A stretch of 40,986 bases of DNA. Origin: Gammaproteobacteria bacterium (GTDB lineage Bacteria; Pseudomonadota; Gammaproteobacteria; PS1; Pseudothioglobaceae). The position numbers and the translations under genes were made by a program. The notes under the pieces are model-generated. The model worked only from the letters and a program-made list of their open reading frames with translations. It was not told the origin of the DNA and made no database searches. This document shows, piece by piece, positions 1-40,986 of the stretch (positions are counted from its first letter, which is position 1; the number at the start of each line of letters is the position of its first letter). The DNA is taken from NCBI GenBank assembly GCA_016845205.1, contig JAERTA010000013.1:1-40986 (forward strand), given 5' to 3'.

Positions 1-401
1 TTCACTGTAACCACGTGAACGCCTGCACCGCTCAGCGCATTTAAGTAGGCCGGCAAAGTGGCCACTAATGTTTTGCCTTCACCCGTGCCCATTTCTGCAA
101 TGTTGCCGTCATTAAGCACCATGCCACCAATCATTTGTACATCGTGATGTCTTAAACCAAGAACCCTAACACTGGCCTCTCGAATAACTGCAAAAGCCTC
201 TGGCAATAAAGAATCTAGAGTAGCTTGTTGCTCTAGTTGTTGTTTCAAAAACTGTGTTTTGGCGCCCAGCTCTTTATCGCTTAGATTTTGCAAGTCACCC
301 TCTAGCGCGTTGATTTGACCAACAACTTTGAAAAGTTTTTTTATTAGGCGATCATTGCGAGAGCCGACAATCTTGGCAACAACTTTATTTATAATGCTCA
401 T
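1..401 (-). CDS. secA: Preprotein translocase ATPase SecA, N-terminal part (3' end beyond window)
   Basis: Reverse-strand translation [23 protein letters not shown]...[18 protein letters not shown]...[44 protein letters not shown]; SecA Walker A region (MGTGEGKT). Confidence 0.95.
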
Positions 402-522
402 TAATAGAAATAAAACGTAATTTTAAAAAATGGCTCTATTTTCGCACAGATGCTATGGTACAGACAGCTCTTTACTAAGTCGTTTTATAAATTTAAACAA
501 CAACATCTAAAGCAGCAAGCGT

Positions 523-834
523 ATGCCTTCGAAAAAAGACAACACAACCAATTTGTCAAACTTTAGACCTAAAGGCAAGTTAGGTGCACTGTTTGCCCAA
601 GCAAAAACGTTTAACCAACTTAACGATCAGTTATTCGAAACACTACCTGAAGATTTGAAAAAACTCTCATTGTGTGCCTTAAAGAACAACACAGCCACCT
701 TTGTTACCCACGATCAGGCAGTGGCTTTTCGCGCTCAAAAACAACACGATTTGTTGCTTAACATTCTTAAAGATTTTGAAGCTCTGTCAAACACACAAAA
801 AGTCGTTATTAAAGTTGATTTGAAAGAATATTAG
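523..834 (+). CDS. dciA: DUF721/DciA-like protein (putative replicative helicase loader)
   Basis: 103 aa, divergent from secA as DciA/DUF721 is in many gammaproteobacteria; weak family resemblance by eye. Confidence 0.5.
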   Translation: MPSKKDNTTNLSNFRPKGKLGALFAQAKTFNQLNDQLFETLPEDLKKLSLCALKNNTATFVTHDQAVAFRAQKQHDLLLNILKDFEALSNTQKVVIKVDLKEY

Positions 835-921
835 AACAATTAACTATTATACAAAGCTGATATACATTATAATTATCGGGTTTTTATTTAAACCTATTCA
901 CACTCAAGGGACAGTAATCTT

Positions 922-1530
922 ATGTCAGGACAAGAAATAGACCTCAAAAAAAGACGCTTTCTAACCAACGCCACAAGCGTTGTTGGTGCCGTCGGCGTTG
1001 GCTTTGTAGCATGGCCATTTTTATCATCATGGATGCCTTCAGCAAGAGCAAAAGCTGCTGGTGCGCCGGTTGATGTTGATATTAGCAAATTAGAGCCAGG
1101 ACAACTAGTTCGTGTGCTTTGGCGTAAAAAACCGGTTTGGATCTTTAAGCGCGACACCACTACGCTTGCCAATCTAGAAATGTTTACAGACGAAGATCTA
1201 GCAGACAAAGATGGCACCAAAGACTCAAAGAGCCAGCAACCCGCCTACATTACACAAAGCCATCGTGCAATTAAAGCTGAGATCGCTGTTATGGTTGGTG
1301 TTTGTACACACTTAGGTTGTTCGCCAACTTACCGCCCAGAACTAGGTGCGGCTGACTTGGGTGGCGACTCTTGGAAAGGTGGCTTCTACTGCCCATGTCA
1401 TGGCTCTAAGTTTGACTTAGCTGGCCGTGTTTACGCAGGCGTTCCGGCACCGACCAATTTAGTAGTGCCGCCATATCATTTTGTGTCTGACTCATTAATT
1501 AGAGTTGGTGTTGATCCAAAAGCATCTTAG
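922..1530 (+). CDS. petA: Ubiquinol-cytochrome c reductase Rieske iron-sulfur subunit
   Basis: Twin-Arg-like N-terminus (KKRRFL) and Rieske motifs CTHLGCSP and CPCHGSKFD; followed by cytochrome b and c1. Confidence 0.96.
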   Translation: MSGQEIDLKKRRFLTNATSVVGAVGVGFVAWPFLSSWMPSARAKAAGAPVDVDISKLEPGQLVRVLWRKKPVWIFKRDTTTLANLEMFTDEDLADKDGTKDSKSQQPAYITQSHRAIKAEIAVMVGVCTHLGCSPTYRPELGAADLGGDSWKGGFYCPCHGSKFDLAGRVYAGVPAPTNLVVPPYHFVSDSLIRVGVDPKAS

Positions 1531-1539
1531 GAGGAAATT

Positions 1540-2763
1540 ATGGATAACAATAAAAGTTGGATTGACCAAAGGTTTCCACTAACCAAAGTTTGGAACGAAC
1601 ACTTAGCTGAATATTACACGCCTAGAAACTTTAATTTCTGGTATTTCTTCGGCTCTTTAGCAATGCTGGTTCTGGTTATGCAAATCGTAACAGGTATCTT
1701 CTTAACCATGCACTTTAAACCAGATGCAGCCAATGCATTCGCCTCTGTTGAATACATTATGCGTGATGTAGATTGGGGGTGGTTGATTCGCTACCTTCAT
1801 TCGACAGGCGCGTCGGCATTTTTCGTTGTAATCTACCTGCACATGTATCGTGGATTGTTGTACGGTTCTTACAAGGCGCCACGTGAACTTATTTGGATTC
1901 TTGGCATGGTTCTTTATATTGCACTAATGGCTGAAGCCTTTATGGGTTACGTATTACCGTGGGGTCAGATGTCATACTGGGGCGCACAAGTGATCATTTC
2001 ATTATTTGGCTCAGTGCCGGTTATTGGTCCAGATTTATTGATTTGGATCTTAGGTGACTACGCTGTTGGCGATCCAGCGCTTAATCGTTTCTTTTCACTG
2101 CATGTTATTGCACTGCCACTAATCCTGGTGGTACTGGTATTCCTACATATTGTTGCTCTACATACGGTTGGTTCAAACAACCCTGACGGTATTGAAATTA
2201 AAAAGAACAAAGATAAGAACGGTATTCCAAAAGACGGTATTCCTTTCCACCCATACTATAGTGTGAAAGACATTGTTGGTGTGGTGGTGTTCTTGATGAT
2301 TTTCTCAGCAGTTGTCTTTTTTGCACCGGCAATGAACGGCTACTTCTTAGAGCACGCAAACTTTGTAGAGGCCAACCCTCTTAAAACACCTGATCATATT
2401 GCGCCACTATGGTACTTAACGCCTTTCTACTCGGTATTAAGAGCAATTCCACCAATGTTTGGTTCGCAATTCCCAGGCGTGGTTGGCATGTTTGCAGCCT
2501 TGTTGATTTTATTAGCGCTGCCGTGGTTAGACCGCTCGAAAGTAAAATCAATTCGCTACCGTTCGTGGCCTTATAAAGCGGCACTGGCTATTTTTGTTAT
2601 TAGCTTTATTGTGCTTGGTTGGTTAGGTATGCAGCCAGTAACAGAACTTAACGCACTATTGGCAAGAATCTTTACAGTGGCCTACTTTGGCTTCTTTATT
2701 TTGATGCCTTGGTTTACCTCTATCGGGAAAACCAAAGAAGTGCCTGCACGAGTAACGGAGTAA
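1540..2763 (+). CDS. petB: Cytochrome b of bc1 complex
   Basis: WNEHLAEYYTPRNFNFWYFFGSLAM, GYVLPWGQMSYWGAQVI, HANFVEANPLKTPDHIAPLWY motifs. Confidence 0.97.
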   Translation: MDNNKSWIDQRFPLTKVWNEHLAEYYTPRNFNFWYFFGSLAMLVLVMQIVTGIFLTMHFKPDAANAFASVEYIMRDVDWGWLIRYLHSTGASAFFVVIYLHMYRGLLYGSYKAPRELIWILGMVLYIALMAEAFMGYVLPWGQMSYWGAQVIISLFGSVPVIGPDLLIWILGDYAVGDPALNRFFSLHVIALPLILVVLVFLHIVALHTVGSNNPDGIEIKKNKDKNGIPKDGIPFHPYYSVKDIVGVVVFLMIFSAVVFFAPAMNGYFLEHANFVEANPLKTPDHIAPLWYLTPFYSVLRAIPPMFGSQFPGVVGMFAALLILLALPWLDRSKVKSIRYRSWPYKAALAIFVISFIVLGWLGMQPVTELNALLARIFTVAYFGFFILMPWFTSIGKTKEVPARVTE

Positions 2764-2767
2764 ACTA

Positions 2768-3457
2768 ATGAAAAGACTATTAAAAACAACAACATCTGTT
2801 TTAGCTGTTTTGGCTATTTCACTTAACGTGTTAGCCGCTGGCTCCGGAGTAGCTCTAGATCCTGCAAACACGGATATTAATGACCAAAAATCGCTACAAA
2901 ACGGTGCCAACTTGTTTATGAACTACTGTTCGGGTTGTCACTCGATCGAGCTCATGCGCTACAATCGCATTGGTAAAGACTTGGGCATTTCTGATGCTGA
3001 CGTTGAAAAAAATCTAATGTTTAACGGTGAAAAAATTGGAGACACGGTTACTTCTTCAATGTCTGAAGAGGGTGCGGTAAAATGGTTTGGCACAACGCCG
3101 CCAGACTTGTCACTTGTGGCTCGCTCTAAGGGCGTAGACTGGATTTACACTTACTTACACGGCTTTTATAAAGATGACTCTCGACCATTTGGTGTCAATA
3201 ACAAGATTTTAGTCAACGCCTCTATGCCAGATGTTTTATGGGAGCTTAAGCAAAACAAGTCAACAGAAGACTTTGATCAAGACGTTAGAGATATTACCAA
3301 CTTCCTAGATTATGTTGGCGAGCCTGCAAAACTGGTGCGCGTTGATTTAGGCTACAAAGTAATGGGCTTTTTGTTTATTTTGTTCATCCTTTCTTATTTA
3401 CTGAAAAAAGAATATTGGAAAGATGTGAAATATGGCAAATGGCGCGCTAAAGACTAA
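2768..3457 (+). CDS. petC: Cytochrome c1
   Basis: Signal peptide, CSGCHS haem motif, C-terminal membrane anchor, third gene of petABC. Confidence 0.96.
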   Translation: MKRLLKTTTSVLAVLAISLNVLAAGSGVALDPANTDINDQKSLQNGANLFMNYCSGCHSIELMRYNRIGKDLGISDADVEKNLMFNGEKIGDTVTSSMSEEGAVKWFGTTPPDLSLVARSKGVDWIYTYLHGFYKDDSRPFGVNNKILVNASMPDVLWELKQNKSTEDFDQDVRDITNFLDYVGEPAKLVRVDLGYKVMGFLFILFILSYLLKKEYWKDVKYGKWRAKD

Positions 3458-3495
3458 TTAGCCACTAATTTCTGATACAATTAGTTAATACATTT

Positions 3496-3535
3496 AACAG
3501 CGCCTCTTTTAAAGGGGTGCTGTTTTTTATTTTTT
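3496..3535 (+). terminator. Intrinsic terminator after petABC
   Basis: AACAGCGCCTCT-TTTAA-AGGGGTGCTGTT stem (two G:U pairs) followed by TTTTATTTTTT. Confidence 0.85.
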
Positions 3536-3542
3536 AAGGACA

Positions 3543-4181
3543 ATGACCATGCTAACCAAACCCAATCCGGCTTCAACCACACTTTACGCCTCTGCTGAGG
3601 AGATGGAATCACACGTAGTGCGTTTCATTATGGCAGAAAAAAATATTGAAAGAGAGGTGGTTAACTTAAAAGTTGATCAAATGCCTGAAGAAATTTTAGA
3701 ACTTAACCCTTGTCAATCTTTGCCGACTTTGTTTGATCGTGGCATGGTTTTATATGACTTATCGGTTATTACTGAATACTTAGATGAGCGCTTCCCGTTC
3801 CCACCTTTGTTGCCGGTTGATCCTATCGAAAAAGCAGAAAAACGCTTATTAATCTTTAGGTTTACTCGAGCTGCGGGCTGTTGGTATGAGCTAGCAAACA
3901 CCATTCAAACTGGTAGTAAAAAAGAAGCCAATGAAGCAAGAAAAATTCTATCGAGTAGCCTTATTGAACTGATTCCTTTGTTTGCTTATCAGCCTTATTT
4001 TAAGAGCGACGACATGACAATTGTTGACGCTTGTTTAGCGCCTCTATTATGGCGATTTAAAAAACTAGAGATTGACTTAGGCGCAAAAGCCAAACCAATC
4101 CATGCCTATGCCAACCGACTGTTTAGCAAAGAAAGCTTTAAAGAAAGCTTAACTGACTGCGAGAAAGAATACAACAACTAA
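3543..4181 (+). CDS. sspA: Stringent starvation protein A
   Basis: GST-fold protein (PCQSLPTLFDRGMVLYDLSVITEYLDERFPFPPLLPVDP); adjacent to sspB. Confidence 0.93.
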   Translation: MTMLTKPNPASTTLYASAEEMESHVVRFIMAEKNIEREVVNLKVDQMPEEILELNPCQSLPTLFDRGMVLYDLSVITEYLDERFPFPPLLPVDPIEKAEKRLLIFRFTRAAGCWYELANTIQTGSKKEANEARKILSSSLIELIPLFAYQPYFKSDDMTIVDACLAPLLWRFKKLEIDLGAKAKPIHAYANRLFSKESFKESLTDCEKEYNN

Positions 4182-4186
4182 GCCCT

Positions 4187-4555
4187 ATGACAGTCGTTTC
4201 GGTAGCGCCTTACCTTATTCGCGCCTATCATCAATGGATGGAGGATTCGGGGCTAACGCCACACATCTTAGTTGATTGTTCAAAAGCAGGCGTTGTGGTT
4301 CCAAGTCCTTATATCCAGCAAGGGAAAATTGTACTTAACATTGCCAACGAAGCGACCAGCGCTTTGGTGATTAGCAATGAGACTGTTTCATTCAAGGCGC
4401 GTTTTGATGGGCAATCTCAAACCATTAGTGTGCCCATTGATGCTATATTGACTATCTACGCAGGTGAAAATGGTGAAGGCATGTTTTTTGAAACAGATGT
4501 CAAAGCACCTGAGCAGGATAATAAGCAAAAACCCAACCTCACATTACTTGACTAA
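4187..4555 (+). CDS. sspB: ClpXP adaptor SspB
   Basis: PYLIRAYHQWMEDSGLTPHILVD...ISNETVSFKARFDGQSQTISVPIDAILTIYAGENGEGMFF. Confidence 0.94.
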   Translation: MTVVSVAPYLIRAYHQWMEDSGLTPHILVDCSKAGVVVPSPYIQQGKIVLNIANEATSALVISNETVSFKARFDGQSQTISVPIDAILTIYAGENGEGMFFETDVKAPEQDNKQKPNLTLLD

Positions 4556-5188
4556 ATCAAGCACCACCTTAGCAAAATCACCCTGATTGTCTTTGTTAAA
4601 AACCACCACCTTGGCTTCTGTATAACGCCTAATTGCTTGCGCATTATCTAAATCATTGTCATTCATTTGGTTTAAAACCAACATAGTCACATCAAAATTG
4701 TGCTCCTTAGCTGCGCGCAAACTGAGCAATGCCTGATTAATCGCACCAAGCTCATCTTTAACCACAATCACCACGGGCAACCCGAGTGCTGACGCCAAAT
4801 CTGCATTAAGCAGTTGTTCTGCAATTGGAGAATAAAGCCCGCCCGCACCTTCAATAACAACAAAGTCTGATGCTCTCACAGGCTGTGAAGCATCAACAAG
4901 ATCGTTCAGTGTAATAACCCTGCCTTGTTCGGCGCTAGCCTTTTCACCACTCACACAAGCCTCAAATTGAAACCTGCATACTGTCTCAATCGGCTCTGGA
5001 TTTAAACAAGCGTCATTTAACAGTTTCGAGTCTTTTGGTGTTAGTCCATCAGCTGTTTTAAGGCAATCACTCTCAATAGGTTTTCGTGCTACAACATTAT
5101 GCTTAGCATTTAGTGCTTTAATAATATGAGCACCGACAAATGTTTTACCAACATCGGTACCACTACCACTGACAAACAATCCTTTCAT
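4544..5188 (-). CDS. bioD: Dethiobiotin synthetase
   Basis: MKGLFVSGSGTDVGKTFVGAHI P-loop and VIEGAGGLYSPI; ORF-track start (5206) is a TTG, ATG at 5188 preferred. Confidence 0.92.
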   Translation of the reverse strand: MKGLFVSGSGTDVGKTFVGAHIIKALNAKHNVVARKPIESDCLKTADGLTPKDSKLLNDACLNPEPIETVCRFQFEACVSGEKASAEQGRVITLNDLVDASQPVRASDFVVIEGAGGLYSPIAEQLLNADLASALGLPVVIVVKDELGAINQALLSLRAAKEHNFDVTMLVLNQMNDNDLDNAQAIRRYTEAKVVVFNKDNQGDFAKVVLDLVK

Positions 5189-5226
5189 AACGAATAATTT
5201 TAACAAAAAATGTATAATACTGCTCT

Positions 5227-6192
5227 ATGCATAGCAATTTAAAAACCAAATTCTGTGGGATGTCACTAGATTCGCCGATTGTTTTACTTTCCGGCTGTGT
5301 TGGCTTTGGGGAAGAATATACGCGCATTCAAGGGTTTTCTAACCAAGATGTGGGCGCCATCTGTCTTAAAGGAACCACTTTAGAGCCTCGTTTAGGCAAT
5401 ATTCCACACAGGGTGACGGAAACCCCTAGTGGCATGATTAATGCCATTGGTTTGCAAAATCCTGGCGCCGATGCGGTGATAAACGACATTATGCCCAATT
5501 TAGACAAAACCGAAACCCGGTTTATTATCAACATTTCAGGTTCGTCGGTTGAGGATTATGGTGAAATCGCCAAGCGCTTTGATGACACGGATATTGATGC
5601 CATTGAAATCAATATCTCTTGTCCGAACGTTAAAGAAGGTGGTGTTGCTTTTGGCAACGACCCAGATATGTCCTATCGTGTGGTTGAGATTTGCCGTCAA
5701 AATACAAGCAAGCCTTTAATTACTAAACTTTCGCCCAACCAAACCGATATCGCTCATAGTGCGCAGCGCTGTATTGATGCGGGCACCGATGGCTTAGCGG
5801 TGATTAATACGCTAATGGGGATGGCGATTGATACTCAAACTCGTACACCGATCATTGGCAACAACCAAGGTGGTTTATCTGGTCCTGCCATCAAACCGAT
5901 TGCTCTACTAAAAGTACATCAGGTCTATCAAGTGAGCAAACATCACAACGTGCCGATTATCGGCCAAGGCGGCATCACCACGGTTAATGATGCGTTAGAA
6001 TTTATTATTGCTGGCGCTGATGCTGTTGGCATTGGTACTTCACTGTTTTATGACCCACTGGTGTGTAACAAAATTAACGACGGCATCAGTCAATACCTGA
6101 TCGATAATAAACTAAATAACGTCAACGAGTTGGTTGGCACTCTGGCGCTCAACTCAGCGATATCACAATGCGATATCGATACAGATAAATAA
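5227..6192 (+). CDS. pyrD: Dihydroorotate dehydrogenase, class 1B-like
   Basis: SGMINAIGLQNPG, INISCPNVKEGGVAFG (Cys at catalytic position), NTLMGMAIDTQTRTPI...GGLSGPAIKPIAL. Confidence 0.82.
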   Translation: MHSNLKTKFCGMSLDSPIVLLSGCVGFGEEYTRIQGFSNQDVGAICLKGTTLEPRLGNIPHRVTETPSGMINAIGLQNPGADAVINDIMPNLDKTETRFIINISGSSVEDYGEIAKRFDDTDIDAIEINISCPNVKEGGVAFGNDPDMSYRVVEICRQNTSKPLITKLSPNQTDIAHSAQRCIDAGTDGLAVINTLMGMAIDTQTRTPIIGNNQGGLSGPAIKPIALLKVHQVYQVSKHHNVPIIGQGGITTVNDALEFIIAGADAVGIGTSLFYDPLVCNKINDGISQYLIDNKLNNVNELVGTLALNSAISQCDIDTDK

Positions 6193-9964
<3,772 letters not shown>

Positions 9965-9978
9965 GGTTTTCTCTCAAT

Positions 9979-10032
9979 AAAAAAACCTTGTTAACCTCTG
10001 AGGATTAGACCACAGAGATCAACAAGGTTTTA
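9979..10032 (-). terminator. Intrinsic terminator after phosphoribulokinase
   Basis: AAACCTTGTT (9983-9992) / AACAAGGTTT (10021-10030) with inner CTCTG/CAGAG; T-run on the minus strand. Confidence 0.8.
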
Positions 10033-10044
10033 AATCGCTCGAGC

Positions 10045-10929
10045 TTACTTATTGGCCATCAACCCATCAATCATAGGTGTTAACATGATGTCCATCACGT
10101 CGACCATAAAGCTACCTTTGTATACTAGCGTATTGTCATTTTGTAAAAATGCCATCGCTTCTGCTGGCAATTGATTGGCTACCGCTTGTAAATCAACACC
10201 ATCAATGCGAACCGTGGTAACCACCAAAGAATCCTCTGGTGAAGGCACTGCTTGTCCACTAAATGGGTTAGAAGTGTCTACTAATGGAATGCGGTGAAAA
10301 TTAATGTGTGTGTTGTCAAACTGTGGGGTGATAAACTCAACATAGTCTTGCATACGATCTAGAATAATTTCTGTCACTTGTTCTGGCGTGTAAGGGCGTT
10401 CAGAAGTATCTCTGTGGATTTTTTGAATCCACTCAATATTCACTGATGGCACAACACCGACTAGCAAATCAACTTGGCCAGCAACATCAGCATTATCGGT
10501 TTTTACACCGCCGTGAAGGCCTTCGTAAAACATAATATCTGTACCAGATTCAATATCTTCCCAAGGGGTAAACTGACCCGGGTTAAGGTCAGTCCCTAGA
10601 CGAGCATTGTGTTCAACCGCCTCTTCGTCAGAGTGAATATAGTAACGCTTTTGACCTGTACCATCTTCACCATATTGTTTAAACAGTGCTTCTAGTTTAT
10701 CAAAATGGTTTGCGTCTTCTGCAAAGTGCGTCAATACTTTGCCTGCTGCACGTGATTTATCCACTTCAACCTTCATGTCTGCGCGTTCAAATTTGTGGAA
10801 GCTATCGCCCTCCACCACACAAACATTGAGATTTTTTTGATCAAATATTTTCTCAAATGCTTTTTTTACAAAAGTAGTACCTGCACCTGATGAACCGGTA
10901 ACTGAAACGACTGGATGTTTTGTTGACAT
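10045..10929 (-). CDS. prk: Phosphoribulokinase
   Basis: VSVTGSSGAGTTFVKKAFEKIF, VVEGDSFHKFERADM, MFYEGLHGGV, IEWIQKIHRDTSERPYTPEQVTE. Confidence 0.95.
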   Translation of the reverse strand: MSTKHPVVSVTGSSGAGTTFVKKAFEKIFDQKNLNVCVVEGDSFHKFERADMKVEVDKSRAAGKVLTHFAEDANHFDKLEALFKQYGEDGTGQKRYYIHSDEEAVEHNARLGTDLNPGQFTPWEDIESGTDIMFYEGLHGGVKTDNADVAGQVDLLVGVVPSVNIEWIQKIHRDTSERPYTPEQVTEIILDRMQDYVEFITPQFDNTHINFHRIPLVDTSNPFSGQAVPSPEDSLVVTTVRIDGVDLQAVANQLPAEAMAFLQNDNTLVYKGSFMVDVMDIMLTPMIDGLMANK

Positions 10930-10961
10930 AATGTAACTCCTTGTTAAATAGTAATAATGGG

Positions 10962-13391
<2,430 letters not shown>

Positions 13392-13514
13392 TTATTATAC
13401 CACGACACTCGCAATTATCGACTTTTCATCGGTATTTTTTTTAAATTATTGTGTATCTTGATTGTGTTGTTTTTAAAGGGATATCTTGAAAACTAGCTTT
13501 GTTTTTTAAGTAAA

Positions 13515-14603
13515 TTAATCGTGTGGTTTGATCACACCGTTATCAACCTGAAAAACAAGTGGATTAACAGAGTCAAGGGTTGATAAATTATGACCGATAT
13601 CAGTCATGAAAGTCTGTACCTTTAGGCTTTGTAAAAATTGCAAAATAATGTTGATTTTTTTACTGTCTAATTCAGAAGATAAATCATCAATTAAAACGAT
13701 TGGTTTTGTTTTAAGATTAATCAATAACAACACTTGTGTTAACCAAAAAATAATTGACAACGTTTTTTGTTCGCCTCTTGATAAAAAACATTCTTTTTTA
13801 TTGTTAAATATAAAATTAATATTGGCTTTGTGTGATCCGTAATTTAAATATTTAGCTTTTAACAACGCTTGTTTATTTTTGTTTAAATATTGGTAAATGT
13901 TTTGTTCGTTGGTTTCATCTACTTCTTTTGGCCAGCCTGAAGAAAATTGATAATCAAATTGATCTAGTGAATCAATTAACACTTCTAATGATTTTGATTG
14001 CTCAGAAAGTGAGGTTTGTTTTAATTGTTGTAAATAATTTAGTCGGTTTTTGTTAATCGCTGCTGAAACTTTTGCTAACTCTAAAAACCAAAAATCTAGT
14101 GCTTCTGCTTGATTATTTATTAATAGGATGTTTATATTTTTTAAGACTTTATTGTAGGTTTTAAAGGTTTTAGCAGAGTCTTGTTTCACGTGAAACACAC
14201 CCCAATCTAAATAAGAGCGTTTATTTTTAGGTGTCCCATTAACAATAAATCCTTTGTCTGGTGTGATGATTTGAGTAGGTAATATTTGACTTAATTGAGA
14301 GGTGTTATTAACCCTTTGTTGGTTAATACTAATGGTGTTTTTATTTTTAGATTTTTCTAATTTTATTCTGCTATCGCCAACTTGGGCGCTTATCTGAAAT
14401 TGATCACAATCAAAACTAATAACCTCTTTAATTATTTTTGTTTTAAAAGAACGATTATGTCCTAAATAATAAATAGCTTCTATTAAACTGGTTTTACCTT
14501 GTGCATTGTTAGCAACAAACAAATTAATCCCTTTGGAAGGAGTGAGATATTGATTGGTTAAATTACGAAACTGGTGAATAGATAATTTATCAATAACAGC
14601 CAT
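13515..14603 (-). CDS. recF: DNA replication/repair protein RecF
   Basis: IHQFRNLTNQYLTPSKGINLFVANNAQGKTSLIEAIYYLG; between gyrB and dnaN. Confidence 0.95.
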   Translation of the reverse strand: MAVIDKLSIHQFRNLTNQYLTPSKGINLFVANNAQGKTSLIEAIYYLGHNRSFKTKIIKEVISFDCDQFQISAQVGDSRIKLEKSKNKNTISINQQRVNNTSQLSQILPTQIITPDKGFIVNGTPKNKRSYLDWGVFHVKQDSAKTFKTYNKVLKNINILLINNQAEALDFWFLELAKVSAAINKNRLNYLQQLKQTSLSEQSKSLEVLIDSLDQFDYQFSSGWPKEVDETNEQNIYQYLNKNKQALLKAKYLNYGSHKANINFIFNNKKECFLSRGEQKTLSIIFWLTQVLLLINLKTKPIVLIDDLSSELDSKKINIILQFLQSLKVQTFMTDIGHNLSTLDSVNPLVFQVDNGVIKPHD

Positions 14604-14626
14604 ATAAAGACCTAAGTATCAATAAA

Positions 14627-15733
14627 TTAAATTCGCATTGGCATAACAACATATTGATAGGTTTCATCATCAATACTGCTTAATAAGCAAGATTGGTTTT
14701 CACCGCCAGGTACCACCATGTTAATTTCATCTGTGGTTAGTTTTTCTAAAATAGAAATTAGATAATGGATATTAAAAGCAATTTCAATCTCTTTATCGAA
14801 ATTTTTAATGGCAATTTGTGTTTTAGCTTGTCCTCTTTCTGAATGAGAAAAAATATTAAGTTGAGCATCTTTAAAAGCTAGTTTAACCCCTTTAGTGCGC
14901 TCTTCAACAAAAATAGAAGCTTGCTGCAAGCTGTTTAAAAACTCTTGTCGATTAATCACAATTGTATTTTCATAATCTGTCGGAATGACTTGCGCATAAT
15001 TTGGAAAATTACCATCAATTAGTCGACTAATAATTGTCGTATTATCACTAACCAAATAAAAATAATTTTCCGAGAGGTGAATATCAACCTCTTCATGTTT
15101 ATTTTTGTTGAGTAACTTAGTAAGTTCTAACACTGCTTTTCTTGGAAGAATAACGGTTTTTTTGTTTTCTAAATTGTTACTTTGTTTAATTTCACCAATT
15201 GACAAACGGTGACCATCAGTTGCCACAACAGTAATACTATCTTGATCGACTTCAAAATACAGACCATTTAAATAAGCACGAATGTCTTGATTACCCATTG
15301 AAAAAGAAGTATTTTCAATGAGTGCTTTTAATGCATTACGTTTAACTTTAATAACATCAGAGTTTTCAATTTTAGGTAAGGAAGGAAAATCTTGATGATT
15401 AAACGCGTTAAGCTCAAAAGAGTTGTTATTAGTTTTGATATAAACTTTAGTTTCTTCAATGATAAATTGAATAATTGTTTCTTCTGGTAGTTTTCTAATA
15501 ATATCAATTAGATCTTTTGCATAAACAGTAAAACTAATTTCTTCTTGTGTATTAATAGAATGCGAAGCACGCAATTCTATTTCCATGTCTGTTGTTGTTA
15601 AAGTCAGCTGATTATTTTTTAATTGAATCAATACATGTGAAAGAATTGGTAGTGTTTGTTTTTTTTCAACAACACCAATAACTGTTTGTAATGGTTCTAG
15701 TAATTCCCTAACGGTTAATTGTGTGTTCATCAA
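14627..15733 (-). CDS. dnaN: DNA polymerase III beta clamp
   Basis: TVRELLEPLQTVIGVVEKKQTLPILSHVLI...VVATDGHRLS...C-terminal YVVMPMRI. Confidence 0.97.
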   Translation of the reverse strand: MMNTQLTVRELLEPLQTVIGVVEKKQTLPILSHVLIQLKNNQLTLTTTDMEIELRASHSINTQEEISFTVYAKDLIDIIRKLPEETIIQFIIEETKVYIKTNNNSFELNAFNHQDFPSLPKIENSDVIKVKRNALKALIENTSFSMGNQDIRAYLNGLYFEVDQDSITVVATDGHRLSIGEIKQSNNLENKKTVILPRKAVLELTKLLNKNKHEEVDIHLSENYFYLVSDNTTIISRLIDGNFPNYAQVIPTDYENTIVINRQEFLNSLQQASIFVEERTKGVKLAFKDAQLNIFSHSERGQAKTQIAIKNFDKEIEIAFNIHYLISILEKLTTDEINMVVPGGENQSCLLSSIDDETYQYVVMPMRI

Positions 15734-15740
15734 AAAATCC

Positions 15741-15950
15741 TTTTTATTAAATAATTATTGTTATTATTAGTGACATTTATTTTGTTAATAACTAATCTTT
15801 TTCTTTAAAAAACAGTTTGTTAAGTTGTTGATAGTAGCTAACCATTTTATGTAAAAATCAAGTGGTTATGTTTATAAATTTTGTGGATTTGTTAAGTTAT
15901 TAAAGTTATCGACAATTAGCTGGATAACTGTTTGTGTATAGTGTTTATAA
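15741..15950. other. oriC: Candidate oriC region (dnaA-dnaN intergenic) with AT-rich tract and near-consensus DnaA boxes
   Basis: TTATCGACA (15906-15914) and TGTGTATAG (15933-15941) each one mismatch from TTATNCACA/TGTGNATAA; weaker sites at 15869-15877, 15882-15890, 15919-15927; AT-rich tract 15741-15795. Confidence 0.45.
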
Positions 15951-17252
15951 GTTAGCTAATTTTAGTTTAATTAAATCGTAGTCATTCTTTGTTGACGCCT
16001 CTTCTAGTAGTTTTTTCTCTATTTTATCAATACTGTGTAGAACGGTGGAATGATCCCTGTTTCCAAAATGTTTTCCAATTTTTGTTAAAGATAGGGTGGT
16101 GAGCTCATGAGCGATAAAAACAGCCATTTGTCTAGCCAAAACTGTGTGTTGTTTTCGACTTTTTGAGCTTAAATCTGAAACAGTAATAGCGTAATGTTTT
16201 GCTGTTTCTTTTTGTATGTCGTTAATGTCAATGTTTTTAACCTGGGGTTTAATTAGGTCCCCCAATGCACTTTCAACAACTTCTTTAGAGATAAATGAGT
16301 GGTCAATTTTAGAGAAGTCAACAAAGGCTTTGAGTTTTAGTAGCGCGCCTTCAAGGTCCCTAACATTTGAAGTAATGTGTCCAGCAATAAACAAGGCGGT
16401 GTCTTCTGTTAAGTTGATGTTGATTTTATCATTGTGTGCTTTTTTTAATAAAATTGCCGCGCGCATTTCTAATTCTGGCGGCGTTAAATGCAAGTTTAAA
16501 CCTTGAGAAAATCTTGTTTTTAAACGTTCTTCTAATGAGCGAATATTTTTAGGTGGTTGGTCGCAAGTAAAAATAATCTGTTTTTTGGTGTTAAACAAAA
16601 AGTTAAAAATATGAAAAAATTCTTCTTGTGATTTTTCTTTTCCTGCAATTAGATGGATGTCATCAACCAACAGCAAGTCTGCTGATTGATAATAAGCCTT
16701 GATGTCTTCAATGGTGTTGTGGCGCAAACTGGTGGTGATGTTCCTAACAAAATCCATGAGTGGCACATAAATTACCTTTGCGTTTGGATTTTTTTCTTTG
16801 GCCAAATGACCTGCAGCCTGCATTAAATGGGTTTTTCCAAGGCCAGACCCACCATAAATAATAAAAGGATTGTAAGGCGAGGCTTTGATGTTTTCAGCAA
16901 TTTGTCGAGTGGCGCCGTAGGCCATTTGGTTGGCGTTACCTAGCACTAAGTGATCAAAGGTATATTCTGGAAATAGTGGCGTGCTGTGTTGTTTTGGAGC
17001 TTTAACTTCGGCTGTTGGTTGCGTTGAAACACCAATATAAATTTTAAGATTTTTACTGTGTTGTGCAACGGCACTTTTAATTTCTTGTTTTAAGTTTTTG
17101 TTAATGTAGTTTTTAACCGACGTACTTGGTGCCAAGAGCGAAAGATTGGTCTCATCTTCGATAGCCTTTAAGGGCTGTACCCAAACACTGAAGGTCGCCA
17201 GTGGCAAAGTGTCTTTTAAGGTGTTGAGGCATTTTTCCCAGGTTTTTGACAT
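15945..17252 (-). CDS. dnaA: Chromosomal replication initiator DnaA
   Basis: NPFIIYGGSGLGKTHLMQAAGH, LLLVDDIHLIAGKEKSQEEFFHIFN, C-terminal FGNRDHSTVLHSIDKIEK. Confidence 0.98.
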   Translation of the reverse strand: MSKTWEKCLNTLKDTLPLATFSVWVQPLKAIEDETNLSLLAPSTSVKNYINKNLKQEIKSAVAQHSKNLKIYIGVSTQPTAEVKAPKQHSTPLFPEYTFDHLVLGNANQMAYGATRQIAENIKASPYNPFIIYGGSGLGKTHLMQAAGHLAKEKNPNAKVIYVPLMDFVRNITTSLRHNTIEDIKAYYQSADLLLVDDIHLIAGKEKSQEEFFHIFNFLFNTKKQIIFTCDQPPKNIRSLEERLKTRFSQGLNLHLTPPELEMRAAILLKKAHNDKININLTEDTALFIAGHITSNVRDLEGALLKLKAFVDFSKIDHSFISKEVVESALGDLIKPQVKNIDINDIQKETAKHYAITVSDLSSKSRKQHTVLARQMAVFIAHELTTLSLTKIGKHFGNRDHSTVLHSIDKIEKKLLEEASTKNDYDLIKLKLANL

Positions 17253-17382
17253 AGGTTTTTATCTAGCAAAGAAAAAAGAAATAAGTGTAAATATTTCCAC
17301 TATTTTCTATCTTAATATTGGGTTTAAATTAAAATTAATAATGATATACTAAAGCTTTAGTTTTTGCACAGGAGTTGTACAA

Positions 17383-17901
17383 ATGGGGTTGGTTGAGAAG
17401 ATTTTTGAAAAGCTGTTGTGGAATTCTCGCCACATGGTTTTGGTGGCTGTTATATCTTCAGCGTTGTTGTCACTACTTTTGTTTGTCATTACTGCGCTTG
17501 ATGTTGCCAGTTTGCTGTCACATGCTGGTGATTACATGGGTGCATCAGGTGAAGAAAGAAAAGCGTTGAAAATTGAGATGGTGGCCCATACGGTTGGCGC
17601 TATTGATGGTTTTTTGTTGGCAACGATTCTAATGATTTTTTCCCTAGGCTTGTACGAGTTGTTTATTAGTGATATTGATGTAGCAAAAGACAGCGGACAA
17701 TCCTCTAAAGTGTTGGTGATTAATTCCCTGGATGACCTTAAATCAAAATTAGCCAAAGTGATCTTGATGATTTTAGTAGTGACGTTTTTTGAGGTATCAC
17801 TATCAATGAGCTTTACCGGTGCGCTTGATTTGGTGTATTTTTCTCTTGGTATTTTAATGGTTTCTTTGGCGCTTTATTTTGGCTCAAAATCAAAGCACTG
17901 A
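17383..17901 (+). CDS. UPF0114/YqhA-family inner membrane protein
   Basis: Multi-pass protein EKIFEKLLWNSRHMVLVAVISSALLSLLLF...FLLATILMIFSLGLYELFISDID...LAKVILMILVVTFFE. Confidence 0.82.
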   Translation: MGLVEKIFEKLLWNSRHMVLVAVISSALLSLLLFVITALDVASLLSHAGDYMGASGEERKALKIEMVAHTVGAIDGFLLATILMIFSLGLYELFISDIDVAKDSGQSSKVLVINSLDDLKSKLAKVILMILVVTFFEVSLSMSFTGALDLVYFSLGILMVSLALYFGSKSKH

Positions 17902-17958
17902 TTGATTTTTATAGCCAAATAGCGTAACATTGCTTGTTTTTTTATAGTAAACAATATT

Positions 17959-18705
17959 ATGCGTCAAACAATCGTTGCAGGCAACTGGAAAATGAATGGC
18001 TCTAAAGAGTCAGTTAGCAATTTAGTAACCGGTATTCTAGCCGGTATGGCAGAGGTTCAATCAAAGGTAATTGTATGTGCACCTTTTCCTTATTTATCAG
18101 AAGTTGAGGCCTTGGCCACACACTCTCAGTTACAGGTGGGTGCACAAAATCTTAATGTAAATGCTTCTGGCGCCTTTACTGGTGAAGTTAGTGCAGACAT
18201 GATTAAAGATTTTGGTGTTCAGTATGTTATTGTTGGCCACTCAGAGCGCAGAAGTCTATATGGTGAGACTGATGATGTTGTGGCTGAAAAGGTTCAGGTG
18301 GCATTAGACAATGGCCTAACCCCACTATTTTGTATTGGCGAACTGCTAGAAGAGAGAGAGTCGGGCAACACTGAGGCCGTGGTTTCTCGTCAAATTAACG
18401 CAGTGATTGATCGCGTAGGTGTTGAGGCATTTAAAAACATTATTGTGGCTTATGAGCCAGTTTGGGCAATTGGCACAGGTGTTACTGCTACGCCAGAGCA
18501 AGCGCAAGACACACACGCTTTTATTCGTAGTCTGTTGGCAGACCACGACAGTGATATTGCTCAATCAACGCCTATTCTTTATGGCGGCAGCATGAACCCT
18601 GCGAACGCTGAAGAACTTATTGCCTGTGAAGATATTGATGGTGGCTTGATTGGTGGCGCATCGCTTAAAGCAGAAGATTTTTTGCGTATTTGTAAAGCGG
18701 GCTAG
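17959..18705 (+). CDS. tpiA: Triosephosphate isomerase
   Basis: VAGNWKMNGS, VIVGHSERR, VAYEPVWAIGTG, LYGGSMNPANAEEL. Confidence 0.98.
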   Translation: MRQTIVAGNWKMNGSKESVSNLVTGILAGMAEVQSKVIVCAPFPYLSEVEALATHSQLQVGAQNLNVNASGAFTGEVSADMIKDFGVQYVIVGHSERRSLYGETDDVVAEKVQVALDNGLTPLFCIGELLEERESGNTEAVVSRQINAVIDRVGVEAFKNIIVAYEPVWAIGTGVTATPEQAQDTHAFIRSLLADHDSDIAQSTPILYGGSMNPANAEELIACEDIDGGLIGGASLKAEDFLRICKAG

Positions 18706-18707
18706 TT

Positions 18708-19055
18708 ATGTCATTTCAAGTTATCCTTATTATTCATGTGTTGCTGGCACTGGGCTTGGTTGCATTAATTTTAATGCAACATGGCAAGGGTGCAGACGCA
18801 GGTGCTGCTTTTGGTGCGGGCTCGGCAGGTTCTGTATTTGGTGCACGCGGCGCCAATTCTTTTTTGTACAAGCTAACAGCAGGTGTTGCTACTGGTTTCT
18901 TTTTAACCAGTTTAACGCTGGCTTATTTAGCAACCAATGAATCCAGTACAGCAGATGAGCCACAAAGTGTTATGGATACCGTTGTGATAGAGCCAGTAGC
19001 CCCATCAGACGTACCTATGATCGACACTAAAATTAGCGACATTCCCAACGAGTAA
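18708..19055 (+). CDS. secG: Preprotein translocase subunit SecG
   Basis: LIIHVLLALGLVALILMQHGKGADAGAAFGAGSAGSVFGARGANSFLYKLT. Confidence 0.96.
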   Translation: MSFQVILIIHVLLALGLVALILMQHGKGADAGAAFGAGSAGSVFGARGANSFLYKLTAGVATGFFLTSLTLAYLATNESSTADEPQSVMDTVVIEPVAPSDVPMIDTKISDIPNE

Positions 19056-19070
19056 GCTCTAGACCTTATT

Positions 19071-19156
19071 GCCGATGTGGCGGAATTGGTAGACGCGCTA
19101 CCTTGAGGGGGTAGTGAGCTACGCTCGTGCCAGTTCGACTCTGGCCATCGGCACCA
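19071..19156 (+). tRNA. leuU: tRNA-Leu (anticodon GAG), CCA encoded
   Basis: Acceptor GCCGATG/CATCGGC, anticodon stem CTACC-TTGAGGG-GGTAG, long variable arm, T arm GCCAG-TTCGACT-CTGGC, 3' ACCA; directly downstream of secG. Confidence 0.96.
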
Positions 19157-19223
19157 TTTTTATTTTTACTTGTTATTTTTGTATTGTATAATTTAAAGCA
19201 GATTTAACCTAATCCTGAGAAGA

Positions 19224-19790
19224 ATGAAGTTTTTACCTGTTTTATTAATATTGTCCTCAAGTACAGCTAGTGCATTTTGGGGTGGAAGTAACACTAATTG
19301 GATGCCATTTGGTACGGGCACCGGATACAACAATCAATCACCTTGGAGCAACAATTCTAATTGGAATCCTTTTGGTACTGGTGGAAACTGGAGCCCTAGA
19401 AACGATGCGGCTAATTTAAGTCGTTATGGTGCACGTCCTAAAACGCTTATAAAATATCGGAAAGACCCAAGGTTTCAAGTCAGTAACACCATTCCTGAAA
19501 TTCATAATAGAATAAGACCTTCTAATTGGTTAACAGAAACTGACTTTGCCTCCACCATAAAAGACACGGGCGATCAGGACAAAGCCTTTGTTGTTGACGA
19601 TTTTGCAGCTTTTGGTTTGTCAGAAGGTTATGCGCGTGCCAAGGCAGAAACGTTTGGTGTTGGTAGAGTATTGAGAGACCACGCTTCACAACACACAAAT
19701 GATATTTTTGGTGATAGGGGTGCTATTTATGGCAAGCAAGGCTATGCACTTTCACCCGCCGCTTCATCAACACAAAAAATAGACAATTAA
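19224..19790 (+). CDS. Secreted NW(M/N)PFG-motif protein, sulfur-globule-like
   Basis: Signal peptide with ASA|FWGG cleavage-like site, then NTNWMPFGTGTGYNNQSPWSNNSNWNPFGTGGNWSPR; GAGAAG RBS; TATAAT at 19187-19192. Confidence 0.7.
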   Translation: MKFLPVLLILSSSTASAFWGGSNTNWMPFGTGTGYNNQSPWSNNSNWNPFGTGGNWSPRNDAANLSRYGARPKTLIKYRKDPRFQVSNTIPEIHNRIRPSNWLTETDFASTIKDTGDQDKAFVVDDFAAFGLSEGYARAKAETFGVGRVLRDHASQHTNDIFGDRGAIYGKQGYALSPAASSTQKIDN

Positions 19791-19815
19791 ACTAACAACT
19801 TAAAAACATGACGGT

Positions 19816-19843
19816 AAAAACCAGCCTTTGCGCTGGTTTTTTA
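19816..19843 (+). terminator. Intrinsic terminator
   Basis: AAAACCAGC-ctttgc-GCTGGTTTTTT. Confidence 0.85.
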
Positions 19844-20166
19844 TTGCCCTAAACAAAAAAAACCAATTTAATTGTTATGGCTTTTCGAAAAACAATATCT
19901 TTTTAAAGGGGAGATTCATTTTTTATAAAATTTTTTAAATGACACCCTATAGTTGGATCTTTTTTAACCAAAACACCCATTAATAGACCTTTAAGACCTT
20001 TAAATTGAAGTGTTTTCACCTGGAGTTTAGCTGCTTTTGATCATTTTTCAGCTATTTTTTAGGTCGTTTTCATTATTTTCAATATTTTTAAATTTTAATA
20101 AAGTCATTAATATCAATGGTTTTAAGGGTTGCTGTGAATATTTTGCAAATTAATATTAGAATATAA

Positions 20167-20194
20167 TTGACTTCTAATATAGTTAATGTATAAT
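20167..20194 (+). promoter_or_regulatory. Sigma70-like promoter for the repeat-protein gene
   Basis: TTGACT - 16 bp - TATAAT. Confidence 0.75.
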
Positions 20195-20285
20195 GCACAC
20201 CTATCAAGACGGCTCAAGTCTGATACTTAAAACCTCTCAATAATGAGTGTGTTAAATTTAAAAATAATTAATCTAGGAGATTAAC

Positions 20286-20801
20286 ATGAAAAAAATTATC
20301 GCTATCGCTACTTTAGTAGCTGCTACATCAGCTTCTGCTGGTTTTTTTGGTAACAACAACGACTCTAACTGGGGTCCATTCAACGGTTCTAACAACTGGG
20401 GTCCTTTCGATTCAGGTTCTAACTTTGGTCCAATGAACGGTGGTTCTAACTGGGGTCCTTTCTCTGGTGGTAACAACATGGGTCCATTCAACGGTGGTTC
20501 TAACGCTGGTCCTTTCAACGGTGCTTCTAACTGGGGTCCATTCAAGGGTGGTAACAACTGGTTAAACAACACTGATTTCGGTCTTAAGTTTGACACTAAG
20601 AACACAACTGACACTAACGCTTCTGGCGCTGCTGACGGTTCTGCTAAAGGTGTTGCTGACGCTAACGCTAAAGGTGTAGCAGACGCTTACGCTAAAGGTC
20701 AAGCAGATGCATTCGCTAAGGCACAAGCTGACGCTTACGCTAAAGGTTATGCAGATGCTAAAGCTGCAGGTACTGCAACTTCAACTGAAGTAGCTAAGTA
20801 A
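20286..20801 (+). CDS. Secreted two-repeat protein, sulfur-globule-like
   Basis: Signal peptide MKKIIAIATLVAATSASA; seven 9-aa NGGSNWGPF-type units (aa 24-86) then six 8-aa GVADAYAK-type units (aa 114-161); AGGAG-type RBS. Confidence 0.85.
   Translation: MKKIIAIATLVAATSASAGFFGNNNDSNWGPFNGSNNWGPFDSGSNFGPMNGGSNWGPFSGGNNMGPFNGGSNAGPFNGASNWGPFKGGNNWLNNTDFGLKFDTKNTTDTNASGAADGSAKGVADANAKGVADAYAKGQADAFAKAQADAYAKGYADAKAAGTATSTEVAK
20355..20543 (+). repeat. In-frame 27-bp repeat array, 7 units (9 aa: N-G-x-S-N-W-G-P-F)
   Basis: NNDSNWGPF NGSNNWGPF DSGSNFGPM NGGSNWGPF SGGNNMGPF NGGSNAGPF NGASNWGPF. Confidence 0.93.
20625..20768 (+). repeat. In-frame 24-bp repeat array, 6 units (8 aa: G-x-A-D-A-x-A-K)
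   Basis: GAADGSAK GVADANAK GVADAYAK GQADAFAK AQADAYAK GYADAKAA. Confidence 0.92.
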
Positions 20802-20870
20802 TTGATTACTTAACCTCGCTAGCATTATTTAGTGGGCTAAGCCTGGCTTAGATCATTAAAAAGCAAAGCT

Positions 20871-20899
20871 AAAAAGCCACTCTTCGGAGTGGCTTTTTT
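20871..20899 (+). terminator. Strong intrinsic terminator after repeat-protein gene
   Basis: AAAAAGCCACTC-TTCG-GAGTGGCTTTTTT, with a UUCG tetraloop. Confidence 0.95.
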
Positions 20900-20955
20900 A
20901 TACACAAACAACATAATATGTATCTTGGGGACATATACTTATACAAGGAAATATT

Positions 20956-21216
20956 ATGAAAACATTAATAACAATTGCTACATTGGTAGCTGCTACATCA
21001 GCTTTGGCTGATTTTCATCCAAACACATACGACTGGAATAACGACATGGTTGCACCAACTGTAGAGTCTACTGCAACGCCAGCCGCTTTAGTTGTTATGC
21101 AACAGCCACAAACAAGAATGGCTTATACTCAAGACAACGGTATCTTTGGATACAACCCATACAACATTATGGATCCTCGTTGGATGCTAGAAGAGATGAG
21201 CAATGTTATCGACTAA
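20956..21216 (+). CDS. Small secreted protein with the same leader as the repeat protein; N-P-Y-N-I-M-D-P-R-W-M C-terminus
   Basis: MKTLITIATLVAATSALA leader nearly identical to MKKIIAIATLVAATSASA; AAGGAAAT upstream of ATG. Confidence 0.75.
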   Translation: MKTLITIATLVAATSALADFHPNTYDWNNDMVAPTVESTATPAALVVMQQPQTRMAYTQDNGIFGYNPYNIMDPRWMLEEMSNVID

Positions 21217-21284
21217 ATAAATATTGTGTTGATTTTGAGGCCGTATTACTTGCGGCCTTTATATTATTATTTACTGGAGGTTGT

Positions 21285-21563
21285 ATGAACGCTTTAATTT
21301 CAAAAATAACCAGTATGTCTTTCGCATTGATATTGTGGCCAGGGCTTATGTCTATAACGATGAACGTAACAGCAGCAGACCGTATTATAATGAATATTGA
21401 TTCAGATACGTTGTCAGGTACGTTTGTATGTGAAAATGTTGAGCAATGCCACCAAAAAGTAAGGCATATGGAAGCGCGCGGTGCTGATCAATATTGTAAT
21501 GAAATTACGATTAAGAAAAATGGCGATGTTGTTTGGCATCATGATTATTGGGAATCCTTATAA
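21285..21563 (+). CDS. Small putative secreted protein, unknown function
   Basis: ATG at 21285 preceded by CTGGAGG; hydrophobic leader ending NVTAADR; three Cys (CENVEQC, YC). ORF-track start at 21180 is less likely. Confidence 0.6.
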   Translation: MNALISKITSMSFALILWPGLMSITMNVTAADRIIMNIDSDTLSGTFVCENVEQCHQKVRHMEARGADQYCNEITIKKNGDVVWHHDYWESL

Positions 21564-21580
21564 AAGGATTTTCCCAAAAA

Positions 21581-21604
21581 AAAGGCGCTTTCGCGCCTTT
21601 TTTA
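21581..21604. terminator. Bidirectional terminator between the small secreted gene (+) and tsf (-)
   Basis: AAAGGCGC-TTTC-GCGCCTTTTTT with A-run on the left. Confidence 0.9.
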
Positions 21605-21621
21605 TTTGCTTAAGTTTTGCG

Positions 21622-22500
21622 TTAGCCTTTCATTTGGGCTGCTACTTCATCAGCAAAGTTTTCTTCTACCTTTTCAATACCTTCACCCACTTCAAAGCGA
21701 ATAAAAGATTTAACTTCGGCGTTGTTTGCTTTAACAAGTGCGCCTACCGTTGTCTCAGGATCTTTAACAAAAGCTTGACCATAAAGCGTTACCTCATTAA
21801 CGAATTTTTTCATACGACCAACGATCATTTTTTCAATGATATTGTCCGGCTTGCCAGATTCTCTAGCTTGTTCAACAAAAATTGCTTTTTCTCTTTCTAA
21901 AATATCATCAGATAGTTCGTCTTCAGTAATACACTCAGGGCGCGTTGCTGCAACATGCATTGCAACATCTTTAGCTAAGGCTTCATCACCACCTTCTAGT
22001 ACAGCGATAACAGCAATGCGCTCGCCGTGTTTGTAGGCGCCGATAACGCCAGTATCAACCGTCACGGTTTGTACGCGTCTGATCGCAACGTTTTCACCTA
22101 CTTTGGCAACAATAGCTTCTCTGGCTTTTTCTAATGAATCGCCGTTGTCGAGAGTCTGTGTTAAAAATTCATCAATATTGGCAGGTGTGGTTTTTAATGC
22201 TAATGCACCTAGTGTATCAACAAAATCAACAAAGGCATCACCTTTAGTAACAAAGTCTGTTTCAGAGTTAACCTCTAGAATAGTTGCTGTTTTACCATCG
22301 TCACTAATGTTAACCTTGACCAGGCCTTCTGCTGCAACACGGCCTGATTTTTTAGCGGCTTTAGCTGCGCCTGATGTACGCATCAGGTCAATTGCTGCCT
22401 CCATGTCGCCATTGGTTTCTGTAAGGGCTTTTTTGCAGTCCATCATGCCTGCACCGGTTCTTTCTCTTAGTTCTTTAACTGAAGCGGCTGTAATTGCCAT
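21622..22500 (-). CDS. tsf: Elongation factor Ts
   Basis: MAITAASVKELRERTGAGMMDCKKALTETNGDMEAAIDLMR. Confidence 0.98.
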   Translation of the reverse strand: MAITAASVKELRERTGAGMMDCKKALTETNGDMEAAIDLMRTSGAAKAAKKSGRVAAEGLVKVNISDDGKTATILEVNSETDFVTKGDAFVDFVDTLGALALKTTPANIDEFLTQTLDNGDSLEKAREAIVAKVGENVAIRRVQTVTVDTGVIGAYKHGERIAVIAVLEGGDEALAKDVAMHVAATRPECITEDELSDDILEREKAIFVEQARESGKPDNIIEKMIVGRMKKFVNEVTLYGQAFVKDPETTVGALVKANNAEVKSFIRFEVGEGIEKVEENFADEVAAQMKG

Positions 22501-22520
22501 AAGTATCTCCTGTGTGTATG

Positions 22521-22550
22521 ACGCCTCCTGTTGACAGAAGGCGTTTTTTA
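22521..22550 (+). terminator. Terminator-like hairpin in the rpsB-tsf gap; U-run in the + orientation
   Basis: ACGCCTCCTG-TTGA-CAGAAGGCGTTTTTT; antisense to the operon. Confidence 0.6.
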
Positions 22551-22562
22551 TATGTGCTTGAT

Positions 22563-23486
22563 TTATGCGAGCTTGTCAATCATTTGAGCTTTAGTGTCGC
22601 TGGCATTAACCTTGACACCTTGTGCTTGTGCATAATCAGCCAATTCTGCTTTTTTCATTGCGTTAAGTGCTGTTTTGTTTAGCTTCTGTGCTTTGGCAGG
22701 TGCTTCTTTGGCAGCCGACTCTTTAGCTGGCGCCTCTTGTTTTTTAACAGTTGGCTTTTTAGCTGGCGCTTTTTTAGCTGGCGCAGGCTCTTTTGTTTGT
22801 GTCGCAGCAGCGGCTTTAGCTTCTAAAACAGCATTGGCAATTTCACGAGCGTAAAATCCAATGGCTCTAATTGAATCATCGTTACCAGGGATAACGTAGT
22901 CAATGCCTTCTGGATTGTGGTTAGAATCTACGACACCAATGAGCGGTAAGTGAAGCTTTTGTGCCTCTTTAACCGCATTTTTTTCATGACCAATGTCAAT
23001 AACGAATACCACATCAGGAATACCGCCTAAGTCTTTAATACCACCTAAACTGCGTTCTAATTTTTCCATTTCACGCGTCATCATTAGTGCTTCTTTTTTG
23101 CCGAATTGAGCAAAATTTTCTTCTGCTAAAAATTCAAGGTCTTTTAAGCGCTTAATAGAGGCTTTAATAGTTTTGTAGTTAGTCATCATGCCGCCTAACC
23201 AACGGTGATTAACATATGGCATGCCACAACGAATTGCTTCTTCTTTTATGATGTCGCTAGCCGCTCTTTTAGTGCCTACAAATAAAATTGATCCACCTGC
23301 TGCCGTTGTTTTCGATGCAAAATTTAATACATCGTTAAACATTGGTAGGGTTTTTTCTAGGTTGATGATATGCACACCATTGCGAGTGCCATAGATGTAG
23401 CGCTCCATTTTTGGGTGCCAAAAACGGCTACGGTGACCAAAGTGTACACCAGCCTCTAACATTTTTTTCATGGACGTTTTTGCCAT
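22563..23486 (-). CDS. rpsB: 30S ribosomal protein S2 with K/A/P-rich C-terminal extension
   Basis: [49 protein letters not shown] at 23486 with GGAG upstream (ORF-track start is a TTG inside the leader). Confidence 0.96.
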
Positions 23487-23541
23487 AATATTTTCTCCGG
23501 GGTTAATAAAGAATGCCGACATTTTGTCTGCTTCTTTCTTC

Positions 23542-23606
23542 CACAACTCCTGCCAGCCAACCCTTTATTTTTCAAAAGGGCACCCTGACTAACATGCCAA
23601 GTTGTG
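23542..23606 (-). promoter_or_regulatory. Putative structured rpsB leader
   Basis: Outer pairing CACAACT (23542-23548)/AGTTGTG (23600-23606); inner CCCTTT/AAAGGG within 23561-23580. Confidence 0.5.
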
Positions 23607-23621
23607 TGATACATTAAAACA

Positions 23622-23657
23622 AGTTGGGCGTCCATTATCGAAACTGGACGCCCAACT
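23622..23657. terminator. 13-bp perfect hairpin between rpe and rpsB (terminator/attenuator)
   Basis: AGTTGGGCGTCCA-10 nt-TGGACGCCCAACT; T-rich on + side, TTGTTTTAA on - side. Confidence 0.65.
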
Positions 23658-23709
23658 CAACTTTTTGATTTTTTATTGCTTAAAAGTAACTAAAATCGTA
23701 AAACGCATC

Positions 23710-23738
23710 ATTATACCGAAGCGATGCTGCTACGACAA
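23710..23738 (-). promoter_or_regulatory. Putative rpsB promoter
   Basis: Reverse strand TTGTCG - 17 bp - TATAAT. Confidence 0.5.
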
Positions 23739-23758
23739 GCCTATGCGCAAGTTAATCG

Positions 23759-24430
23759 CTATGCTTTTGCTAATTCCTCGCGCATGGTATCAATAGTTGC
23801 TTTATAGTCATCCGTGTTAAAGATTGCAGAGCCTGCTACAAATGTATCTGCACCTGCTTCTGCTACTTCACGAATGTTTGCAGGGCCAACGCCACCGTCA
23901 ATTTCTAAACGGATGTCTCTGCCACTAGCATCAATCAATTGACGCACTTGACGACATTTTTCTAGCGTGTGCGGAATGAAAGCTTGACCGCCAAAGCCAG
24001 GGTTAACCGACATTAATAAGATCATGTCTAACTTGTCCATAACGTTGTCTAGTACGTGTAGTGGTGTAGCAGGGTTAAACACTAGACCAGCTTTACAACC
24101 GCCTTCTTTAATCATAGCCAGTGACCTATCAATATGCTCTGAAGCCTCTGGGTGAAAAGTAATATAAGAGGCGCCCGCATCAATAAAATCCGGAATAATT
24201 CTATCAACTGGCTTTACCATTAAGTGAACATCAATTGGTGCAGTTACGCCGTGCTTTCTAAGCGCATCACACACCATTGGGCCAATTGTTAGGTTTGGCA
24301 CGTAGTGGTTATCCATGACATCGAAGTGCACGATATCTGCGCCAGCGGCTAGAACATTGTCCACTTCTTCGCCTAGTTTGGCAAAGTCAGCAGCCAAAAT
24401 AGAAGGTGCGATAAAATTAGATTGTTTCAT
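23759..24430 (-). CDS. rpe: Ribulose-phosphate 3-epimerase
   Basis: [52 protein letters not shown]. Confidence 0.97.
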
Positions 24431-24466
24431 TTTTCTCTCCTGTTTTTAAATTCAATTATATAAAAA

Positions 24467-26008
24467 TTATTCGTTAAAAGTTAATAAGCTCGAGCCTGTC
24501 ATCTCATCAGGCTGTTCGACGCCCATCATTGTTAGTAATGTTGGTGCAATGTCAGATAATGCACCTACGCCCGGTTCTGCGATTGTAGCGGTGCGGTCAC
24601 TAACAAAAAGCAGTGGCACCAAGTTACTGGTATGCGCAGTGTGCACTTCACCGGTCTCAGGGTTAACCATTTGTTCGACATTACCATGATCAGCAGTGAT
24701 GAGTATTTCACCACCAATTTCATTCATGGCTTGGTATACGATACCTAGGCAGGCATCAACCGCTTCAACTGCTTTGATGGCAGCGTTTAATTTACCAGAA
24801 TGGCCGACCATATCGGTATTGGCAAAATTACAAATAATTAAATCATATTTCTGACTTTCAATATGTTCAACCAGCTCGTCTGCCAGTTCAAAGGCGCTCA
24901 TTTCTGGCTTTAGGTCGTAAGTAGCAACATCGGGCGAGGGAATGAGAACACGATCTTCGCCATAAAAAGGACGCTCAACACCACCATTAAGGAAAAAAGT
25001 GACGTGGGCATATTTTTCAGTTTCAGCAATTCTGAGCTGAGTCATGCCAAGATTGGATAAGTATTTGCCCAAAACGTTGTTTAACTTGGCTGAAGGATAG
25101 GCCACTGGTAAATTAAAGTCCTTTTTGTATTCAGTTAGACAGATAAACTGAGTTGGCACAAAGGTTCCACGTGAAAAGCCTTGGAAATTTTCATCAAAAA
25201 ACGCCTGAGTGATTTGTCGGGCTCGGTCTGCACGATAGTTCATAAAGATAAGCACATCACCTTTTTTAATTTTGGTAGGGGCTTTAATGACGGTGGATTG
25301 AACAAACTCATCGGTTTCACCACGCTCATAAGCCATGTCTATAGCCTCTGTTGCAGACTGCGCTAAAAACTTACCTTTGCCTTTGGCAATGAGCTCAAAA
25401 GCACAACGTATACGTGCCCAACGGTTGTCTCTGTCCATCGAAAAGTAGCGACCAATGACGCTGGCAATTTCACCAACACCAAGCTCGCTGATTTTGTCTT
25501 CAAGGGTTTGAATGTATTTTTTAGCACTCTTTTGCGCACAATCTCGACCATCGACAAAAATGTGTAAGTACACTTCTTTGCAATTGCGTTTTTTGGTCAT
25601 TTCCAGCATGGCGTGGATTTGTTCTTCATGTGAGTGTACGCCGCCATCAGACAATAAACCCATAATATGAACGGCTTTGTTATTGTCGTTGGCGTACTCT
25701 AGAGTGTTTTTTAAAATTGGATTTCTAAAGAAATCACCATCTTCAATTTCATTGTGAATGCGAGTAAAGTCTTGTTTAACCACACGGCCCGCACCTAGGT
25801 TTAGATGGCCAACTTCTGAGTTGCCCATTTGTTCCCCTGGCAGGCCAACTTCTTTACCACTGGTGCTAATTAATGAATGCGGGAACTGTTCGTTAAACTT
25901 GTCCCATACAGGGGTTTGCGCTTGAGCAATAGCATTGTTTTCAACAACATCAGAATGCCCCCAGCCATCGAGAATAATAAGTAGTTTGGTTTGTTTTTTT
26001 GCGATCAT
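24467..26008 (-). CDS. gpmI: Phosphoglycerate mutase, cofactor-independent
   Basis: LLIILDGWGHSD, MGNSEVGHLNLGAGRVV, ITADHGNVEQM; 513 aa. Confidence 0.96.
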   Translation of the reverse strand: MIAKKQTKLLIILDGWGHSDVVENNAIAQAQTPVWDKFNEQFPHSLISTSGKEVGLPGEQMGNSEVGHLNLGAGRVVKQDFTRIHNEIEDGDFFRNPILKNTLEYANDNNKAVHIMGLLSDGGVHSHEEQIHAMLEMTKKRNCKEVYLHIFVDGRDCAQKSAKKYIQTLEDKISELGVGEIASVIGRYFSMDRDNRWARIRCAFELIAKGKGKFLAQSATEAIDMAYERGETDEFVQSTVIKAPTKIKKGDVLIFMNYRADRARQITQAFFDENFQGFSRGTFVPTQFICLTEYKKDFNLPVAYPSAKLNNVLGKYLSNLGMTQLRIAETEKYAHVTFFLNGGVERPFYGEDRVLIPSPDVATYDLKPEMSAFELADELVEHIESQKYDLIICNFANTDMVGHSGKLNAAIKAVEAVDACLGIVYQAMNEIGGEILITADHGNVEQMVNPETGEVHTAHTSNLVPLLFVSDRTATIAEPGVGALSDIAPTLLTMMGVEQPDEMTGSSLLTFNE

Positions 26009-26029
26009 TGGCTTGAAGTTTATTGGGTG

Positions 26030-27121
26030 TCAAACATTAAATAAGAAGTGTACCACATCACCATCTTGAACAATGTAGTCCTTACCTTCTGAGCGTAGTT
26101 TTCCAGCTTCTTTAGCGCCTTTTTCACCACCCTGTTGAATAAAATCATCAAAAGAAATAGTTTCGGCACGAATAAAACCTTTTTCAAAGTCACCATGAAT
26201 TTTACCTGCTGCTTGGGGTGCGCTATCGCCAATATTAATGGTCCAGGCTCGCACCTCCTGAACGCCAGCAGTAAAGTAAGTTTGTAACCCTAGTAAACTA
26301 TAACCAGATTTAATTAAGCGATCAAGGCCAGATTCGCTTTGACCCATCTCAGATAGGAACTCTTGCTTTTCTTCAAGGTCAAGCTCAGAGATTTCAGCTT
26401 CAATATCAGCACAAATTGCCACCACTTGTGCACCTTCAGTTTCTGCAAATTTGGTAACAGCGTCCAGATGCGGATTATTGTTAAAGCCTTCTTCGCTGAC
26501 ATTAGCCACGTAGAGCACAGGCTTGATGGTTAATAGTTGAAACCCTTTAAGTAGGTTAAACTCATCATCATTAAAAGACAGTGTTCGTACACTTTCGCCA
26601 GACTCAAGTACAGGCAAAATTCTTTCTAATAAAGCCTTAAGTGGCAAGCCATCTTTTTGGCCAGACTTGGTGTTTTTAATGGCTTTTTGGTAAAGTTTTT
26701 CAACCGTGGTTAAATCAGATAAAACCAATTCAGTATTGATGATCTCAATATCGTCCAGTGGCGATATCTTGCCTGCTACATGCACAATGTCTTCGTTTTC
26801 GAAACAGCGCACCACGTGTACAATGGCATCGGTTTCACGAATATTGGTTAAAAACTGATTGCCCAGCCCTTCGCCTTTTGACGCACCTTCAACTAAGCCA
26901 GCAATATCAACAAACTCCATGGTGGTCGGCAGGATTTTTTTTGGATTAACAATATCAGCCAGTTGTTGTAGGCGTTTATCGTTAATCGGCACAATGCCTA
27001 CATTTGGCTCAATGGTGCAAAATGGGTAGTTGGCTGACTCAATACCTGCTTGAGTTAGTGCGTTAAAAAGGGTTGATTTTCCAACGTTGGGCAAGCCAAC
27101 AATACCACATTTAAATCCCAT
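26030..27121 (-). CDS. ychF: Ribosome-binding ATPase YchF
   Basis: [42 protein letters not shown]...C-terminal TGS-like domain. Confidence 0.97.
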
Positions 27122-27123
27122 TT

Positions 27124-27699
27124 TTATCCTTGTGTATGCAAAGTCTTCATAGCGGGCTCAATCTCACCCCTAACAACTTGTTCAATAACGTTTAGCGAAT
27201 CAACTAAAGCTGTTTGTATTGGTTCAAGTTCTGATTTGTTGGGCGCATGTAAAACAAAGTCCGCCACTTGAGACTTGTCACCCGGGTGACCAATACCAAT
27301 TCTTAGTCGGTAAAAATCATTGCTACTTAGCGCCTTAATTGTATCTCTAAGGCCATTGTGCCCGCCATGGCCGCCACTAAACTTGATTCTAGCAACACCA
27401 GGGTTAAGGTCTAATTCGTCGTGCGCCACTAAAATTTCATCAGCGTTAATCTGATAGAATTTGGCAATACTCTGAATCGACTGACCCGAACGATTCATGT
27501 AGGTGCTCGGCTTTAACAAGCGTAGGGTTGAACCCGCAACATTAATTTGCGCTACTTCGCCAAAAAACTTGGTTTCTTTTTTGAAATTGCCTGAGTATAA
27601 ATGCGCCAGCGCATCACAAAACCAGAAGCCAACATTGTGGCGATGAGGCTGATAGTCTTTGCCCGGGTTGCCCAGGCCAACAATCAGTTTAATCGCCAT
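27124..27699 (-). CDS. pth: Peptidyl-tRNA hydrolase
   Basis: [42 protein letters not shown]. Confidence 0.97.
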
Positions 27700-27715
27700 A
27701 ATGGGTTAAATCAAA

Positions 27716-28414
27716 TTAAGATTCTGAATCTGAGTCGCCGCCTTGTTCAGCGTCACCTTCACCGTCGCCGCCTTCAGCAGTTTCGCCGCCTTCGCCTTCA
27801 GTTTCAACAATCTCTTCTTCAACTTCTTCAGCCATTAGTTTAGGCTCTTGAACGGCCACAACACTTTGGTCATGCGCTTCAATGTCGCCATGTGTTAGCG
27901 CAGTCAGTGTTACGCCTTTTGGCATGTCAAGACCAGTAAGGCTGATGTGTTCACCCATAGCAAGGTTGCTAATATCAACATCAATACCATTTGGCATGTC
28001 TGCTGGCAAACAAGAAACCTCAACCGAAGTAATAAATTGGTTAAGAATAGCGCCAAGACGAAGTGCTTCGTTATCGTCAGATCCAGTAAAGTTTAGTGGA
28101 ATACTGGTAACAATTGCTTGCTTCATGTTGATGCGTAATAAGTCAACATGAGTAACGCAGTTTTTAGCAGGATGGCGTTGTAAGTCTTTTACAATAACCG
28201 GTTCTACTTTTTTATCGATCGACAGGTCTAAAACGGATGTGTAAGCATCGTCGTTTTCTAATAGATGTGTGATCTCGTGTATGTTTAGTGAAATTGCACT
28301 AGGTTCTTTGCCCGCACCGTAAACGATAGCAGGTACTTTTTCTTCACGACGCAGGCGGCGGCTCGCACCTTTGCCCTGGTCGTCTCTTGCTGTTGCATTA
28401 ATTGTCATGCTCAT
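27716..28414 (-). CDS. rplY: 50S ribosomal protein L25 (CTC type) with acidic Gly-rich tail
   Basis: MSMTINATARDDQGKGASRRLRREEKVPAIVYGAGKEP; ATG at 28414 with GGAG upstream; next to pth. Confidence 0.93.
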   Translation of the reverse strand: MSMTINATARDDQGKGASRRLRREEKVPAIVYGAGKEPSAISLNIHEITHLLENDDAYTSVLDLSIDKKVEPVIVKDLQRHPAKNCVTHVDLLRINMKQAIVTSIPLNFTGSDDNEALRLGAILNQFITSVEVSCLPADMPNGIDVDISNLAMGEHISLTGLDMPKGVTLTALTHGDIEAHDQSVVAVQEPKLMAEEVEEEIVETEGEGGETAEGGDGEGDAEQGGDSDSES

Positions 28415-28426
28415 TTTGTACTTCTC

Positions 28427-28458
28427 CAAAAAATAAAAAAACACCCACCAATTGGGTG
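28427..28458 (-). terminator. Intrinsic-terminator-like hairpin just upstream of the rplY RBS
   Basis: Reverse strand CACCCA-ATTGG-TGGGTG followed by TTTTTTTATTTTTT, then GGAG and ATG. Confidence 0.75.
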
Positions 28459-28533
28459 CCATATAAAAGATATGCTTTGCGACCAAACATATCGAGGTGG
28501 TAATTTTACCTGAAAACAGGCAAAAAGAAAATG

Positions 28534-30138
28534 TTATCTAGACTTGATCCAGAACACCAAACCGACCAGGGCGCTAACACCACTAGGCAGCCATAGATCG
28601 TTGGTGGCCAAAACACCTGAGAGTATGATTAGCGCCCCTGCAAAAATAGCTGAGGTTTGTTTGTTGGCGTTGTCTTTTAGTTGTTTGACGATCGAGTCTG
28701 TTTGCTGGGCATATAGGCTAGACATGTTTTTCATTTTATCAAGCTGTTTTAGAGCGTTAATCGTTAGCGCTGGTAATTCTGGAATGTCTTTTAGCAACTG
28801 AGGCGCTTGTTCTTTGAGTTTTTCAAATGTATTTTTCATGCTATATTTTTCTTTAACTAAGTCTTCTAAAAAAGGTTTTGCTGTTGCCCATAAATCTAAT
28901 TGCGGATAAAGCTGTCTACCCAGGCCTTCAATGTTTAATAAGGTTTTGTCTAATAATAACAGTTGTGGCTGCACAGTAATGTCAAAATTTTTCGCCTCTG
29001 CCATCAAGTCCATGAGCACTTGTCCAAAGGATATTTCCCCTAGAGATTTTTCAAACATTGGCGCACAGATTCTGCCAATGGCTTGCTCAAAGGCCACCAC
29101 ATCGGTACTAGCACTTGCCCAGCCTGATTCAATATAAGCGCTAGCCACACCATGATAGTCTTGGTTAAAAAAAGCTAAAAAGATATCGGCAAGAAAGTCT
29201 TTGTCTGCCTCGTTTAGCGTGCCCATAATACCAAAGTCAACGCCAATATAGTTGCCATCGTGACCGACAAAGATATTGCCAGGGTGCATATCGGCATGGA
29301 AAAAATTGTGTTTAAATACCTGAGTAAAAAAGATAACAACCCCTTCTTCGGCTAATTTTTTGAGATCAACCCCATCGGCTTTTAATTGTTCGATATTACC
29401 AACAGGTGTGCCGTAAATTCGTTCGGTGGTGAGTACATTTTCGCTACATAGATCCCAGTGTACTTTTGGTACATAAAGCAGGTTTGAGTTTTGAAAGTTC
29501 TGGCGTAGTTGAGCGGCGTTGTTGGCCTCATTAAGCATGTCTAGCTCGTTTAAGATAATAGTCTCAAACTCTGCGACAATCTCCAAAGGCCGCACCTTTT
29601 CGCTGAGCGGGTGTTTGCCAATCAGCTTAGCCAGAGCATACATCAGTGCAACATCACGTTTGATGGTCTGATCAATATTAGGACGCACCACCTTCACCAC
29701 AACGGCGTCACCATTGTGAGTAATGGCCGTATGTACTTGAGCAATAGAGGCTGAAGCAAGTGGCGCTTGATCAAATTGTTTGAATAAATTCTGTGTACTG
29801 TCACCCAGAGATTGTTCGATCATGCGTTTGGCCTCAGTCGAATCAAAGGCGGGGCAACTGTCTTGCAATTTTGCCAGCTCATCACCAATGTCGTCTGGCA
29901 ACAGATCTCGCCTAGTAGAAAGCGTTTGTCCAAATTTAATAAAGATTGGCCCCAACTCTTCTAGCGCTAGGCGAATGCGTTCACCTCGCGTGTATTGTTT
30001 GACTGGGAAATAATGCCAAGGAATTAAATACAAAAGCGGTTTAAAGCTTTTTAATAAAGGTGTAGACAAGACCAGAGAGTCTAGGCGGTAGCGCATTAAA
30101 ACACGAGAAATACCAACAAATCGTATGAAGCTGCGCAC
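28534..30138 (-). CDS. ubiB: Ubiquinone biosynthesis kinase-like protein UbiB
   Basis: RIRLALEELGPIFIKFGQTLSTRRDLLPDDIGDELAKLQD, ASIAQVH, FHADMHPGNIFV, GVDFGIMG. Confidence 0.96.
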   Translation of the reverse strand: MRSFIRFVGISRVLMRYRLDSLVLSTPLLKSFKPLLYLIPWHYFPVKQYTRGERIRLALEELGPIFIKFGQTLSTRRDLLPDDIGDELAKLQDSCPAFDSTEAKRMIEQSLGDSTQNLFKQFDQAPLASASIAQVHTAITHNGDAVVVKVVRPNIDQTIKRDVALMYALAKLIGKHPLSEKVRPLEIVAEFETIILNELDMLNEANNAAQLRQNFQNSNLLYVPKVHWDLCSENVLTTERIYGTPVGNIEQLKADGVDLKKLAEEGVVIFFTQVFKHNFFHADMHPGNIFVGHDGNYIGVDFGIMGTLNEADKDFLADIFLAFFNQDYHGVASAYIESGWASASTDVVAFEQAIGRICAPMFEKSLGEISFGQVLMDLMAEAKNFDITVQPQLLLLDKTLLNIEGLGRQLYPQLDLWATAKPFLEDLVKEKYSMKNTFEKLKEQAPQLLKDIPELPALTINALKQLDKMKNMSSLYAQQTDSIVKQLKDNANKQTSAIFAGALIILSGVLATNDLWLPSGVSALVGLVFWIKSR

Positions 30139-30141
30139 GAT

Positions 30142-30642
30142 CTAAGACCCTTTGTTTTTAAATAGGACGGATTCTGACGGCGCAACAAACAAGGTGGTTA
30201 TCTCGTTTTTGATTGTCTCTAGTGGATTGTTAGAGGCTTTAAAATTTTTAGCCAGTTTACCTACCTGATGAGCAACAATATCGCCAGTGTATTTAGATAA
30301 TATCTCTTCAAAATCAATGTCAATTTGTTGAAGCAGATCAACCAGTAGTTGTGCGGTTTTTACATCACCATGAATAATGATTTTGTCTTGTCGGAGTAAT
30401 TCAGTTAAATCTTCTCCTTGAAACAACGCCAAGAAAACACTAGATTTGAGTTTGATGTCGACATCAGCCCCAGCGCTGGTGTCGGTGGTGACAAAAATAC
30501 GCTCATTAGTGCAAACAAAGTTAACGTCAAGTGGTAAATCCTCTAGGGAGAAGTATAGTGTTTTGTCGTTGAGTGCACCTAAGTCGGCCTTACCTTGGTC
30601 AATCAGATAATTTAAGGCTTGTTCAAGCACAAAATGTTGCAT
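30142..30642 (-). CDS. ubiJ: Ubiquinone biosynthesis accessory factor UbiJ (SCP2 domain)
   Basis: Position between ubiE and ubiB; SCP2-like TNERIFVTTDTSAGADVDIKLKSSVFLAL. Confidence 0.85.
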   Translation of the reverse strand: MQHFVLEQALNYLIDQGKADLGALNDKTLYFSLEDLPLDVNFVCTNERIFVTTDTSAGADVDIKLKSSVFLALFQGEDLTELLRQDKIIIHGDVKTAQLLVDLLQQIDIDFEEILSKYTGDIVAHQVGKLAKNFKASNNPLETIKNEITTLFVAPSESVLFKNKGS

Positions 30643-30648
30643 GGTTTT

Positions 30649-31389
30649 TTAAACCTTGATGCCCTTGTGCAAGGCAACAATGCCGCCTGAAAGGTTGTGA
30701 TATTCGCAGAAACCAAAACCAGCATCGAGCACCATAGATTTTAGCGTTTCTTGGTCGGGGTGTTTGCGAATGGATTCAGCCAAATATTGGTAAGAGTCTT
30801 CATCATCAGCAATAATGCCGCCGAGTTTTGGCATCACATTAAATGAATAAAAATCGTAGAATTTTTTTAAAAGCTCAGAATCGGTTTTGGAAAATTCTAA
30901 AATGAGCAAGCAACCACCCGGTTTGAGGATGCGATGCATCTCAGCGAGCGCTTGGTCTTTGTCGGTAACATTCCTAAGGCCAAAAGCAATGCTAACACAA
31001 TCAAAAGTGTTGTCTGCAAAGGGTATTTTTTGTGCATTGAGCTGAACAAATTCCACGCCGAAAATGCCGTTATTGATAAGGTTTTTTCTGCCTTCGTCAA
31101 GCATGGCAGCGTTGATGTCGCTTAAAATTACTTGGCCACTGTCGCCAACTTTTTTCCTAAACTCAATCGCCAAATCGCCGGTGCCGCCAGCAATGTCTAA
31201 TACTTTGTCGCCGGCTTTAACATTACTAGATGCGATGGTATAACGCTTCCATAAGCGATGTGCACCAAACGAAAGCACATCGTTCATTAGGTCATATTTG
31301 CTGGCTACTGAATCAAAAACCCCCCTAACTAAGCCTTGCTTGTCATCAGTAGCAACATCTTTAAAGCCAAAGTGTGTGGTTTTTTCCAT
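30649..31389 (-). CDS. ubiE: Demethylmenaquinone/ubiquinone methyltransferase UbiE
   Basis: THFGFKDV...[27 protein letters not shown]...[10 protein letters not shown]. Confidence 0.97.
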
Positions 31390-31394
31390 AAGGT

Positions 31395-32531
31395 TTATTT
31401 TATTGGGTATTCTCTAAAATCACAGCCCGTATAAATTTGGGTTGGACGGAAGATTCGGTTATGTCCGACTTGCTCGTGCCAATGTGCTGCCCAACCAGCT
31501 GATCTAGCCATAGCAAAAATTGGAGTGAAGTGTTCTTTAGGAATTTTAAAAATTTCTGAATATAAAATACCTGAATAGAAGTCAACATTTGGGTATACCC
31601 CTTTTGCAGAAAGCAATTCTTCACAAATTTTCTCAACCTCTAGAGCAGTTTCAAAGCGTTTAGACAAGACTACGTTTTTCTTCTTAATGTAGGCCTCGAT
31701 CATTTCTTGTAAGATTGAAGCTCTAGGGTCTTTAACACTGTACTCTCGATGCCCCATACCCCAAATAACTTGTTTATTTTTTAAACGGTTTTCAATATAG
31801 ACACGTGCATTTTTTGCATCACCAATTTCATCTAGCATTTTTAATACATCTTCATTTGCGCCACCATGAAGAGAGCCGGCTAATGTTCCAACTGCTGCGG
31901 AAATAGAAGCAAAAGGGTTGGCCAACGTTGAGGCGGTTACCATGGCTGAAAAGGTTGAGGCGTTAATCGTATGCTCCGCGTGTAAGATTAGACAAGCGTC
32001 AAATAGTTGCACAATGTCATCATCTGGTTCTTCGCCAAACGACATATATAAGAAGTTTTTAGCGTAGGACATATTTTTGCTAGGTGGAATCGGATCGTAG
32101 CCAGCACTAATTCTGGCCCACATAGCAACTAAAGTACTCATGTTGGCAATGATTTTTGTTAGTGCGCTACGAGTAAAGGTTGAGTCAGGGTTTTTAGCAC
32201 CTGCATCAGGGTAGAAAGTTGCCATAGCTGCAATAGTAGCTTGCAATACATCCATTGGGTGGCCATTGGCTGGCAACGCCCACATCATTTCTCGAATATT
32301 ACGCTTTACTTCGTAGCGTTTATGCAAGACACAACGAAAGTTTTCTAAATCTTGTTCACTGGGAAGGTTTCCATCTCTTAACAACATGGCTGTCTCTTCA
32401 AAAGAGGCATTTTTAACCAAATCTTCAATAGAGTAGCCTCGATAAGCCAAGATGCCATTTTCGCCATCAATTGAAGAAATAGAAGATTCTGTTGCTGGAA
32501 CGCCAGCCAAGCCAGGAACGTATTCAATCAT
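31395..32531 (-). CDS. gltA: Citrate synthase, short (~378 aa) form
   Basis: [52 protein letters not shown]. Confidence 0.87.
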
Positions 32532-32534
32532 AAT

Positions 32535-32888
32535 TTATACCGAAAAAGAGGAACCACAACCACAAGTGGTTTTGGCATTAGGATTGTGAATAATAAAGCG
32601 CGAACCTTGTAAGTCTTCTAGGTAGTCAACGGTTGCGCCAATCAAATATTGATAACTCATCGGATCAACAACGAGACGCACACCATTTTTGTCAACAGTA
32701 CTATCACCTTCTTTGTAGTTTTCATCAAACGTGAACCCATAAGAAAAACCAGAGCAACCACCGCCAGTAATATAGACGCGCAGTTTTAGGTCTTCGTTTT
32801 TTTCTTCAATAATCAAGTCAGCTACTTTTTTAGCAGCAGAGTCGCTAAAAACAATATCGGCTTCTTCTAAAGCTTGTGCTGTATCCAT
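32535..32888 (-). CDS. erpA: A-type iron-sulfur carrier ErpA
   Basis: [19 protein letters not shown] and C-terminal [11 protein letters not shown]. Confidence 0.93.
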
Positions 32889-32900
32889 AATTTGTCTCCT

Positions 32901-33929
32901 TTAAGGCAGTAAGCCAATTTGCTCTAGGCCTAACCCTTCATCTATGCCAAACATGATGTTCATGTTTTGTATTGCTTGTCCTGATGCACCTTTAACTAAA
33001 TTATCAATTACCGACATAATAACCAACTTGTTACTATTTGGTATTCTCTGAATGCCAATTTGACAGAAATTTGACGATTTAACACTACGTGTTTCAGGGT
33101 AACCTTCAGCGAGTATTTTAACAAATTGCTCATCAGAATAGGCTTGTGTAAAAAATGGCATTACATCAGTGTTGGCATCAAGTAAATCAACATACAGTGT
33201 GATGTGCATGCCACGAATCATTGGTACCAAATGCGGCACAAAGGTAAGACCGACTTCTTCGCCGGCTAATTTTTCTAGTTCTTGTTTAATTTCAGGATAA
33301 TGCCGATGACCACTCACACCGTAAGCCTTCATGGTTTCGCTGGTTTCACACAACAGCATAGCTTGGTTGGCACCTCGTCCTGCACCACTTACACCTGATT
33401 TGCAGTCAGCAACAATGTTGGATAAATCGATTAATTTATTATCGATTAAAGGTTTAATAGCCAACTGTAATGCAGTTGGATAACAACCTGGATTGGCAAT
33501 CAGTTCGGCTTGTTTAATTTGTTCACGGTTATTTTCTGACAACCCGTATACAGCCTTAGACAATAATTCAGACTGGGTGTGTTCCATGCCGTACCACTTC
33601 GACCATTCGGTTGCATCAGTGATTCGAAAATCTGCACCAAGATCAATAACCTTGATTCCTTTTTCAATAAATTTTCCCGCACCTTCCATGGCAACTCCGT
33701 GAGGCGTGGCAAAGAAAACCACGTCACAATCATTTAACGAGTCATCGTCTGGCAGTGAAAAGCTCAAATCGGTTTGACCAAGTAATGATGGGAAAATACT
33801 ATCAACTCGTTTGCCGTTAAGTGAACGAGAACTAATGGCTACTACCTCCACCTTTTTATGGTTGTGTAATAATCGTAATAGTTCAACACCGGTATAGCCT
33901 GTACCACCAATAATGCCCGCTTTAATCAT
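32901..33929 (-). CDS. argC: N-acetyl-gamma-glutamyl-phosphate reductase
   Basis: IKAGIIGGTGYTGVELLRLLHNHKKVE, ANPGCYPTALQLAI, SGVSGAGRGA. Confidence 0.97.
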   Translation of the reverse strand: MIKAGIIGGTGYTGVELLRLLHNHKKVEVVAISSRSLNGKRVDSIFPSLLGQTDLSFSLPDDDSLNDCDVVFFATPHGVAMEGAGKFIEKGIKVIDLGADFRITDATEWSKWYGMEHTQSELLSKAVYGLSENNREQIKQAELIANPGCYPTALQLAIKPLIDNKLIDLSNIVADCKSGVSGAGRGANQAMLLCETSETMKAYGVSGHRHYPEIKQELEKLAGEEVGLTFVPHLVPMIRGMHITLYVDLLDANTDVMPFFTQAYSDEQFVKILAEGYPETRSVKSSNFCQIGIQRIPNSNKLVIMSVIDNLVKGASGQAIQNMNIMFGIDEGLGLEQIGLLP

Positions 33930-33943
33930 AATATATCCAATCT

Positions 33944-35296
33944 CTAGTGAGATTCTCCCAGCATTTTTTCAAGATAATGAATGTTGAATCCGCCTTCGCG
34001 AAAAGTCTCGTCTTCCATAATACGAGCCTGTAGTGGAATGTTGGTTTTAATGCCGTCAATTACCATTTCATCTAAGGCATTTTGCATTTTTATAATCGCA
34101 CCAAGTCGTGTATCAGCAAAAGTAATTACCTTGCCAATCATTGAGTCATAATGCGGTGGAACCGTATAGCCGTTGTAAACATGTGAATCTACACGCACAC
34201 CTAGGCCACCAGCAACATGGTATTGGGTGATCTTGCCAGGTGACGGCATAAAGTTATTTGGGTCTTCTGCATTGATGCGGCATTCCACTGCATAGCCTTT
34301 AATCTCAATATCATTCTGTGTAAATGACAACATTTGGCCATCGGCAATCATGATTTGCTCACGTACAATGTCAACCCCAGTAATCATTTCAGTCACTGGA
34401 TGTTCAACTTGAACACGTGTATTCATTTCAATGAAATAAAACTCATCATTCTCAAATAAAAATTCAAACGTGCCCGCACCTCGGTAATTAATGGCTTTAC
34501 ACGCCTGGGCACAAATGGTGCCAATTTTGTTGCGTAGTTCCGGGGTAATGCCTGGAGCAGGCGCTTCTTCTACTACTTTTTGGTGACGACGTTGCATTGA
34601 ACAATCGCGTTCGCCTAAGTGAACTGCATTGCCATGCTCATCAGCCAGCACTTGAATCTCAACATGTCGAGGTGTGGTGAGGAATTTTTCCATGTAGACT
34701 TCTGCATTACCAAAAAAGCTTAAACCTTCAGATTTAGCAAGCTCAATTGAGCCAAGCAAGTCTTCTTCTTTTTCTACCACCTGCATGCCGCGGCCACCAC
34801 CACCACCAGAAGCTTTAATAATAATAGGCAAGCCAATACTACGAGCAAGCTCAATATTTTCAATAGCATTGTCACCTAGTCCACCATCAGAACCTGGCAC
34901 ACAAGGTACACCAGATTTTTGCATGGCTTGAATGGCTGCGACTTTGTCACCCATCATGCGAATATTTTCAGCACGAGGGCCAATAAAAATAAAGCCGCTT
35001 TCTTCAACGCGCTGTGCAAAGTCTGCGCTTTCAGATAGGAACCCATAACCTGGGTGGATGGCATCTGCGTGTGTCACTTCAGCTGCGCTAATCAGTGCAG
35101 GAATGTTTAAATAGCTGTCTGTCGAAGGGTGTGGGCCAATACAAACGGCCTCATCTGCCAGACGCACGTGCTTTAAGTACTTGTCAGCTGTTGAGTAAAC
35201 CGCAACTGTTTTGATACCAAGCTCCTTACAAGCGCGCAAAATGCGCAGTGCAATTTCACCGCGATTGGCAATTAAAACTTTTTGGATTTTATTCAT
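33944..35296 (-). CDS. accC: Acetyl-CoA carboxylase biotin carboxylase subunit
   Basis: [57 protein letters not shown]. Confidence 0.98.
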
Positions 35297-35745
35297 TGGA
35301 TTACAACCAAGGTTTGGCCAAACTCAACCGCATCACCATCGTTGCATAAAATTTCTGTCACTGTGCCTGATTGATCAGCTTCAATTTGATTCATGATTTT
35401 CATCGCCTCAACGATACAAATGGTGTCGCCCTGATTAACATGCTGCCCAACTTTAACAAAGTTTTCAGAAGTTGGTGATGCTGCGCCATAGTAAGTGCCC
35501 ACCATTGGTGAAGCGATTGGGTGACCGTCAACACTTGTTGCTGCTTCGGTGGCCGTATCTGCTGATACTGGCGCTGGTGCAATTGGTGTAGCAGCAGGCG
35601 CAGCCATGGCAATTGGTGCCGCTGCTACAGGTGCATCACCATAGCGCGAGATACGAACAGACTCCTCACCTTCGACAATTTCAATCTCTGCCATGCCAGA
35701 CTGTTCTAATAGTTCCATTAATTTTTTTACTTTACGAATATCCAT
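35293..35745 (-). CDS. accB: Acetyl-CoA carboxylase biotin carboxyl carrier protein
   Basis: Biotinylation motif VEAMKIMN; 4-nt overlap with accC. Confidence 0.97.
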
Positions 35746-35762
35746 CTGCCTTCCCCCTGTGG

Positions 35763-36200
35763 TTATGTTTGTATGTGTTTAATTGCTGCGCTCATTGCGA
35801 ATTCGTAGCCTTGTGCACCAAAACCAGAAATCACCCCTTGTGCAATGTCTGAAAAATAAGATTTAGAACGAAATTCCTCTCGTTTATATACGTTTGAGAG
35901 GTGTATTTCTGTGAACGGTATATCAACCGATAGCATTGCATCGCGCAGCGCTACTGAAGTATGTGTGAATGCTGCAGGGTTGATGATAATATATTTAACG
36001 CCGTCTTTATGCGCTTGATGAATGCGCTCAATCAGACCAACTTCTGCGTTGTCTTGATGATGGCCAAGCGTTAGTCCGGCTTGTGTTGCCATTTCGGTGA
36101 CGAGATTAACAATGTCGTCTAGAGTTTGTGCGCCATAATGGTCTGGCTCGCGCGTGCCCAGCATATTAAGATTCGGACCATTGAGTAACAAAATATCCAT
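35763..36200 (-). CDS. aroQ: 3-dehydroquinate dehydratase, type II
   Basis: [50 protein letters not shown] at 36209 is an alternative start. Confidence 0.96.
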
Positions 36201-36306
36201 TGTTTGCAACCAAAGCGTTAAATAAAATTAATTTTACCACCAACATAACGGATGTTAGAAGGCTTTATCAGCATTTTAACTACAAAATCTGGCTATTTTT
36301 TGAACT

Positions 36307-38547
36307 TTATTGGGCCTTTTTAAGGTGCTCAAGATAGCCTTGGGCGTTAATTTCACCCACAATACGCTGGCCGCGTTTTTCAACACCGTCATTGAAAAAC
36401 AAAATTGCTGGCGGGCCAATAATATTAAAGCGCGCCATTAAAGCTTTGTCTGTTGCATCATTTGCGGTAACATCCGCTTGTAGGGCAATGGTATTTTTCA
36501 TGGCGTCAACCACTTTGGCATTCGAAAAAACAAAACGCTCTAATTCTTTACAAGAAATACACCAATCGGCATAAAAGTCTAGCATTACTACTTGATTCCT
36601 CTTTTTGGATTTTGCAAGGATTTGATCTAAATCAGCATTGGATTTAATCTTTTCAAATTTGATGTGCACTTGTTCGCTTTGAGTAGAAGCGCCATAACCA
36701 GAGAGCGGCGCAAACATATCACCACCACCACGAGCCACCAAACCCCAAAGCAAGATACCGTAAACCAATACCAACAAACCAAACCCTTTAAAGATGCGTT
36801 GCCACGGTGTTGGTGTATTGGTGAGTGAGTTAAGCGCACCCATTGCAATCGGTGAGAAGCTGAATAAGGTTGCCCATAATGCCAACGACACAATTGGTGA
36901 AGTAATACGATCAAGTAGCCAAATAGCCACCGCTAACATCAAGATGCCGAATATGTACTTAACGTTGTCCATCCAGCCGCCGGCTTTAGGTAGTTTGCTG
37001 ACACCCGCACCAATGGCTAGTAACGGCACACCCATGCCTAGGCTCATGACAAACAGAGATAACCCACCAAGTACTGCATCACCGGTTTGACCAATGTAGA
37101 TTAGTGCGCCTGCGAGCGGCGGTGCTACACATGGACCAACGATTAGTGCGGACAAGAAACCCATAATCGCCACGCCAATCAGATGGCCACCTTCTTGTTT
37201 GTTGCTGATGTTGGCAATTTTATTTTGCAAGCCAGCAGGCAGTTGAATTTCATAATAACCAAACATTGAAAACGCCAAAGCAACAAAAATCAGACTAAAG
37301 ACTATTAATACCCAAGGAGTTTGGAATATAATCTGCAAGTTCTCTCCAAAGAGGCCTGCCAATACGCCGGCAATCGTATAGGTCACACTCATGGCCAGTA
37401 CAAATACAATAGACATGATCAGTGCCTTTCTAGTAGTAACCCCTTTTTGACCCACAATAATGCCCGACAAAATTGGAATCATTGGGAATACACAAGGTGT
37501 TAACGAGAGGCCAAGCCCGATAACAAAAAACCATCCGAGCGTCCAAAGAACATTGTCTTGTTTTAATATATCAGTAATTTTTTCAGTCTCGTTAAGTTCA
37601 ACATTTTTCGTTTTGCTTGAAACAATTGTTGGTGTAGGTTCTGTTTTGGTGGCGGCAGTGGTAACTTTACTTTTGACTTCAGCACCTTGAACAGGCAAAA
37701 CAATGTCGGTGGTTTTTTCCATTGGCGGGTAACAAATACCGCCTAACCAGCAGCCTTGATATTTAGCTGTAAACACAATCGGTAGAGATTTGATGTTTTT
37801 AAGTGGGATCTCAACATTAAGTTGGCCTTTGTGAATCTGCACCTTGCCGAAAAGCGGGTCGTCTTTTTCTTTGCCCTTAGGAAATGCTACATCGCCAATC
37901 TCAGCGCCCTTGGCTTCAATAAAAAACTTGTCATGATACAAATAATATTCAGGGTGAATATTCCAAGTCGTTAGTAATGTATTGGCGTCGATGGCCGTTA
38001 CAGAAAAGGCAAACGCCTCATCAGCCGGCAATGGTTCATCTGATATTGATGTGGCTTTTTCTACTACCGATTGCACACCTGATTTAGCTTTAGAGAAAAT
38101 ATTAAGCGCATTGTCCACCAAGGATGGCTTATGGATGCTGCTAATATCAAGCGCAACCGATTTGGTGATTGGCGGGTAACACACGCCTAAATCAGCACAA
38201 CCTTGAAAGGTTACATTTAGTTGAACAGAGCGGGCATCTCCTTCAAGCACTGGAACAGCAACAACAACGTTGTTGCGGTAAACCCCAATTTTGCCAAAAA
38301 ACTCGTCATTTTTAATTTTAGCTAAAGGGAATTTTGCTGTGTCGAGCTGCGTGGAATAATCCGAAGAGATCTTTATTTTTTCTTTATAGAGGTAGTAGCC
38401 TTGAGCAATATCCCAGTTTAGTATGATTTCATCATTAACCACTTTGGCCTTAAAGCTAAACGCTTCATCCGCAGGCAACAAGTCATTTTCTGCGTATGAA
38501 AATGCAGAAAATAACAACAATAAAGACAATAAAAAACGTTTCATCAA
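36307..38547 (-). CDS. dsbD: Thiol:disulfide interchange protein DsbD with duplicated N-terminal domain
   Basis: Two copies of LPADEAF...YYLY...FGKI/V...QGC...CYPP, ScsB/CcdA-like membrane core (GLSLTPCVFPMIPILSG), C-terminal thioredoxin DFYADWCISCKELE. Confidence 0.95.
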   Translation of the reverse strand: MMKRFLLSLLLLFSAFSYAENDLLPADEAFSFKAKVVNDEIILNWDIAQGYYLYKEKIKISSDYSTQLDTAKFPLAKIKNDEFFGKIGVYRNNVVVAVPVLEGDARSVQLNVTFQGCADLGVCYPPITKSVALDISSIHKPSLVDNALNIFSKAKSGVQSVVEKATSISDEPLPADEAFAFSVTAIDANTLLTTWNIHPEYYLYHDKFFIEAKGAEIGDVAFPKGKEKDDPLFGKVQIHKGQLNVEIPLKNIKSLPIVFTAKYQGCWLGGICYPPMEKTTDIVLPVQGAEVKSKVTTAATKTEPTPTIVSSKTKNVELNETEKITDILKQDNVLWTLGWFFVIGLGLSLTPCVFPMIPILSGIIVGQKGVTTRKALIMSIVFVLAMSVTYTIAGVLAGLFGENLQIIFQTPWVLIVFSLIFVALAFSMFGYYEIQLPAGLQNKIANISNKQEGGHLIGVAIMGFLSALIVGPCVAPPLAGALIYIGQTGDAVLGGLSLFVMSLGMGVPLLAIGAGVSKLPKAGGWMDNVKYIFGILMLAVAIWLLDRITSPIVSLALWATLFSFSPIAMGALNSLTNTPTPWQRIFKGFGLLVLVYGILLWGLVARGGGDMFAPLSGYGASTQSEQVHIKFEKIKSNADLDQILAKSKKRNQVVMLDFYADWCISCKELERFVFSNAKVVDAMKNTIALQADVTANDATDKALMARFNIIGPPAILFFNDGVEKRGQRIVGEINAQGYLEHLKKAQ

Positions 38548-38620
38548 TCTCTCCTCGGGTAATTAGAGCATTTATTATAAGTTATAAAACGCACTAAGAC
38601 AAACACCCATGTCTTTAAAT

Positions 38621-38658
38621 GCAAAAACCCCAAGCATTTCTATGCTCAGGGTTTTTTA
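38621..38658. terminator. Terminator between adk and dsbD
   Basis: AAAACCCCAAGCAT-ttct-ATGCTCAGGGTTTTTT; further hairpin CCCGC-TTA-GCGGG at 38673-38685. Confidence 0.75.
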
Positions 38659-38695
38659 GCTTTAACCAATAACCCGCTTAGCGGGCTAAAAAGTA

Positions 38696-39334
38696 TTAGC
38701 CAATTTTTGCTTGAATGGCATCAATTACTGCTTGAGATGAAGTTGCATCTACGCTAAGCAATAAGCCTTCATTTTCATAGAAGCCAACTAATGGTGCAGT
38801 TTGGTCGTTGTAAACATTTAAACGATTGCTGATTGCTTCTTCAGTTTCGTCAGCACGCTGAGTAACAGCACCACCACATTTATCACAAACGCCTTCAACC
38901 TTAGTTGGGTTAGACTTAACGTTATAAATTGCGCCACAACCTTCACAAGTACGACGTGTTGTTAAACGGTCAAGAATCACATCTTTAGGCACATCAATTT
39001 CTACCGCAGCATCTAGTTTTTCGCCCATTTTTTCAAGTAGCGCTTTTAATGCTTCTGCTTGTGGAATCGTGCGAGGGAAGCCGTCTAATAAGTAGCCGTT
39101 TTTACAGTCGTCTTCTTTAAGACGCTCTTCCATAATACCCATGATTAGATCGTCAGATACTAAATCACCCGCTTCCATAGCAGCTTGAGCTTGTTTGCCT
39201 AGTTCTGTGCCAGCCGCAACTGCGCCACGTAAGATATCACCTGTAGAGATTTGTACTGAGCCGTCAATTTTAGTTAGTAATTTTGCAACAGTGCCCTTGC
39301 CAGCGCCTGGTGCGCCTAAAAGAATTAATTTCAT
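38696..39334 (-). CDS. adk: Adenylate kinase (Cys4 zinc-type lid)
   Basis: MKLILLGAPGAGKGTVAKLL, DGFPRTIPQAEAL, lid CEGCGAIY...CDKCGG. Confidence 0.97.
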   Translation of the reverse strand: MKLILLGAPGAGKGTVAKLLTKIDGSVQISTGDILRGAVAAGTELGKQAQAAMEAGDLVSDDLIMGIMEERLKEDDCKNGYLLDGFPRTIPQAEALKALLEKMGEKLDAAVEIDVPKDVILDRLTTRRTCEGCGAIYNVKSNPTKVEGVCDKCGGAVTQRADETEEAISNRLNVYNDQTAPLVGFYENEGLLLSVDATSSQAVIDAIQAKIG

Positions 39335-39670
39335 AATAAGTCCTTGAAAATGGTTAATAAAAAATTTAGCCTCATATCTTTAATTGTTTTTAATTCTTTG
39401 AGGTCAAAATTGAGCGAAAATTATATCATAGAGATGTGATATTGACAATTTTTGTGCGAAGCCTGCCCTTGGGTGAAAATTTCCGAAATTTCTTAATTCT
39501 ATAACGGGCAAGGCTCGTTCTAAGTCAAAAAAGGCTTAAAAAGCTACTTTTAAAGGCTGTTTATTAATAAAACAGCTGTTTTTGAATGGTTTTGGTAGTC
39601 GTTTCAATTATTTCCGAAATTTTTATTAAACCCTTTTTTCGCAAATATTCTATTTGCTCTTTGAGGGCTT

Positions 39671-39701
39671 GATACTTTTTCTATCGATTAGAAAAAGTAT
39701 C
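39671..39701. repeat. 13-bp perfect inverted repeat
   Basis: GATACTTTTTCTA-TCGAT-TAGAAAAAGTATC. Confidence 0.9.
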
Positions 39702-39714
39702 CAAAAAGAGATCG

Positions 39715-39838
39715 CCCCTAAAAATAAATCTTAACTTTTCTAATTTTGTTCATTGGTTTTTCTAAACTCACTACGTTCAAACACCGAAAAACCAGCCATT
39801 CACTTCAATAAGAAAATTTGGATTTATTTTTAAAGGGG
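39715..39838. repeat. Nested inverted-repeat element (~124 bp)
   Basis: Outer arms CCCCTAAAAATAAATC (39715-39730) / GATTTATTTTTAAAGGGG (39821-39838); inner TGGTTTTTC/GAAAAACCA. Confidence 0.75.
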
Positions 39839-39853
39839 ATTAGTCAAAAAATG

Positions 39854-40090
39854 TTATTTTTTGACAAGGGTTTCAAGACATTCAAATGGGTCAGCATTCA
39901 GCGCTTCGCAATACTCAATCCATTCAATGACATCAAGTCGCCTTTCACCGAGTTCAATTCTTCCAACAATGGAATGGTGCAAGTTTAGTTTTTCGCCCAA
40001 ATCACGCATAGTCAAACCAGACTTAACCCTTTGTTCTTTTAACCAATCACAAAGAATCTTCCCATTTAAACTATAAATTGCCTTTTTCAT
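39854..40090 (-). CDS. XRE-family helix-turn-helix regulator
   Basis: LKEQRVKSGLTMRDLGEKLNLHHSIVGRIELGERRLDVIEWIEYCEALNADP. Confidence 0.88.
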   Translation of the reverse strand: MKKAIYSLNGKILCDWLKEQRVKSGLTMRDLGEKLNLHHSIVGRIELGERRLDVIEWIEYCEALNADPFECLETLVKK

Positions 40091-40093
40091 CTT

Positions 40094-40110
40094 GTCTCGA
40101 TTATCGAGAC
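40094..40110. promoter_or_regulatory. Palindromic operator candidate next to the XRE gene
   Basis: GTCTCGA-TTA-TCGAGAC perfect palindrome 4 bp from the XRE start codon. Confidence 0.65.
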
Positions 40111-40168
40111 GATGTATACTGTCTCTAAATTCTCGACATATTTACTGGTTTAATAATGGAGTAAAAAA

Positions 40169-40627
40169 ATGAATAAACCCTATAAAAGCATTATTGGACT
40201 GGCATTATTGGCATTATTTTTATCTGGCTGTGCGACACAGGCAGATAAGTCATATCCTTATCTTACCGAGCATACTGAAGCACTTAAAGATGGAAGGTAT
40301 GTTGATCCACGTACTGGTGTTGATTCTGCTGGTAGGCTGCCAAATGATCCTTATTATGGAGGTGATTCTGATTATGGGACAGCTGGTGGATCAGGCCCTA
40401 GTTACGCCACCTATAATAGTTATTTTAACCAGGGTAAAAGCTCACGAGACGGCGTTGATATAGGGATAAATCCATCACCTTTTGCTGGTAAATATACCCC
40501 TGATACTGGCACTTATGTCCCTTTGTATTTGGACAATTATAATGGGCCAGGTGATTCTACTGCGGATATGCGCGGTTTGGGTGTAGGCAAGCAAAGAGAT
40601 GAATTGATTCAACAAGAGCTTTATTAG
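40169..40627 (+). CDS. Putative lipoprotein, Gly/Tyr/Asp-rich
   Basis: Lipobox LFLSGC; mature region rich in YYGGDSDYGTAGGSGPSYATYNSYFNQG. Confidence 0.75.
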   Translation: MNKPYKSIIGLALLALFLSGCATQADKSYPYLTEHTEALKDGRYVDPRTGVDSAGRLPNDPYYGGDSDYGTAGGSGPSYATYNSYFNQGKSSRDGVDIGINPSPFAGKYTPDTGTYVPLYLDNYNGPGDSTADMRGLGVGKQRDELIQQELY

Positions 40628-40842
40628 ATATGTAATTTTAAAATTATGAGGCCTTTAATTATAATTTTATTTTCCTTAACATCACCAGGCTCCTTAGCTT
40701 TTCCTGGTCAGATCTAGAAAATGCCTCTAATATTTTGCATGTAGGAGAATAAAAGGGGACGGAGCCCGTTTAATACAAACCCTTGTTAAGCCGCAGCTAC
40801 CATTTGTGAAACACAACAATTCTATAGCCTATAAAAAACGTC

Positions 40843-40870
40843 TATAATATAGTACAAAATAATGTACTAT
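40843..40870 (+). promoter_or_regulatory. -10 box plus palindromic operator candidate
   Basis: TATAAT (40843-40848) followed by ATAGTACA-AAATAA-TGTACTAT (40849-40870). Confidence 0.65.
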
Positions 40871-40886
40871 TTTTTTGGAGTAATTT

Positions 40887-40986
40887 ATGAATTTTAACCA
40901 CGCATCTTTGTATAGTAGCGTTTCTGATTTAAGGAAGTCACCCACTCGAATTATTAAAGAAGCGAACCAAGAAGTTAACGCTATTT
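40887..40986 (+). CDS. Putative Phd/YefM (YafN/StbD-like) antitoxin, truncated by window end
   Basis: GGAG RBS, then MNFNHASLYSSVSDLRKSPTRIIKEANQEVNAI; SVSDLRKSPTRIIKEAN resembles the N-terminal antitoxin DNA-binding region. Confidence 0.55.
   Translation, partial: MNFNHASLYSSVSDLRKSPTRIIKEANQEVNAI

Follow-up and report, generated by a model that had tools for sequence, protein, structure and literature searches.

Two families of exported proteins that accompany dsrA in SUP05-type sulfur oxidisers and recur in viral contigs: candidate coat proteins of sulfur globules

Introduction

The coat proteins of sulfur globules are well known only in purple sulfur bacteria. The proteins SgpA, SgpB, SgpC and SgpD of Allochromatium vinosum (PMC10386293, PMC3368242) are small, Sec-exported and repetitive, with regularly spaced prolines, and occur as several partly redundant copies in an rDsr organism. 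The proteins described here resemble them in these respects, their export by Sec being predicted. The comparison is one of description and not of sequence, the repeat unit here being NWGPF-N/G as against the Pro spacing reported for SgpD; and localisation to the globule has been shown for the A. vinosum proteins, whereas for those described here it is predicted.

Nearer at hand is the SUP05 clade, for which globules have been described as a trait (PMC9123188) and which makes them in the periplasm and expresses putative Sgp proteins (PMC6509183). In 'Ca. Thioglobus autotrophicus' EF1, periplasmic sulfur globules were seen by cryo-tomography, and four putative sgp genes and, by proteomics, three Sgp proteins were reported (PMC6509183). 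These genes come from the same clade as the host considered below. The available text of that report makes no mention of viral copies. Phages of SUP05 are known to carry auxiliary metabolic genes for sulfur oxidation, namely dsrA, dsrC, soxYZ, soxC and soxD (PMC8190135, PMC4164917), and neighbours encoding TusA, NifU and IscA are listed as well (PMC8190135).

I will refer to the 40,986-nucleotide stretch of DNA analysed in this study as the window. It makes up contig C13 in a genome of 1.24 Mb that is 97% complete and whose close named relatives are genomes of SUP05, Thioglobus and thiotrophic symbionts. The genome carries aprA and a full-length dsrA, and the window holds a phosphoribulokinase-like gene (10045-10929, judged by eye). 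The host is a SUP05-type sulfur oxidiser. An earlier note, made from the sequence of the window, singled out a cluster of four genes as a set of small secreted low-complexity proteins, possibly forming or coating sulfur globules.

Results

Layout of the Locus

The four genes are real and lie, as the note had them, in order on the + strand after a tRNA-Leu gene (Table 1). The N-termini of all four resemble Sec signals, and the leaders of ORF1, ORF2 and ORF3 have cleavage sites of the A-x-A type (signal peptides were judged by eye, not by a predictor). The start listed for ORF4, a TTG at 21180, runs into ORF3; the ATG at 21285, which gives a protein with a leader, is the likely start.

The genes look like separate transcription units, to judge from the terminator-like hairpins that follow ORF2, ORF3 and ORF4 and from the promoter-like site before ORF2. 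That site is suggestive only, as the number of promoter-like sites in the region equals chance expectation. The promoter candidate belongs to a stretch upstream of ORF2 that recurs before a paralogue on contig C67, where the region upstream of one ORF2-family copy resembles that of ORF2 itself over about 300 bases (by eye). Elsewhere in the window (40169-40627), a gene encodes an exported protein that resembles a lipoprotein and has a high content of Gly, Tyr and Pro.

Table 1. Features of the cluster and its surroundings, in window coordinates.
Feature	Position	Strand	Length or basis	Description
tRNA-Leu(gag)	19071-19156	+	ARAGORN	Upstream edge of cluster
ORF1	19224-19790	+	188 aa	Exported; N-terminal NWxPF-G repeats; NWLTETDF motif; conserved C-terminus IYGKQGYxLSPAASST; distant relative of ORF2
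Promoter candidate, ORF2	20167-20194	+	11/12	Sigma-70-like, TTGACT-16-TATAAT
ORF2	20286-20801	+	171 aa	Exported; about eight SNWGPFxGG-type decapeptide units; NNWLNNTDFGLKFDTKN core; Ala/Lys/Asp/Tyr C-terminal repeats
Hairpin 3' of ORF2	20871-20898	listed on -		Terminator-like; stem symmetric, with T after it on the + strand too
ORF3	20956-21216	+	86 aa	Short exported protein of NPYxxxDPRWxxEEM family; without the repeat tail of its relatives
Hairpin 3' of ORF3	21237-21259	+		Terminator-like
ORF4	21285-21563	+	92 aa from ATG	Small exported protein; three conserved Cys; phage-type family
Hairpin 3' of ORF4	21578-21603	+		Terminator-like

The ORF1/ORF2 Family

The NWxPF motifs that the note saw in two of the proteins are common to ORF1 and ORF2 well beyond chance. 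ORF2 contains seven NxGP[FMW] units, compared to a mean of 0.04 (maximum 2) in 5000 shuffled sequences, and ORF1 contains three NWxP units, compared to 0.005 in shuffles. The two proteins align by BLASTP over 154 residues (E = 5e-11), a non-repeat motif, NWLxxTDF, included, and by this comparison they are distant relatives belonging to one family. The mature ORF2 protein is small, repetitive and rich in aromatic residues, Pro and Gly (18% Gly, 15% Asn, 13% aromatic), as is characteristic of Sgp proteins, and the same holds for ORF1 in its first third. It is to ORF2 and this third of ORF1 that the description of low complexity applies; ORF3 and ORF4 do not share it. The AlphaFold2 model of ORF2 has no confident fold (mean pLDDT 46).

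The host genome contains five paralogues of ORF2 (42-89% identical), four of them on C67 and one on C114. All the ORF2-type proteins of the host have in common a leader, decapeptide units of the NWGPF type and a core NNWxNxTxFGxxFxTxN, and all but the most distant copy end in an Ala-rich tail of the ADAYAKG type. The four genes on C67 (12992-16052) stand in tandem on the same strand, among them the most distant copy, with an altered C-terminal domain. On C114, some 2.5 kb separate the paralogue from the gene pair for flavocytochrome c sulfide dehydrogenase. The codons of ORF2 are strikingly uniform (AAC for 23 of 23 Asn, GGT for 27 of 28 Gly), and the bias exceeds that of all other window genes checked, those for ribosomal proteins included, a pattern that suggests very high expression.

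When 85,462 named genomes were scanned, 48 loci of the ORF2 family came to light. The records bear the names Thioglobus, SUP05, Ruthia, Vesicomyosocius, Ruthturnera, Thiodubiliella or Bathymodiolus symbiont; the others are metagenome bins with no useful genus name. No convincing match appeared outside the Thioglobaceae among 369 sampled Gammaproteobacteria. By these searches the family is found only in Thioglobaceae (SUP05 and the symbionts of vent mussels and clams) and in viruses, and it is retained in the reduced genomes of clam symbionts. Relatives of ORF1 that are full-length or nearly so occur in about 16 Thioglobaceae genomes (a tally of 40 of 83 takes in matches to the leader only), and in many cases a gene of the ORF2 family lies at a distance of about 1 kb (L014, L039, G062, G063, G068, G073).

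The ORF3 Family

ORF3 shares with ORF2 an identical string in the leader, IATLVAATSA, as the note had seen, and is otherwise a member of a second family, with the common motif NPYxxxDPRWxxEEMxNxxD. The Sgp-like repetitive composition is found in its relatives and is absent from ORF3 itself, which appears to be a shortened member that has lost the repeat tail. Another ORF3-family copy in the host adjoins the cbb3 oxidase genes on C39, and two more relatives, together with a WPIWTPMFWMEK-type protein of a kind present in genomes with dsrA, form a three-gene cluster after metH on C85. The exported proteins of this cluster (C85, 9699-11137) are of the WPIWTPMFWMEK, DPRW and TPDWFSEEM types, and like clusters are seen in other Thioglobaceae (L078, L087, L081).

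Of 365 genomes sampled outside the Thioglobaceae, 18 contain a match that extends beyond the leader. These distant relatives read DPRYWMEEM or WTPMYWMEEM, and many carry long Gly/Tyr/Pro repeat tails. Classical Sgp proteins have Gly/Tyr/Pro repeat tails like these, a resemblance that serves as a lead only. The tails also agree with the repetitive, Pro-spaced Sgp proteins of purple sulfur bacteria (PMC10386293). Plasmid records queried with one distant relative gave no match.

Scans of Pfam, NCBIfam and PHROGs with ORF1, ORF2, ORF3 and their viral relatives returned no meaningful family. Matches to FliH, TolA and the prion octapeptide are weak and look like artefacts of composition.

Co-occurrence with dsrA

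Among 83 genomes of Thioglobaceae, the ORF2 family and dsrA (counting three genomes with split or fragmentary dsrA genes) occur together in 47 and are jointly missing from 30, with three discordant genomes in each direction. For the ORF3 family the corresponding numbers are 47 and 31, with five discordant. One of the exceptions, G015, lacks dsrA and has its ORF2-family gene on a contig of 4,455 bp, which may be contamination. Most of the double absences of the ORF2 family and dsrA fall in a single dsrA-less genus of 29 genomes, and few independent events therefore lie behind the link within Thioglobaceae. The ORF3 family extends it: outside the Thioglobaceae, dsrA is present in 16 of the 18 genomes with the family, drawn from nine families, as compared to 114 of 365 overall (Fisher p = 3e-7, a generous value, since genomes of one family are not independent).

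Both families, then, occur in sulfur-oxidising organisms with rDsr, as Sgp proteins do. The co-occurrence with dsr genes that the note had proposed to look for holds for the ORF2 family inside the Thioglobaceae and for the ORF3 family across other gammaproteobacterial families too. The note had held that homologues lying mainly in organisms without sulfur oxidation would count against it; both families follow dsrA, an outcome in its favour.

ORF4

ORF4 stands apart. Its relatives are sparse in hosts (10 of 83 Thioglobaceae genomes, several weak) and occur in 29 viral contigs, with three conserved Cys. In nine viral contigs an ORF4-type gene accompanies a member of the ORF3 family, as a rule no more than about 1.3 kb away, with TusA between the two in four. 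One viral relative matches phrog_19180, a family of unknown function. AlphaFold2 predicts a beta-beta-alpha-beta-beta arrangement (for the greater part of residues 31-90, pLDDT is about 80-90), and a Foldseek search of the model against the PDB found nothing at E <= 0.001; the scores of phage Dmd and thioredoxin are weak and are not taken as evidence. By its distribution ORF4 appears to be a phage-type gene outside the globule set, and I infer that the copy in the window is phage-derived. The four genes accordingly do not make up one set, as the note had it: ORF1 and ORF2 form one family, ORF3 belongs to another, and ORF4 is unrelated. The reading as globule proteins retains the ORF2 and ORF3 families, which track dsrA, and is dropped for ORF4, a phage-type protein for which nothing indicates a role in globules.

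Viral Copies

The ORF2 family occurs in 11 contigs of IMG/VR, the ORF3 family in 27, and both in four. The count of 27 was taken after removal of one false match (L196), which sits inside an unrelated protein of 896 aa. No clear small ORF was seen at the match position in L141 and L142. The viral ORF2 copies are shortened (108-137 aa), but the leader and the NDTDFGFNFNTKNK core are retained in them, with two to four of the repeat units. Profiles identify PhoH, ATP-dependent DNA ligase, exonuclease and ribonucleotide reductase in these contigs, and one (G450) is T4-like by eye: the contigs carrying the coat-family genes are phages. A viral protein of the ORF2 family, the one used as a query, had no counterpart in the INPHARED phage records.

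In the tree of the ORF3 family, the viral copies fall inside a well supported clade of Thioglobaceae sequences (99/97), while their union into a single viral group is weak (67/43). The viral copies of the ORF2 family lie on one branch (SH-aLRT 89). The simplest reading of these trees is transfer of the genes from host to phage. The ORF3 family would then present what marks an auxiliary metabolic gene, a host-derived gene within a bona fide phage genome.

Sulfur genes are found close by. TusA lies about 0.6 kb or less from the coat-family gene in six viral contigs and further off in two more, and DsrC-family genes are present, two in each, in three of seven ORF2-family contigs tested, all three from one metagenome. 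Most of the contigs examined also have, near the ORF2-family gene, a gene for a porin-like exported protein of about 290 aa (L061, L063, L066, L067, L157, L163); a porin-like protein in L174 (8738-9610) has no match in Pfam or PHROGs.

Several other features of the viral contigs deserve record. Two with ORF3-family genes encode ammonium transporters (L174, 2163-3335, Pfam PF00909; L169, 8894-10057). L067 encodes a small exported c-type cytochrome with CxxCH (9180-9497), about 4 kb from the coat-family gene. In L063 an ORF3-family gene (2263-2550) directly follows a tRNA-Met gene (2156-2232), an arrangement comparable to that of the window cluster after tRNA-Leu.

Discussion

The best reading of these observations, and in my view a probable one, is that ORF1, ORF2 and ORF3 coat periplasmic sulfur globules, their predicted place in the cell. 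Each would be exported by Sec. The aromatic, Pro/Gly-rich repeats, NWGPF in ORF1 and ORF2, and the NPYxxWDPRW motif of ORF3 and its relatives would contact the hydrophobic sulfur, while the helical Ala/Lys/Asp tail of ORF2 and the acidic stretches in relatives of ORF3 may lie on the periplasmic side and give the coat its cohesion. These domain roles are offered conditionally, as the model of ORF2 gives only a C-terminal helix of low confidence. Multiple near-redundant copies would permit coat production in bulk. Two other functions were considered and set aside: metal binding through Cys, as the mature ORF1, ORF2 and ORF3 have none, and an S-layer, for which the proteins are too small.

The main competing explanation is that these proteins belong to the outer surface or a matrix and have no connection with sulfur storage, forming perhaps a protective coat around the cell, and that the phage copies alter the surface of the infected cell, perhaps against superinfection. 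Repeat-rich exported proteins are indeed common in surface layers, and the porin-like gene beside the viral ORF2-family copies would fit. Yet linkage to dsrA across ten families speaks against a surface role, as do TusA and (in three contigs) DsrC as viral neighbours and the position of one ORF2 paralogue close to flavocytochrome c sulfide dehydrogenase, and I regard it as unlikely. Less probable still is a division in which ORF3 and its relatives are the only globule proteins and the ORF1/ORF2 family is a lineage-specific periplasmic protein, for stress or osmotic conditions perhaps, that tracks dsrA by shared descent. The confinement of the ORF2 family to Thioglobaceae and viruses, and of the dsrA-less genomes almost entirely to one genus, speaks for this division; but ORF2 and ORF3 have a leader in common and adjoin both in the window and in a SUP05 scaffold (L013), and both families appear together in the four viral contigs. 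A last possibility, that selfish or decaying DNA has gathered at the tRNA and the cluster has no present function, is suggested by its position and by the phage-type ORF4 and is scarcely credible in view of the extreme codon optimisation of ORF2 and the retention of the genes across genera and in reduced symbiont genomes.

If the globule coat reading is correct, what might the viral copies do? TusA and DsrC are carriers of the relay from stored sulfur to rDsr, so the sulfur store is what a phage equipped with TusA, DsrC and a coat protein would act upon. It is quite possible, and I put it forward tentatively, that phages of SUP05 carry a sulfur-storage module, made of NWGPF and DPRW coat proteins and in part accompanied by TusA and DsrC (all three together were never seen on one single contig), by which the virus builds or taps the storage inclusion of its host. 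The shortened viral copies, some with TusA or DsrC, would probably cause the sulfur store of infected cells to be rebuilt or drawn down in the phage's favour. Such a gene set would be aimed at the storage body rather than at an enzyme step. The auxiliary genes already described (PMC8190135, PMC4164917) belong to phages of the same hosts, and DsrC-family genes are common to them and to three of the ORF2-family contigs; but as far as those sources go they encode soluble enzymes or carriers, unlike the globule-type coat proteins considered here. Globule proteins are not among the auxiliary genes (dsrA, dsrC, sox) named in the portion of the sulfur phage literature covered by a limited search, a result that does not prove novelty, and viral copies of either family are likewise not described there.

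Dark carbon fixation, both in oceans poor in oxygen and in symbioses at vents, is supported by sulfur globules. With two sequence families that follow rDsr, sulfur storage could be recognised in uncultured genomes. Their viral copies suggest that phages interfere with sulfur storage by the host, and would point to phage action on the stored sulfur itself, beyond the enzymes that burn it.

Follow-up and report, generated by a model that had tools for sequence, protein, structure and literature searches.

The window analysed here is a stretch of 40,986 nucleotides from a gammaproteobacterial genome of 1.24 Mb in 115 contigs (G000). It contains a gene for a small protein composed of two different tandem repeats, flanked on each side by the gene of another putative exported protein. 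The features discussed below are as follows:

19224 to 19790, plus strand: upstream putative exported protein, 188 amino acids, a diverged relative with NWNPFG motifs
20167 to 20194, plus strand: promoter-like site TTGACT-16-TATAAT, agreeing with 11 of 12 consensus positions (eight sites of such quality in the region against a shuffle mean of 7.3, hence no excess)
20275 to 20279, plus strand: ribosome-binding site AGGAG, 6 bases 5' of the ATG, read from the sequence
20286 to 20801, plus strand: open reading frame of the two-repeat protein, 171 amino acids, stop codon counted in, with homologs found
20286 to 20339, plus strand: Sec-type signal peptide, residues 1-18, MKKIIAIATLVAATSASA, recognised by eye and kept in the family
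20355 to 20543, plus strand: first array, seven 9-residue units, residues 24-86, supported by TRF, lag identity and translation
20544 to 20624, plus strand: linker, residues 87-113, KGGNNWLNNTDFGLKFDTKNTTDTNAS, non-repeated and conserved in the family alignment
20625 to 20768, plus strand: second array, six 8-residue units, residues 114-161, supported by repeat analyses, with a helix predicted at low confidence
20871 to 20898, plus strand: terminator hairpin AAAAAGCCACTC-TTCG-GAGTGGCTTTTT, symmetrical, which the scan scored on the minus strand
20956 to 21216, plus strand: downstream putative exported protein, 86 amino acids, of a second N/W/Y-rich family with the motif NPYxxxDPRWxxEEMxN

The reading frame starts with the ATG at 20286 and its stop codon ends at 20801 (sequence and ORF check), giving a 17-kDa precursor. 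The putative signal peptide has a basic n-region, a hydrophobic core and ASA before the mature end. It is followed by the first array (units 1-4 NNDSNWGPF, NGSNNWGPF, DSGSNFGPM and NGGSNWGPF; units 5-7 SGGNNMGPF, NGGSNAGPF and NGASNWGPF), the linker centred on NNWLNNTDFGLKFDTKNTTDT, the second array (GAADGSAK, GVADANAK, GVADAYAK, GQADAFAK, AQADAYAK and GYADAKAA) and a short tail. A sequence-only reading of this DNA had described a 171-residue protein with seven 9-residue units (NGGSNWGPF) and six 8-residue units (GxADAxAK), and both arrays are confirmed from the sequence. TRF finds 7.2 copies of a 27-bp repeat (67% matches, score 118) and 4.9 copies of a 24-bp repeat (76% matches, score 103), while identity at a lag of 9 is 0.55 across the first array region and identity at a lag of 8 is 0.71 across the second. 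A chance origin of the repeats is ruled out, since none of 5000 same-residue shuffles reaches the observed identities at any of the lags examined (2 to 19). The aromatic pair that this reading assigned to every unit is found in four of the seven, but NFGPM, NMGPF and NAGPF have a single aromatic residue. Three features go beyond its description: the 18-residue Sec-type signal peptide, a linker that is conserved but not repeated, and a sequence free of cysteine.

The gene looks monocistronic, because the promoter-like site and AGGAG lie upstream and the hairpin terminator downstream. Its codon adaptation (0.80) exceeds that of 2000 out of 2000 codon-randomised versions of the same protein and matches that of the ribosomal-protein genes within the window, a codon usage that suggests high expression.

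AlphaFold2 models of the protein show no confident fold. The whole-protein model (mean pLDDT 43.9) contains a single helix at 125-161, and the model from residue 89 onward (pLDDT 51.7) has a helix over 113-169 in full-length numbering. The charged helix proposed earlier for the second array is thus predicted by both models, but with low confidence; it would fit the sequence, in which a small residue occurs at every fourth position and D and K alternate at i, i+4. The models place no strand in the first array, where pLDDT is about 40, leaving the suggestion of a beta-like or adhesive array unsupported.

The two-repeat protein belongs to a multicopy family. G000 holds six family matches, comprising the window copy, four copies in tandem on contig C67 and one on C114. 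One of the tandem copies is a variant with a different C-terminus; variants of this kind (locus L035:3993-4616, L012, L034 and others) have GPF units and a C-terminus GYARADGKYAGELQNR...GYGRQGYLGY, and are found at the end of the tandem array. In one complete genome, two copies score equally (G009:C1:9104-9625 and 861254-861775), which suggests recent duplication or gene conversion. The family occurs in 28 of the 36 Thioglobaceae (SUP05) genomes; no member was found among the 21 genomes from elsewhere in the class. Scanning public genome contigs yields 63 family loci, whose titles refer to SUP05, Candidatus Thioglobus, Ruthia, Ruthturnera, Vesicomyosocius, Thiodubiliella or Bathymodiolus symbionts, or only Gammaproteobacteria or Proteobacteria. 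The sole locus titled Piscirickettsiaceae (DTVJ01000195, 5811 bases) agrees in contig number and length with C195 of G008, a genome in the window's own genus. The family is restricted to the SUP05/Thioglobaceae lineage of marine sulfur oxidisers. A phage origin is rejected, with no matches in 50,697 phage records.

The layout is constant across 24 aligned members, with 6-7 NxGPz units (three in one member) and usually 5-7 ADA/ADG units in the second array. In the NxGPz units, x is W in most cases, followed in frequency by M, A or F, and z is almost invariably F or M. All members have a signal peptide, and cysteine is absent from their 4158 residues. Values of dN/dS between family genes are 0.17-0.38, indicating purifying selection; when units of the window gene are compared with one another, their N.GPF core gives 0.25. 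The repeats are old and maintained at the protein level. Low-complexity sequence and variable paralogs are also what a neutral repeat expansion with no function of its own would leave, but recent slippage without selection is ruled out by these ratios, and the conservation of the layout across genera and retention of the family in reduced clam-symbiont genomes further oppose this explanation, which we consider scarcely credible. The sequence-only reading turned on the repeats being kept in orthologs; the check was run and they are conserved. Its picture of a two-module structural protein is upheld by the conserved layout and repeat number and by codon usage, but not in its beta-like first array.

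The genes on either side of the two-repeat gene also have relatives in the lineage. The upstream protein (19224-19790) has a linker similar to that of the two-repeat protein, and a relative adjoins a family copy in the isolate EF1 (G028) and several other genomes. The downstream protein belongs to the DPRW family, which a profile detects in 29 of 57 genomes, all Thioglobaceae, with members in EF1; it was not found by profile in any g3 or g9 genome, PS1 and NP1 included. The DPRW family shares the phyletic pattern of the two-repeat family. Its genes are often in tandem (L148:1196-2138; L149:1-257; L146, L147, L151, L152), its proteins lack cysteine, and no Pfam match was found. A sequence on contig C39 of G000, considered as a further partial two-repeat copy, was rejected as such and is a member of the DPRW family. 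A third putative exported family, with the motif FLDFNxYGxxYxxNDWPxWTPMxWMEK, is encoded directly 5' of the DPRW tandem genes (L145-L148, L151; e.g. L148:703-1116).

The distribution of the two-repeat family was compared with that of dsrA, used as a marker for the oxidation of stored sulfur by rDsr, with genes split over contig ends (G002, G013, G024) scored as present. Among the 36 Thioglobaceae genomes, 27 have both, 6 have neither, 1 has the family only and 2 have dsrA only (Fisher p 9.5e-5), so that dsrA accompanies the family in 27 of 28 genomes. The family-only genome (G008) is 86% complete, and the two dsrA-only genomes, of genus g6, are 86-87% complete. G023 has dsrA and lacks both the two-repeat and DPRW families, in a genome that is only 87% complete. 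At the level of genera, 8 carry both dsrA and the family, 2 lack both and 1 carries dsrA alone (p about 0.055), so that few independent events underlie the association and much of it could stem from shared ancestry. SoxC is useless as a discriminating marker, since no Thioglobaceae genome passes its cut-off.

Co-occurrence with dsrA would also be expected of a periplasmic protein that assists sulfide or thiosulfate oxidation, acting as a scaffold or sulfur carrier with Fcc or Sox and not as a coat. One copy in G000 (L036) lies 2.6 kb from the genes for the flavocytochrome c sulfide dehydrogenase flavoprotein and its cytochrome, a position that agrees with such a role. Most copies adjoin housekeeping genes (e.g. 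icd, ilvA, dksA, or tpiA and secG) and not sulfur genes, which counts against the coat explanation favored below. The family has neither cysteine nor a recognisable domain, and the six diverged low-complexity repeat copies look structural, which makes an accessory role improbable.

Three named strains offer a comparison within the lineage. EF1 (Ca. Thioglobus autotrophicus) has four full family copies and one variant, and its published description reports periplasmic sulfur globules that are depleted upon sulfur starvation (PMC6509183), documenting sulfur storage in a family-bearing organism. In PS1 (Ca. T. singularis, G020) and NP1 (G010), the family was not found by profile even at E<=1, and there is no dsrA above the cut-off. 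This contrast bears on two further explanations. The first is a general cell-envelope structural protein with no link to sulfur, a periplasmic matrix or S-layer-associated anchor that stiffens pleomorphic cells. An exported repetitive protein would suit a lineage whose cells are reported to bear a prominent S-layer and to be plastic in shape (PMC6509183), but the S-layers described there, built of a 34-kDa protein, occur in EF1, PS1 and NP1 alike, whereas PS1 and NP1 lack the 17-kDa family, the pattern of which tracks dsrA. We regard such a role as unlikely. The second, a protein of the cell surface that would serve biofilm formation or contact with a host as an adhesin or matrix component, is close to the adhesive, self-assembling character proposed from the sequence at the outset, and would draw on the aromatic, Gly/Asn-rich repeats and the frequency of the family in mussel and clam symbionts. 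The family is nevertheless also present in the free-living EF1 and in planktonic SUP05, and absent from free-living PS1 and NP1, which are likewise exposed to the sea; in its members, no domain of the anchor, secretion or autotransporter type scores above cut-off. This explanation is very improbable.

Pfam, NCBIfam and PDB searches with the two-repeat protein return only weak low-complexity matches, and a known domain is accordingly rejected. For comparison with known sulfur globule proteins, 16 SGP-type proteins of other families were gathered outward from a weak class-level match; many of them alternate Gly and Tyr, as do the canonical Sgps of Chromatiaceae (PMC8877833). The Pfam SGP model (PF17228) recognises 14 of the 16, and dsrA is above cut-off in 10 of their 12 source genomes, in pieces in one and undetected in one. 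The same model has no match at E<=1 in any of the 36 Thioglobaceae genomes or among the 24 aligned family members. Profile comparison with SGP shows similarity limited to the signal peptides when these are included. Without them, hhalign gives a probability of 0.74% and a score of 16.6, below the reversed control (19.0); the best mature-chain alignment sets the NNWLNNTDFGLKFDTK linker against a segment of the SGP core. Homology to canonical SGP is therefore rejected, and the protein is not a detectable member of that family. The weak class-level matches to the two-repeat profile are likewise rejected as family members, being canonical SGP-type proteins or spurious. Two SGP-type proteins, L112 (G253) and L118 (G137), have a core DVEWDLNLDTKLKG that resembles the two-repeat linker, a resemblance that is not significant; proteins with this core are a possible bridge between the two families.

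Since no PF17228 protein is present in the Thioglobaceae genomes searched, another coat protein is needed in this lineage. The explanation that we favor, with a probability of roughly two in three, is that the two-repeat protein is a structural envelope protein of the periplasmic sulfur globules in SUP05/Thioglobaceae. It draws further on the signal peptide and lack of cysteine, the codon adaptation, the dN/dS values, the co-occurrence with dsrA, the contrast of EF1 with PS1 and NP1, and the copy near the flavocytochrome c genes; against it weigh the housekeeping surroundings of most copies, the few independent events behind the association, the exception G023 and the lack of mature-chain homology to SGP. 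By analogy, the protein probably functions as an Sgp does, although membership of the SGP family is not detectable. In the proposed mechanism, the protein would be synthesized abundantly and exported by Sec. The GPF array, with W, F or M spaced by Asn and Gly, would act as a flexible layer of multivalent stickers, wetting both the hydrophobic surface of the sulfur and adjacent chains, and the GxADAxAK array would form a helix, pair with further copies and in this way knit the coat together. Lacking cysteine, the coat would be spared reaction with polysulfide.

The DPRW family is a second candidate for the globule-coat job. It is an even call whether the SUP05/Thioglobaceae coat is built from proteins unrelated to the canonical Sgps, namely the two-module GPF/ADAxAK family and the DPRW family, of independent origin or diverged beyond recognition. 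If so, the coat of SUP05, among the ocean's most abundant sulfur storers, would be a separate invention, in which a single chain carries both a sticker array and an array for helix pairing. SUP05 and the related clam and mussel symbionts store energy as elemental sulfur, on which their dark carbon fixation draws, and even in model bacteria little is known about how such sulfur is wrapped. This lineage, in which conserved, multicopy two-module proteins occur and no canonical globule protein was detected, provides a defined gene set to test, and these proteins would offer a second design from which to learn the requirements of a sulfur coat.

Several known systems share features with the two-repeat protein. 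SgpA, SgpB and SgpC of Allochromatium vinosum and relatives are alike in being small, exported, repetitive and aromatic-rich, in occurring in several copies and together with dsrA, in being encoded by separate transcription units and, in the set collected here, in lacking cysteine; they differ in their alternating Gly and Tyr and have neither GPF nor ADAxAK arrays. SgpD of A. vinosum (PMC10386293) also has a Sec signal peptide, repeats and a monocistronic gene, and its AlphaFold model consists of helices and low-confidence loops; as described, it differs in its regularly spaced prolines in P-X2-P patterns and in the high confidence of its helices. The GxxxG-type helices of FliH have a small residue at every fourth position, as does the C-terminal array of the two-repeat protein, which gives a weak match to the NCBIfam FliH model (E 0.0036, 16.9 bits against a cut-off of 180). 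The two-repeat protein differs in its putative export and in having no other FliH region, and the likeness is only one of pattern. For EF1, the published account reports four putative sgp genes and three detected, differentially expressed Sgp proteins (PMC6509183). As judged from the equal number, the four full family copies found here are probably these genes, although the DPRW family could be what was meant there, instead or as well. The two-repeat sequence type is new relative to Pfam SGP, although the putative sgp genes already reported probably include its EF1 members.
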